This document shows, piece by piece, positions 1-60,244 of a stretch of 60,244 nt of DNA. Source of the stretch: Deltaproteobacteria bacterium (lineage in GTDB: Bacteria; JAMCPX01); assembly GCA_023382265.1 (NCBI GenBank), contig JAMCPX010000011.1, positions 1-60,244 on the forward strand. Reading direction: 5' to 3'. Numbering within the stretch: position 1 is the stretch's first letter; the number at the start of each line of letters is the position of its first letter. A program made the position numbers and the translations under genes. Under the pieces are notes generated by a model. That model made no database searches and was not told the origin of the DNA. It saw only the letters and a program-made list of their open reading frames with translations.

Positions 1-399
1 ACTACAGACGTAAAGATTTTACAGAAGAATGGCAATACATGGACTGTAAGTTACAAAATAGAATTTAAGTTTTCCATAATTTCAGAGCGTGCAGACTATA
101 CATTAAAACAGGTCCTTAACCCTCCTAATAGTGTTACATGGACACGTATAAGCGGAAATCTTAAGGACGTAACCGGTTCATGGCATCTGATCTCAATAGA
201 TAACGGAACAAGGACAATTGGTTTTTACAGGGTTTATACGGATGTTGGGTCAATAAGCTTCCTTTTAAAGTATCTGCTCAAAAAACAACCGACACTCGGG
301 ACAGCGATAGCTACTTCTTCTGTACTTGTTTATACAAAAGCTATACAAAAATGGGTAGATAGTGTAAATAAAGAGCAACATGCTACAATAAACCAATAA
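1..399 (+). CDS. SRPBCC-like protein, C-terminal part (truncated by window edge)
   Basis: The first reading frame is open from base 1 to a TAA at 397-399, giving 132 residues with no start inside the window. The translation has the alternating beta pattern of START/polyketide-cyclase-like (SRPBCC) proteins: a DVTGSWHL stretch near residue 59, then FYRVYTDVGS, then a long C-terminal amphipathic helix. These proteins form a helix-grip pocket for lipids or other hydrophobic ligands. The ligand cannot be told from the sequence. The family call rests on the fold-like pattern only and is moderate; coding itself is well supported by the open frame. About 255 bases separate it from accA. Confidence 0.5.
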   Translation, partial: TTDVKILQKNGNTWTVSYKIEFKFSIISERADYTLKQVLNPPNSVTWTRISGNLKDVTGSWHLISIDNGTRTIGFYRVYTDVGSISFLLKYLLKKQPTLGTAIATSSVLVYTKAIQKWVDSVNKEQHATINQ

Positions 400-654
400 C
401 CGAAAGATGCATTCGGGAATAAGAAAGTTTGTGTAGTTAGTGAAAAAACTCGTTATACTGTGTCATATAAGGTGATTCTTCTAAAAAATGCAGCTGGGTT
501 TTATACAAAATTCGATGCTGAATTGCGGAAAAGGATAAACGCATACTCCAAAAGGTGGGAGATAGGGGTTTGTCCTTGACAGGCTGACATTCCCATTGCA
601 TTTTCGGGCTAAGGAGTTGACGTACGTAAATCAGAGTGTTATTAATTATGGAAT

Positions 655-1611
655 ATGATCCATCAACCTCTTGATTTTGAGAAACCAATTCATGAGTTAG
701 AGAAAAAGATAGAAGAATTCAAACAGTTGTCTTCAGCAGAAGGCATAGAGCTTTCTGACGAGATAGAGAAACTTGAAAAAAAGTTAAAGAAATTGCGTGA
801 GGACATTTTTAACAATCTTGACGCATGGAAGATTGTTCAGCTGTCAAGACATCAGGAAAGGCCGTACACATGGGATTATATTTATCTGATATTCGATGAG
901 TTTGTTGAGTTACACGGCGACAGGCTGTTCAGGGATGATACAGCTATGGTAACAGGCATAGGGACCATTGCTGGTATGAGGGTGGTTTTGATAGGTGAAC
1001 AAAAGGGCAGGGGATCAAAAGAGCGGATGTATAGAAACTTTGGTATGCCGCATCCGGAAGGTTATAGAAAGGCAATTCGGATAATGAAGCTTGCAGAAAA
1101 ATTTCAAATACCTATCATCACGATTATCGATACCCCAGGCGCTTATCCGGGTATAGGTGCGGAAGAAAGGGGACAGGCAGATGCCATATCTTCTTCTATA
1201 TTAACAATGTCAGGGATCAGAGTTCCAACGGTTGGTTGTATTATAGGGGAAGGAAGTAGCGGCGGCGCACTCGCCATTGGACTTGTTGACAGATTGTTAA
1301 TGCTTGAGTATGCTATATATTCTGTAATCTCTCCTGAAGGTTGTGCTGCAATACTCTGGAAAGATAAAGCAAGGACTTCGCAAGCTGCAGAAACATTAAA
1401 ATTAACATCGGATGAGTTAAAAAAAGCAGGCATTATAGATGAGATACTTAAAGAGCCTCCTGGCGGGGCACATACTGATTATAAACAAATGGCACAGACA
1501 ATCAAGGATGCATTGATTAAGCATACCAAGGAACTTAGCTCTATGCCTGTAAATGAACTTGTGGAAAATAGATATAAGAGATATAGGGCTGTAGGGGTAT
1601 TTAAAGAATGA
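655..1611 (+). CDS. accA: Acetyl-CoA carboxylase carboxyltransferase subunit alpha
   Basis: 318 residues, the normal length for AccA. With AccD it transfers the carboxyl group from biotin on AccB to acetyl-CoA, giving malonyl-CoA for fatty-acid synthesis in the cytoplasm. Visible are an N-terminal coiled helix region (residues 10-55), the GDRLFRDD stretch near residue 93, the PHPEGYRKA and DTPGAYPGIGAEERGQ motifs (about 137-175) and the oxyanion-loop GEGSSGGALAIG near 199. The ATG at 655 follows an in-frame TAA at 643-645, so no longer start exists. No Shine-Dalgarno sequence precedes it. TTGACG (616-621) and TATTAA (640-645), 18 bases apart, could start a nearly leaderless transcript, but this is weak. 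gspL follows after 4 bases. Confidence 0.97.
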   Translation: MIHQPLDFEKPIHELEKKIEEFKQLSSAEGIELSDEIEKLEKKLKKLREDIFNNLDAWKIVQLSRHQERPYTWDYIYLIFDEFVELHGDRLFRDDTAMVTGIGTIAGMRVVLIGEQKGRGSKERMYRNFGMPHPEGYRKAIRIMKLAEKFQIPIITIIDTPGAYPGIGAEERGQADAISSSILTMSGIRVPTVGCIIGEGSSGGALAIGLVDRLLMLEYAIYSVISPEGCAAILWKDKARTSQAAETLKLTSDELKKAGIIDEILKEPPGGAHTDYKQMAQTIKDALIKHTKELSSMPVNELVENRYKRYRAVGVFKE

Positions 1612-1615
1612 AGGT

Positions 1616-3067
1616 ATGAGTAATATCTTAGGTATAGACATAGGTGCGTATTCTGTTAAGGCAGTTGGTTTAAAAACAACATTAAGGAATGTTGAACTTG
1701 TTATGGCTAAGGAGTTGATTCTGCCTCAGCCAAACAACTTAATGTCTGAAGAAAACATAAACAGTATTAAAGATTTCTTTAATATTGAAGGGCTTAAAAC
1801 TTATGAAATCATTGTTGGCATACCATCTTACAATATTTCTACCCATATTGTTAATATCCCGTTTAAGGAAGATAAGTTAATAAAACAAGCCATAGGTCCT
1901 GAGCTTGAAAATGTAAGTCCATTCAGTCTTGAAGAATCGATAATGGATTATACGATTCTTAATAAGAATAGTGATGGGGCAAGTGCGATTACATTTTCAG
2001 CAAACAGCGGTTTACTTAAACAGTTTCTTGAAACATTATTCCATGCCGGTATCGATCCAAATGTGATTGATGTAAATCATTGTGCCTATTCAAACCTGAC
2101 AACCTATATTAAAGTACAAGAACCTTTTGTTGTTATAGATGTTGGGCAGATGCACACATCTTTATCTTTTATAAATGAACTGGGTGTATTTGTTACAAGA
2201 GATATAAAAATTGGCGCATCCATGCTGGATATGTCTAATGACAATGAGCCGATAAATGATGCAAAGCTATTAAACCTTGTTAAAGCTATTGAGCATGCGG
2301 TAAATATGGCTGAAAAACATTTTAATATAACAGTTCAAACAGCCATATTTGCAGGGAGATTTGCAGACAAGGAACTTACGTTTGGAAAACATCTTGGTGT
2401 ACCGGCGTATTCCTTACCATTAAACGATATCGCGAGCGCAATAATTGGAGAAAACATATCAATTGAATCTAAATATACGCTTGCCTTTGCTTATGCCGCC
2501 AGGAATATAATGAAGAAACCACGTAACATTATAAATTTAAGACAGCATACATTTCAATTTAAGCGGGCGATTGAGCAAATAAGGGGCAGAATGATTACCA
2601 CTATCTCAATAGCTGCGGTTTTAATAGCCATATTAATTACCAGTATATCCTACAGCTATATAAGCCTGAAACACCAGAGAAATCTTTTATATAACAAACT
2701 AAACCGGATCTTTACCGATGCTTTCCCTGATCAATTATCAATGGGTGATCCAATTGGAGCAATGAAGAGTCTTGTTTCAAAAGAAGCTAAAAAAGCAGAA
2801 AATGCTACATCGGCTATTCCTATGATAGAATTATTAAGGGAGATCAGTAATGGTATACCCAAAAATGTCAAGGTTGATGTTCGGGATTTATCGGTGGATC
2901 CAGAACAAATAACATTAAGAGGAAAGGTTAACAGTATAGATGCGGTTGATAAGATTGTTGCCGGAATAAAGGGCTTCAGCACCATAAAAGATGTAGAGGT
3001 TGTGGATACGAGGAAATCCGCGGATCAAAATGGTTTTGATTTCCAATTAAAAATAATACTCAAATGA
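1616..3067 (+). CDS. gspL: Type II secretion protein GspL (PilM-like plus PilN-like)
   Basis: 483 residues. The N-terminal half begins ILGIDIGAYSVKAVGL, an actin-like ASKHA fold as in PilM and the cytoplasmic part of GspL. One transmembrane helix lies at about 325-347 (TTISIAAVLIAILITSIS), followed by a periplasmic PilN/ferredoxin-like domain to the end. This bipartite layout is that of GspL, the inner-membrane platform protein that links the secretion ATPase GspE to GspM. The SD is GAAGG just before the ATG, and the gene overlaps gspM by 4 bases. A fused PilM-PilN of a type IV pilus would look similar; the GspM- and GspN-like genes that follow favour type II secretion. Confidence 0.8.
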   Translation: MSNILGIDIGAYSVKAVGLKTTLRNVELVMAKELILPQPNNLMSEENINSIKDFFNIEGLKTYEIIVGIPSYNISTHIVNIPFKEDKLIKQAIGPELENVSPFSLEESIMDYTILNKNSDGASAITFSANSGLLKQFLETLFHAGIDPNVIDVNHCAYSNLTTYIKVQEPFVVIDVGQMHTSLSFINELGVFVTRDIKIGASMLDMSNDNEPINDAKLLNLVKAIEHAVNMAEKHFNITVQTAIFAGRFADKELTFGKHLGVPAYSLPLNDIASAIIGENISIESKYTLAFAYAARNIMKKPRNIINLRQHTFQFKRAIEQIRGRMITTISIAAVLIAILITSISYSYISLKHQRNLLYNKLNRIFTDAFPDQLSMGDPIGAMKSLVSKEAKKAENATSAIPMIELLREISNGIPKNVKVDVRDLSVDPEQITLRGKVNSIDAVDKIVAGIKGFSTIKDVEVVDTRKSADQNGFDFQLKIILK

Positions 3068-3618
3068 ATATAAAAATATTTAAAAATCTGAATATACTTT
3101 CTGCTCTTAAAAAGTCATTTTCAAATCTCAATACAAGAGAGAAAGGACTTGCGATATTGGCGATTGTGGTATTTATCGTTGTTATGCTTGATGTGCTTTT
3201 GATAACGCCGTTATATAAAAATAGTGAGAGGATGAAAAAAGAAATAAAAGATTACAAATCGGAACTTGTGCAGATGGAACGGCTATACGATGAGCACTTA
3301 AGATATAAGGCTGTTCTGCGCGGGAATGAGGGATTACCGGCTGATTTTTCTATAATGACTTATCTTGAGGGTATTGCCAATACGGTTGGTGTTTCTTATG
3401 ACTCCGTTCAACCAAGAACTTCCGCCGATAACAGCTATTCTTATATTGATATACGGCTGAAAAAAATAACCCTTTATCAGCTTACAAACCTTTTATACAG
3501 TATAGAAATAGGAGGCAAATATCCATTAAGAGTAAAAAAACTTGATATTAGAACATCCTATGAAAACAAATCGTTGCTGGATGTTGGTATGCAGATTGTT
3601 ATATCGGGCAAAGTTTAA
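3064..3618 (+). CDS. gspM: Type II secretion protein GspM (PilO-like)
   Basis: 184 residues with a short cytoplasmic start, one transmembrane helix (about residues 28-50, GLAILAIVVFIVVMLDVLL), a coiled segment (55-80) and a periplasmic ferredoxin-like domain. This is the layout of GspM/PilO, the partner of GspL in the inner-membrane platform of the secretion machine. The ATG overlaps the gspL stop (ATGA), indicating translational coupling. Sequence similarity in this family is low, so the call depends on topology, size and position between GspL-like and GspN-like genes. Confidence 0.7.
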   Translation: MNIKIFKNLNILSALKKSFSNLNTREKGLAILAIVVFIVVMLDVLLITPLYKNSERMKKEIKDYKSELVQMERLYDEHLRYKAVLRGNEGLPADFSIMTYLEGIANTVGVSYDSVQPRTSADNSYSYIDIRLKKITLYQLTNLLYSIEIGGKYPLRVKKLDIRTSYENKSLLDVGMQIVISGKV

Positions 3619-3630
3619 TTAATTAAGCTC

Positions 3631-4548
3631 ATGATCACTTCTTTTTTTAAATCAATATGGAATGGTATTATAGACCGCAAATGGATACTTTTAAAGTTTG
3701 CCGGATACAGCTTCTTTGTTATAATATTTTATATCCTGTTCTTATGGTTTCTTTTTCCTTACAATGAACTTGTAGCAAAGTTAACCAATAGCCTGGGTAA
3801 CAGCACAACTATGGAAGTAAGTGTCAAAAATGCAAAAGGTGCATTCCCGATAGGATTAAAACTGGAGGATGTTACTTTAATAGTTACCAAAGGAAAGAAA
3901 GCAAATCATATATTTAATGCAAAACAGATTATTTTAAAACCCAGCATAATATCCATATTTAAGGGCTGGATCTCTTTAAATACAAATGCAAGTCTTTATA
4001 ATGGGGATGTCAATATGGGGTTTGGACTTAAAAAGGATAAGTTTTATCTTAACGGTGTGATCAAAAACATATCTATCGGGGATTATTCTGTATTAAAAGA
4101 TATGTATGGATTAAATATGAACGGTACGGTAAATGCGAAATTGGATATAACGGGTTCACTTAATAACATACAGGCTGATAATGGTAATGTCTTTTTAAGC
4201 ATGAGAGATGTTAATCTTGAACCGTCAACTATAATGGGGATATTAACGATCCCGAAGATAAGTTTTGGTGAAATAAAAATACCGCTTTTCATAAAAAATG
4301 GAGAGGTACATATAGAGGACGCGTCTCAAACGAGTAATGATATAAACTCACAGCTTAATGGAAGCATAATACTTGGATATCCATTAGTTGACAGCATGCT
4401 TAATATACAGCTAAAATTTAATCCAACCCCCGGTACAGAAAAAAATATAAAGAATGCGGTGCCTATTTTTATGCTTAAAAGAGATGTAACCGGTTACTAC
4501 AATGTATCTATTAAAGGGAATCTGAACATGCCGAGGTTTGAACAATGA
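3631..4548 (+). CDS. gspN: Type II secretion protein GspN-like
   Basis: 305 residues with one N-terminal transmembrane helix (about 20-45) and a long beta-rich extracytoplasmic domain with repeated 'GDV/GEV' strands, as in GspN and AsmA-like proteins. GspN is an accessory protein found in some type II systems, often placed after L and M in deltaproteobacterial clusters. No clear SD is seen before the ATG at 3631, which lies 12 bases after gspM. The other secretion genes (gspD, E, F, G) are not in the window, so this L-M-N set is detached from them. An AsmA-like protein is the alternative. Confidence 0.65.
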   Translation: MITSFFKSIWNGIIDRKWILLKFAGYSFFVIIFYILFLWFLFPYNELVAKLTNSLGNSTTMEVSVKNAKGAFPIGLKLEDVTLIVTKGKKANHIFNAKQIILKPSIISIFKGWISLNTNASLYNGDVNMGFGLKKDKFYLNGVIKNISIGDYSVLKDMYGLNMNGTVNAKLDITGSLNNIQADNGNVFLSMRDVNLEPSTIMGILTIPKISFGEIKIPLFIKNGEVHIEDASQTSNDINSQLNGSIILGYPLVDSMLNIQLKFNPTPGTEKNIKNAVPIFMLKRDVTGYYNVSIKGNLNMPRFEQ

Positions 4549-4584
4549 GAAAAATAAACTATTGTTGTAACATTAACACTAATA

Positions 4585-4647
4585 GATGCTTCACTTCGTT
4601 CAGAATGACAACTTCTATTTTTGTCATTCTGAGTATAGCGAAGAATC
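4585..4647. repeat. Imperfect inverted repeat with 27-base arms (REP/MITE-like)
   Basis: The left arm (4585-4611) ends CAGAATGACAA and the right arm (4621-4647) begins TTGTCATTCTGAG, separated by 9 bases. The arms match except in their centre. The motif 'cttcg..cagaatgac / gtcattctgag..cgaagaatc' is a very common dispersed intergenic palindrome in bacterial genomes (established knowledge). Here it lies between gspN and the true signal-peptide start of the subtilase, inside an open frame, so a naive gene call would translate it. Confidence 0.75.
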
Positions 4648-4703
4648 TGTTTCATAACACTAGAAGGAAAAACGCCTTTCTACGTTTATTGAATATAGAA
4701 GTG

Positions 4704-7136
4704 ATGATATTTGTTCTATCCATATTTTCAACAGCCACACCACTGTATGCATGGAGCAAGGTAGACCCATTCCTTATGGGCGTTTACAATGCAGTTAATA
4801 ATGCCAATGCTAATCCTTCATTCTCCCTACTTTCAAGCTCTATGTTTGCAGGGAAGTCCATTACTATCTCAGCGTCAGGCCAGACAATGGTCAATGTATT
4901 GATAAGGGCATCAGTCCCCGGTGATGTAAAAAGATTTATAGAAAATAATGGCGGTATGACAGGTACATCTATTGATGGTATCATAACGGCAACAATACCT
5001 TTATCAATGGTTCCAGAGCTTGTATCAAGACATGATATTACAAAAATAAGCCTTTCAAAGCAATTGCATCTTTTGCTTGATAAGAGTGTGCCTGCTGTGT
5101 ATGGCAACATCGTGCATGCCGGTACCGGACTGCCGCGACCGTATACAGGCAGGGATGTAATTGTAGGCATTGTTGATACAGGGCTTGATCTGACACACGC
5201 GGATCTGCACTACCCCGACGGCAGTACAAAAGTGATAGCATTATGGGATCAAACGTCTGTAAACCCGAAATATCCCGCACCGCAGGGATATTCGTACGGC
5301 AGTGAATATACAGGTTATGAAATTAATCAGGGTCTATGTAATGAGCAGGATACAGTTGGTCATGGAACACATGTTGCCGGCATTATAGCAAGCAGTAACC
5401 CAGTTTACACAGGCATGGCGCCTGATGCAATGCTCGTTATTGTAAAAACAGATTTAAATGAAGCGCATGTACTTGATGGGATTAATTATGTATTTTCCCT
5501 TGCATCGCAGTATCATGTACCCGCTGTTGTAAACTTGAGTCTTGGTGCACAGATCGGACCTCATGATGATTCAACCAGCTTTGAACAGGCTTTAGACTCA
5601 CTTGTACAACAGGCGCCTGCCAGGGCTGTTGCTGTTGCAGCAGGCAACGACGGGGGTAACCCGGTGCACCTTGGATTTACAATGCCTGCGAGTGCATCGT
5701 ACGCATCATATTTTTCGGTGGTAACAAACAGTGCAAATCCCGGCAGCTCAGTTATAGATCTATGGTATACTACTCCAAGCCCTGATCTTTCTTTCGCACT
5801 CGGTGTGATTGATCTATCTGGAAATATTCTTACGGAGACATCATTTGTTTTACCTAAACAATCATTGTCCGATACATTAATTAATATTAGCAATGGAAGC
5901 GATTATGGGTGCTCAAGTATAGATGCTACAAATACAGGCTCTGGTGGAACAAATGAGAACGAGGTTGTACTTAGTATTACAAATAATTGTAATACAGGAA
6001 TAGACCTTACGCAATCCTTATACATTTATAGATATGCAATCTTTATTCAAAATAACGATACTAAAGCTCAGGCGTTCAATGGATGGCTTGCAACGGACAA
6101 CAGTGCTTTTGATACACAAACAACCATACCTTCAATAGCAGGATATACTGTAACGCAGGGAGATACATCCGATACCGTCTCCTTTCCTGCAACGGCAAGG
6201 TATGCTATTGCCGTTGGTTCTTTTGTTACAAAACAATATTGGTTATCAAATCAAACAGCCGGAAGTTCATGCCCAACTGCACCATGCCGCTATGGATTTA
6301 CTGATACCATGCCAATAGGTGATTTATCATTTTTTTCAAGTATAGGACCTACACCCGCTCCATCAGTTACGGGGCAGAAACCAAATCTTACAGCACCTGG
6401 TGAGGTTATAGTATCGGCACTGTCTACACAGGCATCATTTGATCCAAGTCTGATTACACCCGATGGATCGCATGTTGTATTAAGAGGAACGAGCATGGCT
6501 TCACCTCACGTTACCGGCGCAATAGCATTGCTGTTTGATAGAAATGATGCATTGGATATAACAGAAACAATGGCATTACTTGAAACAACCGCATCGCAGG
6601 ATTCAACTACAGGTACGGTTCCAAATAACAACTGGGGGTTTGGTAAATTAAATGCACTTCAGCTTGTCGAATCAATTACACCGACTGCAGTAAATACAAC
6701 GCCACCTGCGGTATCCAGCGTAACAGGGATAGCAACAGGTCCATCTTCTGCCCAGATAAGCTGGTCAACAGATGAACTCAGTACAAGCTATGTTAAATAC
6801 TGGAATGCATCAAACCCCGGTTCAGCTATTTCTACAGGTACAACAACTATGACAGAATCCCATATTGTTAATTTTTCCAACCTTAGTGCAAATACCAATT
6901 ATGCGTATCAGGTTATCTCAATTGATCCGGTTGGAAATATTGCTGTTTATCCATCACCAAACGCTGCACAAACTCTATCATTTACAACACCTTCTGCAGG
7001 AACTTCTTCTAATGGGTGCATGTGTGAACAGTCTAATGGTTTCAATCCTGGTGATGCATTACCCGTTATCATTTTAATGTCGGCTTGGCTTATACTTTTC
7101 ATCAGCGTAAGAAAGAAAAATAAGTTTTATCATTGA
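4704..7136 (+). CDS. Secreted subtilisin-family serine protease with C-terminal anchor
   Basis: 810 residues from the ATG at 4704 (GTG at 4701 also possible). This start is chosen because it gives a clean signal peptide (MIFVLSIFSTATPLYAWS); the frame is open back to 4545, but that part translates a palindromic repeat. The S8 catalytic triad is complete: Asp158 in VDTGLD, His220 in GHGTHVAG, Ser597 in GTSMASPHVTG. A large insert lies between His and Ser. A fibronectin-III-like domain follows (about 675-760). The tail has Cys-Met-Cys, a hydrophobic helix and RKKNK at the very end, like tripartite sorting signals. It probably acts outside the cell, and the gspL-M-N genes upstream suggest, but do not prove, type II export. 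Confidence 0.9.
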   Translation: MIFVLSIFSTATPLYAWSKVDPFLMGVYNAVNNANANPSFSLLSSSMFAGKSITISASGQTMVNVLIRASVPGDVKRFIENNGGMTGTSIDGIITATIPLSMVPELVSRHDITKISLSKQLHLLLDKSVPAVYGNIVHAGTGLPRPYTGRDVIVGIVDTGLDLTHADLHYPDGSTKVIALWDQTSVNPKYPAPQGYSYGSEYTGYEINQGLCNEQDTVGHGTHVAGIIASSNPVYTGMAPDAMLVIVKTDLNEAHVLDGINYVFSLASQYHVPAVVNLSLGAQIGPHDDSTSFEQALDSLVQQAPARAVAVAAGNDGGNPVHLGFTMPASASYASYFSVVTNSANPGSSVIDLWYTTPSPDLSFALGVIDLSGNILTETSFVLPKQSLSDTLINISNGSDYGCSSIDATNTGSGGTNENEVVLSITNNCNTGIDLTQSLYIYRYAIFIQNNDTKAQAFNGWLATDNSAFDTQTTIPSIAGYTVTQGDTSDTVSFPATARYAIAVGSFVTKQYWLSNQTAGSSCPTAPCRYGFTDTMPIGDLSFFSSIGPTPAPSVTGQKPNLTAPGEVIVSALSTQASFDPSLITPDGSHVVLRGTSMASPHVTGAIALLFDRNDALDITETMALLETTASQDSTTGTVPNNNWGFGKLNALQLVESITPTAVNTTPPAVSSVTGIATGPSSAQISWSTDELSTSYVKYWNASNPGSAISTGTTTMTESHIVNFSNLSANTNYAYQVISIDPVGNIAVYPSPNAAQTLSFTTPSAGTSSNGCMCEQSNGFNPGDALPVIILMSAWLILFISVRKKNKFYH

Positions 7137-7137
7137 C

Positions 7138-7166
7138 TTGACGTGTTATAATTGTTAGAGTATACT
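7138..7166 (+). promoter_or_regulatory. Sigma70-type promoter of rpsU-dnaG-rpoD
   Basis: TTGACG (7138-7143), a 17-base spacer and TATACT (7161-7166) match the sigma70 consensus closely. Transcription would start near 7173, giving a leader of about 29 bases with AAAGGAGG (7183-7190) before the rpsU ATG. The -35 box starts right after the subtilase stop codon. The spacing and the operon it precedes make this the best promoter candidate in the window. Confidence 0.75.
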
Positions 7167-7201
7167 TTAGTGTTCCGAAAAGAAAGGAGGGACGTTCCTT
7201 A

Positions 7202-7402
7202 ATGACAAGTATTATATTAAAAGACGGCGAAAACTTTGAACAGGCTTACAGAAGGTTTAAAAAGCTTGTTGAAAAAGCAGGTATACAGGCAGAACTCAGA
7301 AAACGAGAATACTATGAGAAGCCGAGTGAAGAAAGAAAGAGGAAAGAACTTGCCTCTAAAAAACGCGTGTATAAGAAATTAAGAAGATTATCCACTATGT
7401 AA
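7202..7402 (+). CDS. rpsU: 30S ribosomal protein bS21
   Basis: 66 residues, highly basic, with the typical S21 pattern: an N-terminal strand ([19 protein letters not shown]) then a long basic helix ending [12 protein letters not shown]21 binds the 30S platform and helps mRNA start-site pairing. A strong AAAGGAGG SD lies 11 bases upstream. It is first in the conserved macromolecular-synthesis order rpsU-dnaG-rpoD, with 9 bases to dnaG. Confidence 0.95.
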
Positions 7403-7411
7403 TGTTGTATA

Positions 7412-9163
7412 ATGAACCGTATTGCAGGGGATCAAATAGAAGAAATAAAAAGCCGTGTAAGCATAGTAGATGTAATAGGGCAGTATGTAAGTCTTAAAAA
7501 AAAGGGGGCACACTTTGTAGGGTTGTGCCCTTTTCATAATGAAAAAACCCCGTCATTTACAGTAAATGAAGAAAAAGGGGTTTTCCATTGCTTTGGTTGT
7601 GGTGCAGGGGGAGATGTCTTCACCTTTCTTATGAAGATTAAAGGTGCAGATTTTAATGAAGTTTTAATATACCTTGCGGGAATTTCGGGTGTTTCTCTCG
7701 TAAACATTAACAAGAATAAGGATGTACCGGGCTATTACGAAATAAATAAAATGTCTGCAGATTATTTTAGAGAATTGCTGTTGTCTGATTCTGAGGGTAA
7801 AAAGGCTTTAGAGTATCTTAAAACCGAGAGAAAACTTAGTATGCAGACAATAAACGATTATAATATCGGTTATGCATCAAAAAGCTGGGATGTACTTTTA
7901 TCCTTTTTAAAGGCACGGAATGTGTCTTTAAATTCTGCTTTTGATATCGGACTTATAATAAAAAAGCAAAAAACGGATGGCTATTATGATAGGTTCAGAG
8001 GTAGAATAATGTTCCCTATAAACGATGTAAGGGGACACATAATAGCATTTAGCGGGAGGACTTTTTATAATGAAGAGCCCAAATACCTTAATTCTCCTGA
8101 TTCTACTATTTACAAAAAAGGTATGACGCTGTATGGAATTGATGTTGCAAGGGCAGAGGCTTCAAAAAAGGGTTTTATTATATTTGTAGAAGGATTTTTA
8201 GATGCAATCGTTATGCACCAGTATGGATTTAAAAATACGGTTGCCACAGCAGGAACTGCTGTAAGCACGTTTCACATAAATACTGTATCAAAACTTGTAA
8301 GAGACGGTGTGTTTATCTTTGACGGTGATGAGGCGGGTGAAAAGGCAAGCATCAGAGCGCTTGACATAATTATTGATTCACCTATTGAAGGGAGGATAGT
8401 AAGGTTGCCAGAAGGTTATGATCCTGATACCTATTTACAGAAATATGGTAAAGACAGTATGGATAATCTTGTAAATAATGCCGGGTCGTTATTTGAATTT
8501 TATGTTAAAAAAAGGCTTGAACAATCGGGGAAAAATACGGCTAACAGACTAAAAGTTCTGGATGAAATCGTTTCAATAATACAGAAGATAAAAACCTATC
8601 CAATAAAGCAGGAGCTTTATATTAAAAAGCTTGAAGAATTATCGGGCATATTGGGTACAACTATAAAGAAGTCTTTTAAAAAAGATACTATAAATAACAC
8701 AAGGAAAGGTCTTCCATCAGGACGGAGTAGTGATTATATTAAAGATGCCGAGCTTACGCTTCTGGCAATAGTGGTTGAACATCCTGGAATAGTACATAAA
8801 CTGTTTAATGACGGTATAGTTAAGATGTTAACAGATCCCTATGTAGCCAGTTCAATAAGTCATATAAATACTTTATATGAAAACGGTGTAAGAGATATAA
8901 AGACTGAGTTCTTTCACAGTCAAAAAGAAGAAAAAGTAAACTCGGTGGTCTCGGTGGCAATGCTAAAAGAGCTAAAGGAGTCTGATATTGAAGAATTGCT
9001 TGAAAAATCTTTAAAAAAGATTATTAAAACATTTTACGTTGATGAGCAAAAACAGCTTTCCATAGAAATCGGTAAGGCTACTTTAAATGGCAATAGTGAT
9101 ATCTTAAATGAGTTATTAAAGAAAAAAAAGGAGTTGGCAGTTATTCAAAGGCAATTTTTATGA
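7412..9163 (+). CDS. dnaG: DNA primase
   Basis: 583 residues, the usual primase size. It makes RNA primers for replication. The N-terminal CHC2 zinc finger is complete (Cys39, His42, Cys60, Cys63). The central TOPRIM fold shows VEGFLDAI (Glu near 260) and [10 protein letters not shown] (Asp residues near 305) for metal binding. The C-terminal part from about 445 is the more variable helicase-binding region. The gene lies 9 bases after rpsU and its stop overlaps the rpoD start (ATGA), so the two are translationally coupled. Confidence 0.97.
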
Positions 9164-11040
9164 GTAGAACAAAAAAAATTCATTCTACAAAGAGATCAAG
9201 CAGCATCAATAAAAGCAATTCAGCTCAAAAATTAAAAAGTAAAAAACTTAGAAAAACCCGCATTACTTCTGCAGAAAAATCAAAAAGGGTTAATAAGAAA
9301 GATAAGCTGACTCACAAGATAAAAAACAGGGAACTTAACGATAGCGTTGAGAGGCTGATCAATCTTGGTAAAGAAAAGGGTTATTTGACCTTTGATGAGG
9401 TAAACAACCTGCTGCCTTCTGATATCGTATCGCCTGATCAGATAGATGAAGTAATGAACATGTTTGGTAAACTTGATATTGAAGTTGTAGATGCAAATCA
9501 ATCTATCAAGGTTCAGGATTATCATCCGCATGAAGAAGAGAGCGAAGAAAATGTTCCTTATGAAAGGTTTAACGATCCCATAAAATTATACCTTAAAGAA
9601 ATGGGGAGTATGCCTCTTTTAAATAGAGAGTGGGAAGTTGGTATTGCAAAAACCATAGAAGATGGGAGAAATAAGGTATTTAACGCGCTTCTTTCTTTGC
9701 CCATAACGATAAGAGAGATACAGGAGACAGGGGATCGGCTGATAGTAGAAACTATTAAAGTTAAAGATATAATAAGGGAGGTTGAAGAAGATTTTACGCC
9801 CGAAGAAGAGGCAGCAACGATCCAGAAAACCATTGCAATAATTAAAAAGATGCATGATTATGAAGATGAAAGAAATATCTGCAGGGATTCTATAAAAAGA
9901 GGCAGGGATGTTAATAACTCAAAAGAACAGCTTGAGAAACTCAATCAAAAAGTGGCATCACTGTTGGTAGAACTTGCACCGAATGAAAAATTTATCTCCC
10001 AGATTACGGCTAAACTTAGATTACTTGTGGATAGACTTGATGCGGCAGAGGCTGAACAGAGAAGATGTGAAAAGGAATCAAAAATACCTTTAATAACACT
10101 TATAGGCCTATTGCCGAAATTTAATAGGTCATCTGCATCGGAGGTATTGAAGTTAGCTTCTAAATATAAACTCGATTATGATAAATTCAAAGAAATAATG
10201 AGGCGAATCAAGAATTCTATTTCGCAGATAAAGATTATTGAAGCAGAGGCTCAGTCTAATAATAAAGACTTAAGAAATACACTCAGAGAAGTTCTGTTGG
10301 GTGAGGATGAGACAAAAAAGGCAAAAGAAAAATTAATCCTTGCAAATCTAAGGCTTGTTGTAAGTATAGCGAAAAAATATACAAACAGAGGACTTAACCT
10401 TGCGGATCTTATACAGGAAGGAAATATCGGGTTAATGAAGGCTGTAGATAAATTTGAATATCAGCGCGGATATAAATTCAGCACTTATGCCACATGGTGG
10501 ATAAGACAGGCTATTACAAGGGCAATAGCGGATCAGGCGAGGACAATAAGAATACCCGTGCATATGATAGAAACGATCAATAAGCTCATAAGGACATCAA
10601 GATATCTTGTTCAGGATATAGGTAGGGAACCCACGCCTGAGGAGATTGCAGAAAAAATGGAACTTCCTGTTGACAAAGTAAGAAAGGTGTTAAAAATAGC
10701 TAAAGAGCCTATATCTCTTGAAACTCCTATAGGGGAAGAAGAGGATAGCCATTTAATAGATTTTATAGAAGATAAATCATTTGCGGGTCCGCATGAAGTT
10801 GTTATAAACGATAACCTGCAGGTATACACAAGGAGCATTCTCTCAGGACTTACTCCAAGAGAGGAAAAGGTTTTAAGACTGAGATTTGGTATTGGAGAAA
10901 AATCAGATCATACCCTAGAAGAAGTGGGTAAAGATTTTGAAGTTACAAGAGAAAGGATAAGGCAGATAGAGGCAAAAGCTTTAAGAAAGTTAAGGCATCC
11001 AAGCAGGAGTAAGGATTTAAGGACATTTGTAGAAGAATGA
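9160..11040 (+). CDS. rpoD: RNA polymerase primary sigma factor (sigma70)
   Basis: 626 residues. A Lys/Ser-rich head of about 45 residues precedes region 1.1. Region 1.2 begins [16 protein letters not shown] near 137. A non-conserved insert follows, then region 2 with [36 protein letters not shown] and the -10 reading [15 protein letters not shown]. Region 3 follows, and region 4 has [16 protein letters not shown] and the helix-turn-helix ending [17 protein letters not shown]. Complete regions 1.1 to 4.2 identify the housekeeping factor rather than an alternative sigma. It overlaps dnaG by 4 bases and a tRNA starts at the base after its stop. Confidence 0.97.
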
Positions 11041-11113
11041 GGGCCCATAGCTCAGCTGGTAGAGCTACCGGCTCATAACCGGTTGGTCCCTGGTTCGAGT
11101 CCAGGTGGGCCCA
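11041..11113 (+). tRNA. tRNA with CAT anticodon (elongator Met or Ile2)
   Basis: 73 bases fold as a full cloverleaf: acceptor GGGCCCA/TGGGCCC, D stem GCTC/GAGC, anticodon stem ACCGG/CCGGT with loop CTCATAA, T stem CCTGG/CCAGG with TTCGAGT, discriminator A. CCA is not encoded. The first pair is G-C and the anticodon stem lacks three consecutive G-C pairs at the loop, so it is not initiator tRNA. Elongator Met and the lysidine-modified Ile2 cannot be separated by eye. It begins directly after the rpoD stop and is probably cut from the rpoD transcript. Confidence 0.95.
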
Positions 11114-11141
11114 TTTTATAAAAGAAAGGAGGCAGCAAAAT

Positions 11142-11885
11142 TTGGATATTGAGGTATTGAAGCAACTGCAGGAAATTGATCTCCAGCAAGACACGTTATT
11201 GCAAGAAAAAATTGAGTTGGAAGAGAGTTTAAGAAAGGATTTTGAGGAAAGCAAAGAGGTGCAAGAACTTATAGATGCGTTGGGTAAAAGTTTTGAACAA
11301 CTTGAAAGTGAAAGGAAGTCAAAAGAATCAGAGGTTCAGCAAACAAATGAGATGATAAAAAGATGGGATATGAGGTTAAAAGATGCGTCAACAGGCAGAG
11401 AGTATCAAGCATTTATGAGAGAAATTAATAGTGCTAAGAAAGACATCAGTAATATGGAGAATACTATAATGAAGCTGATGGAAGAGATTGAACAGGTAAA
11501 TAAAAATAAAGAGAAAGAGATTAAAAATCTTGAGATAATAAACAACAGGTTAAAACAGGTTAAAGAAAAAAGCGAAGGCAGGATTTCTTTTTTAACGCAA
11601 AAATTAAATGAACTTGAATCTCATCGTAATAGCATGTCAAAAGGTATAGAACAAAATCTGCTGAGTATGTATGAACAGATAAAAAAACAGAGAAAAATTG
11701 CGATAGTGAATGTCTCGAATGGTGTGTGCCAGGGTTGCTACATGAATATCCCTCCCCAGTTGTATAATGAGATCATGATGAATAACAGACTCATTAGATG
11801 TCCTCATTGTCAGAGGATTCTTTATTATAAGGCTGAGGAGAAGGTTCAGAAACAAAAAATAAAAAAGAGCAGAAAAGTAGTGTAA
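11142..11885 (+). CDS. Coiled-coil C4-type zinc-ribbon protein
   Basis: 247 residues from a TTG at 11142, chosen because AAGGAGG (11126-11132) lies just upstream. Residues 5-175 are almost all charged heptad-like helix (coiled coil). The end holds two CxxC pairs, CQGC and CPHC, spaced as a zinc ribbon with the loop MNIPPQLYNEIM between. This matches the widespread 'C4-type zinc ribbon' (zf-RING_7) family, thought to bind nucleic acid, of uncertain role. Its place beside rpoD and a tRNA is common in deltaproteobacterial genomes as far as I recall. Confidence 0.85.
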   Translation: MDIEVLKQLQEIDLQQDTLLQEKIELEESLRKDFEESKEVQELIDALGKSFEQLESERKSKESEVQQTNEMIKRWDMRLKDASTGREYQAFMREINSAKKDISNMENTIMKLMEEIEQVNKNKEKEIKNLEIINNRLKQVKEKSEGRISFLTQKLNELESHRNSMSKGIEQNLLSMYEQIKKQRKIAIVNVSNGVCQGCYMNIPPQLYNEIMMNNRLIRCPHCQRILYYKAEEKVQKQKIKKSRKVV

Positions 11886-11888
11886 ATC

Positions 11889-12740
11889 TTGAATCTCGAT
11901 GAGTATTTTAAATATCATAGAAAAGGTATTGAAAGTACCTTAGATTTACTTCTCCCTTCAGGACAAATACCCCCCTCAACTATTCACAAAGCAATGAGAT
12001 ATGCTGTATTTAACGGGGGTAAGAGATTAAGACCATTGATAGCAATTGCATCCGCTGACTATCTAAATATAAGAATAGACAGAACGATTTACGCAATAGC
12101 TGGTATCATAGAGATCATACACACCTATTCACTAATACATGATGATCTGCCTGCGATGGATGATTCAAGCCTCAGGAGAGGAAAACCAACGGTTCATAAA
12201 ATGTTTAATGAGCCCATAGCAATACTTGCAGGCGATGCTCTTCTTACTTATGCGTTTGAAGCACTCGGAAATATTGCAATTTTCAAAAAAAGCGGAGACA
12301 TAAAAAACCTTTTGGTTGAATTGGCGCATCACATAGGTACAGCCGGGCTTGTCGGAGGGCAGGTTGTTGATATAGAAGCTAAAAACAAGAAAATCGGCAT
12401 GGATGATATAGATTTTATTCATAGAAACAAAACCGCAGCACTTATAAGATTCTCAGCCATTGCACCTGCCGTATTTTTTAAGAGAAAGTCAAAAATTCAT
12501 GAGCTTAGAGACTATGGTGAATCGCTCGGTATGGCTTTTCAGATAGGTGACGATATTGACGATCATGATAAATCAGAGAATAATGGTGAGCCATCTATAG
12601 TAAATGTTGTGGGACTTGATACTGCAAAGGATTTGTTTTATGAATATATAGATAAGGCAAAAAGCCTTGTAAAGCAAAAAGAGAATAACAAATATCTTAT
12701 AGGTATATGCGATTGGGTAAAAGAGAGTTTTAACCTATGA
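11889..12740 (+). CDS. ispA: Polyprenyl (farnesyl/geranylgeranyl) diphosphate synthase
   Basis: 283 residues from a TTG at 11889; the next in-frame ATG would cut off the N-terminal helix. It condenses IPP with allylic diphosphates. The first aspartate-rich motif is DDLPAMDD (near residue 82) and the second region is QIGDDIDDHD (near 218). GGKRLRP near 40 binds diphosphate. The short DDxxxxD spacing and size are those of bacterial short-chain (C15-C20) synthases. The second motif reads DDIDD instead of the usual DDILD, a small change. It overlaps dxs by 4 bases, so both isoprenoid enzymes are made together. Confidence 0.92.
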   Translation: MNLDEYFKYHRKGIESTLDLLLPSGQIPPSTIHKAMRYAVFNGGKRLRPLIAIASADYLNIRIDRTIYAIAGIIEIIHTYSLIHDDLPAMDDSSLRRGKPTVHKMFNEPIAILAGDALLTYAFEALGNIAIFKKSGDIKNLLVELAHHIGTAGLVGGQVVDIEAKNKKIGMDDIDFIHRNKTAALIRFSAIAPAVFFKRKSKIHELRDYGESLGMAFQIGDDIDDHDKSENNGEPSIVNVVGLDTAKDLFYEYIDKAKSLVKQKENNKYLIGICDWVKESFNL

Positions 12741-14617
12741 TATTGGAGAAAATAAATAATCCATCGGATCTCAAGAAACTCAAGCTTGATGAGCTTGTGT
12801 TGCTTGCTGATGAAATAAGGACAGAGATTATAGATACCGTTTCTGTTAATGGCGGTCATCTTTCAGCAAGTCTTGGAGCAGTAGAACTTGTAATAGCCCT
12901 TCACTATGTTTTTGATACGCCGAATGACAAGATTATATGGGATGTTGGGCATCAGGCTTATGCTCATAAACTAATCACAGGTAGAAGAGAGCAGTTTAAA
13001 ACGCTTAGATTATTTAATGGGATAAGCGGTTTTCTTAAACGGGACGAAAGTGAATACGATGTGTTTGGTGCAGGACATTCAAGCACCTCCATATCGGCAG
13101 CTCTTGGTATAAAAGAAGCATTAAAGATAAAGAAAGACAAAGATTCAAAAGTTGTTGCCGTAATAGGTGATGGTTCATTGACAGCCGGCATCGCTTTTGA
13201 AGGGCTTGATCACAGCGGCCATTTAAGAAGTGATTTGATTGTTGTCGTTAATGATAATGGTATGAGCATCTCGCCGAATGTTGGAGCTATCTCCAATTTT
13301 CTAAGCAGGAAAATGACGAGTTCGAGGTTCGCTCATTTAAGAAAACGTATAAAAGATTTTATCCGTTCTCTTCCGGGAAGGTTCAGTGTTTCTCTTTATT
13401 CTGTCGCAAAGCGTACAGAAGCTTCATTCAAAAGCCTTGTAACTCCCGGTATACTTTTTGAAGGGCTTGGTTTCCAGTACATAGGACCCATAAAAGGCCA
13501 TAACATTAAAGAACTTGTAGAAACATTCGAAAATGTCAAAAACTGGGATGGTGCCGTACTTGTTCATATAAAAACACAGAAAGGCAAAGGGTATGAGCCC
13601 GCGGAAAAGGATCCCGTTTTCTGGCATGGGGTTGGTTCTTTTGATAAATTAAGCGGCAGGGTTAACTCAAATGGCAACAAGATACCGTCGTACACAAAGG
13701 TATTTGGTGATTCTTTGATAAAACTTGCAGGACAGGATGATAAGATAGTCGCAATAACTGCTGCGATGCCTGATGGTACAGGACTTGAGCAGTTTAAAAA
13801 TATATTTCCAGATAGATTTTATGATATTGGTATTGCAGAGCAGCATGGTATTACATTTGCTGCAGGTCTTGCGGTAGAGGGATTAAAGCCTGTTGCAGCT
13901 ATTTATTCTACCTTTCTTCAAAGGGCTTTTGATCAGATTATCCATGATGTATGCCTGCAGAATCTTGGTGTTACAATGGCATTGGATAGAGCCGGTATTG
14001 TAGGTCAGGACGGCCCAACCCATCATGGTATTTTTGATCTTTCCTATCTAAGGCTTATACCTAACATGGTTATAATGGCGCCAAAGGATGAAGAAGAATT
14101 AAGACATATGCTTTATACATCTGTAAATCTTGGTAAGCCATGCGCAATAAGATACCCAAGAGGCAAGGGTATTGGAGTTCCCATTACCAATGGCTTTAGA
14201 ACTATACCGGTAGGCAAGGGTGAAATTGTTGAAAAAGGGAATGATGTCGCAATCGTTGCAATCGGGGATATGGTTTATCCATCCCTCAGAGCGAGGGAAA
14301 TACTCGTTTCACATGGAATAAGTGCCAGTGTTGTAAACGCAAGATTTGTAAAACCAATCGATGAGCAGCTTCTTACAGAGCTTGCACAGAAGTTTGAAGT
14401 TATCTTTACAGTTGAAAACAATACGGGTATAGGTGGATTTGGCAGTGCGGTAACAGAGTTTCTTGCAGCAAGAGCATTAAAGTATAATCGTATTTATACG
14501 ATCAGTCTGCCGGATATCTTTGTTCCTCATGGAGATCAGAATAAACTGAAAGAACTTTATGATTTATACCCTGAAGGTATTGCAAAAAGAATCATTTTGT
14601 TTTTACAGAAAACATGA
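12737..14617 (+). CDS. dxs: 1-deoxy-D-xylulose-5-phosphate synthase
   Basis: 626 residues, full length. A thiamine-diphosphate enzyme that joins pyruvate and glyceraldehyde-3-phosphate in the first step of the MEP isoprenoid pathway. The N-terminal part shows GHLSASLGAVEL, WDVGHQAYAHK and the ThDP/Mg motif VIGDGSLTAG...NDNGMSIS (about 142-180). The central transketolase domain has DIGIAEQHGITFAAGLA (near 363), with the catalytic Glu, followed by DRAGIVGQDGPTHHG. The ATGA overlap with ispA shows coupling. A region of 55 bases separates it from yebC. Confidence 0.97.
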   Translation: MILEKINNPSDLKKLKLDELVLLADEIRTEIIDTVSVNGGHLSASLGAVELVIALHYVFDTPNDKIIWDVGHQAYAHKLITGRREQFKTLRLFNGISGFLKRDESEYDVFGAGHSSTSISAALGIKEALKIKKDKDSKVVAVIGDGSLTAGIAFEGLDHSGHLRSDLIVVVNDNGMSISPNVGAISNFLSRKMTSSRFAHLRKRIKDFIRSLPGRFSVSLYSVAKRTEASFKSLVTPGILFEGLGFQYIGPIKGHNIKELVETFENVKNWDGAVLVHIKTQKGKGYEPAEKDPVFWHGVGSFDKLSGRVNSNGNKIPSYTKVFGDSLIKLAGQDDKIVAITAAMPDGTGLEQFKNIFPDRFYDIGIAEQHGITFAAGLAVEGLKPVAAIYSTFLQRAFDQIIHDVCLQNLGVTMALDRAGIVGQDGPTHHGIFDLSYLRLIPNMVIMAPKDEEELRHMLYTSVNLGKPCAIRYPRGKGIGVPITNGFRTIPVGKGEIVEKGNDVAIVAIGDMVYPSLRAREILVSHGISASVVNARFVKPIDEQLLTELAQKFEVIFTVENNTGIGGFGSAVTEFLAARALKYNRIYTISLPDIFVPHGDQNKLKELYDLYPEGIAKRIILFLQKT

Positions 14618-14672
14618 GCATTTGATCTTGGTAAGATAGCATTTAAGTATTAAAATAAAGGAGGTATTTATA

Positions 14673-15428
14673 ATGTCAGGACATTCTAAATGGGCAACGA
14701 TAAAGCACAAAAAAGGCAAAGAAGATGCAAGAAGAGGTAAAATCTTTACCAAACTTATAAGGGAGATTATTACTGCTTCAAGGATCGGGGGCGGGAATAT
14801 AGATACAAATTCAAGACTTAGATCAGCAGTAACATTGGCAAAACAGGAAAATATGCCCAGGCAAAATATTGATAACGCTATCAAAAAGGGTACCGGGGAA
14901 CTTGAGGGAGAGGTATATGAAGAAATCATGTATGAGGGTTATGGACCGGGTGGAGTTGCCATGTTAGTTCAGGTAATGACGGATAATAAGAACCGCTCAG
15001 CAGCGGAGATCAGGCATATCTTCTCACGGCATGGAGGTAATCTTGGAGAGGCAGGCTGCGTCAGCTGGATGTTCAAACAAAAAGGGCAGTTTCTTATACC
15101 TGATGATATAACAACAGAGGATAAATTGCTTGAGATGCTCATGGAGTTTGATATCGAGGATGTAAGCCACGATGAAGACGGGAAGATTTTTGAAGTGCTT
15201 GTTTTACCGTCTGCTTTTGATACAGTAAAAGATGTTCTTGATAAGGCAGGTATTAAATATAACTTTGCAGAAGTTTCACTTGTTCCGCAGACGTACATTA
15301 CTTTAAAGGGGAGGGAGGCAGAACAGATGCTAAAGCTTATGGAAACGCTCGAGGATCATGACGATGTTCAAAAGGTTTATGCTAATTTTGATATCTCTGA
15401 AAAAGAGATGGAGGCCGTAAGTCAATGA
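14673..15428 (+). CDS. yebC: YebC/PmpR-family protein (TACO1 family)
   Basis: 251 residues beginning [18 protein letters not shown], the family signature. Members have been described as transcriptional regulators and, more recently, as factors that help ribosomes past proline-rich stretches. [20 protein letters not shown] near residue 95 is also typical. AAAGGAGG lies just before the ATG. The gene sits before ruvC, with a 4-base overlap (ATGA), as in many bacteria, so it is co-expressed with the Holliday-junction genes. Confidence 0.95.
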
Positions 15429-15928
15429 TAATACTGGGTATTGACCCAGGTTCCAATATCATGGGATGGGCTGTTATTGAGCAGATTAATAACGGTTATG
15501 GCTACACCTCATCAGGGGTAATTAATTTAAAGAATGTTGATTCCCTTCAACAAAGCCTGAAGTCCATTTATTGGGAGATTGGCAGGCTTATAGAACTGTA
15601 TCATCCGGGAGCTGTAGCTATAGAAACGGCTTTCTTCTCAAAGAATCAGAGGAGTGCGTTTATTATCGTCCAATCTGCTACTGCTGCCATGCTCGCCTCA
15701 CTTAATAAAAGTATCCCGTTATATGAGTACCAGCCAATGATGATAAAAAAGGCACTCACCGGATATGGGAATGCGACAAAGGATCAGGTTCAGTTTATGG
15801 TGAAGAGGCTCCTCGGTCTTAACGGGAGCTTTGTGCTTGATGCATCCGATGCAATGGCCGTTGCTATATGCCACATAAATTCTATTCAACTAAAAAACAG
15901 ATTTATACCCAATGTTATTTCACATTAA
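15425..15928 (+). CDS. ruvC: Holliday junction resolvase RuvC
   Basis: 167 residues. It cleaves four-way DNA junctions symmetrically. The RNase H-like acidic residues are in place: Asp7 in [11 protein letters not shown], Glu in [12 protein letters not shown] (near 68) and the C-terminal pair in [13 protein letters not shown] (near 138-141). The KxxxxxGxGxAxKxQV-type segment reads [15 protein letters not shown]. It overlaps yebC at the start and ruvA by 17 bases at the end. Confidence 0.96.
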
Positions 15929-16496
15929 AGGCATATTGTCAGAGAAAAGAATCGATTCAATCGTGGTAGATGTAAACGGAATAGGTTTTGAATTGTTTGT
16001 AACCGCTACTACGTACAAAGACATGCCAGATGAAGGCGGGCAAGTTACGGTTCATATTTATACCCAGGTAAGGGATGATGATATATTTTTATATGGATTC
16101 TCAACGTTAAGGGAAAAAGAGCTTTTCAAACTCTTAATCTCCGTATCAGGCATAGGTCCCAAAATAGCAAGGAATATTTTGTCAGGTATTCAAGCAGAGG
16201 AGCTTATAAATGCTATCGTATCAAAGGATATAGCAAGGCTGTCCTCAGTCCCGGGGCTTGGGAAAAAGGGTGCAGAGAAGATCGTTGTAGAGATAAGAGA
16301 AAAGATCGGCAATCTTCAACATACAGCTCAAACTTTAGATACACAAACTATGTTTTCCGATGCGGTATCAGCACTTGTTAATTTAGGTTACAAGTACCAG
16401 CAGGCACAAATAGCGGTACAGTCGGTTTTAAAGGAACATCTAAACAGCAAGATCGAGGGAATAATAAAACTGTCATTAAAAGAACTCAGTAAATGA
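15912..16496 (+). CDS. ruvA: Holliday junction branch migration subunit RuvA
   Basis: 194 residues. The N-terminal OB fold ([28 protein letters not shown]), two helix-hairpin-helix motifs (LLISVSGIGPKIARNIL and LSSVPGLGKKGAEKIV, about 75-125) and a C-terminal domain (about 145-194, DAVSALVNLGYKYQQAQIAV) that contacts RuvB are all present. It binds the junction and loads RuvB. The 17-base overlap with ruvC points to coupled translation. Confidence 0.96.
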   Translation: MLFHIKGILSEKRIDSIVVDVNGIGFELFVTATTYKDMPDEGGQVTVHIYTQVRDDDIFLYGFSTLREKELFKLLISVSGIGPKIARNILSGIQAEELINAIVSKDIARLSSVPGLGKKGAEKIVVEIREKIGNLQHTAQTLDTQTMFSDAVSALVNLGYKYQQAQIAVQSVLKEHLNSKIEGIIKLSLKELSK

Positions 16497-16519
16497 AACT
16501 GTAAAGATAACATTAAAAA

Positions 16520-17545
16520 ATGAACGAACAATTTGATCCAAGAAAAAAAATAGAGGATGAGGTTTACGAGCAGAAGATCAGACCTAACAAGTTTTCCGAA
16601 TATATCGGTCAGGACAAAGTCATACAGAACCTAAAGGTTTTTATTCAGGCAGCGAAAGAGAGGGGAGAGGCACTCGATCATGTTCTATTTTATGGACCAC
16701 CGGGACTCGGTAAAACTACACTTGCATATATCGTTTCATCAGAGCTTGGCGTCGGAATAAAAACAACATCAGGTCCCATTCTTGAGAAAACAGGGGATAT
16801 AGCGGCAATACTTACAAACCTTAATGAGAAAGACGTGCTTTTCATTGATGAGATTCACAGAATAAATACATCCGTAGGTGAGGTGCTTTACCCAGCGATG
16901 GAAGATTTTAAACTTGATATAATCATAGGACAGGGCCCTTCAGCAAGGGCTATCAGGCTTGATATCCCCAAATTTACACTTGTTGGTGCGACAACACGAT
17001 CCGGTCTTATTCCTTCGCCGCTTAGAGATAGGTTTGGATTTTCTGCTGGTCTTGAATTTTATTCCACTCAGGAGCTAAAGCAGATCGTGAGGCGTTCCGC
17101 CGCAATCATAGGTATAGAGATTACAGAAGAAGGAAGCTTTGAGATTGCAAAGCGGGCAAGGGCTACGCCAAGGGTTGCTATAAGGCTCGTAAGAAGGATA
17201 AGGGACTATGCGCAGGTTCAGGGTAATGGTATTATAGATATTGATATAGCAAAAAAATCACTAGAAATGCTCGGTATAGATGAGCTTGGACTTGACAGAA
17301 TGGATTTAAGGATTCTCTCTGCGATCATTGAAAAATTTAATGGAGGCCCTGTCGGACTTGATACCATTGCGGTAGCTGTTGGAGAAGAGAGTGATACGAT
17401 TGAAGAGGTATACGAACCTTATCTGATTCAGTGCGGCATGTTATCAAGGACATCTAGAGGAAGGATTGCAACCGAGCTTTCGTATAGGCATCTTGGAATA
17501 AAATACCCTCTATCAAATCAGACGGATCTATTCAAAAATAAATGA
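16520..17545 (+). CDS. ruvB: Holliday junction branch migration helicase RuvB
   Basis: 341 residues. AAA+ motor with Walker [10 protein letters not shown] (near 59), Walker B LFIDEIHR (near 107), sensor 1 GATTRSG and an arginine finger region LRDRFGF, then a C-terminal winged helix (from about 260, [24 protein letters not shown]). With RuvA it drives branch migration before RuvC cuts. It follows ruvA by 23 bases and ends the yebC-ruvCAB group. Confidence 0.97.
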
Positions 17546-17572
17546 GTTTACTGCATAAAAATGTAAAACAGA

Positions 17573-19168
17573 ATGACCCTTTCCTCAAATAAAAAAATAA
17601 ATCAACAGAGACTTATTAAATACTTCAGGTTGGTTTTCCCATATCTATTTATCGGGGTTCTAACATATTTTTATCTTTCATTTTATAAATACTATTTGCC
17701 GTCTCCAACTGAGGATGAAGGTGCTTTCCTTTATAGAGCTAATGATATCTTGCATCACATGGTTTTATACAAGGATATTGGTGCAATACTTTTACCAGGT
17801 AATTACTACTTTCTTGCATTCATATATAAAATATTCGGCTACAGCTTTGGTGTTACACGTGAATTGGTACTGATAATTGATACGATTATAAGCCTTTTAT
17901 TGTTCCATCTCTCCAGTAAAATCATAGATAAATGGTTCTCAGTTATTCCACCTTTGTTGTTTGTACTTTACGGCTTTCCTGAAGTATTTGGTTATTACCA
18001 TTATACAAATGGCATGCTTCTTCTGTTTACATCATTATTATTTTTTCTTTATTATCTTGATAATTATAACAATATCCTGTTATTGTTTACAGGCATATTT
18101 GTAGGCTTAACAACGCTATTTTTGCAGTCTGCGGGTTTTTATGCATTCATTGCCATTGTTTTTGTTATGTGGACAAGAAAGAATAGTGATAGAATAAAAT
18201 CTATAGGTTTTTTTGTTTTAAGCTTATCGGTTATAATTCTTATTCCATTTATCTATCTTGCGTATAAGCATGCCTTCATATCTTTTATACAAGATGAACT
18301 TGTTGCTGCACGTATCTACAAAGGGTTGGTATCGTTTTCCATGCTTATGCTTTTTAAGTCTATGTTACCCGTATGGCATGAACAATCGATAATAATCGTA
18401 TCAGTTTTTAGTATTATTGGTATAACGGGTATAATCTTGCTTGTCTTTAAGAAACACAAAACACCAGCCCAGACCGTTTTATTTATTGGAACAGGTGTAT
18501 TATTTCTAAATACATGGCAGAGAATTATATTTGCACCGTTGTATCTCGTGTTTATAAACTCTGCAATGACAATGGTGTTTTTGATATGGCTTTTTAAAGT
18601 TTTACTTGATTATCTAAGAACGAAACTGTGGATAGTACTGTATAACGGGATAAATAGGCTTATAAGTATTGTCGCATTTGCCGCACTTGTGGGTATAGGT
18701 TTTAAATTTTATTCACGCATAAACTATATACAAAATAACGCTAATTGGTTTAATGTTAACGGCATAGAACTCTGGACATACAATAAGCAGAACGCAATGG
18801 ATTTGGAGAGTTTTTCCATGCACGCTAAACGGATCATGGGTAACGAGCGGATGGTACTTGTTTATCCATATTCACCTATTCTTTATACATTACTAGATCT
18901 CGAAAGTCCGTCAAAATATGATGTCCTGATAAAGGTTGGTAACAGCAAGGGAACACCCAATGCTGTTTTGGAAGATACAATCAAGCATCTCAAGAATATT
19001 CCGGTAAGATTTATTATTACTTATGATTGGGCTCCAAACACATTTGAAACGACATCCAAAGAGCTTGGGATTAAATATGTTCCGAATAAACTTGATGAGT
19101 ACATAATGCATCATTATGTCCCTGTATTCAGGAGGGGTGGTTTTGTTTTGATGGCATTAGAACAATAA
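17573..19168 (+). CDS. Polytopic GT-C-like glycosyltransferase (paralogue of 48184 and 59440)
   Basis: 531 residues with roughly ten to twelve hydrophobic helices in the first 385 and a soluble end. After the first helix comes TEDEGAFLYRANDILHHM...YKDIGAILLPGNYYFLAFIYKIFGYS, the acidic first-loop pattern of GT-C (ArnT/PMT-like) lipid-sugar-dependent glycosyltransferases. The same order of motifs occurs in the proteins at 48184 and 59440 (DEG, YRDF, PGN(F/Y)FLLA, FLQSAG) and the soluble tail also matches the one at 48184 (LWTY...MGNER...YTLL...RFIITY). No strong SD is seen at the ATG. It lies 27 bases after ruvB. Donor and acceptor are unknown. Confidence 0.7.
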   Translation: MTLSSNKKINQQRLIKYFRLVFPYLFIGVLTYFYLSFYKYYLPSPTEDEGAFLYRANDILHHMVLYKDIGAILLPGNYYFLAFIYKIFGYSFGVTRELVLIIDTIISLLLFHLSSKIIDKWFSVIPPLLFVLYGFPEVFGYYHYTNGMLLLFTSLLFFLYYLDNYNNILLLFTGIFVGLTTLFLQSAGFYAFIAIVFVMWTRKNSDRIKSIGFFVLSLSVIILIPFIYLAYKHAFISFIQDELVAARIYKGLVSFSMLMLFKSMLPVWHEQSIIIVSVFSIIGITGIILLVFKKHKTPAQTVLFIGTGVLFLNTWQRIIFAPLYLVFINSAMTMVFLIWLFKVLLDYLRTKLWIVLYNGINRLISIVAFAALVGIGFKFYSRINYIQNNANWFNVNGIELWTYNKQNAMDLESFSMHAKRIMGNERMVLVYPYSPILYTLLDLESPSKYDVLIKVGNSKGTPNAVLEDTIKHLKNIPVRFIITYDWAPNTFETTSKELGIKYVPNKLDEYIMHHYVPVFRRGGFVLMALEQ

Positions 19169-19236
19169 TCTTCCGGACAAGTTTAAAACCCGCACTGCAA
19201 AACTATTTAGGTTTTTGGATCAATTAAAACCCATTG

Positions 19237-20328
19237 TTATTTGAATTTATATAAAAATCCACCATTTGAGGTAGCATAAATGCCATCCTCCGTCACATCC
19301 GGAGGTGCCGACAATCCTGAAACTATTGGGAATAGATCTATTATTTTACCATCATCTTTATTAAGCAGCATCACACCTCTTTTTAAGCTATTCCCTACGC
19401 CTATTGCAATTAGGTTGTCATACAAAACAGGGCCAAACAGGTCTGCATTCTTGCTAATTAAAGTTTTCCATATCGTATCACCTGTCCTCATATCAAGCCT
19501 ATAAATTTCTCCGTTTACTCTTATCAGATAAAGGCTGTCTGGAGTTGTATATAAACCGATCGGTCTTTTAAGATCATTTCGCTCCCATACCAGGTATCCA
19601 TTTTTCCTATTAAGACAGAACAAACCATTATCGTAACTGCCAAATACAACTACTTTGCTATTGCCTGATGGTGCTGTTATAATATCCTGAAACCCTTTAG
19701 TCGTTGGCGGTTTTTTATCCCATACCACTGCGCCGGTATTTGCATTCAATGCAACCGCTTCACCATCCGAAAAACCTGTATAAACCATACCATCTGAAAC
19801 ATAAGGAGATGGTGTAGCATACACAGTCAGATTACCTGTAAGGTTTTTTATAGCATACTGCCAGTTAAGTGTACCTGTAGATGCGTCGAACGCGTATAGA
19901 TTATCCATAGTTGTTTGAACAAATAACGTATTATTGTATATAACAGCTCTTGAAATGATTTCTTTTTGCGTATTGTAAGACCAGATTAAATGACCATTAG
20001 ATTTGTTTAAAGTATAGATCATTCCGTTTAGTGTAGTAGCTATTAATATATTGTTATAGATACTTATGGACGTAGGTGAGCCATAAGTATGGTATTCCCA
20101 TAGTAATTTTTTGTTTTCAATGTCCTGCGAAAGGATCAAACCGTTATATAAGCCCTGATATAGGATATTATCTTCTACAACGGGGCTACAGGGCTCTTCT
20201 TTACTTTTCATAAAGTTTAAATGAAAAACAAGTGTATTTGTAGGAACTATCCTGTAGAAAAACGCCATATTATGGGTTGGCTGCTTTGTGATTAATATGG
20301 CAGTTAAAGTCATTAATGTAGTGAGCAT
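19237..20328 (-). CDS. PQQ-like beta-propeller protein (BamB-like)
   Basis: 363 residues. After a short hydrophobic start, repeats of the form 'xGxxYALDxxTGxxxWxY' recur about every 40 residues (for example GMIYTLNKSNGHLIWSYNT and NLYAFDASTGTLNWQYAI), the hallmark of an eight-bladed PQQ/pyrrolo-quinoline-like propeller. BamB of the outer-membrane protein assembly machine has this fold and, as in Escherichia coli, the gene upstream encodes a YfgM-like TPR protein. No lipobox cysteine is visible, unlike canonical BamB. The start gives a weak signal or anchor (LMTLTAILI). A role in outer-membrane assembly is inference from context. Confidence 0.6.
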   Translation of the reverse strand: MLTTLMTLTAILITKQPTHNMAFFYRIVPTNTLVFHLNFMKSKEEPCSPVVEDNILYQGLYNGLILSQDIENKKLLWEYHTYGSPTSISIYNNILIATTLNGMIYTLNKSNGHLIWSYNTQKEIISRAVIYNNTLFVQTTMDNLYAFDASTGTLNWQYAIKNLTGNLTVYATPSPYVSDGMVYTGFSDGEAVALNANTGAVVWDKKPPTTKGFQDIITAPSGNSKVVVFGSYDNGLFCLNRKNGYLVWERNDLKRPIGLYTTPDSLYLIRVNGEIYRLDMRTGDTIWKTLISKNADLFGPVLYDNLIAIGVGNSLKRGVMLLNKDDGKIIDLFPIVSGLSAPPDVTEDGIYATSNGGFLYKFK

Positions 20329-20333
20329 ACAAC

Positions 20334-21047
20334 TTATTTTTTATCCTTGTTTATTTCAGATTCTGCATAAGTCATTAGAGCCGTAAGCTGCTGATATGCA
20401 GCACTATTTATACTATATTTTTTTATACCTTGTTGTAATAGTGTTACGGCTTTATCCGGCTGATTCAATTGCAGCAAGCAATCGGTTGCATGCAAATAAG
20501 TAAGCTCCACTAAAGGATTATCTTCCTGATTGATCAATTCCTGTATAATGGGCATCGCGTCTTTGCAATCATGCTGTGCCATATAAGACTGAATAATTCC
20601 GTTCTTTGCAATAGAGATCAGGTATCTATTATTGCTACCCCACGTAGAAATAAACTCCTGATAATCACTAATTGCCTTGTCATAGTTGTTGAGAAGATAC
20701 TCACAATTTCCTATATAAAACAATGCGATTTTTGATGTATTTAAAAAATTAAAATTATTTCTAAAGGCCTCAAAAGCATTTAATGCATTGTTTATATCAT
20801 TTTTATTTTTCGTTTGTGTTGCAACATCGTACAGATGTAAACCATGAGAATAGGCAATACTACCTCTTTTTGTATAATCCTTGTAATAGTAAAACCCTAT
20901 AGACGAAAATATGCCTATAAATATAAGGCTTATCGCTATTATTATAAGAAATGTTTTGTGTCCTGTCCCGGCAGCTATAATTCTTTCTGCAACTGTTAAG
21001 AACTCATCTTTTTGCTTAAGTTTTTTTCTTGTAAGTCTTTTTGCCAT
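20334..21047 (-). CDS. Membrane-anchored TPR protein (YfgM-like)
   Basis: 237 residues. A basic N-terminus (KRLTRKKLKQKDE) and one transmembrane helix (about 33-53, FLIIIAISLIFIGIFSSIGF) are followed by tetratricopeptide-like helix pairs (about 60-235), so the repeats face the periplasm. Size and topology resemble YfgM, a SecYEG-associated chaperone adaptor, and the propeller gene follows 5 bases later just as bamB follows yfgM in enterobacteria. The ATG has GGAGGT upstream on the minus strand (acctcc at 21051-21056 on the plus strand). Exact function unproven. Confidence 0.6.
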   Translation of the reverse strand: MAKRLTRKKLKQKDEFLTVAERIIAAGTGHKTFLIIIAISLIFIGIFSSIGFYYYKDYTKRGSIAYSHGLHLYDVATQTKNKNDINNALNAFEAFRNNFNFLNTSKIALFYIGNCEYLLNNYDKAISDYQEFISTWGSNNRYLISIAKNGIIQSYMAQHDCKDAMPIIQELINQEDNPLVELTYLHATDCLLQLNQPDKAVTLLQQGIKKYSINSAAYQQLTALMTYAESEINKDKK

Positions 21048-21071
21048 TTGACCTCCGAATGTTAAAATTGT

Positions 21072-21779
21072 TCACATACCAAGATAAGCTATCTTTATCC
21101 TTTTGTCTTCTTTTAAATGTCTTGATTCTCCTGCTAAAGTAATATTACCGAGTTCAAGCACATACGTCCTATGTGTAAAATCAAGTGCTATATTTGCATT
21201 CTGTTCAACGAGTAGAATTGAAACACCAAGATGGTTGATCTCGTCAATAGTTTTGAAGATTTTTGTAACCATAATTGGTGAAAGTCCAAGGGAAGGTTCA
21301 TCAAGGAGCATCAATTTTGGTTTACCCATCAAACCTCTTGCAATTGCAAGCATCTGCTGTTCACCGCCGCTCAATGTTACTGCCATTTGTTTTCTTCTTT
21401 CTTTCAATAGAGGAAAAAACCTGTATATCTCTTCTACAGCTTCATTTAACTTTTTACGATCTTTTGATATAAGAAAACCGCCTATATAAATATTTTCTTC
21501 TACTGTTAGTTTTATAAAAATATGTCTTGCCTCCGGAATCAGCACAATACCTTTTTTAACGGCTTCGTATGTGTTTATGTGCGTAATGTCTTCTTTGTTG
21601 AATGTGATCTTGCCTTTTTTTTCTTTCGTTATCCCGACTATACTTGAAAGGGTTGTTGTTTTACCTGCACCGTTTGCTCCCAGAAGTGCTATCTTTTCTC
21701 CTTTTTCTATTTCTATATTTATACCATGCAAGACTTCTATATGATTATAACTTGTATATAAGTTCTCTATTTTAAGCAT
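21072..21779 (-). CDS. livF: Branched-chain amino-acid-type ABC transporter ATP-binding protein LivF
   Basis: 235 residues, the LivF size. Walker A is GANGAGKTTTL (near 34), the ABC signature LSGGEQQMLAIARG (near 138), Walker B LMLLDEPSLGLSP (near 158), with LLVEQN in the H-loop position as usual for LivF. The protein would power import of branched-chain amino acids or related substrates. No livG, permease or binding-protein gene is in the window, so either the rest of the transporter is elsewhere or this ATPase serves another purpose. It lies between pyrF and the TPR gene on the minus strand. Confidence 0.85.
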   Translation of the reverse strand: MLKIENLYTSYNHIEVLHGINIEIEKGEKIALLGANGAGKTTTLSSIVGITKEKKGKITFNKEDITHINTYEAVKKGIVLIPEARHIFIKLTVEENIYIGGFLISKDRKKLNEAVEEIYRFFPLLKERRKQMAVTLSGGEQQMLAIARGLMGKPKLMLLDEPSLGLSPIMVTKIFKTIDEINHLGVSILLVEQNANIALDFTHRTYVLELGNITLAGESRHLKEDKRIKIAYLGM

Positions 21780-21800
21780 ATTTTAAATCATATAGCATCA

Positions 21801-22496
21801 TTATTTGTATAGTTCACAGGATTGGATGATTTCTTCTAATACTTTTTCAGGGTATCTGCTTTCTGTTACTGGCCTGCCAATAACGATATAATCAGCCCCC
21901 GATTCAAAAGCCATTCTTGGAGTTACGACACGTTTTTGATCATCTCTGCTGTTATTATCCATCCTTACACCTGGAACAACAATAACAGGTTTTCTGCCAA
22001 AACTCTCCCTTAATAATGATGTTTCCCGACCGGACGCAACAATACCATCTATACCCGTATTAACGGCCATTTTTGCAAGTCCGACTACCATATCTTTAAT
22101 ATCGCCGTTCATGCCTATTATAGACAATTGTGAATTCTCCATGCTTGTGAGTATTGTTACGGCAAACAGCATTGACCTTCCGCTATTTACTTCTACCGCC
22201 CTTTTCAGCATCTCTTCCCCACCCATTGCATGCAGCGTTATCATCCTTACTCCAAGATTTATAGCCTGTTCAACTGCTTTGCTTACCGTGTTTGGAATAT
22301 CAAAATATTTTAAATCGAGAAACACATCTTTACCCATGTCAATTATCTCTCTTACGGGTATAGGTCCATGCGCTGTAAATGGAATACTGCCGAGCTTGTA
22401 TGTTGAGATATACTTTGATGTTGCCTCAACTATTGTCCTGATCCTGTCTATCGATGTTTCGTCTATTGCCAATATGATCTTTTTTGCATAATCCAT
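21801..22496 (-). CDS. pyrF: Orotidine 5'-phosphate decarboxylase
   Basis: 231 residues. It converts OMP to UMP in pyrimidine synthesis. The TIM barrel begins KKIILAIDETS; the catalytic segment is FLDLKYFDIPNTV (near 60-70) with the Asp-Lys-Asp set; the phosphate-binding end has VVPGVR and ADYIVIGRPVTES (about 170-215). It lies 1 base after the DUF4388 gene and 21 bases before livF on the minus strand, in an apparent operon. Confidence 0.95.
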   Translation of the reverse strand: MDYAKKIILAIDETSIDRIRTIVEATSKYISTYKLGSIPFTAHGPIPVREIIDMGKDVFLDLKYFDIPNTVSKAVEQAINLGVRMITLHAMGGEEMLKRAVEVNSGRSMLFAVTILTSMENSQLSIIGMNGDIKDMVVGLAKMAVNTGIDGIVASGRETSLLRESFGRKPVIVVPGVRMDNNSRDDQKRVVTPRMAFESGADYIVIGRPVTESRYPEKVLEEIIQSCELYK

Positions 22497-22497
22497 G

Positions 22498-23811
22498 CTA
22501 AGCCCCTTGCTGTATAGCCTTTATCTCTTTATGTAATTCCTCAAATGTCTCTGATGTCGTAAGATTTTTTGCCATAAAAATCAGATAATTTAAAAACTCA
22601 TTCAAACCTTCAAGCATATATTGAGAGAGCATAAGCTCCGCCACACCAACAACCTTACTTAAGGAATCTGTTTCTGTAAGTTTCATAGAGTCAAGATTCA
22701 TAACAAGCTTTACTTCGTCAAGTTCGCCATCCTCTGATATGCCTACGTTCTCATACAGCTTTTTAAGCCTTTCAGATGATTCTGATACAAAGTTATCAAG
22801 TAATTCATTATGCGCAAACCCAGGATTGGTGGTTTTAATTGTTGCAAACAGCTTTTCAAACATCTTATTGTATTTCCTTATGAGGCTTATAATTTTTATT
22901 GTTGTTTCATCAAATGTCTGTTCTTTCTTTTGGGTGCCGGCAACCTCTACAAAACCGGCGTTTAAAAGTGTGTACAGGATTTTATATGTATTAAACCTGC
23001 CAAGCTGGCTGTACCTCACAACATCAGCTACGCTTGCCTCTCCGTTTATTCCCTCTATTATTGATTTCATGCTTTGAGTTAATTCTATGTTCGGCAGCCT
23101 GCTTGATAGCCTTATCATTGTTTCATCGGATGGAACCCTCTCTATTATGAGTTTCCATTCATCAAGTCTCCTGTAGCCTTCCATAAGCATATTCTGTGTA
23201 TTCAATGAAAATCTTATCAGATCATCTTCTGGGATTAAGCCTTCAAGAAAAAAAAACTCACCCGATGTAATGCCAAAAATACTATAGACAATCTCTTCAA
23301 TCTGGTATTTAACACCCCACCATAAATTCTTCGGCAATATGAGTTCATTTTTTAATAAAATTGAACCGAACCTTGCTCCCATGACCATCGCTTTTTCAGC
23401 TTCTTCCCACTGTTCTTTAGAAAGCTTACCGGTTTTATAAAGCAGATAACCAAGTCTTTCTTCGGGTTGATTGGATGATGCAAACACGATCTCGCCTTTC
23501 ATAAAGTAAACACCTTTGATTTTATCAGCCGAATTTATAACAAGCATACCTGTTTTTTGCAGCATATTTATTATAGAAAACACATCAGCAGAACTGAGAT
23601 AGACAAGATTACCCATAAAAACGGGCTTTAAATCCTTATCGTCTTTATGATCGGATACGTTTTTGAGCAGTATAAATGTTTTACCAAAGCTTATAACATT
23701 CAGTCGTGATGTATTCTCAAAGTCAAACTCCGACTTCTTTTTAACAAACTCATCAAAATTTGTATCGTGTAAAACCTTTATGAGCTCTTCAAGATTATAC
23801 TTTTTTGTCAT
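22498..23811 (-). CDS. DUF4388 (PATAN) domain protein, copy 1
   Basis: 437 residues. Residues about 65-190 (YLSSADVFSIINMLQKTGMLVI...GVYFMKGEIVFASSNQPEERLGYLLYKTGKLSKEQW) are a PATAN/DUF4388 domain, common in deltaproteobacterial signalling proteins and often tied to two-component or c-di-GMP systems. A winged-helix-like part (about 235-290) and a helical tail follow. It has no receiver or enzyme domain of its own. It lies 3 bases downstream of a second protein of the same build, so the pair may act together. Function unknown. Confidence 0.75.
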   Translation of the reverse strand: MTKKYNLEELIKVLHDTNFDEFVKKKSEFDFENTSRLNVISFGKTFILLKNVSDHKDDKDLKPVFMGNLVYLSSADVFSIINMLQKTGMLVINSADKIKGVYFMKGEIVFASSNQPEERLGYLLYKTGKLSKEQWEEAEKAMVMGARFGSILLKNELILPKNLWWGVKYQIEEIVYSIFGITSGEFFFLEGLIPEDDLIRFSLNTQNMLMEGYRRLDEWKLIIERVPSDETMIRLSSRLPNIELTQSMKSIIEGINGEASVADVVRYSQLGRFNTYKILYTLLNAGFVEVAGTQKKEQTFDETTIKIISLIRKYNKMFEKLFATIKTTNPGFAHNELLDNFVSESSERLKKLYENVGISEDGELDEVKLVMNLDSMKLTETDSLSKVVGVAELMLSQYMLEGLNEFLNYLIFMAKNLTTSETFEELHKEIKAIQQGA

Positions 23812-23814
23812 TTT

Positions 23815-24960
23815 TTATGCAAGTGTAGATATTATATTCTCAAGTTCTGTGGTTTGCTCTTTTGAGAGATAATTTTTCATTTCAAACAGTTCAAAGTGTA
23901 TAAGCTCTTTAATAAAATGAACTGCATCTTCATAAGGTGAGAGGTTTTGTGATGCCTTATAAACTTTGAGTATCACTTCAGTATTAAAACAGCCTTTTTC
24001 ATTTAATTTACAGTCCTTAAACATGCCTCCCGATGATCTTACATATTCTGCAACGCTGATCTTAAAATTTACATCGGGCGCTTTTTGCTGCATGATTTCT
24101 GCAATACTTGTCATTATCGTATTCGTTAAATTGATAAGCTCATTAAATTTTTGAGTTTCTGTTTTTGACTCGGTTTTAAGAACCGGTTTTTTAATCCCCA
24201 ATTTGCCCGTATAAACGAGCGGTATTAGAGCTTCTATTAGTAAAGGAACTTTCAAATCGGTTTTCTCTGCAAGTGAGTCGACAGCTATGCTGTTGGAAAC
24301 CATCATCTGTTTTAATATTACCTTTTCTATGTCGGTGGGTTTGGAAAAACTGTTTATAGAATTTAGATAAATCACGCTATCGTATAAAAGGTTAACATTT
24401 AATTGATCGTGTACCTCTCTTATGTATTGAAAAAGATTATCTACCATATTTGTATCAGGCTTTATCATATTGCCGGAATCTATGTTCGTTTGTATTACAT
24501 GAAACCAGCCGTCCTGAGGTAATATATAACTGCCCCATATCTCAAATATCTGTCTCCTTACACCAATCCACAGATCCTTTGGCGTTATATATTTGCTCTC
24601 TACAAGCACCTTGCCAAGCCTTCTTGTGGCTGTGATTTCTTTTGAAGCCTTCTCAAGCCCTTCTATCGTTAATTTCCCAATCCGGCACAATGTTTCTCCA
24701 AGCCTTTCATCTTTTAAACTGGATCTGGCAAAATAGAGTTCCCCGTCTTTTACATAGACAACCTTTTGGGCATCAGCCCGATCGCACAGTATAATGCCGG
24801 TAAAAGATATTGAATATAACCTTTCTGCTGTTCCAATTAAAGTTACAGGCTCGATCTGTGAAGACTGGATAAGTATTGCATTGTCAATGTCACCTATGTA
24901 TGACCTTAATTGATCCTTATCTATGTTAAATGAAATCACATTGCTCGGTATATATGTCAT
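23815..24960 (-). CDS. DUF4388 (PATAN) domain protein, copy 2
   Basis: 381 residues. The N-terminal part carries the same domain as its neighbour: LYSISFTGIILCDRADAQKVVYVKDGELYFARSSLKDERLG followed by ETLCRIGKLT and the segment PKDLWIGVRRQIFEIWG. A middle winged-helix-like segment and a helical end follow. GAGGTAA precedes the ATG. It is upstream of copy 1, separated by 3 bases, and about 88 bases after the GH31 gene. The duplicated order suggests ancient tandem duplication with divergence. Function unknown. Confidence 0.75.
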   Translation of the reverse strand: MTYIPSNVISFNIDKDQLRSYIGDIDNAILIQSSQIEPVTLIGTAERLYSISFTGIILCDRADAQKVVYVKDGELYFARSSLKDERLGETLCRIGKLTIEGLEKASKEITATRRLGKVLVESKYITPKDLWIGVRRQIFEIWGSYILPQDGWFHVIQTNIDSGNMIKPDTNMVDNLFQYIREVHDQLNVNLLYDSVIYLNSINSFSKPTDIEKVILKQMMVSNSIAVDSLAEKTDLKVPLLIEALIPLVYTGKLGIKKPVLKTESKTETQKFNELINLTNTIMTSIAEIMQQKAPDVNFKISVAEYVRSSGGMFKDCKLNEKGCFNTEVILKVYKASQNLSPYEDAVHFIKELIHFELFEMKNYLSKEQTTELENIISTLA

Positions 24961-25048
24961 AATTTACCTCGTAACACTAATTAATCATAACCCACATTAC
25001 TGTAGACCTGCTGTATCTGTTATCGTAACTGTAAGAGTTTGTCTATCA

Positions 25049-27088
25049 CTATTTGATTGCTTTATTCACAAATACGGGGATAACATTCAAGGGGGCAGGG
25101 TAATTTTTAAGAGTTGCCGGCCCTGTGAATGTTCCGCTTGTAAAGTAATCAGTCCATGTCCCTGAGGGCAGGTATACATCCCTGGATGTTGAACCTGCTG
25201 TAAATACGGGGCATACAAGATACTTATCCCCGAGCAGGAATTCATCATCTATTGTGTAGGTATTTTGGTCGGAAGGATAATCAAAAAAGAGCGGCTTAAC
25301 CATGGGCATGCCTGTTTGTGCCGAGCTCTGTGCAAGACCCATCATATAAGTTGATAGTGATTGGTGAATTCCGGTATAAAGCTTTGAGATATCTGTCGTT
25401 GTTTGTGTGGTGTAGCCTGATATATTTTGATTCCATGGTGTAAGGGAAAACTGCATAAGCGGCATAAACGCATTCATCTCAACCCATCTTATATAAAGTT
25501 CGGAACTCGGATAACCTGTATATGCATTACCGCCGATCATATCGGGTAACACAAAAGGGTAACCAATAAGCTCAAGTGCAAACATCTGTGTAAGTGCGGA
25601 TTGTAAGCCGTTATTGATGTCCCATGTTGAATCTTTGTCATACTCACGCATGATCTGTCCGCTGTCCTGCGCAAACCAGCCTGATCTGAATTCCATTGCA
25701 GGTACATGCTTGTTAATTGTTATATAAAAATCAGCATACCGGTTTGATGAGAGATAGCCTGATGTAACCCCGCCGGGCGGAAACCAGTTTGCCTCGCCAG
25801 CGTCGAATTTAAATCCGTCAATGCCGTAAGTTGATATTATACCGCCAAGCAAGCCGGCCCACCAGTTCATCGCATCCGGATCGGCAAAGTTTATAAGACC
25901 GGCTTCTTTTTTACCGAACGTATCCCACCATCCTACAAGTGAAACTCCGCCGCTCGTTGACTGGACAAAGTATTTTTTTGTTGAAGTGTTAAAGTTTGAA
26001 GAATTGTCATTAACAAAGGGCGGAACCCATAATGATACCTTAAATCCCATATCATGCAGTTGTGCTATCATTGATGCTGGATCAGGGAATTTGGTCTTAT
26101 CGAAATCTGTATCACCCCATGCGGGCTGCCATGTATCATCAATCTCTAAAACCGAATAGGTAAAACCAAGTGATTTTATGTCCTGTGCCATTGAAAGCAC
26201 GTTCGATTGGTTTACATTGAACAACGGATATTCTGCCCACGTTGACCAAACAGGCCCTTGAAACATCTGAGGTGCAGGTATGGGGACAGGCTGCCACGCC
26301 TTTTTATAAGTAAAGTTTGTTGAGATCCAGTCCTTATATGTTGACGGAATATCTTTATCCACAAGTATGTAATAAGAAAAATTATTTGTTGTGCTTGTAA
26401 TACTGAACATAATATTATCGAGACTTACGCACATAGGTCCATAGCTGTCTACAAACAATCCTGCACCATTAGAAGTTAACCATAGCGGTGTTATGATATT
26501 ATTTTGATCACCGGTCTGTAATGGACACCTGGTAAAACTGCCCTGCTCAAGCGGAAACCATTGTGCGCCTGCTTGAGAATTTCCTGAAATCGGATCTATA
26601 TAGTTGCCAATCTCTCCCTGACCGTACCAATGTCCTGCTGTTCCAACAGAAAAACTATCGCCAACACCCGTAACATTAGAGTTCTGCGCTGAGATATCAA
26701 TCTTTATCATATCGTTTAATAATGAAAATGTGTATGAGATCAAACCGGTATTACTGCCCTGGAGGTAAACAATAGTTCCATTTGTTATAGTGTTATAACC
26801 CGAGGCAGAGAACACACATCCTGCTTTCCCGTTAATATCATAATTCCCCGTAGCATTGGATAAGGTCGTATTAGTACATGGTATTGAAGCGAAAACCGGC
26901 ACATTATTGGATGTTACCGTAAAGCCAAATGGCGATCTGTTTATTATGAGCGAATAATTGGAGCTCGTGAGTGTAAGGTTTTGAGGCATTGCTATAAAAT
27001 GCAAGCCTTTGGAACTGCCGCAGCCAAGTATTGTAATAATAAAGATTAATGTAATAAATATTTTCGGTTTTCTTTTGTTAAACATCAT
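25049..27088 (-). CDS. Glycoside hydrolase family 31 lipoprotein
   Basis: 679 residues with a lipoprotein signal (IFITLIFIITILGCGSSKG, lipobox Cys near 23). The TIM barrel shows EIDDTWQPAWGDTDFDKTKF, FKVSLWVPPFV and the nucleophile segment YGIDGFKFDAGEA (Asp near 430). FKFDAGE is the form seen in the MYORG-like branch of family 31, one member of which is reported as an alpha-galactosidase, so an alpha-glycosidase acting on galactose- or glucose-type links is plausible. The N-terminal beta-sandwich is present. It would sit in the cell envelope. It overlaps the PAP2 gene by 4 bases. Substrate unknown. Confidence 0.85.
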   Translation of the reverse strand: MMFNKRKPKIFITLIFIITILGCGSSKGLHFIAMPQNLTLTSSNYSLIINRSPFGFTVTSNNVPVFASIPCTNTTLSNATGNYDINGKAGCVFSASGYNTITNGTIVYLQGSNTGLISYTFSLLNDMIKIDISAQNSNVTGVGDSFSVGTAGHWYGQGEIGNYIDPISGNSQAGAQWFPLEQGSFTRCPLQTGDQNNIITPLWLTSNGAGLFVDSYGPMCVSLDNIMFSITSTTNNFSYYILVDKDIPSTYKDWISTNFTYKKAWQPVPIPAPQMFQGPVWSTWAEYPLFNVNQSNVLSMAQDIKSLGFTYSVLEIDDTWQPAWGDTDFDKTKFPDPASMIAQLHDMGFKVSLWVPPFVNDNSSNFNTSTKKYFVQSTSGGVSLVGWWDTFGKKEAGLINFADPDAMNWWAGLLGGIISTYGIDGFKFDAGEANWFPPGGVTSGYLSSNRYADFYITINKHVPAMEFRSGWFAQDSGQIMREYDKDSTWDINNGLQSALTQMFALELIGYPFVLPDMIGGNAYTGYPSSELYIRWVEMNAFMPLMQFSLTPWNQNISGYTTQTTTDISKLYTGIHQSLSTYMMGLAQSSAQTGMPMVKPLFFDYPSDQNTYTIDDEFLLGDKYLVCPVFTAGSTSRDVYLPSGTWTDYFTSGTFTGPATLKNYPAPLNVIPVFVNKAIK

Positions 27089-27774
27089 ACTGCATCCGGT
27101 TTAAACATTTTATGTACAGGGATATGCCCTTTAAACACTATTGCATAAACAACCAAAGCATCAATCACACCTGCAAAAATGTCAACAAGGTAATGCTGTT
27201 TTACATATAGTGTGGATATGGAAATCAAAACTGCTATAAGCATAAACAGGATACCGAGTTTTTTATTATACCTATAAAAGATAAGGGCAACAAGCAATGA
27301 ATTAGCCACATGAAGGCTTGGAAACACGTTAAATCCCGGATCAACCTTATAAACCAGTGAGAGTGCTTCTGTGCTAATTGAATTTACAACTATATCAGGT
27401 CTGATCATTTTAGTGGGATAAACAATGAACACGATAAAAGCTATAACATCTTCAAACAGGTAAGCAAAAGCGATCCTTCTGAATGTATCTATGTTTGTTA
27501 ATAGAATTATCGGTGCGAAACAAAAAGGATAGTACAGTAAATAGAGCCAGACAAATTCGGGTTCGAATGGCACTGATTGGTCTATCCATGTATTAAGATA
27601 ATGAAAGCTGCTGCCCTCTTTCCATAATATATTATTATACCAGTCAAGGTAATAAAAGCTAATACTTAAAAAACTCGCAACAAACATGGTGATTATTATT
27701 TTTTCGTATTTAATATAAAAATCCACAATGCTGAATGAGACGGTATTTTCATCCATCTGATTATTATAATTCAT
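27085..27774 (-). CDS. PAP2-superfamily membrane phosphatase/phosphotransferase
   Basis: 229 residues with about five to six hydrophobic helices. The PAP2 motifs are present in degenerate form: KMIRPD (near 117), PSLHVANS (near 148) and KQHYLVDIFAG (near 195) with His and Asp kept. This pattern is like the inositol-phosphoceramide-synthase/PAP2_3 subgroup, which moves or removes lipid phosphate groups. AAAGGATA lies before the ATG. It heads the minus-strand operon and is coupled to the GH31 gene by a 4-base overlap. Substrate unknown. Confidence 0.75.
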   Translation of the reverse strand: MNYNNQMDENTVSFSIVDFYIKYEKIIITMFVASFLSISFYYLDWYNNILWKEGSSFHYLNTWIDQSVPFEPEFVWLYLLYYPFCFAPIILLTNIDTFRRIAFAYLFEDVIAFIVFIVYPTKMIRPDIVVNSISTEALSLVYKVDPGFNVFPSLHVANSLLVALIFYRYNKKLGILFMLIAVLISISTLYVKQHYLVDIFAGVIDALVVYAIVFKGHIPVHKMFKPDAV

Positions 27775-27796
27775 AATTTATCCTTTTGAAATAATA

Positions 27797-27825
27797 TTTA
27801 AACCAAAATTTATACAAACTGTCAA
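27797..27825 (-). promoter_or_regulatory. Promoter of the PAP2-GH31 operon
   Basis: Read on the minus strand: TTGACA (27820-27825), 17 bases, TTTAAA (27797-27802). The -35 is perfect, the -10 matches four of six. It lies about 23 bases before the PAP2 start. Confidence 0.5.
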
Positions 27826-27845
27826 AAGATATAATCAAAAAAATT

Positions 27846-27903
27846 TTCCGGCGTTTACGCCTGGGTAAAATGCCAACGTTGTCATTCCCGCTAAAGCGGG
27901 AAT
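27846..27903. repeat. Palindromic intergenic repeats (GTCATTCCCGC type)
   Basis: A perfect 9-base-stem palindrome, ATTCCCGCT-AA-AGCGGGAAT (27884-27903), is preceded by an imperfect palindrome around GGCGTTTACGCC (27850-27861). The 'gtcattcccgc..gcgggaatcc' sequence is a frequent dispersed extragenic palindrome in bacteria (established knowledge). It lies between the divergent PAP2 and dus genes. Confidence 0.7.
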
Positions 27904-27936
27904 CCGGAGAATGTATGTAAGCGTACTTTGGTATAA

Positions 27937-27986
27937 CAGATACCTTGCTGCTTTCGGCGAGGATGCTCATTCAAAAATACTTGCTG
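27937..27986. repeat. Dispersed stem-loop repeat, copy 1
   Basis: CAGATACC..GCTGC..CGGCGA.GATG.TCATT matches 36384-36425 at about 29 of 35 positions. CCTTGC and GCGAGG can pair around an 8-base loop. It lies just upstream of the dus-family gene. Confidence 0.5.
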
Positions 27987-28019
27987 ATTTTTTTTTAACG
28001 TTATGCTTAATCATTAAGC

Positions 28020-29036
28020 ATGTTTAAAATTCGTGATTTGGCATTCCAAAATCCATTTATAATGGCACCCATTGCAGGGTATACGGATAGTCCGTTCAGA
28101 CGAATGGTAAAATCTTATGGAGCATCACTTGTATACACGGAACTATTAAGTGCTGATGCGATTGTCCATTCAAATAAAAAAACGCTTGCCCTTATGTCAC
28201 ATCTAAAGGAAGAAAAACCTTTGACCATTCAATTGCTCGGTAAAGAACCTGGGATACTTGTGCATGCAGCCCGGATAGCAATCGCTTCCGGTGCCGATAT
28301 CATAGATCTTAACATGGGATGCCCTGCAAGCAATGTCGTAAATAACGGTTCCGGCGCTGCTTTAATGAAGTCGCCCGAACTCGTAAGAGAAATTATAAAG
28401 GAAATGAGGGCAGGTATAACTGTTCCGTTTACGATTAAAACAAGGATTGGCTGGGATGATAAATCAAAAAATGTTCTTCAAATACTCGAAATAGCAAACG
28501 AGGAGGGGATCGATGCAATAGCGATACATCTCAGAACAAAGATGCAGGGGTTTAAAAGAGGTATTGATATGCAAACATTGACTGATGCCGTAAAAATTTC
28601 AAGGATACCGGTAATCGGCAACGGGGATATACTCACACCCTACGATGCAAAGTTTATGTTGGAACAATCAGGATGTGCAGGTATCATGATTGGCAGAGGC
28701 GCATTAGGTGTACCCTGGATATTTGGTTTGCTCAATGAGTATATGGAGAATAATAGTTTTACACTGCCAGAACTGACACTTGTAAAAAACACCATCATCA
28801 GGCATCTTAATTTTATGATAGGGTACCATGGAGAGGTACAGGGCGTAAAATTGTTCAGAAAACATCTTGTTCATTATTCAAAAGGCAGTGAAATCTCGCC
28901 TTTACTGAGAGCACCCAATAGTTCTGATTTTAGAAGCCGTGCTGTTTTAATAAGTGATGCCGGCAGTCTATTCAAACTCATAGATCAATACTTTTATTAT
29001 TTAGAAAAACATTTTCATGGTGTAGTGCATGTATAG
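28020..29036 (+). CDS. dusB: tRNA-dihydrouridine synthase
   Basis: 338 residues. An FMN enzyme that reduces uridine in the tRNA D-loop. Visible are the start FIMAPIAGYTDSPFRRM (FMN loop), QLLGKEP, the active-site Cys segment NMGCPASNVVNNGSGAALM (near 100), TIKTRIGWDD, AIHLRTKMQGFKR and IPVIGNGDI...GIMIGRGALG. The overall pattern is of the DusB/NifR3 group. No SD is visible before the ATG at 28020, which follows a T-rich tract. It overlaps the next gene by 8 bases. Confidence 0.9.
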   Translation: MFKIRDLAFQNPFIMAPIAGYTDSPFRRMVKSYGASLVYTELLSADAIVHSNKKTLALMSHLKEEKPLTIQLLGKEPGILVHAARIAIASGADIIDLNMGCPASNVVNNGSGAALMKSPELVREIIKEMRAGITVPFTIKTRIGWDDKSKNVLQILEIANEEGIDAIAIHLRTKMQGFKRGIDMQTLTDAVKISRIPVIGNGDILTPYDAKFMLEQSGCAGIMIGRGALGVPWIFGLLNEYMENNSFTLPELTLVKNTIIRHLNFMIGYHGEVQGVKLFRKHLVHYSKGSEISPLLRAPNSSDFRSRAVLISDAGSLFKLIDQYFYYLEKHFHGVVHV

Positions 29037-29715
29037 AATAAAAGTATTCATTCTCTCAAAAAAACTCCCACCCCCTATACTGCTAAAAGTGCTGAGAAAA
29101 AATCGTTTAACCTGCCGCATAACGTCCGAACAAAAAACTGCTGTTGAAATTATACATAAAAGAGGGTTTAAACTTGTCTTCATAGATATATGCGGGTATG
29201 GTATGGAGATTCTGGAAATAATAGAACGGATCTCATCTCTTAAATCGTGCATTTTGATAGTCGTTATACCTAAAAACAGGATCTCAAATTATAAAAAACT
29301 TTTAAACAACGGTGCGTTTGATATACTGCAAAAACCTTTAAAACAGCATTTTGTAGAGGCATCTATTAAAAGGGCTTATGATGTCATAAATCTATACAGA
29401 GAACTGAAAGCGATCTCATCATTGAACAATAGTAACAGGGATTCGCGTGTACAGGTTGATGTGTTGGAGAAAGAAATAGAGGAGCTTGGGATTGATGAAC
29501 TTGTAAAGAAAAAACTTTCACATCTATTCTCAAGGCATTCGAACATAAAACTTACCGGTTTGTATTCTCTCGGCATGCCGCTTGTTGAAAAGGCATTTAT
29601 AGAAACAGCTTTAAAAGCAGCAAAAAATAATCAGGTAATGGCTTCAAGAATACTCGGAATAAATAGGAATACGTTAAAAACAAAGATGACAAAACTTAGC
29701 ATAAATAAACAATGA
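29029..29715 (+). CDS. Receiver-like protein with Fis-type HTH (no AAA+ domain)
   Basis: 228 residues. Residues 1-120 look like a response-regulator receiver: LVFIDICGYGM places an Asp at the phosphorylation position and ILQKPL keeps the C-terminal Lys. The usual acidic pair after the first strand is absent (VFILSKKLPP), so phosphorylation may be weak or lost. Residues about 180-228 are a Fis-like helix-turn-helix (VEKAFIETALKAAKNNQVMASRILGINRNTLKTKM), as at the end of NtrC-type activators. The central AAA+ domain of that class is missing. It overlaps the dus gene by 8 bases and thiD by 4. Likely a DNA-binding regulator; targets unknown. Confidence 0.7.
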   Translation: MYRIKVFILSKKLPPPILLKVLRKNRLTCRITSEQKTAVEIIHKRGFKLVFIDICGYGMEILEIIERISSLKSCILIVVIPKNRISNYKKLLNNGAFDILQKPLKQHFVEASIKRAYDVINLYRELKAISSLNNSNRDSRVQVDVLEKEIEELGIDELVKKKLSHLFSRHSNIKLTGLYSLGMPLVEKAFIETALKAAKNNQVMASRILGINRNTLKTKMTKLSINKQ

Positions 29716-30182
29716 GCAGAAACGCACTTATTATTGCTGGTTTTGATCCGGTTGCAGGTGCAGGGCTGTTAATGGATATTAAGGTATTAACATCGGCCGG
29801 CATTCATGCGTCCGCCATACCCACCGCACTTGTAATAGAAAACACAGACGTTGTGAAAGATGTAGTTCCTATAAAAACCCATACAATCAAAAAACTGATT
29901 GACATAAGTTTATCAAATACAAAGATGCACGGCATGAAAATCGGCATGCTTTATTCAAAAGAAAACATAAATCTGGTTAAAGATGTCATTAATACGTATA
30001 AACTAAAAAATGTTGTGCTTGATCCTGTACTTGTATCATCAAGCGGCAGTAAATTATTAAACTATGATGCATTAAAGTCACTTTATGCACTTATACCTTT
30101 ATGTTCGATAATAACTCCCAATATTCATGAGGCAAAGATTATTACGAAAATCAACATCGAGAGAATGAAAAAGATGACATGA
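29712..30182 (+). CDS. thiD: Hydroxymethylpyrimidine (phosphate) kinase ThiD, N-terminal half
   Basis: 156 residues matching the first 60% of ThiD: ALIIAGFDPVAGAGLLMDIKV, a substrate loop, MKIGMLYS, VVLDPVLVSSSGSKLL and ITPNIHEAKIIT. It stops at TGA 30180-30182 exactly where the family continues. The rest is encoded in another frame from ATG 30179 (4-base ATGA overlap), so either a frameshift has split the gene or two coupled polypeptides form the kinase. It overlaps the regulator upstream by 4 bases. A pyridoxal kinase-like role is the alternative. Confidence 0.75.
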   Translation: MSRNALIIAGFDPVAGAGLLMDIKVLTSAGIHASAIPTALVIENTDVVKDVVPIKTHTIKKLIDISLSNTKMHGMKIGMLYSKENINLVKDVINTYKLKNVVLDPVLVSSSGSKLLNYDALKSLYALIPLCSIITPNIHEAKIITKINIERMKKMT

Positions 30183-30490
30183 TAAGGGCAGGCAAATATT
30201 TTCTGAATCAGGGTGTACCTGCTGTTGTAATAAAGGGGGGGCATTTTATCCTGAAGGCCACGGATCTTTATATGGATAAAAAACAGCATATTTTTTTAAA
30301 AGCAAATGCAATAAATAAAGATGTCCACGGCACTGGTTGCATATTCTCGTCAGCAATCACTGCTTATCTGATAAAGGGTTACGACACAATGGAGGCAGTA
30401 AAAAATGCAAAGTTACTTACGTCACGGTATATAAAAGGCAGCTACAAGCTTTCCTATAACTTTAAAAGGTACGTTGGAAGAGCATTGTAG
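30179..30490 (+). CDS. thiD: ThiD kinase, C-terminal half (separate frame)
   Basis: 103 residues that continue the ribokinase-fold kinase without a gap: RAGKYFLNQGVPAVVIKGGHF, then the anion-hole/catalytic motif DVHGTGCIFSSAITAYL (near 60) and a C-terminal helix set. Family members normally carry this on the same chain as the half upstream. The shift is consistent with one base gained or two lost near the A-rich stretch at 30168-30176. An SD is not obvious, but the ATGA overlap would allow re-initiation. Confidence 0.7.
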   Translation: MIRAGKYFLNQGVPAVVIKGGHFILKATDLYMDKKQHIFLKANAINKDVHGTGCIFSSAITAYLIKGYDTMEAVKNAKLLTSRYIKGSYKLSYNFKRYVGRAL

Positions 30491-30563
30491 GAGGATACCG
30501 CCCGCCTTTTTTGAAATGCATATTTTGGGTTATTGAACCGCTATGACATAAGCCGGCGGCTCT

Positions 30564-30592
30564 ATCACTGCATTAAGAATGCAAGTGTGATT
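30564..30592 (+). terminator. Possible terminator after thiD
   Basis: ATCAC...GTGAT and GCATT-AAG-AATGC can pair as an imperfect hairpin, followed by TCATTTTT. The bulges make this uncertain. Confidence 0.3.
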
Positions 30593-30613
30593 CATTTTTA
30601 CCTTCGTTAACTT

Positions 30614-30642
30614 TTGGCTTGCCCGAATATGATTGTTATGAT
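30614..30642 (+). promoter_or_regulatory. Promoter of the small secreted protein gene
   Basis: TTGGCT (30614-30619), 17 bases, TATGAT (30637-30642). The start would be near 30649, before GAGGTG (30653-30658) and the ATG at 30668. Confidence 0.5.
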
Positions 30643-30667
30643 ATTCAAATGAAGAGGTGAATTTTCA

Positions 30668-31129
30668 ATGAATAGATTGTCATTTATAATAACTATTCTG
30701 ATATTGATGCTGCCTGTCCAGGCTTTCCCAATGGGTATACTCGGCGGTAAGACAGAACGTATACCAATGCCGGCAAAAAATCTTAGCTTTACTGTTGTAG
30801 ATAAGCTTGGGGTTAGAACATCGGTTGAGCACGGCAGTATAGACGGGAAAGATTATCTATCGGGCTACAACGGGTTAATACTTAATATTGTACCTCTCAG
30901 CAATATTACATCAATAGATTTTACAAATGCCGCGCACACCCCTTCAGGGGTTATGCTTAAAGTGGATAAGCATCCTGTTATCGCAATTGTACATTTTAAA
31001 GATGATAAAACCCTTAGCCTTACCGTGAGCGGCTTATGGATGTGTTATGGTATGACGCCTTACGGCTCTATTCAGGTAAACTTAGAATCAATAGATGCTG
31101 TTGATAATGTAAAACTTATAAAAAAATAG
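30668..31129 (+). CDS. Small secreted protein of unknown function
   Basis: 153 residues with a clear signal peptide (RLSFIITILILMLPVQAFPMG, cleavage probably after QAF or near it). The mature part is beta-rich with no motif I recognise, one Cys near the end and no membrane helix. GAGGTG precedes the ATG. It stands alone between its own promoter and the convergent minus-strand operon, whose last stop is only 3 bases away. Coding is supported by signal peptide, SD and promoter. Confidence 0.75.
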   Translation: MNRLSFIITILILMLPVQAFPMGILGGKTERIPMPAKNLSFTVVDKLGVRTSVEHGSIDGKDYLSGYNGLILNIVPLSNITSIDFTNAAHTPSGVMLKVDKHPVIAIVHFKDDKTLSLTVSGLWMCYGMTPYGSIQVNLESIDAVDNVKLIKK

Positions 31130-31132
31130 CTT

Positions 31133-32203
31133 CTACTTAACCTTGACCCCTACAGCGGAGAACAGGCTGTTTGTATCCACATGTTTACTTATAAGTTCAT
31201 AACCTTTTTTAACCTGATCCTCCCTTGCCACCCGTATTTTTCCTATTATAGATTCAATCCTTGATATGGTTGTAAGTGTATCGTATTTTACATGCATTAT
31301 CGGCACTCCCATTGCCTTTGCCCTGCCGAGTACGATTTCATTGGGCAATATGTCTCCTGTAAGGATAAGGCATTTTGTAGATGTTTCCAGAGCTGCTATA
31401 ATTATATCTGCTCTGTTTGCGCCTGTTATAACTGCCTTGTTTTTACTTTTTATGAAGTTCTTTAATGCATTTTCCACGTCCATGGCTCCGACAACAAGAT
31501 TCTCAATTAATTCATCTAACTTATCATGGCCTGAAAGCATCTCACCGCCTACTGTATCCATGATTTGTCTGATAGAAACAGACTCGATCAAGGGCTCTCT
31601 CGGTATTACGCCAAATACCTTTATCCCTTTTCCCTCAAGATAATGAACTACCGTCCTTCCGACAAATTCTATATCATCAGCCGTTACCCTGTTGATAATA
31701 ACACCTGCAAGCCTATTCCCGAGCAGCTCCTTTGCGGATAGTATGCAATCAATGCAAACCTCGTCTCTATAAGGATCAATAAGAACTGTCTGGATATTTA
31801 AGGATTTTATAACTATGAGATCGCTGATCTTCATAGAAAGACCCTCATAAAGATTTTGAGCACCGCTTATAATCATTACATCCTTGCCGTTAGAAAGGGT
31901 TTCATAGGCAGATCTAAATAGCCGCATGCCGTCAAAATCCTTTCCTTTAAGAACGGATGAGAGCAGATCATGCGTTACAACAACAGGGGTCATTTTATCA
32001 ATAGGGTCTGGAATCCCAAGCATACTTCTTACAAATGCAGTATCTATATCATAAAGTGCTGCGCCGGTTCCTGCCACCGATTTGCCTATAATTCTCATAT
32101 AACCCACTTTATTATGATGCGATTGAAGTATCTTACCGAGAATTATTGATAAGAGGGTTTTACCCGAATAGCTGTTTGTAGAACTTATAAAAAAGGGAAC
32201 CAT
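31133..32203 (-). CDS. P-loop AAA/DRTGG-domain protein
   Basis: 356 residues. The N-terminus STNSYSGKTLLSIILG is a P-loop of the dethiobiotin-synthetase-like (AAA_26) type; SGAQNLYEGLSM and GVIINRVT fit that fold. The C-terminal half (from about 215) resembles the DRTGG domain found in phosphotransacetylases and HPr-kinase-like proteins. There is no phosphotransacetylase catalytic domain. It lies 10 bases after the ADP-forming acyl-CoA synthetase gene, a pairing seen in other anaerobes, so a role in sensing or controlling acetyl-CoA metabolism is likely but inferred. Confidence 0.75.
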   Translation of the reverse strand: MVPFFISSTNSYSGKTLLSIILGKILQSHHNKVGYMRIIGKSVAGTGAALYDIDTAFVRSMLGIPDPIDKMTPVVVTHDLLSSVLKGKDFDGMRLFRSAYETLSNGKDVMIISGAQNLYEGLSMKISDLIVIKSLNIQTVLIDPYRDEVCIDCILSAKELLGNRLAGVIINRVTADDIEFVGRTVVHYLEGKGIKVFGVIPREPLIESVSIRQIMDTVGGEMLSGHDKLDELIENLVVGAMDVENALKNFIKSKNKAVITGANRADIIIAALETSTKCLILTGDILPNEIVLGRAKAMGVPIMHVKYDTLTTISRIESIIGKIRVAREDQVKKGYELISKHVDTNSLFSAVGVKVK

Positions 32204-32213
32204 AAAAGCCTCC

Positions 32214-34307
32214 TTAATATTTTATTGCAATTCTGGCATCTATTGCTATTGCACCTTCACCCTCACCCTGGACAAGCAGTGGATTTACATCCATTTCCAC
32301 TATTTCAGGATTATCGGTCACAAGCTGTGATAACCTCAATATTGCCTCTGCAATCGCATTAATATCCCGTTTCTTCTCACCCCTGACCCCCTGCAGCAAA
32401 GGAAATGATCTTATCTCTCTTATCATATCCTGAACCTCTGCCTCGGCAACCGGCGCTACTCTGAATGAAACGTCCTTTAACACTTCAACATATATGCCCC
32501 CAAGTCCAAACATCATTAGTGGACCAAAATTTGGATCGATATGCATTCCAATAATTGTTTCAGTCCCTGTCTTAAGCATCTGTTGAACGACAACACCCCA
32601 TATCTTCGCATCCGGCATAAACTTTTTAACGTTACCCGTGATACTCTGGAATGCGGTTTCAAGTTCCGATACATTCTGTATCCCTATAACCACGCCCCCG
32701 ACATCCGTTTTGTGCAGTACATCGGGTGAGGCTATTTTCATAACAACAGGATAACCTATTGATTCGGCAAAAGCCCTTGCTTCTTGTGATGTTCTTGCAA
32801 GTCCGCTTTTTGGTGTTTTAAAACCATACGCCTCTACAATCTCGCGTGCCTCAACGTCTACAAGACTTGACCTCCCAGATGATTGTACCGTCTGCAGAAG
32901 TCCTTTTACCTTTTTTATATCGACTTCAAAATTTCTATAAGTTTTTGCAGGCTTTTTAATCCATTCTTTATAATCGAGTACAGTTCTATATGCGGTCATT
33001 GCCGGTTCCGGGAATACAAAGTTTGGGACTCCGCCTTTTGTAAGTATCTCTATGCCTGAGGCAACGTCCTTCCCGCCCATAAATCCACCGAGTATTGTTT
33101 TATTTGCACGTCTTGATATATCTACAACGACCTCGGCGGTTTTATTTATCTCTGTCATGTCCTGAGGTGTAAGTAAAACAAAAACACCGGCAACGCCTTT
33201 ATCCTTAGTAATAATTTCAAGAGCTGCCCTGTACCTGTCTTCTCTTGCATCGCCGATTATATCATAAGGATCACCAAACGCTGCAGATGCCGGGAGTACC
33301 TTTTTAAGGGCAAGCATGCTATCATCGCTAAGATGGGCAAGACTTATATTTAATCTTTCCGATGCATCGGCGGTTATTATTCCGGGACCGCCGGCATTGG
33401 TAATGATGGCCAACCCCTCTTCATCAGGCAGCGGCTGGGTTTCGAGCAGCCTGCCTATATTAAATAACTCCTCAATTGTCTGTGCCCTTATTACCCCTGA
33501 TTGTTTAAACGCGGCATTAAAGGCTGCATCAGAGCCTGCAAGGGTTCCCGTATGAGACGATGATGCCCTTGCACCTACTTTTGTTCCACCCGCCTTGATC
33601 AGTATTACGGGTTTTTTCTTTGAAGCTATGTAAGACTTTTCTATAAATGTTTTTCCATCCGATACACCTTCTATGTATCCAAGTATGACCTTTGTATCGG
33701 GGTCTTCCGACAGATACTCTATAAAATCCGCTTCATTAAGATCCGCCTTATTGCCAAGACTTATGAATTTAGAAAAACCGATATCATTCTCTAAAGACCA
33801 GTCTAAAACAGCGGTCAATAAAGCGCCGGATTGTGATATGATTGAGATATTCCCTGCAATGGGCATGTCCGCAGCAAAACTTGCATTCAATTTACTCTTG
33901 CTGTCGATGACTCCAAGGCAATTTGGTCCAACCACTCTCATTCCATAGTTCTTTGCCTGTTCTTGCAATTCTCTCTCAAGTAGAGCGCCTTCATGCCCAA
34001 TCTCTTTGAACCCTGCCGATATTACAATAATGTATCTTGCACCCTTTTCTGCACAATCCTTTAGTGAAGCTATTATTGCTTTGGGCGGTATCATAAACAC
34101 TGCGAGCGATATTGGGTCGGGTATGCTTTTAATATCCGGATAAACCTTTACCCCGAGTATCTCGTTAGCGGATGGATTAACAGGATAGACCCTGCCTTTG
34201 TATCCCCCTTCTATGATATTCTTGATCATGCTGTATCCGACCTTACCCGGTACCTTTGATGCACCTATGAGGGCTATACTTTCCGGATTGAATATTGTAT
34301 CAAGCAT
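32214..34307 (-). CDS. Acyl-CoA synthetase (ADP-forming), fused alpha-beta
   Basis: 697 residues. The N-terminal CoA-binding fold (IALIGASKVPGKVGYSM), two succinyl-CoA-ligase-like domains with the phospho-histidine region SSHTGTLAGSDAAFNAAFKQ (near 255) and a C-terminal ATP-grasp domain (about 475-697, YPVVMKIASPDVLHKTDVGG) are all present. It interconverts acetyl- or acyl-CoA with the free acid while making ATP from ADP, typical of fermenters and some anaerobic degraders. The fused order is like archaeal and deltaproteobacterial enzymes. The acyl specificity cannot be read from sequence. It precedes the DRTGG gene in the same operon. Confidence 0.9.
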   Translation of the reverse strand: MLDTIFNPESIALIGASKVPGKVGYSMIKNIIEGGYKGRVYPVNPSANEILGVKVYPDIKSIPDPISLAVFMIPPKAIIASLKDCAEKGARYIIVISAGFKEIGHEGALLERELQEQAKNYGMRVVGPNCLGVIDSKSKLNASFAADMPIAGNISIISQSGALLTAVLDWSLENDIGFSKFISLGNKADLNEADFIEYLSEDPDTKVILGYIEGVSDGKTFIEKSYIASKKKPVILIKAGGTKVGARASSSHTGTLAGSDAAFNAAFKQSGVIRAQTIEELFNIGRLLETQPLPDEEGLAIITNAGGPGIITADASERLNISLAHLSDDSMLALKKVLPASAAFGDPYDIIGDAREDRYRAALEIITKDKGVAGVFVLLTPQDMTEINKTAEVVVDISRRANKTILGGFMGGKDVASGIEILTKGGVPNFVFPEPAMTAYRTVLDYKEWIKKPAKTYRNFEVDIKKVKGLLQTVQSSGRSSLVDVEAREIVEAYGFKTPKSGLARTSQEARAFAESIGYPVVMKIASPDVLHKTDVGGVVIGIQNVSELETAFQSITGNVKKFMPDAKIWGVVVQQMLKTGTETIIGMHIDPNFGPLMMFGLGGIYVEVLKDVSFRVAPVAEAEVQDMIREIRSFPLLQGVRGEKKRDINAIAEAILRLSQLVTDNPEIVEMDVNPLLVQGEGEGAIAIDARIAIKY

Positions 34308-34337
34308 TTGTACCTCCGATATCGTGCTATAGGAACT

Positions 34338-34634
34338 TCACTTAAATGAGTTATAAAATCTTTTCAACGCGTATTCAGGATCCTGTCTTTTGTATTCATC
34401 CTCTGTAAGAAAATATCTATAGTTATGAGTATAATCCATTAATAGCTTATAAGCGTAATTGATCTCTGCCATCTTTTTAGTGCAAAAATCCTTATTCTTA
34501 TCCTCACATTTATCGGGATGATACTGCCTGGCCAATCTGTGATAAGCATCCTTTATATGATCAATTGTTGCTATATAAGGTAATCCAAGTATCCTTCTTG
34601 CTTTATTTATTTCCCTGTACTTTGGTAGATTCAT
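34338..34634 (-). CDS. Small J-domain protein
   Basis: 98 residues, almost all a J domain: ARRILGLPYIATIDHIKDAYHRLARQYHPDKC with the invariant HPD that stimulates Hsp70 ATPase, then helix III/IV. No zinc finger or G/F region, so it is not full DnaJ. The start overlaps the end of lgt by 32 bases; the family pattern begins near residue 12, so a slightly later start is possible. Two Cys near 42 and 50 lie in the loop after HPD. Confidence 0.85.
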   Translation of the reverse strand: MNLPKYREINKARRILGLPYIATIDHIKDAYHRLARQYHPDKCEDKNKDFCTKKMAEINYAYKLLMDYTHNYRYFLTEDEYKRQDPEYALKRFYNSFK

Positions 34635-35412
34635 TTTTTGTTTTCTTTGTCCTTGCCCAGATAAATATTATCCATCCTACCATAAATGTGGGTATTGCTA
34701 TAAACTGTGATGTTGAAAGAGGGCCTACAAATCTACGGATAGTATCACCCCTGAAAAATTCTATAATAAATCTGTTAAACGAATATAGAATCAGAAAAAG
34801 CCCTACAAGCTCGCCGTCATTCTTTTTGAATTTCTTTTCGTACCATAATAAAAATCCAAACAGGATCAGCCCGTTAACCGCCTCAAAAAGTTCTGTAGAG
34901 TATAATCTCTGGCCTGGATAGGCAAGGCCGGCATCACTGTTAGGTGAGAATATAGAGCCAAGTGGCCATGGAAGTGTAGTAGGTTTACCAAAACAGCAGC
35001 CATTCATGTAACATCCAAAGGTACGATGTATTGCATAGCCAAGCCCTAGGTATGGGGAGATTAAATCCGCATATTTAAAAAAGCTTGCTTTTACCCATTT
35101 TATATAAATCAGTATAGCAAGGACTCCGCCGAATAAACCCCCATAAAAAACGAGCCCGCCTTTCCAGATCTCGAGCATCTCAAGCGGATGCTGCATATAG
35201 TAATGCCATAATGTTATTATGAATACAACCCTCGCGCCTAAGATAGAACCGATCATGATCCAGAAGCTCATATCGAGGACAATGTTTGGATCAAGAGCAA
35301 GTTTTTTGGCCTTTCTCGTAGCTAGGTAGATTGCAACTATGAACGCTGAAGCCATTGCAACCCCGTAGGTATGAATTGTTATTGGACCGTAGTGAAATAG
35401 GATCGGATGCAT
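34603..35412 (-). CDS. lgt: Prolipoprotein diacylglyceryl transferase
   Basis: 269 residues from the ATG at 35412, preferred over the longer frame to 35490 because AAAAGGAG lies about 12 bases before it and the family starts 'MHPILFxxGPI'. It adds diacylglycerol from phosphatidylglycerol to the lipobox Cys, needed for the several lipoproteins seen here. About seven transmembrane helices; signature HRTFGCYMNGCCFGKPT (near 133) with the catalytic Arg/Gly-rich loop, and RGDTIRRF near the end. Membrane enzyme. Confidence 0.95.
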   Translation of the reverse strand: MHPILFHYGPITIHTYGVAMASAFIVAIYLATRKAKKLALDPNIVLDMSFWIMIGSILGARVVFIITLWHYYMQHPLEMLEIWKGGLVFYGGLFGGVLAILIYIKWVKASFFKYADLISPYLGLGYAIHRTFGCYMNGCCFGKPTTLPWPLGSIFSPNSDAGLAYPGQRLYSTELFEAVNGLILFGFLLWYEKKFKKNDGELVGLFLILYSFNRFIIEFFRGDTIRRFVGPLSTSQFIAIPTFMVGWIIFIWARTKKTKNESTKVQGNK

Positions 35413-35448
35413 ATATGTATGTTCTCCTTTTAAGTGTAAATTAAATCT

Positions 35449-35454
35449 ATTATA
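35449..35454 (-). promoter_or_regulatory. Perfect -10 box upstream of lgt
   Basis: TATAAT on the minus strand, 36 bases before the lgt ATG. A TTTATA lies 18 bases further up, a weak -35. It supports transcription starting after lpxH rather than read-through. Confidence 0.4.
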
Positions 35455-35580
35455 CTGCATTTTCAATATGTTTATAAAAATGTCAATCAAAGTTGAAAAG
35501 TGCGATGGCGGGCTTTTTAATATTCTGAAAGACTATGTGATGAATTAAGCCTCCGATTGTTATAGCCATCTGCGTTTTGA

Positions 35581-36303
35581 TCACCTAAAAAACTTCAGAT
35601 CAATTCTATCATCCCTTACAATAACATATGTATAGTCATTGAACCAATTGCCTGTGTTAACATACTTTATATGTCTTTCTCCGAAAAAAAGTTCCCTTAT
35701 CAAAGGCTTGTGGAAATGTCCCGCAATGAGCACTTCAATGCCCTGCATTGCCTTTTTTTCTATGTATTCATCAAGTACATGAGCAGGCATTTCTCTTTTT
35801 GCTGTCCATACATCTCTGCTTTGCTTTGACAGCCATGCTGCGATATTTTTCAGCATCATTACAGGAACAATCTGAACAATTATACGTGCAAACCTGCTTC
35901 TTAAAACGGCTCTTAAAAACCTATAGCCTTTATCCGTATAATCGATTGTATCTCCGTGCGTTATATGAAATCTTTTCCCGTTGATAGTGGTATCATAATC
36001 TCTGTCTATTATTTCAACATCAAATATATTTTTTAACACATCTTTTACAAAGAAATCATGATTGCCGACCGCATAGTACAGCCTGACGCCCTTTTCAGAA
36101 AGATTTTTAAGGCTGTCAAGCAAAGATACATAAACGGGATCGATTAACCCGCCGGGGCTTATCCAAAAATCAAATATATCACCAAGCAAAAACAGTGCAT
36201 CTGGAGGCTCGTTCTCCAGGCTTTTAAAAAACCTTACCATTATTCGCTGATTTGGGTCATCCTTACCATGCAAATGTGCATCGGAAAGAAATATGCAGTA
36301 CAT
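35581..36303 (-). CDS. lpxH: UDP-2,3-diacylglucosamine diphosphatase LpxH
   Basis: 240 residues. It cleaves UDP-2,3-diacylglucosamine to lipid X in lipid A synthesis, at the inner membrane. The metallophosphoesterase metal-binding set is complete: SDAHLHG (Asp8, His10), LLGDIFDFW (near 41), VGNHDFF (near 81), ITHGDTIDYTDKGY (near 115) and AGHFHKP (near 197). No SD is seen; the -10 box lies 5 bases from the ATG, so translation may begin on a leaderless message. It shows the host makes lipopolysaccharide-type lipid A. Confidence 0.9.
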   Translation of the reverse strand: MYCIFLSDAHLHGKDDPNQRIMVRFFKSLENEPPDALFLLGDIFDFWISPGGLIDPVYVSLLDSLKNLSEKGVRLYYAVGNHDFFVKDVLKNIFDVEIIDRDYDTTINGKRFHITHGDTIDYTDKGYRFLRAVLRSRFARIIVQIVPVMMLKNIAAWLSKQSRDVWTAKREMPAHVLDEYIEKKAMQGIEVLIAGHFHKPLIRELFFGERHIKYVNTGNWFNDYTYVIVRDDRIDLKFFR

Positions 36304-36308
36304 AAAAG

Positions 36309-36339
36309 ATTATATCCAATCATTTTTATGCAATGTCAA
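36309..36339 (-). promoter_or_regulatory. lpxH promoter (leaderless start likely)
   Basis: TTGACA (36334-36339) and TATAAT (36309-36314) on the minus strand, both perfect, 19 bases apart. Transcription would begin at or within the lpxH ATG (36301-36303). Confidence 0.55.
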
Positions 36340-36383
36340 ATAACTTTGTTTTAAGCGGAACAATGAGCTGCCCACACGAGCTG

Positions 36384-36425
36384 CAGATACCTCGCTGCCT
36401 GCGGCGATGATGTTCATTTCTTGCT
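36384..36425. repeat. Dispersed stem-loop repeat, copy 2
   Basis: Matches the copy at 27937 with the same CAGATACC, GCTGC, CGGCGA and TCATT blocks; CCTCGC can pair with GCGATG with one mismatch. It lies between divergent lpxH and trp transcription units. Confidence 0.5.
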
Positions 36426-36450
36426 TAGTTTGTGCTATATATGTTAGAAT
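36421..36450 (+). promoter_or_regulatory. Candidate trp operon promoter
   Basis: TTGCTT (36421-36426), 18 bases, TAGAAT (36445-36450). The start near 36457 would leave 24 bases before a leader ORF. The -35 is weak. A TTGACA at 36485 has no spaced -10. Confidence 0.35.
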
Positions 36451-36480
36451 TTCGGCAAGAATTATATTTCGGGAGCTAAA

Positions 36481-36597
36481 GTGTTTGACATGATTTATTT
36501 AAAATTTGAAAAGTCTGTTATTATAGGCACTTTGAAAGGCATTGGTATGATCATTACAATGTTTTTTATGGACAGAGGTTTGAATAATGGAGAGTAA
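36481..36597 (+). CDS. Leader ORF overlapping trpE (38 codons)
   Basis: From GTG 36481 (or ATG 36490) to TAA 36595-36597, a 35-38 residue frame preceded by GGGAG (36471-36475) at good spacing. It overlaps the trpE start by 11 bases, which could couple trpE translation to it. The middle is hydrophobic (SVIIGTLKGIGMIITMFFM) and could span the membrane. It has no Trp codon, so it is not a standard attenuation peptide. Whether it is translated is not proven. Confidence 0.35.
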   Translation: MFDMIYLKFEKSVIIGTLKGIGMIITMFFMDRGLNNGE

Positions 36598-38071
36598 TCA
36601 CATTTATCCGTCTTATGAAGATTTTTTAAAACTTGCGGAGCATGCAAATCTTATCCCTGTTTATACGGAGATCCTATCCGATGTGGAAACGCCGGTCTCC
36701 GTACTGTTAAAACTGAAACATTTGAATTACCCATTCCTTCTTGAGAGCGTGGAAGGCGGTGAAAAATGGGCACGGTATAGTTTTATAGGCTTCGAGCCGT
36801 CGGTTATGTTCAGGATAAAAAACCGGGATGTTTTTATAACAGAAAACGGGAAAACAAAGATACATCATGATGTTCCTGACCCGCTCGGACTTTTAAAAAC
36901 GGAACTGAAACGATACAATCCAGCAATCATAAAAGGCCTGCCGAGGTTTGTAGGCGGTGCTGTCGGCTATTTCGGTTACGATGTCGTAAAAACCTTTGAG
37001 AAAGTTCCTGCTCTAAAGAAACGGTCGCCCGATTTTGATGATGTCTTCCTGCTTTTTACGGATAAACTCGTGATCTTTGATAATCTCAGACACACCATGA
37101 TCGTCCTATCAAATGCCTTTATACAGAAAGGTAATACAAAGAGTGCGTACGATACTGCAGCGGCCTCCGTAAAAAGGGTTATTTCCATACTCAACCGGCC
37201 GCTTCAAGCAGCAAAGAAACGGAAGATCAATAAAATTAAACCATTCGGATCGAATATGACGCAGCAGGAATATGAACGGATGGTTATCGAAGGGAAATCA
37301 CGCATAATGGAGGGCGATATTATTCAGGTCGTATTGTCGCAGAGGTTCTTCTCACCCTCAAAAATAGACCTCGTTTCTTTTTATAGGGCACTGAGACTTA
37401 TCAACCCTTCACCCTATATGTTTTATTTTGATCTCGGAGATAAATATCTTATCGGTTCTTCCCCTGAGGTGCTTGTACGGTTCGAGGGGGGCTGGGTCAC
37501 CATAAGACCCATTGCAGGCACAAGAAAACGCGGGAAAACACGGGAAGAAGATGAAGCACTGGAAAAGGAATTGCTCGAAGATAAAAAGGAAAAAGCGGAA
37601 CACGTTATGCTGGTGGATCTTGCCAGAAACGATATCGGAAGAATTGCGAAAACAGGCAGCGTACGGGTCGATGAACTTATGATCGTGGAAAGGTATTCGC
37701 ACGTTATGCACATAGTATCGGAGGTAAGAGGTGCTGCACTTGATGATAAGGATGCCGTGGATATCCTGAAGGCAACATTCCCCGCGGGGACACTTTCGGG
37801 TGCTCCAAAAGTTAAAGCGATGGAAATCATAGAACATCTCGAAAAGGACAACAGGGGACCTTACGGCGGCGCTGTCGGCTATATCAGTTATACAGGGAGT
37901 ATGGATACGTGTATTGCGATAAGAACTGCATTTGTCGATAAAAAAGGCGTTTATATACAGTCCGGTGCAGGTATAGTATACGACTCCCAGCCCGAAAACG
38001 AGTATTCCGAAACACGATCAAAGGCTCAGGCTTTGATGGACGCCCTGAAAAAATCCGGAGAGATAAAATAG
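36587..38071 (+). CDS. trpE: Anthranilate synthase component I
   Basis: 494 residues. It makes anthranilate from chorismate with ammonia supplied by TrpG. The N-terminal LLESVEGGEKWARYSFIG carries the LLES feedback (tryptophan) site. The chorismate-binding domain has SPEVLVRFEGGWVTIRPIAGTRKRG, LVDLARNDIGRI and PAGTLSGAPKVKAMEII (near 405), then GGAVGYISYTGSMDTCIAIRTA. AGAGGT precedes the ATG and the leader ORF ends inside it. It is first in the trp operon, 5 bases before trpG. Confidence 0.95.
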   Translation: MESNHIYPSYEDFLKLAEHANLIPVYTEILSDVETPVSVLLKLKHLNYPFLLESVEGGEKWARYSFIGFEPSVMFRIKNRDVFITENGKTKIHHDVPDPLGLLKTELKRYNPAIIKGLPRFVGGAVGYFGYDVVKTFEKVPALKKRSPDFDDVFLLFTDKLVIFDNLRHTMIVLSNAFIQKGNTKSAYDTAAASVKRVISILNRPLQAAKKRKINKIKPFGSNMTQQEYERMVIEGKSRIMEGDIIQVVLSQRFFSPSKIDLVSFYRALRLINPSPYMFYFDLGDKYLIGSSPEVLVRFEGGWVTIRPIAGTRKRGKTREEDEALEKELLEDKKEKAEHVMLVDLARNDIGRIAKTGSVRVDELMIVERYSHVMHIVSEVRGAALDDKDAVDILKATFPAGTLSGAPKVKAMEIIEHLEKDNRGPYGGAVGYISYTGSMDTCIAIRTAFVDKKGVYIQSGAGIVYDSQPENEYSETRSKAQALMDALKKSGEIK

Positions 38072-38076
38072 CTTTT

Positions 38077-38655
38077 ATGAAGATACTTATGATCGATAAC
38101 TATGATTCTTTTACCTATAATCTTGTTCAGTACTTTGGTGAACTCGGGGTTGAAGTGATTGTATTCAGGAATGATCGTATAAAAGTTAAAGATATAAAAA
38201 CCCTCGATATAAATGCAATCGTTATATCTCCCGGCCCGTCAACACCGGCAGAAGCCGGTATATCCGTTGACGCCATAAAGCAATACGCCGGTATTTATCC
38301 CATACTCGGTGTATGCCTCGGTCATCAGGCAATAGGTTACGCATTCGGTGCGGACATAATTAAAGCGCAGAAGATCTACCATGGGAAAACGTCTCAGATA
38401 AAGCATGACGGTAAAACGATATTTATGGGGCTTGACAATCCATTCACGGCTACAAGGTACCACTCTCTTGTAATAGACAGAAAAACATTGTCTGATGAAT
38501 TTGTCATTGATGCAGAGTCTGAAGAGGATCAGGAAATAATGGCAATAAGACATAAGAGTCTTATCATAGAAGGTGTTCAGTTTCATCCGGAATCTATACT
38601 GACTGCAAACGGTAAAAAGTTACTTGAGAATTTTATAAAATTGGTTAAGGAATAG
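38077..38655 (+). CDS. trpG: Anthranilate synthase component II (glutamine amidotransferase)
   Basis: 192 residues. Class I amidotransferase triad: Cys in GVCLGHQAIGYAFG (near 79), and His and Glu in EGVQFHPESIL (near 168-170). Start MKILMIDNYDSFTYNLVQYF is typical. It supplies ammonia to TrpE and in organisms with a single copy also to PabB for folate. It is between trpE and trpD with 5 and 2 base gaps. Confidence 0.95.
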   Translation: MKILMIDNYDSFTYNLVQYFGELGVEVIVFRNDRIKVKDIKTLDINAIVISPGPSTPAEAGISVDAIKQYAGIYPILGVCLGHQAIGYAFGADIIKAQKIYHGKTSQIKHDGKTIFMGLDNPFTATRYHSLVIDRKTLSDEFVIDAESEEDQEIMAIRHKSLIIEGVQFHPESILTANGKKLLENFIKLVKE

Positions 38656-38657
38656 AC

Positions 38658-39680
38658 ATGATAAAAGAAGCGATTGAAAAGGTAACGGAACATATATCCC
38701 TTTCGGAGAATGAGATGGAGCTTGTTATTGATGAAATCATGTCGGGCAATGCAACGGATGCCCAGATCGCTTCATTCATCACAGCGCTTAGAATCAAAGG
38801 CGAAACCGTAGAAGAGATAACGGGTGCTGCAAAGGTTATGAGAGATAAGGCAACAAAGGTATATTCATCAAAAAAGGTATTGGTTGATACGTGCGGTACA
38901 GGCGGAGATCGCAAAGGTACGTTCAATGTATCCACAGCAGCATCATTTATAGCGGCAGGTGCAGGCGTTTTTATCGCCAAGCACGGCAATCGTTCCGTCT
39001 CCTCTAAAAGTGGGAGTGCCGATGTGCTTGAGGCTCTTGGAATAAATGTCAAAATGGGCGCGGGAAAGGCGCGGCACGCGATTGAAACCATAGGTATGTG
39101 TTTTTTGTTTGCGCCGATTTATCACGGTGCGATGAAGTATGCTATAGGACCAAGACAGCAGATCGGCATAAGAACTATTTTTAATATGCTTGGACCGCTT
39201 ACAAATCCTGCTGAAGCAAAGTATCAGGTAATTGGTATATATGATGGAACGATGACAGAAAAGATAGCCCATGTATTACATAACCTCGGAAGTATTGCTG
39301 CTTGTGTTGTTCACGGCGACGATGGAACTGATGAAATTACTCTTACTGGTAAGACAACCATATCGGAGCTTAAAAACGACCGTATCAAAACATATAAATT
39401 TGATCCAGAAGAGTATGGTTATAAATGCTGCTCACCTGAAAAACTTCTTGGAGGGGACGCAGACCGTAATGCAGCAATTATAATGGACATATTGAACGGT
39501 GCCGGTGGAGCAATGAGGGACATAGCGGAATTGAATGCAGCATTTGCAATTTATATTGCAAATATTAAAGATAATCTGCACGATGCAATTATCGCTGCAA
39601 GAGAGAGTATAGATTCCGGCTTAGCTTTGAAAAAACTTGACGGTTTGAAAAAACTTAGTAATGAGGATAATCTTAAATGA
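38658..39680 (+). CDS. trpD: Anthranilate phosphoribosyltransferase
   Basis: 340 residues. It couples anthranilate to PRPP. The PRPP loop DTCGTGGDRKGTFNVST is near 75-91, followed by KHGNRSVSSKSGSADVLEALG, and GPRQQIGIRTIFNMLGPLTNPA (near 165-186). HGDDGTDEIT is the second metal-binding region. It overlaps trpC by 4 bases. Confidence 0.95.
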   Translation: MIKEAIEKVTEHISLSENEMELVIDEIMSGNATDAQIASFITALRIKGETVEEITGAAKVMRDKATKVYSSKKVLVDTCGTGGDRKGTFNVSTAASFIAAGAGVFIAKHGNRSVSSKSGSADVLEALGINVKMGAGKARHAIETIGMCFLFAPIYHGAMKYAIGPRQQIGIRTIFNMLGPLTNPAEAKYQVIGIYDGTMTEKIAHVLHNLGSIAACVVHGDDGTDEITLTGKTTISELKNDRIKTYKFDPEEYGYKCCSPEKLLGGDADRNAAIIMDILNGAGGAMRDIAELNAAFAIYIANIKDNLHDAIIAARESIDSGLALKKLDGLKKLSNEDNLK

Positions 39681-40486
39681 CTGATAAAATAGATTTTCTT
39701 AATGACATCGTTAATACAAAAAAAAGAGAAGTCGGGATCAAAAAACAGCATACCGGTATTGGATCACTGATCAAAGCTATAGACAGTATAAAACATCCGC
39801 TCTCTTTTATAGAAACTCTCTCTGCGAATGTGCCTCCGCGTATAATTGCAGAAATCAAAAAAAGGTCACCCTCCAAAGGCGTTATAGCCTCCGGCATAGA
39901 TGTGAAACAGGTTGCAACAGATTTTGAGTCCGCGGGTGCGTGTGCAATATCTGTTTTAACCGATGAGGAATATTTTGAAGGCAGCATCTCCGATATGATT
40001 ACGGTAAAGAATGCCGTGACTATCCCGGTACTTCGTAAGGATTTCATTGTAGACGAGTTCCAGATTTACGAATCAAGGGCAAACGGCGCCGATACGATAC
40101 TTTTGATTGTTAAAATCTTAGATAAAGCCGTTAATCATTATTTAGAGCTTTCAAGGCAGCTGGGCATGGAGCCTCTCGTTGAGATTCATAATGAAAATGA
40201 GCTTAAGACGGCAATTGATGCAGGTGCAAGGATAATAGGCATAAACACAAGAAACCTTGATACTTTTAATGTATCGCTTGACACAATCGCATCTCTTATA
40301 AATTATATACCAGACAATGTGTTTACTGTGGCAGAAAGCGGCATTACATCTACAGACATTATACTGGAGTTTATGAAACTCGGCATAGACGGTTTTCTCA
40401 TAGGCGAGACATTTATGCGTGCGTCATCACCTTCAAAAAAGTTAAAAGAGTTTATAGATAAATTTAGAATAAGTTCTTTCAAGTAA
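39677..40486 (+). CDS. trpC: Indole-3-glycerol-phosphate synthase
   Basis: 269 residues, TIM barrel. Catalytic Lys in [13 protein letters not shown] (near 56), [26 protein letters not shown] (near 115-140), INTRNLDTF and VAESGI are all typical. It closes the indole ring before tryptophan synthase. ATGA overlap with trpD, 11 bases to trpB, with AAGGAG before the latter. Confidence 0.95.
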
Positions 40487-40497
40487 AGGAGATAAAT

Positions 40498-41847
40498 ATG
40501 CAGACAAAGATAATACTGGATGAAACAGAGATACCGAGAAGATGGTATAACATTATGGCGGACATGCCAAACCCGCCTGCAGCGGTATTGCATCCCGGCA
40601 CAAAAAAACCCGTTACACCAGATGACCTGAAGCCCATATTCCCGATGGGACTTATCGAGCAGGAGGTCTCAACGAAAAGATGGATAGACATACCCGAAGA
40701 GGTATTAAAGGTTTATGCCTTATGGAGACCATCACCCATGTTCAGGGCGCATAATCTTGAGGCATACCTCAAGACACCCGCAAGGATATATTACAAGAAC
40801 GAGAGCTTCAGCCCCCCTGGCAGCCATAAGCCGAACACCTCTGTAGCACAGGCGTATTACAACAAAAAGGAAGGCATTAAAAGGCTTGCAACTGAAACTG
40901 GTGCAGGACAATGGGGAAGTGCGCTTGCAATGGCCGGCAGGTTCTTCGGGCTGGATGTTACGGTTTACATGGTACGTGTAAGTTATGACCAGAAGCCGTA
41001 CAGAAAGATTATGATGGAGACATGGGGAGCAAATGTTCATGCAAGTCCAACAAACCTTACCAACGCAGGGAAAAAGGTCCTTGAGATGGATCCATCATCA
41101 CCCGGCAGTCTCGGCATAGCCATAAGTGAGGCAGTCGAAGACGCGGCAACGCACGCGGACACGAACTATTCACTCGGCAGTGTCCTTAACCATGTGTTAA
41201 TACATCAGAGTGTTATAGGGCTGGAAGCCAAGGAGCAATTTAAGAAGATCAATGATTATCCGGATATTGTCATTGCATCGTGCGGAGGTGGAAGTAACTT
41301 CGGCGGCATTGCATTCCCCTTCCTCATGGACAAGTTTGCAGGGAAAAAGGTCAGAGCCATTGCAGTAGAGCCTGCATCATGTCCTACCCTCACAAAGGGC
41401 CCGTACACCTACGATTTTGGTGATGAGGCAGGACTAACACCGCTCATAAAGATGTACACGCTTGGCCACAGTTTTGTGCCTCCAGGCATACATGCAGGCG
41501 GCTTGAGATATCATGGAGATTCACCTCTTGTCAGCCAGTTCTACAACGAAGGCATTATAGAAGCTGTTGCATACAACCAGCTTCCGGTGTTTGAAGCAGC
41601 TATAACATTTGCAAGAACAGAGGGCATAATACCGGCGCCTGAGTCAGCCCATGCAATACTCGGTGCTATAAATGAGGCTAAAAAGGCAAAAGAAGAAGGC
41701 AAAGAAAGGGTAATCCTGCTTAATTTAAGCGGACATGGACATTTTGACCTTTCCGCTTATGATAGTTATCTAAAGGGTAAATTAAGGGATTATGAATACC
41801 CGGAGGCAGAAATAAAAAAATCGCTAAAGGAACTGCCGGTGGTATAG
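40498..41847 (+). CDS. trpB: Tryptophan synthase beta chain, TrpB2 type
   Basis: 449 residues. The start [36 protein letters not shown] and the PLP-lysine segment [19 protein letters not shown] followed by [13 protein letters not shown] are those of the TrpB2 branch, longer than TrpB1 (about 400). It turns indole and serine into tryptophan. TrpB2 often works without a stable TrpA partner. It lies in the trp operon between trpC and trpF, but no trpA follows anywhere in the window, so a separate alpha subunit or another indole source is needed. AAGGAG precedes the ATG. Confidence 0.93.
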
Positions 41848-41858
41848 ATATAGCAAGG

Positions 41859-41884
41859 TAGGGTAGATATGTATGTCTGCCCTA
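41859..41884 (+). other. Stem-loop in the trpB-trpF gap
   Basis: TAGGGTAGA and TCTGCCCTA pair over 9 positions (one T-G) around an 8-base loop. No T-run follows, so it is not a clear terminator. It may tune trpF expression or mRNA stability. Confidence 0.35.
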
Positions 41885-41959
41885 TATTATATGCACCGAA
41901 CTAAAGGGCAATCACATAGGATTGTCTCTGCTGAAGATAACAAAGATTGGAAAGAATGA

Positions 41960-42568
41960 GTGAAGATCAAGATTTGCGGTATAACATCTTTAAGCGATGC
42001 CGTGGCAGCATGCGAACATGGTGCAGATGCTCTGGGCTTTGTATTTTATAAAAAAAGCCCGCGATACATCCTGCCTGAACAGGCTAAACAAATAATAGAA
42101 AAACTGCCTCCTTTTGTCAGTTCGGTCGGCGTATTTGTTGATGAAGATATTAATACTGTTAAGTCACTCATAACAGACACTGGGCTGGATTACGTACAGC
42201 TTCATGGAAATGAACCCATAAGTACTGTTAGGATGTTTGGGAATAAGGCAATAAAGGCATTCAATATAAAAGACAAGGATTCTATTGAAGAAGTAAACGG
42301 ATCAGGGCTTCAATATGTTCTACTCGACAGCCATACATCCCTTCACGGCGGGTCCGGTAAGCGGTTTGACCATGCATTCCTTAAAAACCTTTCTATAGGT
42401 ATCAAGTTTATTTTATCGGGCGGCATAACACCGGAGAATGTTGCTGAGATAGTACAGACATATAAGCCTTATGGTATTGATGTATCAAGCGGCGTCGAGG
42501 CATCTCCAGGTAAAAAATCAAAAGAAAAGCTAACAGCATTATTCATAAATATAAAAAAAGCCCTATAA
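41960..42568 (+). CDS. trpF: Phosphoribosylanthranilate isomerase
   Basis: 202 residues from a GTG at 41960; the nearby ATG at 41956 is out of frame. The family start is VKIKICGIT, with the catalytic Cys, then GADALGFVFYKKSPRYI, VGVFVDE, VQLHGNE and LLDS (catalytic Asp) near 123, ending SGGITPENV and GIDVSSGVEASPGKK. It acts between TrpD and TrpC. A gap of 112 bases with a stem-loop separates it from trpB; it is last in the operon. Confidence 0.94.
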   Translation: MKIKICGITSLSDAVAACEHGADALGFVFYKKSPRYILPEQAKQIIEKLPPFVSSVGVFVDEDINTVKSLITDTGLDYVQLHGNEPISTVRMFGNKAIKAFNIKDKDSIEEVNGSGLQYVLLDSHTSLHGGSGKRFDHAFLKNLSIGIKFILSGGITPENVAEIVQTYKPYGIDVSSGVEASPGKKSKEKLTALFINIKKAL

Positions 42569-42641
42569 ATTTTGAGCATTTTTTAATACACCTTTTTTAC
42601 ATAAATCATCTACACATTCGATTTATACTATATGAAACCGG

Positions 42642-42669
42642 GCAGGGGTTCAAAACTTGGAACCCCTGC
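42642..42669. terminator. Hairpin between convergent trpF and lipoprotein genes
   Basis: GCAGGGGTTC and GAACCCCTGC pair perfectly over 10 bases with an 8-base loop. Flanking T-runs are short on both strands, so it is probably a bidirectional or Rho-assisted terminator. Confidence 0.55.
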
Positions 42670-42714
42670 AAAATCATTAATTTATGTGTAGTAATTTATA
42701 CTATTATATGCCCA

Positions 42715-43908
42715 TTACCAGCATACCGGAGATGAAGCACCGGTTACATCGGCACAGCACTGTCCAGTATTGCAGCTGGTGCTATTATAATTAAAAACAA
42801 AGGTCTCGGTTCCGCTTGTCAGGGTAAGAGTACCGCTTGAAGGGCAATAAGGACATATAGCATTATCATAAGTGAGGTTATTGAATGCAAAAGAGTATTT
42901 GCCTGAATAGGATGTTGTACCTGTTGTAAAGCTTTTTCCATTGATAATATAGGCAATACCCGCGGTTCCACTTCCATTCAATACCGTTGTGCTACTTGTA
43001 GTTGATATGGTTAGAGACGGGGTTGTTTGCAGGTATTCTCCAATCCGGGCAGACTCACTTCCGCTTGCTACATCAAATTCATTCCCTTCATTCAAAACAA
43101 GGGTAAAGAATGAAGTATTTCCGGTGAATGTATCATCAATACTAAACCATCCTGATAACCCTATAATCCCTTGCGCGCTCGAGTATATCCCGGTAAGATT
43201 AAGCTTTCCATCTTCCGTATACTGAGCATTTGAAGCGCCGCTTATCATGTTGCTGCCTGTGAAGGTAAAACCCCCATTCCATGTCATACTCATTGAAGTG
43301 CCGGAGTAGGTTTCACCAAAATTAAAATTCGTGTATATGAGTTTCAGGTTTGCTGAACCGGCACTTGAATCATAAGTACCTGTCCATGAAATTGTGCCAT
43401 TAAAAGTAAAGCTTATACCTCCGGAAGAGCATGTTTCATTACTCCACGTGGATGTTATATCAACATAGGTTGTGCTCCCGCTTGTTGAACTGTTATTCGT
43501 GACAACCGGCTGGGTATTGCAACTAGCATACTGAAGAATTTTAAACGATTTTAATTGATCAAGAACTGTTTGTTTCAAGTAAGACGGACTGACCACAAGC
43601 TTGGATGGATTTTGTGTAATCATTGATAATCCTCCAAATGCAGGAAGATTATTTGGATTTCCATTGGTACTGTTTGTAATTGAACTTACACTTGTGCTCT
43701 GACTTGCATAGTTTGTTGCATCCTGATTCACTTTCAGTGCCTGGCTTGCAGCGCTGCCGATATTGCTAACTGTAAGCTGTGCGTTTGGTAATGAATTTAA
43801 ACTGCCGCTAACCTGAGTACCCGATGAAGACGAACCTCCTGATGATCCGCAGCCTAACGCTATACTACCCATAAGCAGAATTATTGATAATAATTTTAAT
43901 TGTTTCAT
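42715..43908 (-). CDS. Ser/Thr-rich lipoprotein of unknown function
   Basis: 397 residues with a lipoprotein signal (LLSIILLMGSIALGCGSSGG, Cys near 20) and then a Gly/Ser linker. The remainder is rich in Ser, Thr, Gly and Asn with alternating beta strands and no recognised motif; the end has paired Cys residues (CPYCPSSG and CNTGQCCAD). TTACCTCC on the plus strand gives GGAGGTAA before the ATG. It is last in a minus-strand group of envelope genes. Probably an outer-membrane-anchored surface protein. Confidence 0.8.
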   Translation of the reverse strand: MKQLKLLSIILLMGSIALGCGSSGGSSSSGTQVSGSLNSLPNAQLTVSNIGSAASQALKVNQDATNYASQSTSVSSITNSTNGNPNNLPAFGGLSMITQNPSKLVVSPSYLKQTVLDQLKSFKILQYASCNTQPVVTNNSSTSGSTTYVDITSTWSNETCSSGGISFTFNGTISWTGTYDSSAGSANLKLIYTNFNFGETYSGTSMSMTWNGGFTFTGSNMISGASNAQYTEDGKLNLTGIYSSAQGIIGLSGWFSIDDTFTGNTSFFTLVLNEGNEFDVASGSESARIGEYLQTTPSLTISTTSSTTVLNGSGTAGIAYIINGKSFTTGTTSYSGKYSFAFNNLTYDNAICPYCPSSGTLTLTSGTETFVFNYNSTSCNTGQCCADVTGASSPVCW

Positions 43909-43937
43909 AATTTACCTCCGATTTTAATGTTCTAATA

Positions 43938-44012
43938 TCATACTATTAAAAACATAGCAAGACATACACCTAAAACTATTTTACTTATTACATTTGTCTT
44001 TTTGCTTTTCAT
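43938..44012 (-). CDS. Tiny hydrophobic ORF (24 residues)
   Basis: ATG at 44012 to TGA at 43938. The product is basic at the start (MKSKKTN) then hydrophobic (ISKIVLGVCLAMFLIV), like a one-helix membrane peptide. GAGGAAGG precedes it inside the preceding tiny ORF, and it overlaps that ORF's stop (ATGA). Either a real small protein or a leader for the lipoprotein 29 bases downstream. Confidence 0.35.
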   Translation of the reverse strand: MKSKKTNVISKIVLGVCLAMFLIV

Positions 44013-44038
44013 ACCTTCCTCAATCTTATTTTTTTCAT
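44009..44038 (-). CDS. Tiny basic ORF (9 residues) with strong SD
   Basis: ATG at 44038 follows AAAGGAGGAAACA, one of the best SD sites in the window, yet encodes only MKKIRLRKV before TGA. It overlaps the 24-residue ORF by 4 bases. The SD this close after the upstream lipoprotein gene suggests a leader or a decayed gene start. Confidence 0.3.
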   Translation of the reverse strand: MKKIRLRKV

Positions 44039-44065
44039 TGTTTCCTCCTTTATGCTTAAGTTATT

Positions 44066-45478
44066 TTACATGGCTATAAAACTGATTACTCCATTGGATA
44101 TTAAATCGTAGGTTGGAGAGACAGTGTTCGTTCCCGGCTGCTTTGGGGCGTTAAGGAGTTTGTTAAGGTCTACTATGGCAAGACAGGACTTTGAACTGTC
44201 TATCAGGAGTCCCATGGGCTGTTTGTTGATTACAGCAGTAAATGCAGAAAGCCCGTGTGGATCTCCGACATTGCTCCACGAAGAAACCGAAGGACACACG
44301 GTCGTTGGTGTTGGAATTTGAGCCGACGTGTAGGATGTTATAGTGATGCCTCCTGATGTGGATGTTGTCGGCATCTGTGCCGCACCGATATCATCTCCGA
44401 ATTCCCCCTCAAGAAACATGATATGGCTTGATGATTCTACTACCATGCCGGTTGTAAGGTAACCGCTTGGAGAATACACATTTTGCAGGGGAACAACTGC
44501 ATACGGAGCATCAAATGTAGCTGTTGAATCATTGAACGCGGCTGCATTCATATTGAGAACCAGTAAAAGCGGCGTCCATTCATGTCCTATTGTAATTAGG
44601 TCGGTAGATGGATCTACTGAAACCGCATCCGCGGTAAGTGAGCCAATACCCGTACTATTAAGCTCAGGAATTCCATTGGCTGGGTCCGTGTTTGTATCCA
44701 CCATCCTTTTAGACCAGTGGTAAACCTTGCTTTTGTTTATATCTATCACCCACAGATATTCATCTGTAGATGTTATTGATCCCGAATCAGCATATTCCGG
44801 GGAATATATCATATTAGCGGCAGGATCATAACCGAAATTTTCGGTTGAGAGGTCAACGGGTATAGTAGCAGTCAGATCAGACAGAAACTGTTTTGTCACC
44901 TTACCTGTATAATCGACGACCCGGTATCCGTCTCCCGAGGAAACTATGAATCCGTGATCAACCGGATCTATGATAACACCGCAGTCAAGGCAGCTTCCTC
45001 CGCTGAAACTTGAATATACCGTATTACCAAGATCAGGCTCGGTTACCGTAGGTGCAGAACCATTGCTTATATAGCCGGCTACATCTATAATTGCTATTTT
45101 TGAGCTGTCGTAGCCAACGCACACAACTCTGAGGTTTTTACCGTCTGCAGCACAGCTATCCACCGCGAACGATGTGGTTATGGTAGTTTGTGTAGGGCCT
45201 GACGACATCACTCCGAGAGAGTGCTGCTGATAAGAAGAGATGGTAAAAGAAGAACCTTTTTGAGATAGCGGTACAATATTCACGGTATTACCATTTGGAA
45301 TAAAGGCTATCACCAGATCGCCGGTATTTATTGTTGCAAGACCGCCTGATGTAGTCGCAGAAGATACAATAGTCTGTCCAACTCCGCTTTTACTACCCTG
45401 ACACCCAGATACTATGAAAATCGTAATAACCATGATCGTACCTAACAAATTTAATTTTTTACTTTTATATTTTTTCAT
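44066..45478 (-). CDS. Lipoprotein with beta-propeller-like repeats
   Basis: 470 residues. Signal IMVITIFIVSGCQGSKSG gives a lipobox Cys near 26. The rest shows recurring segments such as LRVVCVGYDSSKIAIIDVAGYI, YRVVDYTG and YLWVIDINKSKVYHW, like the blades of a WD/YVTN-type propeller, but no family motif is certain. It is between a small unknown gene and the tiny ORFs on the minus strand. Probably surface-exposed; function unknown. Confidence 0.75.
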   Translation of the reverse strand: MKKYKSKKLNLLGTIMVITIFIVSGCQGSKSGVGQTIVSSATTSGGLATINTGDLVIAFIPNGNTVNIVPLSQKGSSFTISSYQQHSLGVMSSGPTQTTITTSFAVDSCAADGKNLRVVCVGYDSSKIAIIDVAGYISNGSAPTVTEPDLGNTVYSSFSGGSCLDCGVIIDPVDHGFIVSSGDGYRVVDYTGKVTKQFLSDLTATIPVDLSTENFGYDPAANMIYSPEYADSGSITSTDEYLWVIDINKSKVYHWSKRMVDTNTDPANGIPELNSTGIGSLTADAVSVDPSTDLITIGHEWTPLLLVLNMNAAAFNDSTATFDAPYAVVPLQNVYSPSGYLTTGMVVESSSHIMFLEGEFGDDIGAAQMPTTSTSGGITITSYTSAQIPTPTTVCPSVSSWSNVGDPHGLSAFTAVINKQPMGLLIDSSKSCLAIVDLNKLLNAPKQPGTNTVSPTYDLISNGVISFIAM

Positions 45479-45490
45479 TGTTCCATCCTT

Positions 45491-45724
45491 TTAATTATGT
45501 AATTTTTTAAGTTTTTTACCCATAGCTTTCTCTTTTGTTTCATAGGTTTCGCCTGTCCCGATTTTACCGTAATTCATGATCTCCCACAGCTCATCTCTGT
45601 TGGAAAAAGCTTTTTTCCCGTAAAAGCCAACCTCTTCTACGGTCCCAACGAGGAATTTGGGATCCCTTTTCCTGTACCTGTAAATTCGGATAATATAAGT
45701 TTTTATAAGGTCTTTATTTGCCAT
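45491..45724 (-). CDS. Small conserved-looking protein, unknown function
   Basis: 77 residues, basic. YIIRIYRYRKRDPKFLVGTVEEVG then KKAFSNRDELWEIMN resembles a short family that I recall from deltaproteobacterial genomes (form 'L.G.VE..G..G...F....ELW.IL'), without a known role. It begins a minus-strand group and lies 12 bases before the propeller-like lipoprotein. No SD is clear. Confidence 0.65.
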   Translation of the reverse strand: MANKDLIKTYIIRIYRYRKRDPKFLVGTVEEVGFYGKKAFSNRDELWEIMNYGKIGTGETYETKEKAMGKKLKKLHN

Positions 45725-45939
45725 AATTTTAATTATTGTCCTCTATCCAATATCCAATTTATGCCTTTCCTCAAACTCTTCCGGCTGAGTTTGGTATGTC
45801 TATCCTTATAACATAAGAAAAGTCACAGATTAGTCACAGATCGGGATTCTTTTGTAAACCCGAAAAACGTATTGAAAATTAGAAATTTTGTGCAGAGAAC
45901 TATTGCATACCAATTCTGAAAAAGGACAAAGATTGTCGT

Positions 45940-47523
45940 TTATTTAAACAGCTTTTTCAGAATAAAAGAAAAAAGAGCTCCAACGTAACTCATAAAAAAG
46001 TTACGTTTGGGTTTGGTGATGATGTGGGATGCATAACAAACATATTTTCCAAAAACTGGATTTAAAAAACAATAGTTTTTACATTGTATCTTCATCATTT
46101 TTTTCTCCGATGAACCGTCTATATAATATCCTCTGCTGAACAATAGCTTTGAATGATCCATATAATAATCAATGAAAGTCTTTCTTGTTAAAATTATATT
46201 GAATTTTTCAGGATTCAAAAACATTGGTGACGCTGGATCCAACTCTATCGGATAGGTAATAAGCTGTTTAATATTTTTATACTTTGTTAAATACCTCTGT
46301 AATGCTATTGTCTCTCCAAGGTCTTTCTCTGTTTCCAGCGGCAATCCACCGGAAAAATAAATGCCCGCATTTACTCCTTTTCTCTCCATATATTTTAAGG
46401 TTTGTATAAGTTCATTGTTGGTATAGAAGTAGCCTTTGTGTATCTTTCTGAGTTGCTCAGAACCGCTCTCCGGTGAGATTATTATTTGAGAGTCTTTAGA
46501 AAAGGTAGTACTAAATGCGTCTATGAAATCAATGGATGGCAGTGCGTATGAGTTGAAGTTATATACTATCTTTAGCCTATTATCTCTAATAGCTTTAAAA
46601 AGATCTAAAAAATATGAATTTGAATTTTGGTCCGGCAGATCAAAATCGGTATTGAAATTTTTAAAACCCCATTGTATCCCGTCCATGATGTTTTCTATTA
46701 TTTTATCCGGCGATCTTAATGTAATACGAGCTTTACCGTTTAAAAGTTCATTTGCATTATACCCTCCTCCACAGAAGCTGCAATTGGCTGCGCATCCTTT
46801 ACCGATTGGAAGATACATGGATGCTACTAAAGAACTTTTATAAATGATATTGTTAAGCGCCGGATTGGTGTTGAAATTAAAAAAAAATAACCGCGGATAG
46901 AAATTATAGTTGTTCAGTAATGCATAGTTGCTAAAAGAAGTCCCGTCCAATATCTCTTTTGTTGTTACATAATTGTATTTATTCTGTGCGATGCTGTCCC
47001 CGTTCCGCCATACAAGGTTGGGAATGGAGGATATATCAGCTTCTCTTCTAACAATGTACTTCATAATCTTAAGAAGAGGTATCTCACCATCCCCTGATAT
47101 GATTCCATCAATGAATTTGAAGTTTTCCAGTATCTCATTTTTAAAAAAACTTGCAGTCAAGCCGCCGACAACTATAAATGTGTCCGGTAAAACCTCTTTT
47201 ATCTCTCTTGCAACTTCTATAGCGTCAAAAGATTGATGATGCCAATGAAGCGTAATGCCGACCACTTTCGGTTTTGTAAAAAGGAGATATTCTCTTAAAG
47301 AGAAATTTTGAGTAAATAACTTTTCAATACCAAGGTGCAGGACTTTAACATTAAATCCATGACTATCCAAAAAATCCGCCATGAATAAAAGACCCATAGG
47401 CATGAGATTGACGAATTGCACCTTATTAAACGGGTGCATATAATGATTAAACTTCGGGGTATGTATCAGAAGACAATCAATGTCCTCGTTATCCTTATCC
47501 GGTAATACGTTATTTATATTCAT
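45940..47523 (-). CDS. Cobalamin-binding-type radical SAM protein
   Basis: 527 residues. The N-terminal part (about 15-165) is a B12-binding-like fold (PMGLLFMADFLDSHGFNVKVLHLG, VVGITLHW, FIVVGGLTASFF) without the DxHxxG motif, so the cobalamin may bind base-off or not at all. The radical SAM cluster motif is GKGCAANCSFCGGG (CxxxCxxC near 255), followed by a TIM-barrel with SPESGSEQLRKIHKGY and a C-terminal extension. Members modify many substrates. No good SD is seen. It lies at the edge of the polysaccharide region; the remnant and leader copy C lie just upstream. Confidence 0.85.
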   Translation of the reverse strand: MNINNVLPDKDNEDIDCLLIHTPKFNHYMHPFNKVQFVNLMPMGLLFMADFLDSHGFNVKVLHLGIEKLFTQNFSLREYLLFTKPKVVGITLHWHHQSFDAIEVAREIKEVLPDTFIVVGGLTASFFKNEILENFKFIDGIISGDGEIPLLKIMKYIVRREADISSIPNLVWRNGDSIAQNKYNYVTTKEILDGTSFSNYALLNNYNFYPRLFFFNFNTNPALNNIIYKSSLVASMYLPIGKGCAANCSFCGGGYNANELLNGKARITLRSPDKIIENIMDGIQWGFKNFNTDFDLPDQNSNSYFLDLFKAIRDNRLKIVYNFNSYALPSIDFIDAFSTTFSKDSQIIISPESGSEQLRKIHKGYFYTNNELIQTLKYMERKGVNAGIYFSGGLPLETEKDLGETIALQRYLTKYKNIKQLITYPIELDPASPMFLNPEKFNIILTRKTFIDYYMDHSKLLFSRGYYIDGSSEKKMMKIQCKNYCFLNPVFGKYVCYASHIITKPKRNFFMSYVGALFSFILKKLFK

Positions 47524-47611
47524 TTTTTTTAAATATTTTAAATTTATTTTCTATTCTAATTTCGTTTATGGTAAAATTGACAGTAGTTCAAGAAAAATTC
47601 TATCTTATAAT

Positions 47612-47719
47612 TTATTTGTGGTAGTAATAAGAGATTTTTATTCTCAAATTCACAATTTTAAACATATCTGTAAAATTTTCCGTCTTGGTATAAAATCTTC
47701 CGTATGGTTTTCTCTGAAG
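47612..47719 (-). pseudogene. C-terminal remnant of a radical SAM paralogue
   Basis: On the minus strand 35 codons plus TAA encode a peptide that aligns without gaps to the last 36 residues of the radical SAM protein at 57868-59262: shared LQRK, FY and MFKIV blocks, then ISY and a His near the end. An in-frame TGA lies directly upstream and no start or cluster motif remains. It is read from the same direction as leader copy C, 175 bases upstream. It is a decayed duplicate of that gene. Confidence 0.7.
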
Positions 47720-47893
47720 TCACTCAAAATTCTTACTGTAAACCTTATTCACTATCAGAAGGGTAGATAATAATGCATATAATTCAATACCTAATCCGGA
47801 AAAGGAAGTTTGTTTACGTCAGCAAATATAATACCACTTTCCTAAAGATGCAGTTAAGGTTTTCTGTACATCATAGGAGAATAGTAATAAAAA

Positions 47894-47977
47894 GATTATA
47901 TATTCATTCTTGGAGCCGGACGCCACATATCTGTCCTCCTTCTGATTTTAATATACAAGTTTTACAGTAGATGTCAA
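47894..47977 (-). promoter_or_regulatory. Conserved promoter-leader element, copy C
   Basis: Minus strand: TTGACA (47972-47977), 16 bases, TATATT, then a leader with TATGTGG, CCGGCTCCAAGAAT and a final ATATAAT. It matches copy B (57655) best, including an exact 14-base block. It faces away from copy A with 67 bases between the -35 boxes. It heads the radical SAM remnant and then the radical SAM gene at 47523. Confidence 0.7.
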
Positions 47978-48044
47978 TAGGGCGTATTTTCTTTATATAG
48001 AGTCTGCTTCGAGCACACCCTTTTTTTTTAGATGTATTCCGTGG

Positions 48045-48130
48045 TTGACATTATACATAGTTTTATATATCCTATAAAAGGCGACAATCGTTATATGAAT
48101 ACCATCCCCATGGATAAATTAAATATAATC
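48045..48130 (+). promoter_or_regulatory. Conserved promoter-leader element, copy A
   Basis: TTGACA (48045-48050), 17 bases, TATCCT (48068-48073), then 57 bases ending ATAAATTAAATATAATC. It aligns without gaps to copy B over 86 bases at about 66 identical positions by hand count. It precedes the GT-C/SLBB gene, whose ATG is at 48184. Confidence 0.75.
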
Positions 48131-48142
48131 TTATCTTATCAT

Positions 48143-48161
48143 ATCCTCTGCTCCAGAGGAT
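48143..48161 (+). other. Leader stem-loop after copy A
   Basis: ATCCTCTG-CTC-CAGAGGAT, a perfect 8-base stem, in the 5' leader 12 bases after the conserved element and 22 bases before the ATG at 48184. No T-run follows, so it is not a plain terminator. Confidence 0.5.
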
Positions 48162-48183
48162 TCACTTTAAAAAAGGCTTTAGT

Positions 48184-50598
48184 ATGAATAATAAAATAGT
48201 TAATGTTTTTAAATCCAAAGAACTAAAACTGATTAAAACTTTATCTTTATATTTTATAGTCTCTATCGTTTCCATTCTATATCTATCTCATTTCACCCAT
48301 TTTCTTTTTGCTACCGATGTAGCAAACGATGAAGGAGTAATGTCGGGAGCATGGCGTATTGTGCAGGGGCAGGTGATCTACAGAGACTTTTTTGAATTTT
48401 TTGCGCCCGGGAATTTTTTCTTACTCGCACTTATATATAAATTGTTCGGCTATAGTCTTATTGTTACAAATAAAGCCGTAATTGTTCTTGATGTTATTTG
48501 TAATATCCTGCTCTTTCAAATCTCATACATGATGTTAAAACGCTGGTACGCTATTATACCTCCGTTACTATTTCTTATTATAGGCTTCCCAAGTTGGTTT
48601 ATCTTCAGTCATTATTGGACAACATCGGTCACGTTTCTAACAGCTCTTATATTACTTACAGTTTATATGGAAAGACTGACTGCATCGGATAAATCAACTA
48701 TTACATACCTTTTTTTATCTGGTTTTTTTGTTGGACTAACCGGCATCTTTTTGCAATCAGCGGGCATATATACGACGGTTGTACTACTGATTGTCCTTTA
48801 TCTCAGGACGAGAAGGCATGAAGGTATCGTTAAACGAATCGCTGTGTTCGGTATCGGCATTGCTATACCAGTTTTGGCTTTTGTATTATATCTTTTGTTG
48901 AATAATGCCTTCATGCCGTTCATACATAGCCAGATTATTCTCTTGAAGCTCTATCCCCCCAATACCTTATTTTACTCAAAACCGTTAATATCTTTCTATA
49001 ACGTAATAACACCTGTAAAGTTAATGATTGTTGTTTCTTTTATTGGGAGTATTGGTTTCCTGATCTTAAAAAAAAATGCGTCAAATAAAGAGGTTGTTTT
49101 ATTTGCAGGCAATATAATATTTTTTCTTTATACGTGGCACTGGTTAACTATAAGCAATAGTGTAATAGACCCGGGCCGTGCGACATCGGGCTTGAGTTTT
49201 ACGTTCATTATTTACTGTGTGTTTTTATTTACCGGATATATAAAGAATCATTATTCCATGTCGGTGTATAAACTTGCAGATTTGTTTATACATGGTGCAT
49301 TTATGCTTATTGCTGCAATAAGCATTATGATTATCTACAAAGACATATCAAACATAAGAACAAGGGTGTTTCATTTTACTCTTAACAATACTTCTTACTG
49401 GACATACGATGAAGATGGTGCAAAAGACCTTATCAAATTTAATAATGAGTCGGAGAGAATATTGGGTAACGATAGAGAGGTGTTTGCTTATCCTCTTGCA
49501 TCCACATTGTATACGCTGCTAAACTTAAGAAATACAACGAAGTATGATATAATAGTAAGTTTTGGACAAATCGCGAGTGGCTTGTCAGGCCTTTTTAAAG
49601 ATGTCGTTGATCAATTAGAACGTTTAAAAATAAAATACATTATTACTTATCAATGGTCTTACAGATTCATAATCATCTGGGCGCAAAGGAACGGAGTGGG
49701 GTATAAGCCTAATATGATCGAGAAGTTTATATGGGATAACTATGAGCCGGTGGTCCATGTGGGTCTTTTTGATCTATGGAAACTAAAGCTTTTAAAAGCC
49801 GGCGATGTGCTTACCGTGACTGCCGCTAACGGTGTGAGCAAAAAACATGCTTCGTACAGGCAATTTACTGTAGGCATGCATGGAAATATCACATCGCCGC
49901 ATAATAAAAGGATAAACGTATCTGGTATGCCCTTGTATGATCTTAAGGATATACTTGCCCGCGAGTACGGGATACCATCAGATGAGATCAGTATAACAAC
50001 CAATGGCATTACATCGATTTCATCAGAGGTCTTCTCAGTATCCATTACCGGTGCCGTTTACAAGCCGGGGCGGTATTTCCTCAACCAAGGGGGCAGGTTG
50101 ACCGATGTGATGATGCTTGCAGGTGGTCCATTAACTACATCCGATCTGGGTGATGTCATTATAAAAAGAGGAGGGGAGAACATTGATATAAATTTCCTTA
50201 ATTATTTTCAAACTCATAACAACGAATATAATCCTGTGATAGAAAAAGGTGATAAGATTTACATTCCTCAGAGTATACGGCAGGAGAAGGTATTCCCGGG
50301 GGCACTGAACATAACACTTCTCGGGACCATACAAAAACCCGGACGCATTTTTTTTAATAAGGGTGCAAGACTTATGGATGCGATCGGCAGGGAGCTTTCC
50401 CCAACTGCTGATCTGAAAAATGTGATCATGATACGGGGTAATCAAATAATGAGGATAGATTTTTTAAGATATATACAGACGCATAATAATGGTGATAATC
50501 CATTGTTAGAAAACGGTGATATTATATACCTGCCGGAGACAGGTGAAGTTATTGATAAGGCACAAATTATCAAAAAATCACGGGATTTATCTAAATAA
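48184..50598 (+). CDS. GT-C-like membrane glycosyltransferase fused to SLBB domains
   Basis: 804 residues. Residues 1 to about 400 have ten or more membrane helices with the same acidic first-loop (DVANDEGVMSGAWR...YRDFFEFFAPGNFFLLALIYKLFGYS) as 17573 and 59440. A soluble domain (about 405-530) matches that of 17573. Then come a linker and two SLBB beta-grasp domains (about 615-690 and 706-795), each of the form 'G.V.KPGR..LN.G.RL.D.M' ending 'NP..E.GD.IY.P'. SLBB domains are typical of Wza/polysaccharide export proteins. The fusion suggests a periplasmic link between sugar transfer and export. I know no characterised example. Confidence 0.75.
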   Translation: MNNKIVNVFKSKELKLIKTLSLYFIVSIVSILYLSHFTHFLFATDVANDEGVMSGAWRIVQGQVIYRDFFEFFAPGNFFLLALIYKLFGYSLIVTNKAVIVLDVICNILLFQISYMMLKRWYAIIPPLLFLIIGFPSWFIFSHYWTTSVTFLTALILLTVYMERLTASDKSTITYLFLSGFFVGLTGIFLQSAGIYTTVVLLIVLYLRTRRHEGIVKRIAVFGIGIAIPVLAFVLYLLLNNAFMPFIHSQIILLKLYPPNTLFYSKPLISFYNVITPVKLMIVVSFIGSIGFLILKKNASNKEVVLFAGNIIFFLYTWHWLTISNSVIDPGRATSGLSFTFIIYCVFLFTGYIKNHYSMSVYKLADLFIHGAFMLIAAISIMIIYKDISNIRTRVFHFTLNNTSYWTYDEDGAKDLIKFNNESERILGNDREVFAYPLASTLYTLLNLRNTTKYDIIVSFGQIASGLSGLFKDVVDQLERLKIKYIITYQWSYRFIIIWAQRNGVGYKPNMIEKFIWDNYEPVVHVGLFDLWKLKLLKAGDVLTVTAANGVSKKHASYRQFTVGMHGNITSPHNKRINVSGMPLYDLKDILAREYGIPSDEISITTNGITSISSEVFSVSITGAVYKPGRYFLNQGGRLTDVMMLAGGPLTTSDLGDVIIKRGGENIDINFLNYFQTHNNEYNPVIEKGDKIYIPQSIRQEKVFPGALNITLLGTIQKPGRIFFNKGARLMDAIGRELSPTADLKNVIMIRGNQIMRIDFLRYIQTHNNGDNPLLENGDIIYLPETGEVIDKAQIIKKSRDLSK

Positions 50599-50821
50599 CA
50601 TCGTGTGAGCGTGCCTCAGAATCCACGGCCTTTTGCGGTGGTAGTCCACAAAACATATAATATCCTATTCTGTCATTTATAAAGTCCTTCATGTCCGCTT
50701 ATTTTTGAATGCATTTTAGGGATTAAGTAAGTATTTTACCATCCCTATGCCTTCTCCTGTAATAGCAATGTTCATTCAAAATATTGCTTTTATCAAAAGT
50801 ATATTATAAATTTATCATTAG

Positions 50822-50853
50822 AAGGACACTCTACCGAAAATTATTCTGTCCTT
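50822..50853 (+). terminator. Possible terminator after the GT-C/SLBB gene
   Basis: AAGGACA and TGTCCTT pair over 7 bases with an 18-base loop, followed by TTAA. Weak. The surrounding gap 50599-51070 otherwise holds the short broken frame described next and nothing else recognised. Confidence 0.3.
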
Positions 50854-50871
50854 TTAACGAGGGTATATAGC

Positions 50872-51001
50872 GTGAAAAGGATTTGGTTTCATAAAGCAAA
50901 TTCACTTCAACCCGCTGAGAAGTTTGAGGGGATTAATGTCTATGCATGAGCAGTTCCGAAAGGATAGGGACGATACAATTTTTAAGGAAGCAATATTTTA
51001 A
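50872..51001 (+). pseudogene. Short broken ORF, possibly a decayed antitoxin-like gene
   Basis: GTG at 50872 follows GAGGG at SD spacing and encodes MKRIWFHKANSLQPAEKFEG..., stopping at TGA after 25 codons. A shift of one frame continues from ATG 50942 to TAA 51001 (HEQFRKDRDDTIFKEAIF). The start resembles small 'KxxxFHKAxSFxEAExF' proteins that often pair with nucleotidyltransferases. The match is short and the identity is a guess. Confidence 0.25.
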
Positions 51002-51070
51002 TCTCAAGAAGGCGAAGAAAAATACGAGAGGGAAATAGGTTTTGCTAAAAGCAAAATATGAACGGTAAAA

Positions 51071-51892
51071 ATGAATAAATTGCAGAAGCTGGTTATTGCC
51101 ATTTTATTTGTATCCTCCCTGATATATGTTTTTTTTGATATAAACGATATCGATGTCAATAAAAAATCAAGACCGGATTTAGCAGTATCAAGTGCAATGG
51201 GCGGGGCTATAAAATATGCTGATGATGCAGCCTCCATTATCAAAAATGCGGATATAGAACGTGCAAGCGTATTGGTACTTTATAAATCGACTTCCCCTTT
51301 ACAGACCAATTCGAGCATGGAAACCGGCATATCTTATATTTCTTTTTTTACATTTAATGCGGAAATGCAGTATAAACTTATGCCTTTACCTGTTGATGTA
51401 TTTACAAGAATGCCGGATATAAAATTCGTACAGCAATTCGATTATGTTTTGCTGCCATATGACATGACATTAAAAAATGTATGCAAATTGATAAAACAAG
51501 CCTCAGATAAATGGCTACTTTATAAGTGCGAAAAACGCTCTATAGGCAAGAGCCCTGAATTAACCACCGTAATGCAGGTTGTTAAGATATATTTGCTTGT
51601 TGCTATGAAGCATACCGGAAGTTTTACCCTGAATAAAGGGGCACGATTAATAGATGTCTTTAGTAAAATTAAATTCCGATTGACTAACTCGGATTTAAGC
51701 AGGGTTCTTATACTAAGGCATAACAAGATAATCCATGTAAACCTTATAAGATATATACAGACTAAGGACATCGTTTATAATCCATTATTACGCGATAAGG
51801 ACACTGTTTATATACCTCAGGCCGGTGAACATTTTGACATTAACAAAATAAAAAAAACTATGAAGTCACTTATTATTAAGGAAAACGAATGA
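51071..51892 (+). CDS. Membrane-anchored SLBB-domain protein
   Basis: 273 residues. One N-terminal transmembrane helix (about 5-24), a middle soluble domain (about 50-165) I do not recognise, and a C-terminal SLBB domain (about 178-255) with GSFTLNKGARLIDVF and LIRYIQTKDIVYNPLLRDKD ending VYIPQAGEH, clearly related to the domains at the end of the GT-C/SLBB protein. The SLBB part is therefore periplasmic. It is coupled to the next gene by a 4-base overlap. Possibly an accessory to polysaccharide export. Confidence 0.7.
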   Translation: MNKLQKLVIAILFVSSLIYVFFDINDIDVNKKSRPDLAVSSAMGGAIKYADDAASIIKNADIERASVLVLYKSTSPLQTNSSMETGISYISFFTFNAEMQYKLMPLPVDVFTRMPDIKFVQQFDYVLLPYDMTLKNVCKLIKQASDKWLLYKCEKRSIGKSPELTTVMQVVKIYLLVAMKHTGSFTLNKGARLIDVFSKIKFRLTNSDLSRVLILRHNKIIHVNLIRYIQTKDIVYNPLLRDKDTVYIPQAGEHFDINKIKKTMKSLIIKENE

Positions 51893-53238
51893 AAGCTGCG
51901 ATGATTCCATGCGTTACCCTCTTGTTTGATATCTTTATAAGCTGGCTTATAGGGTTTCTCGTGCTTTCAATCATAGATTTAAGAAAATATTCAAAAGGCA
52001 AAATGATACGATTGTTGATTGATTATGCAATGGGAAGCGGCATATTAACACTGCTCATGTTTATATCGGGGATAACAGCGGGGAATTTCGATGGCTTGAT
52101 TATTTTTATTCTTGGTATAGCCATTGTATACTTAATCAGGAGAAAAACAGACCCGAAACCGGAAAAATCCGCCAAAAATATAACCGGCTATATTTATATC
52201 ATCCCCGTATTTGTATTGATTATTGTGATGCTTATTATTTCCTATAAGGTAATGCCGCTCGGCTGGGACCCAAGATTTATTTACCTTTTCAAGGCAAAGA
52301 TGTTCTTTCTTGAAAATAGAGTAAGTTCAATTTCTCTAACCGTGCCGCAATATTTATTTTCTCATCCGGATTACCCATTGCACATACCGCTTCAGATCGC
52401 TTATCTATATAAATTACTCGGCCATGTTGATCCCGATACGGCGAAGATTGTTCTCTTGATGTATCCTCTTTTTATATGTATATTTATGTACGGTTATTTA
52501 AAATCAATAATGCCGGAATATGCCGCGTTATTATCAGCCCTTGCAATTTTTACACTCCGGAGACTCCTCGGTTTGACTTATTCGGGCGTTGACGTTCCGC
52601 TTGCACTGTACCTGCTTATCGGTACCTCATTTTACTATCTTTTTATAAAAAAAGGAGATGTACACTATCTAATATTGGCCGGATTATCCATTGGTATCGG
52701 TGCATGGATAAAGTATGAAGGGATTGCATATCTTGCAAGTATGGCGATATGCATATTTGTAGTTACGAAGTATTATCTCAGGCAAACTGTCTTTACATCA
52801 TTAAAACGGACAATATGTTTTTTAGTCCCTGGCATGGTCTTCATATTACCGTGGCGTGTATTTATTCATATATACCATTTTCCTGTAGATTGGATCAGGT
52901 ATGGCCTTAATAATAATTTGACTGTCAATTCCTTCAGGTTATACAAGATTACAGAGTCATTTGGGAAAGAAATGATACTGAACGAGCCGTTCCTGATTAT
53001 TGTTATAATCTCATTAATCTACACGATCTACAGAAAACGAATCGGGCTTATTTTATCCGTATACACTGTATTCTTTCTTCAGTTCGCTGCGTACATAATT
53101 GCACTTTATCTACAGCCGAATCCATTATCCTCGGAGCTTGGTTTTACTGTGCAAAGGTTGATGATACAGATCACGCCTTCTATGCTATTGGTAAGCCTTG
53201 CATTTCTATTCGATAAGGACATCATGGATGAAAGATAA
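51889..53238 (+). CDS. GT-C-like polytopic membrane protein
   Basis: 449 residues with about ten to eleven membrane helices. The loop PLGWDPRFIYLFKAKMFFLEN followed by FSHPDYPLHIPLQIAYLYKLLG is the acidic loop pattern of lipid-linked sugar transferases (GT39/PMT-like), and YSGVDVPLALYLLIG, GLSIGIGAWIKYEG follow. It lacks the soluble C-terminal domain of 17573 and 48184. It overlaps the next start by 11 bases. Donor and acceptor unknown. Confidence 0.7.
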   Translation: MKAAMIPCVTLLFDIFISWLIGFLVLSIIDLRKYSKGKMIRLLIDYAMGSGILTLLMFISGITAGNFDGLIIFILGIAIVYLIRRKTDPKPEKSAKNITGYIYIIPVFVLIIVMLIISYKVMPLGWDPRFIYLFKAKMFFLENRVSSISLTVPQYLFSHPDYPLHIPLQIAYLYKLLGHVDPDTAKIVLLMYPLFICIFMYGYLKSIMPEYAALLSALAIFTLRRLLGLTYSGVDVPLALYLLIGTSFYYLFIKKGDVHYLILAGLSIGIGAWIKYEGIAYLASMAICIFVVTKYYLRQTVFTSLKRTICFLVPGMVFILPWRVFIHIYHFPVDWIRYGLNNNLTVNSFRLYKITESFGKEMILNEPFLIIVIISLIYTIYRKRIGLILSVYTVFFLQFAAYIIALYLQPNPLSSELGFTVQRLMIQITPSMLLVSLAFLFDKDIMDER

Positions 53239-55675
53239 ATATAAGCTTCTTTTAGCATGTTCTTTTTTTGCACTTACATTTATTATCGTCTTTTCACACT
53301 CAATCTTTACAAATAAAATAATTCTTATATCTAATGTACATGATTTCAATCCATTCTTTTCAGTAAAAGGCGTACCTTCATTCCCGGCAGAACCATTTGA
53401 TACCGTCAATCAGTTTCTGCCGTGGTTTCATTTTGACAGGGAATCTTTGAGAAATTTCTCGCTGCCGCTATGGAACCCCGATAACGGCTGCGGTGCGCCT
53501 CATATAGCAAATATTCAGTCGGCATTTTTTTATCCCCTTAATATGTTCGTATATCTGTTTGACTGGAAATGGGGATTGCTGCTCTTATACTTTTTTAAGT
53601 TTTTCCTTGTTAGTTTGTTTGCGTACCTTTATTTATCGGAAATAGGTGTAGATTACCGTGCTGCTCTTGTTGCATCTATGGCGTGTATGTATTCCGGCTA
53701 TATGTATATGTTCCAATTCCAGGATACCGGTGCGGCATTCTGTTTCTTTCTCGGGCTATGGGCAATAGAGTTCGTAATAAAACATCCTGATAGATTTATG
53801 GGATATGTTTTATTGATGACGGCATTCGTTACCGCCGTATTTGCAGGCCAGCCAGAAATATTATTTTTTATGACATTTGTTCTTGCTGTGTATTTCCTAA
53901 TAAGGGTATTTACCGAATATGGATTTGATAAACAGGGATATCTCATTATAGGGAAAGCATGCTTATTTATATTTATAGGCATTCTCATATCAGCAATTCA
54001 GCTATTGCCGTTTATTGAGTATTTACATACAAACACGGTATTTTCTTACAGAACCTCAATCAAGGGCATATCATTTTATCCCCTTTCATCGTTTTTGGCT
54101 GCGATAAGCGATTTCTTCGGTATGAATATTATCACTATAAACGCATCTTCTTTTCACTGGATGCATACTCGGGTGGTGAATTATATTGGTATGGTGTTTT
54201 TCCTTTTTGGTCTTGCCGGGATAGTAAATCTTTTTAGAGAACGGATTATTAAAACATACACCGCGTTATTTATTGTGACAATGATTATACCATTCAATAT
54301 CCCTTTGATACACAATATTTTTGCCGATATATTAGGCTTTGATGTTGCCAGAAAGAGCTATCTGTTAATATTTTCAGGCTATTTCCTTATATTTATCGGG
54401 GCGAAGTATCTGGGTGCCTTTTTAAACGGGAAATATAAACCAAAAACAATCAACATTGCCGTATACTTAACTGTATTCATAATCCTTGTTTTATTCTTGA
54501 TGTCCGGGAGGTATTATAGGCTTAACATTGCTCCCGTATGTATAGCCATATTTGTGGGCATTGCTGTCCTTTTTACAATGAAGATAAAGAATAAAAATGT
54601 TGTAGCAGTATTGCTTGGTATAATGGTGTTTTTATTTCAGGCCGTTTTATTGATAGTTGTTCTTTCACCACCTCTGAACCCTGATTACTTTTTCCCGACC
54701 AATGCTATTATAAACAAAATAAAAGGTGATAACCCCCCTTTCCGTGTCTTTCCTGTAATGAAAAGTGGTATAAAGGCTTATGATCCCGATCTGAATACCT
54801 TTTATAACATAGAGGACCTTCGAAACTATGATACAATGGGTGTAAGATGGTATGATAAATTTGTATTAAACCTCTTAACAGAGCCGCGCATAACAAACTT
54901 TTTGAATGTCAAATACATTATATTGCCGCGGCATACAGCTATTAATGCTGCTGTATCAGCTTCCCAGGTGCAGACTTTAGAACCAGCGATCGTATCTTAT
55001 AATAATATCTCGCTTTATATAAACAGATATTCTTTTGACATTGATATGCCTGTAAATAAGTTTCAACCTGTTCTTTCTGCCAACGGTTTTACGCTTTACA
55101 AAAATCCGGATACATTGAGAAGGGCATTTATGGTCTATAATTATAAGATTGCGGATACGCATAACAAAGCGTTTGATCTTGTAAGCTGGTATGCATCACA
55201 ATTAAGCGAGACGGCAGTCATATTTAAGGAAGATGCAAGGTATGCATCATTTATGCCGGTAAATACGGTAACAACATCAAGCAGTAGTGTTTCTTTTGAA
55301 AAGTACTCTCCAAATCATATAAAGCTGCATGTTGTTACAACTTTGCCCGGGCTGCTTGTAATAAGCAATACCTATTTTCCAGGATGGCATGTTCGTATCG
55401 ACGGCAGGAAGTCAAAGGTCATAAGGACTGATTATGCATTTCAGGGGGTATTTGTTCCCGAAGGCATACACTGGATTGAGTTGGATTACATGCCGCTGAG
55501 CTTTGTTATCGGGTTTGTGATTTCAATAATAGGTATTCTTGCTGTACTATTGTTGTATATCGTTTACCTCAAATCGCACGATGATAAAAGTGCAATTAAT
55601 GCATATCCATCAGCCGTGAAAGTATCGCATCCTGAATATAATGATATGCCGTTAAAAAACAAGAAAAAAACTTAA
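53228..55675 (+). CDS. YfhO-family membrane protein
   Basis: 815 residues from the ATG at 53228, which gives MKDKYKLLLACSFFALTF and an 11-base overlap with the gene upstream; a longer frame to 53198 is less likely. About twelve helices in the first 490 residues, then a soluble part and a last helix. DxVNQFLPWFHFDRESLRN and WNPDNGCGAPHIANIQS near the start and LVISNTYFPGWHVRIDG near the end (about 700) are YfhO marks. YfhO proteins are thought to glycosylate lipoteichoic acid or other surface polymers with lipid-linked sugars. Role here inferred. Confidence 0.8.
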   Translation: MKDKYKLLLACSFFALTFIIVFSHSIFTNKIILISNVHDFNPFFSVKGVPSFPAEPFDTVNQFLPWFHFDRESLRNFSLPLWNPDNGCGAPHIANIQSAFFYPLNMFVYLFDWKWGLLLLYFFKFFLVSLFAYLYLSEIGVDYRAALVASMACMYSGYMYMFQFQDTGAAFCFFLGLWAIEFVIKHPDRFMGYVLLMTAFVTAVFAGQPEILFFMTFVLAVYFLIRVFTEYGFDKQGYLIIGKACLFIFIGILISAIQLLPFIEYLHTNTVFSYRTSIKGISFYPLSSFLAAISDFFGMNIITINASSFHWMHTRVVNYIGMVFFLFGLAGIVNLFRERIIKTYTALFIVTMIIPFNIPLIHNIFADILGFDVARKSYLLIFSGYFLIFIGAKYLGAFLNGKYKPKTINIAVYLTVFIILVLFLMSGRYYRLNIAPVCIAIFVGIAVLFTMKIKNKNVVAVLLGIMVFLFQAVLLIVVLSPPLNPDYFFPTNAIINKIKGDNPPFRVFPVMKSGIKAYDPDLNTFYNIEDLRNYDTMGVRWYDKFVLNLLTEPRITNFLNVKYIILPRHTAINAAVSASQVQTLEPAIVSYNNISLYINRYSFDIDMPVNKFQPVLSANGFTLYKNPDTLRRAFMVYNYKIADTHNKAFDLVSWYASQLSETAVIFKEDARYASFMPVNTVTTSSSSVSFEKYSPNHIKLHVVTTLPGLLVISNTYFPGWHVRIDGRKSKVIRTDYAFQGVFVPEGIHWIELDYMPLSFVIGFVISIIGILAVLLLYIVYLKSHDDKSAINAYPSAVKVSHPEYNDMPLKNKKKT

Positions 55676-55686
55676 GGGAATTTCAA

Positions 55687-56835
55687 ATGATGAATAAAAT
55701 TATTTTTGGAAAACCAGATATCAGAAAAGAAGACATTGATACTGTGGTAGCTGCTTTAAAAAGCGGTTGGATAGGTATGGGCTTTATGACAAAGCTTCTT
55801 GAAAAGGCTTTTTTACAATTAACAAGGGCGAAATACGCTGTTGCGGTATCAAGCGGCTCTGTGGGTTTGTTTATATCGATGATAACATCCGGTATTTCAA
55901 AGGGCGATGAGGTTATTACATCACCAATGACGTTCCCGGCAACTGCCAATGAAATTATACACACAGGAGCTGATGTAAAGTTTGTGGATGTTGATGACAA
56001 TGGTAATATTGATGCCTCAAAAATAGGAAAGGCCATAACAAAAAGAACAAAGGCTATAATACCTATACATTTATACGGAAGGCCGTGTGATATGGATAGC
56101 ATTGTGGATATAGCGGGAAAACACAAACTTTTTGTTATTGAGGATGCGGCTCATGCACTTGGTGCTAAATACAAAAGTAAGAGTATAGGTAATATTGGGA
56201 ATGCGGCGGTATTCAGTTTGTATGCAACAAAAAACATAACTTCTGCTGAGGGTGGAGTTATAACAACGAACAATAAAGGGCTTGCTGATAAATTGAGATT
56301 GTTGAGATCCTACGGAATAACAAAAACATCATGGGAAAGGTTTAAAAAAACTGAGAGCGGTATCCCGTATGATACAGTCTTGCCTGGTTACAATTTTGAG
56401 ATACCCGACGTGCTTTCTGCAATTGCACTTTCCCAGATTCACACTTATTCGGAAAGGACTGCACGCAGGAGATATATATGGGAACAATACGATACGGCAT
56501 TTAAAACACTTCCCATAGGTCTACCCGATGCAGGTGATATTGATCATTTACATGCTATGCATCTTTACACAATCATGATCGACAAAAAGAGAACCGGCAT
56601 AGACAGGAAAACATTTATTCATAAACTTAATAACTACGGCATTGGAACGGGTATCCATTTTATATCATTGCATCTTCATTCCTATTACAAGAAGAAATAC
56701 GGCTATAGTGCCTATGATTTCCCTCATGCTTTAAAGATCTCAAATCAAACACTATCGCTGCCTCTTACATCGGGTATGACCGATCAGGATGTAAATAGGG
56801 TGATAAATGCAGTAAGGCGGTTATGCAATGGATAA
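55687..56835 (+). CDS. DegT/DnrJ/EryC1/StrS aminotransferase
   Basis: 382 residues. PLP enzyme that aminates nucleotide-linked keto-sugars for surface polysaccharides. The start GKPDIRKEDIDTVVAALKSGWIGMG, the PLP site with AVSSGSVGLFI, VIEDAAHALGA and the catalytic Lys in FSLYATKNITSAEGGVI (near 187) are all present. AAGGGAA precedes the ATG. It overlaps the next gene by 8 bases. The sugar substrate is not known. Confidence 0.9.
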   Translation: MMNKIIFGKPDIRKEDIDTVVAALKSGWIGMGFMTKLLEKAFLQLTRAKYAVAVSSGSVGLFISMITSGISKGDEVITSPMTFPATANEIIHTGADVKFVDVDDNGNIDASKIGKAITKRTKAIIPIHLYGRPCDMDSIVDIAGKHKLFVIEDAAHALGAKYKSKSIGNIGNAAVFSLYATKNITSAEGGVITTNNKGLADKLRLLRSYGITKTSWERFKKTESGIPYDTVLPGYNFEIPDVLSAIALSQIHTYSERTARRRYIWEQYDTAFKTLPIGLPDAGDIDHLHAMHLYTIMIDKKRTGIDRKTFIHKLNNYGIGTGIHFISLHLHSYYKKKYGYSAYDFPHALKISNQTLSLPLTSGMTDQDVNRVINAVRRLCNG

Positions 56836-57547
56836 ACCGCAGCTAAGCATCGTTCTTGCATGTTATAATGAGGCATCACATCTCGAGAAAAGTTTTGACA
56901 GATTAAAAGGTATACTCTCATACTCAAATTTGATTTATGAGATTATATTTGTTGATGACAAAAGTACAGATAATACCATAGAAGTAATAGATAATATTTT
57001 CAAAAGTCACCGTGGTATGAGATTAAATAAAATCCTTCATAACATAAATACAGGCAGAGGAAAGGCTGTTACGGATGGTCTTAAGTCAGCAGAGGGTGAA
57101 GTAGCCGGCTACATAGATGCAGATCTTGAGATAGACCCGGTTTATATCTATTCATTTTATCATGCTATTGAACGGGGGTATGATGCCGCCATTGGTGAAC
57201 GGGTATCACGTTTTAGCATGCATTCAATTCCAAGGTTCTTTACGGGCAGGGGATATAATATGTTCATGCGTACATTGATAAATCTACCTTTGCATGATAC
57301 AGAGGCCGGCATTAAGTTCTTTAGCAGGCAAAAACTCATGCTTATTTTGGATAGTATGGAGGATCATCACTGGTTCTGGGATACGGAGATATGCGCCAGG
57401 ATGTATAAAAAAGGTTATAAAATTAAAGAGATACCATGTGTTTATGCAAGGAGCAGTACGAAAAGATCAACCGTCAAAATTATACCGGATTCAATATATT
57501 ATTTTAAGAAACTGGTAAAATTCAGAACCGTGTACAAATCTTTGTAA
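56828..57547 (+). CDS. Family 2 glycosyltransferase
   Basis: 239 residues, GT-A fold: LSIVLACYNEASHLEKSFD, IFVDDKSTDNT (near 43) and the metal-binding AGYIDADLEID (near 95). HWFWDTEICARMYKKGYKIKEIP (near 180) is typical of dolichol-phosphate-mannose-synthase-like enzymes that load a lipid carrier with sugar, which would feed the GT-C proteins nearby (inference). No membrane helices. It ends the operon that runs from 51071. Confidence 0.88.
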   Translation: MDKPQLSIVLACYNEASHLEKSFDRLKGILSYSNLIYEIIFVDDKSTDNTIEVIDNIFKSHRGMRLNKILHNINTGRGKAVTDGLKSAEGEVAGYIDADLEIDPVYIYSFYHAIERGYDAAIGERVSRFSMHSIPRFFTGRGYNMFMRTLINLPLHDTEAGIKFFSRQKLMLILDSMEDHHWFWDTEICARMYKKGYKIKEIPCVYARSSTKRSTVKIIPDSIYYFKKLVKFRTVYKSL

Positions 57548-57555
57548 ACTAACCT

Positions 57556-57590
57556 AAATAATGTATTTGAAGGTACATTATTTTTATTAC
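57556..57590 (+). terminator. Terminator of the polysaccharide operon
   Basis: AAATAATGTA and TACATTATTT pair perfectly over 10 bases with an 8-base loop, followed by TTATTA. AT-rich, but in the right place 9 bases after the GT2 stop. Confidence 0.6.
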
Positions 57591-57654
57591 CCTCCGTTTT
57601 ACATGTAAAGCAAAAGAAAAAATTTTTTCTGTCTTTTCCAAGCTAAGCAATACC

Positions 57655-57740
57655 TTGACATTATTCATGGATTTATCTATCCTTTTAAATGAGGCAGTTG
57701 TTATGTGGAGACCGGCTCCAAGAATAAATTAAATATAATT
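57655..57740 (+). promoter_or_regulatory. Conserved promoter-leader element, copy B
   Basis: TTGACA (57655-57660), 17 bases, TATCCT (57678-57683), then 57 bases with TATGTGG, CCGGCTCCAAGAAT and ATAAATTAAATATAATT. Same length as copy A with no gap; shares the middle block with copy C. It precedes the radical SAM gene at 57868. Confidence 0.75.
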
Positions 57741-57746
57741 TTGTCA

Positions 57747-57772
57747 CATCTTTCTACCATTTTGGAAAGATG
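57747..57772 (+). other. Leader stem-loop after copy B
   Basis: CATCTTTC and GAAAGATG form a perfect 8-base stem with a 10-base loop, 6 bases after the conserved element and about 95 bases before the gene start. Its sequence differs from the copy A stem-loop, but size and place agree. Confidence 0.5.
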
Positions 57773-57867
57773 GTAAAAGTTTATTTACTATCTGATACCT
57801 TTGATAGACAGTGTAGTTCTGTATATAAAACGTTGACTAACATGTGCGGCTTATTTACTTTATCGTT

Positions 57868-59262
57868 ATGAAGATACTTTTTATAATACCACCTTTTTTG
57901 TCGGTAGGGAAAAAATCATCACATAGCCCTCATCTTATTCCAAATCTGGGAATTGCCTATATGGCTTCTATTTTAAAGAACGAAGGCCATGAAGTTAATG
58001 TTATTGATGCACTTGCAGAGGGCTTATCAAGAGCATCACTTATAAATAAAATTGCCGTAGTACAGCCTGATATAGTTGGTTTGACTGCTTCAACGTATCA
58101 AATTTATGATGCAGCAGAAATCGCTAAAGAAGTTAAGGGCTTGTCATCAGAGATTATCACGATAATAGGCGGTTATCACGCATCTGCTTTGCCGGAACAA
58201 ACATTAAAAGAGTTTGATAGCTTTGACTATCTTGTATCCGGTGAAGGCGAATTAACCCTGTCGGAATTACTTAAAGCAATATCATCCGGTAACAATGATA
58301 TGCTCAAGGACATAAAAGGAATCGTTTATAGGACAGGGAACAAGATTATTGTAAATCCTCAAAGACCGTATATAGATGTAAATACATTACCCATGCCTGA
58401 TTTTGATGAATTTAATTTAAGTTTATACAAACCGTTTTATACATTTTTAATCCGCAAGTTAAGGGAACTGCCTGTTATGACATCAAGAGGCTGCCCTTAT
58501 GATTGTGTGTTTTGCTTCAGATCGCAGGGGAATATTGTAAGATATAAAAGTTTACAATCTGTAATAGATGAAATCAAAAGAGATATAGAAGTGTACCACA
58601 TAAATCAGATATTATTTACAGACGAGACTTTTACAATCAATATGAAGCGTACAGAAGCTATCTGCGATGAATTGATCAGCACAGGTATTAATAAGAAGAT
58701 AGAATGGGGATGCGAGACAAGAGCCGATGTCGTAGATGAAGCGTTGCTAAAAAAAATGAAGCGTGCCGGGTGCAGGGTGATCTATTATGGTGTAGAATCC
58801 GGCGATCAGGGGATACTGGATCATGCTACAAAGGACTTAAAGATTGTTGATATAAAAAATGCCGTAAAATGGACAAAGGATGCGGGTATTGATGTATACG
58901 CTAATCTTATTATAGGGCTTCCTTATGATACTGAAGAAACAATAAACAGGACTATTGATTTTGCAATTGAGCTTGATCCGGATGCGGTATCATTTGCAAT
59001 ACTCACACCATTTCCCGGAACAGAACTCGTTGATATGATTAAAAAAGGTAAGGGTGAATTAAAGATTATTGCGCATGATTGGAGAGATTATAATAAGCAG
59101 TTTGGCAGAGCACTTGAACTTGAGTACTTGAGCATAAAACAGCTTAGGAAACTTCAAAGGAAAGCATATATAAAATTTTATTTTAGGCCCAAAAGGTTTA
59201 TAAATATGTTCAAAATTGTAGATATAAGAGCATTGATATCTTATTTCTTACATAGATTATAA
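57868..59262 (+). CDS. Cobalamin-binding-type radical SAM protein
   Basis: 464 residues from ATG 57868 (MKILFIIPPFLSVGKKSS); an in-frame GTG at 57844 would add 8 residues and is less likely. Residues about 1-150 are a B12-binding-like domain (LGIAYMASILKNEGHEVNVIDA, GGYHASALPEQTL, SGEGELTLSELL) lacking DxHxxG. TSRGCPYDCVFCFRSQG carries the CxxxCxxC cluster motif (near 207-214), and the barrel has YGVESGDQGILDHATK and ANLIIGLPYDTEETI. Such proteins act on lipids, cofactors or sugars; the substrate is unknown. A degraded copy of its end lies at 47612-47719. Confidence 0.88.
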   Translation: MKILFIIPPFLSVGKKSSHSPHLIPNLGIAYMASILKNEGHEVNVIDALAEGLSRASLINKIAVVQPDIVGLTASTYQIYDAAEIAKEVKGLSSEIITIIGGYHASALPEQTLKEFDSFDYLVSGEGELTLSELLKAISSGNNDMLKDIKGIVYRTGNKIIVNPQRPYIDVNTLPMPDFDEFNLSLYKPFYTFLIRKLRELPVMTSRGCPYDCVFCFRSQGNIVRYKSLQSVIDEIKRDIEVYHINQILFTDETFTINMKRTEAICDELISTGINKKIEWGCETRADVVDEALLKKMKRAGCRVIYYGVESGDQGILDHATKDLKIVDIKNAVKWTKDAGIDVYANLIIGLPYDTEETINRTIDFAIELDPDAVSFAILTPFPGTELVDMIKKGKGELKIIAHDWRDYNKQFGRALELEYLSIKQLRKLQRKAYIKFYFRPKRFINMFKIVDIRALISYFLHRL

Positions 59263-59439
59263 GCATACGATTATGAACCTCCCCCTGATGGGATAAAGAG
59301 GGCGTCTTAAAAGGGGACAGTCTGTTCAGATGGCACTCCCCGTATTCTTGAGGACAGATTCCGTGGGACTAATAATTATGATAATGCAGCTTATATTGTA
59401 TTGACGAATGCAAATTCTTATGATTCTTTATCCGTTAAG

Positions 59440-60244
59440 ATGAGATTTATAAAAAGGGGTTTACCATATTTAATAGTCTTTCTTGTTTCCTTTTTATATC
59501 TATCTCATTTTACCCATTATCTGTTTGCTACCAATATTGCCAATGATGAAGGTGAAATGGCAGGGGCGTGGCGTCTTCTTCATGGTCAGGTGATTTATAG
59601 GGATTTTCCCGTGATCTACGCACCGGGCAACTTCTTTTTACTCGCCATCATATACAAGTTATTTGGCTACAGCCTTGTTGTTACAAACAAAGCCCTCATT
59701 GTGCTGGACATCCTTGACACTATCTTACTTTATCATATCTCTAATATGATAATAAAAAAATGGTATGCTATTGTACCGCCTCTCGTTTATCTTGTTGTAT
59801 CTCTGCCTACATGGTTTTTTTTCAGTCATTACTGGACAACAACTTTTACCTTATTTGTTTCAATGATCCTTTTGATGAACGCCTTTGAAAGAGCTGAAAA
59901 AGAGGCATATAACAATATGTTTTTTTTTCTGTCGGGGTTTTTTGTAGGACTAACCGGCATCTTCCTGCAATCGGCGGGAGTTTATGCAACGGTTGTACTT
60001 TTTATTGTTTTTTATTTTAAAATTAAAAATCCTAAAGGCATTATCAAACAAATTATTATATTTAGTACCGGTATTGCTGTTCCCGTTTTATCCTTTGTAT
60101 CATATCTTCTGCTGAACAAAGCATTTATGCCATTCATCTATGACCAGTTCGTACTCCTGAAGCTGTACTCAGCTACAGTCTGGTTTTTATCGAAACCATT
60201 CATGTCTTTATATAACATTATGACGCCTCTTAAATTAATGCTGC
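59440..60244 (+). CDS. GT-C-like membrane glycosyltransferase, N-terminal part (cut by window edge)
   Basis: 268 codons from ATG 59440 to the window end. The sequence follows the 48184 protein closely: YLSHFTHYLFATNIANDEGEMAG, GQVIYRDF, YAPGNFFLLAIIYKLFGYSL, FFFSHYWTT and GLTGIFLQSAGVY. It is a near paralogue. The frame is open without a start back to 59311 (DGTPRILEDRFRGTNN...), so a longer N-terminus cannot be ruled out, but the family start fits 59440. It is unclear whether it also carries SLBB domains. Confidence 0.8.
   Translation, partial: MRFIKRGLPYLIVFLVSFLYLSHFTHYLFATNIANDEGEMAGAWRLLHGQVIYRDFPVIYAPGNFFLLAIIYKLFGYSLVVTNKALIVLDILDTILLYHISNMIIKKWYAIVPPLVYLVVSLPTWFFFSHYWTTTFTLFVSMILLMNAFERAEKEAYNNMFFFLSGFFVGLTGIFLQSAGVYATVVLFIVFYFKIKNPKGIIKQIIIFSTGIAVPVLSFVSYLLLNKAFMPFIYDQFVLLKLYSATVWFLSKPFMSLYNIMTPLKLML

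Follow-up and report, generated by a model that had tools for sequence, protein, structure and literature searches.

The window, that is, the whole 60,244-nucleotide stretch of DNA analyzed here, carries a promoter-leader element in three copies. Copies A (48045-48130, +) and B (57655-57740, +) form a gap-free alignment with 66 of 86 bases identical, exactly the count (about 66 of 86) made by hand in the preliminary description, and a scan of both strands found copy A to be the sole other site of the window with at least 50 identities to B. Copy C (47977-47894, −) has TTGACA and the CCGGCTCCAAGAAT block in common with B, as had also been described, although small gaps are needed to align it.

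In copy B, the predicted promoter (57655-57683, +) consists of a −35 TTGACA at 57655-57660, a 17-base spacer and a −10 TATCCT at 57678-57683. It is followed by a putative Shine-Dalgarno (SD) core, GAGG (57691-57694, +), located 8 bases 5′ of the ATG of a short open reading frame, MWRPAPRIN* (57703-57732, +), which has nine codons and a stop (ATG TGG AGA CCG GCT CCA AGA ATA AAT TAA). On the other strand, copy C has a predicted promoter (47950-47977, −) with a −35 TTGACA at 47977-47972, a 16-base spacer and a −10 TATATT at 47955-47950, a candidate SD sequence AAGGAGG (47935-47941, −) and the frame MWRPAPRMNI* (47896-47928, −) of ten codons and a stop (ATG TGG CGT CCG GCT CCA AGA ATG AAT ATA TAA); the SD cores of B and C lie 5-8 bases upstream of the ATG. 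Copy A has the candidate promoter TTGACA-N17-TATCCT (48045-48073, +) and, at 48093-48122 (+), a degenerate short frame that keeps 22 of the 30 bases of B's frame; its start codon now reads ATA in place of ATG and its second codon TGA in place of TGG, and the MWRPAPR frame is lost. We read copy A as a probable decayed copy with its promoter kept. A putative alternative frame of 30 codons, MNTIPMDK...KALV* (48095-48187, +), ends in a stop overlapping the ATG of the next gene at 48184. ATATAAT or TATAAT is found at or just past the stop codon in B, A, C and two copies from related genomes, G005:C127 and G003:178k (window 57733-57740 and its equivalents); this AT-rich motif could be a common remnant or a second −10.

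Behind copy B is a B12-binding radical SAM gene (57868-59262, +; Pfam PF02310 and PF04055), whose start we reassigned from GTG 57844 of the ORF list to ATG 57868, orthologues beginning with ATGAARATACT. Copy C is followed, after a 372-base spacer, by another B12-binding radical SAM gene (45940-47523, −), the 527-aa product of which is 70% identical to its orthologue in the related genome G003, itself with a MWRPAPR* leader. The 470-aa ORF downstream of this gene (44066-45478, −) has no Pfam match, and G003 has a second radical SAM gene at that place. Downstream of copy A lies the gene for a GT-C-like membrane protein of 804 aa with C-terminal Poly_export/SLBB domains (48184-50598, +). Proteins of 800-950 aa that join a GT-C/PMT-like N-terminal membrane part to a C-terminal SLBB part occur at four places (window 48184-50598, L084:4897-7323, L080:6301-8856 and L081:3872-6715), two of which match PMT_2 and two of which also have Poly_export. 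It is unusual for glycosyltransferase-like and polysaccharide-export parts to be fused in this way.

Copies and conservation of the short frame

Gene finders do not see bacterial genes as short as this. The copies were collected by searching for the peptide, in the first searches with the peptide fixed and neither TTGACA nor SD required. In the window's own genome (G000), a degenerate-codon search found two further intact copies outside the window, MWRPAPRII* (contig C43) and MWRPAPR* (contig C56). Among 97 other genomes searched, several copies were present only in G003 (four) and G005 (three), relatives of the same family, and one single match was found in an unrelated genome, G024. The intact copies are accordingly 11 in three genomes, four of them in G000. 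A perfect TTGACA is located 48-53 bases 5′ of the ATG in 11 of 11, and each has an SD sequence of the GGAG/GAGG type, nearly all the others having GGAG/GGAGG, which is stronger than that of B. A model built from the 11 copies, with copy A left out, gave scores in the own genome of 3.7e-19 for B, 1.8e-15 for C and 1.3e-6 for A.

Inspection of the aligned frames revealed a codon pattern. Codons 2-7 always read WRPAPR, and their mean pairwise identity is 0.91, 1.00 and 0.58 at codon positions 1, 2 and 3: the second position is invariant, the first varies only between CGN and AGR (both Arg) and the third varies in five of the six codons. No fewer than 10 changes between codon types are needed, and every one is synonymous; with about 28% expected to be synonymous at random, the chance of all ten being so is about 3e-6. 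This figure carries a bias, the copies having been collected by their peptide. In a less circular test, nine genomes were searched for TTGACA-N38-50-ATGTGG, leaving everything after Trp free; the only matches with an SD (judged by eye) were the 11 copies and one probably decayed orthologue in G003. The latter reads MWRSAMS... and precedes ubiX at the place where G005 has an intact MWRPAPRIK*. This pre-ubiX copy (L105:1559-1650; G003:C15:71 kb) is now a 30-codon frame, MWRSAMSLENLRSKQRGFWSVWNGLVVLFR*, with the stop/start overlap with ubiX retained, and may be a decayed copy or a longer leader.

Codon 8 is Ile, Leu, Met or a stop in all copies; the tail that follows MWRPAPR has 0-5 residues and is free beyond codon 8. 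Between orthologous leaders the peptide is kept and the promoter spacers and post-stop sequences have diverged; the peptide MWRPAPRIN is identical in copy B and its orthologous leader, G003:C15:193062. A one-mismatch search of the own genome found no near-variant peptide with the same promoter. Pairwise identity averages 0.85 over codons 1-7, compared with 0.35 in the promoter spacer and 0.29 at bases 31-60 counted from the A of the ATG, indicating that conservation ends at or just after the stop codon. The earlier suggestion that more than a promoter is kept holds, although it missed that the leader is a frame predicted to be translated. Conservation is at the level of the peptide, as looked for in a leader peptide. 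Judged from its sequence, the conserved leader represents a new coding gene of very small size, 7-12 codons that begin with MWRPAPR.

Distribution and genomic neighbours

Nine genomes of the phylum, all of one family, were compared, and the cassette is present in three of them, from two genera. A model search of the genome and its relatives, as proposed in the preliminary description, found the leader conserved in G003 and G005; in the six sister genomes that do not have the peptide, the model yielded only promoter-like partial matches, with E about 0.004 to 0.05. Eleven weak-match loci from the family search were inspected and rejected as ordinary promoters and starts, or chance. We then scanned 84,980 species genomes for the SD with the exact codons, using a pattern that required GGAG and so misses two of the 11 known copies. 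This gave 59 stretches, among which TTGACA with the short frame, the full cassette, occurred only in those from the two relatives; the other inspected matches were without TTGACA and mostly in GC-rich or long frames. Two matches in viral contigs were discarded, as they belong to longer, GC-rich frames and lack TTGACA. In G003, all five copies (four intact and one probably decayed) cluster on a single 282-kb contig (C15, 71-194 kb) of a 2.2-Mb genome. Short leader peptides are known as a class. The literature searched contains no paper with the MWRPAPR sequence and describes neither its use at many operons nor its partner genes.

The orthologous 527-aa B12-binding radical SAM gene stands behind copies C, G003:190k and G005:C10, and a second radical SAM gene behind B and G003:193k; the genes behind G003:178k and G005:C127 are further members of the copy-B type. 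The mfd gene follows the radical SAM gene in G005:C127 and is directly behind the leader in G003:123k. Behind G005:C71 is ubiX, whose start codon overlaps the stop codon of the leader, and a radical SAM gene is about 1 kb away. A co-directional gene is thus found behind 9 of the 11 copies (seven radical SAM, one ubiX and one mfd), in agreement with the view that the copies head different operons; the expectation that they might stand only before polysaccharide operons fails at ubiX and mfd. The remaining two, C43 and C56, have no co-directional gene behind the leader. The C56 copy has as its neighbour a convergent radical SAM gene, which ends 112 bases from it. The C43 copy, on an 8.5-kb contig, has SLBB genes as its only neighbours and faces a convergent one; its leader resembles that of C, and the protein of the divergent SLBB gene is 50% identical to the one behind A. 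Because C43 resembles the C/A locus, it may have lost its radical SAM gene by rearrangement.

When orientation is ignored, a B12-binding radical SAM gene is found no more than about 1 kb away from 9 of the 11 copies, and an estimated 3-4% of each genome (from 33, 18 and 16 such genes per genome) is this close to one. By our arithmetic, the association is far beyond chance, even when the copies are grouped into seven loci. Matches to B12-binding radical SAM proteins number 16-33 in G000, G003 and G005, as compared with 4-8 in the relatives without the peptide (G001, G002, G004 and G006-G008). Seven radical SAM proteins are at least 65% identical to that of copy B; four are encoded directly behind a leader, two further along an operon that begins with one, and the seventh (G000:C15) lacks a leader. 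Among protein families, the neighbouring enzymes match BchE/HpnJ best, all far below the cut-off.

Proposed role as a cis-acting leader peptide

By analogy with the systems described below, the reading we favor is that the MWRPAPR cassette represents a new leader-peptide family, very short and acting in cis, mainly for B12-radical SAM operons in polysaccharide regions, and we give it a probability of roughly one half. Shared control of the operons, as the preliminary description had proposed, would be the most likely reading of the copies. From the observed frame, its synonymous-only variation, the invariant −35, the spacing and the genomic company, we infer the following regulation. A strong sigma-70-type promoter would give a transcript with a very short 5′ UTR, an SD sequence and the 7-12-codon frame, the first seven of which encode MWRPAPR, and translation of this frame would be coupled to expression of the operon behind it. 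The nascent Arg-Pro-Ala-Pro-Arg chain may pause or arrest the ribosome near codon 7 while the A-site holds an Ile, Leu or Met codon or a stop, perhaps with a small-molecule ligand, and the pause would alter whether transcription or translation proceeds into the operon.

Consistent with such an arrangement, the short frame with its ribosome site is located between the promoter and a co-directional first gene in 9 of the 11 copies, the exceptions being C43 and C56; the spacing from leader to operon is 57-372 bases or none, and the predicted 5′ end is close to the SD. At ubiX, the link would be direct translational coupling, because the leader stop overlaps the next start. No intrinsic terminator was found near B or C or in the eight spacers. 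Rho loading sites tend to be C-rich; a rho gene is present in the genome, and the eight spacers are not C-rich. The ribosome site of the first gene shows no consistent pairing to the leader in these spacers. Because the spacers hold no common read-out element (terminator, C-rich rut site or ribosome-site hairpin), the cis-acting leader is the most likely reading and not a firm one; how a pause would be read out at the copies other than that of ubiX is not visible in the sequence.

Among the closest known systems are the macrolide-sensing leader peptides of resistance genes. MsrDL (MYLIFM) and MefAL (MTASMRLR) are established short leader peptides; the arrest motif Arg-X-Arg is present in MefAL and ErmDL, and stalling on MsrDL takes place at the stop codon (PMC10314930). 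Like MWRPAPR, these are leader ORFs of 6-14 codons directly 5′ of the controlled gene, in which the conserved signal is the peptide and not the RNA. In contrast to them, MWRPAPR has prolines between its arginines, is reused at many operons with no attenuator hairpin found, and stands before radical SAM, polysaccharide, ubiX and mfd genes. ToiL, the leader of E. coli topAI-yjhQP, is a uORF that controls the operon behind it and in which only the first seven residues are conserved, followed by a variable tail (PMC12121999); however, it serves one operon and acts by way of Rho and a hairpin that involves the ribosome site of topAI, and no conserved pairing of that kind was seen at MWRPAPR. The RAPP-type arrest peptides (ApdA, ApcA, ApdP and relatives) are likewise Arg/Ala/Pro-rich arrest sequences in uORFs (PMC10987492, PMC12992588), but in them an N-terminal localisation signal is combined with a spacer longer than 30 residues. 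With 7-12 aa and RPAPR instead of RAPP, MWRPAPR lacks the targeting signal, the spacer and the RAPP-like C-terminal motif of a Sec/YidC arrest peptide.

Other explanations and significance

The main rival to the leader peptide is that the peptide itself is the product. MWRPAPR could then be an encoded heptapeptide that a new B12-radical SAM group in glycan loci uses as its substrate or as a cofactor precursor, RiPP-like and of the size of the microcin C precursor, modified by the adjacent enzymes, or a trans-acting signal common to the loci. We consider this unlikely and keep it in view because the linkage to B12-radical SAM genes holds regardless of orientation, and the surplus of such genes in the peptide-bearing genomes agrees with it as well. 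B12-radical SAM enzymes include peptide methyltransferases, and the neighbouring enzymes have weak matches to RiPP C-methyltransferase models. These matches are all below the cut-off, however, and with BchE/HpnJ as the best matches the RiPP similarity is generic. The gene adjoins a candidate maturase gene, as a RiPP precursor gene does, but 7-12 aa do not divide into a leader and a separate core. The microcin C precursor MccA is also encoded by a seven-codon gene beside a modifying-enzyme gene (PMC6495379); its enzyme is of another class, and MWRPAPR differs further in having several copies per genome, some not beside an enzyme. The repeated encoding of one heptapeptide, the copies before ubiX and mfd, and the varying length of the C-terminal tail argue against a product. 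General inspection of the neighbourhoods also showed no recognition element, protease or exporter beside the copies.

The short frame might also act as a landing pad, in which a strong 5′ ribosome site protects the mRNA or loads ribosomes and the peptide is unimportant. This would fit the strong SD within about 15 bases of the predicted transcription start and the little or no SD of the radical SAM genes behind it. Weak SDs are nevertheless common in the window, where 13 of 47 genes have no match of three or more bases, and a pad does not need one fixed heptapeptide kept through at least 10 synonymous changes, which makes this reading improbable.

Still less credit is due to a DNA-binding protein site or a structured RNA over promoter and leader, both raised in the preliminary description, with the reading frame incidental. 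The invariant TTGACA and an inverted repeat, TGGAG-N5-CTCCA, in B-type copies would suit it. The variation is codon-periodic, however, which does not support conservation of the leader through a DNA-binding site. With regard to RNA, alignment folding and pair counts over the 11 copies gave no covariation, the candidate helix shows no compensatory change and has its fourth pair broken in 7 of 11 copies, and there is no Rfam match in the window. Control by RfaH/ops or NusG paralogues resembles the present case in the common 5′ control of polysaccharide-region operons, but here the conserved sequence is a reading frame; GGCGGTAGNNT is absent from the leaders, and the ops core GGCGGTAG occurs in the window only at 22193 (−), far from the copies. 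None of the three mechanisms named in the preliminary description is supported in the form given there. Recent duplication of a promoter cassette with no selected leader function, suggested by clearly paralogous copies such as the similar leaders of C and C43 with their related SLBB neighbours, is very improbable and largely refuted by the conservation pattern, since it would not leave a near-random spacer beside a fixed peptide.

Most of the known short leader peptides belong to a single operon and respond to antibiotics or amino acids. In the present case, many operons of a single genome carry the same fixed heptapeptide, which is tied to B12-radical SAM glycan loci. If MWRPAPR is a leader, it would define a peptide-based regulon; if it is a substrate, it would be among the smallest ribosomal peptide precursors known and a first substrate lead for the neighbouring radical SAM enzymes.
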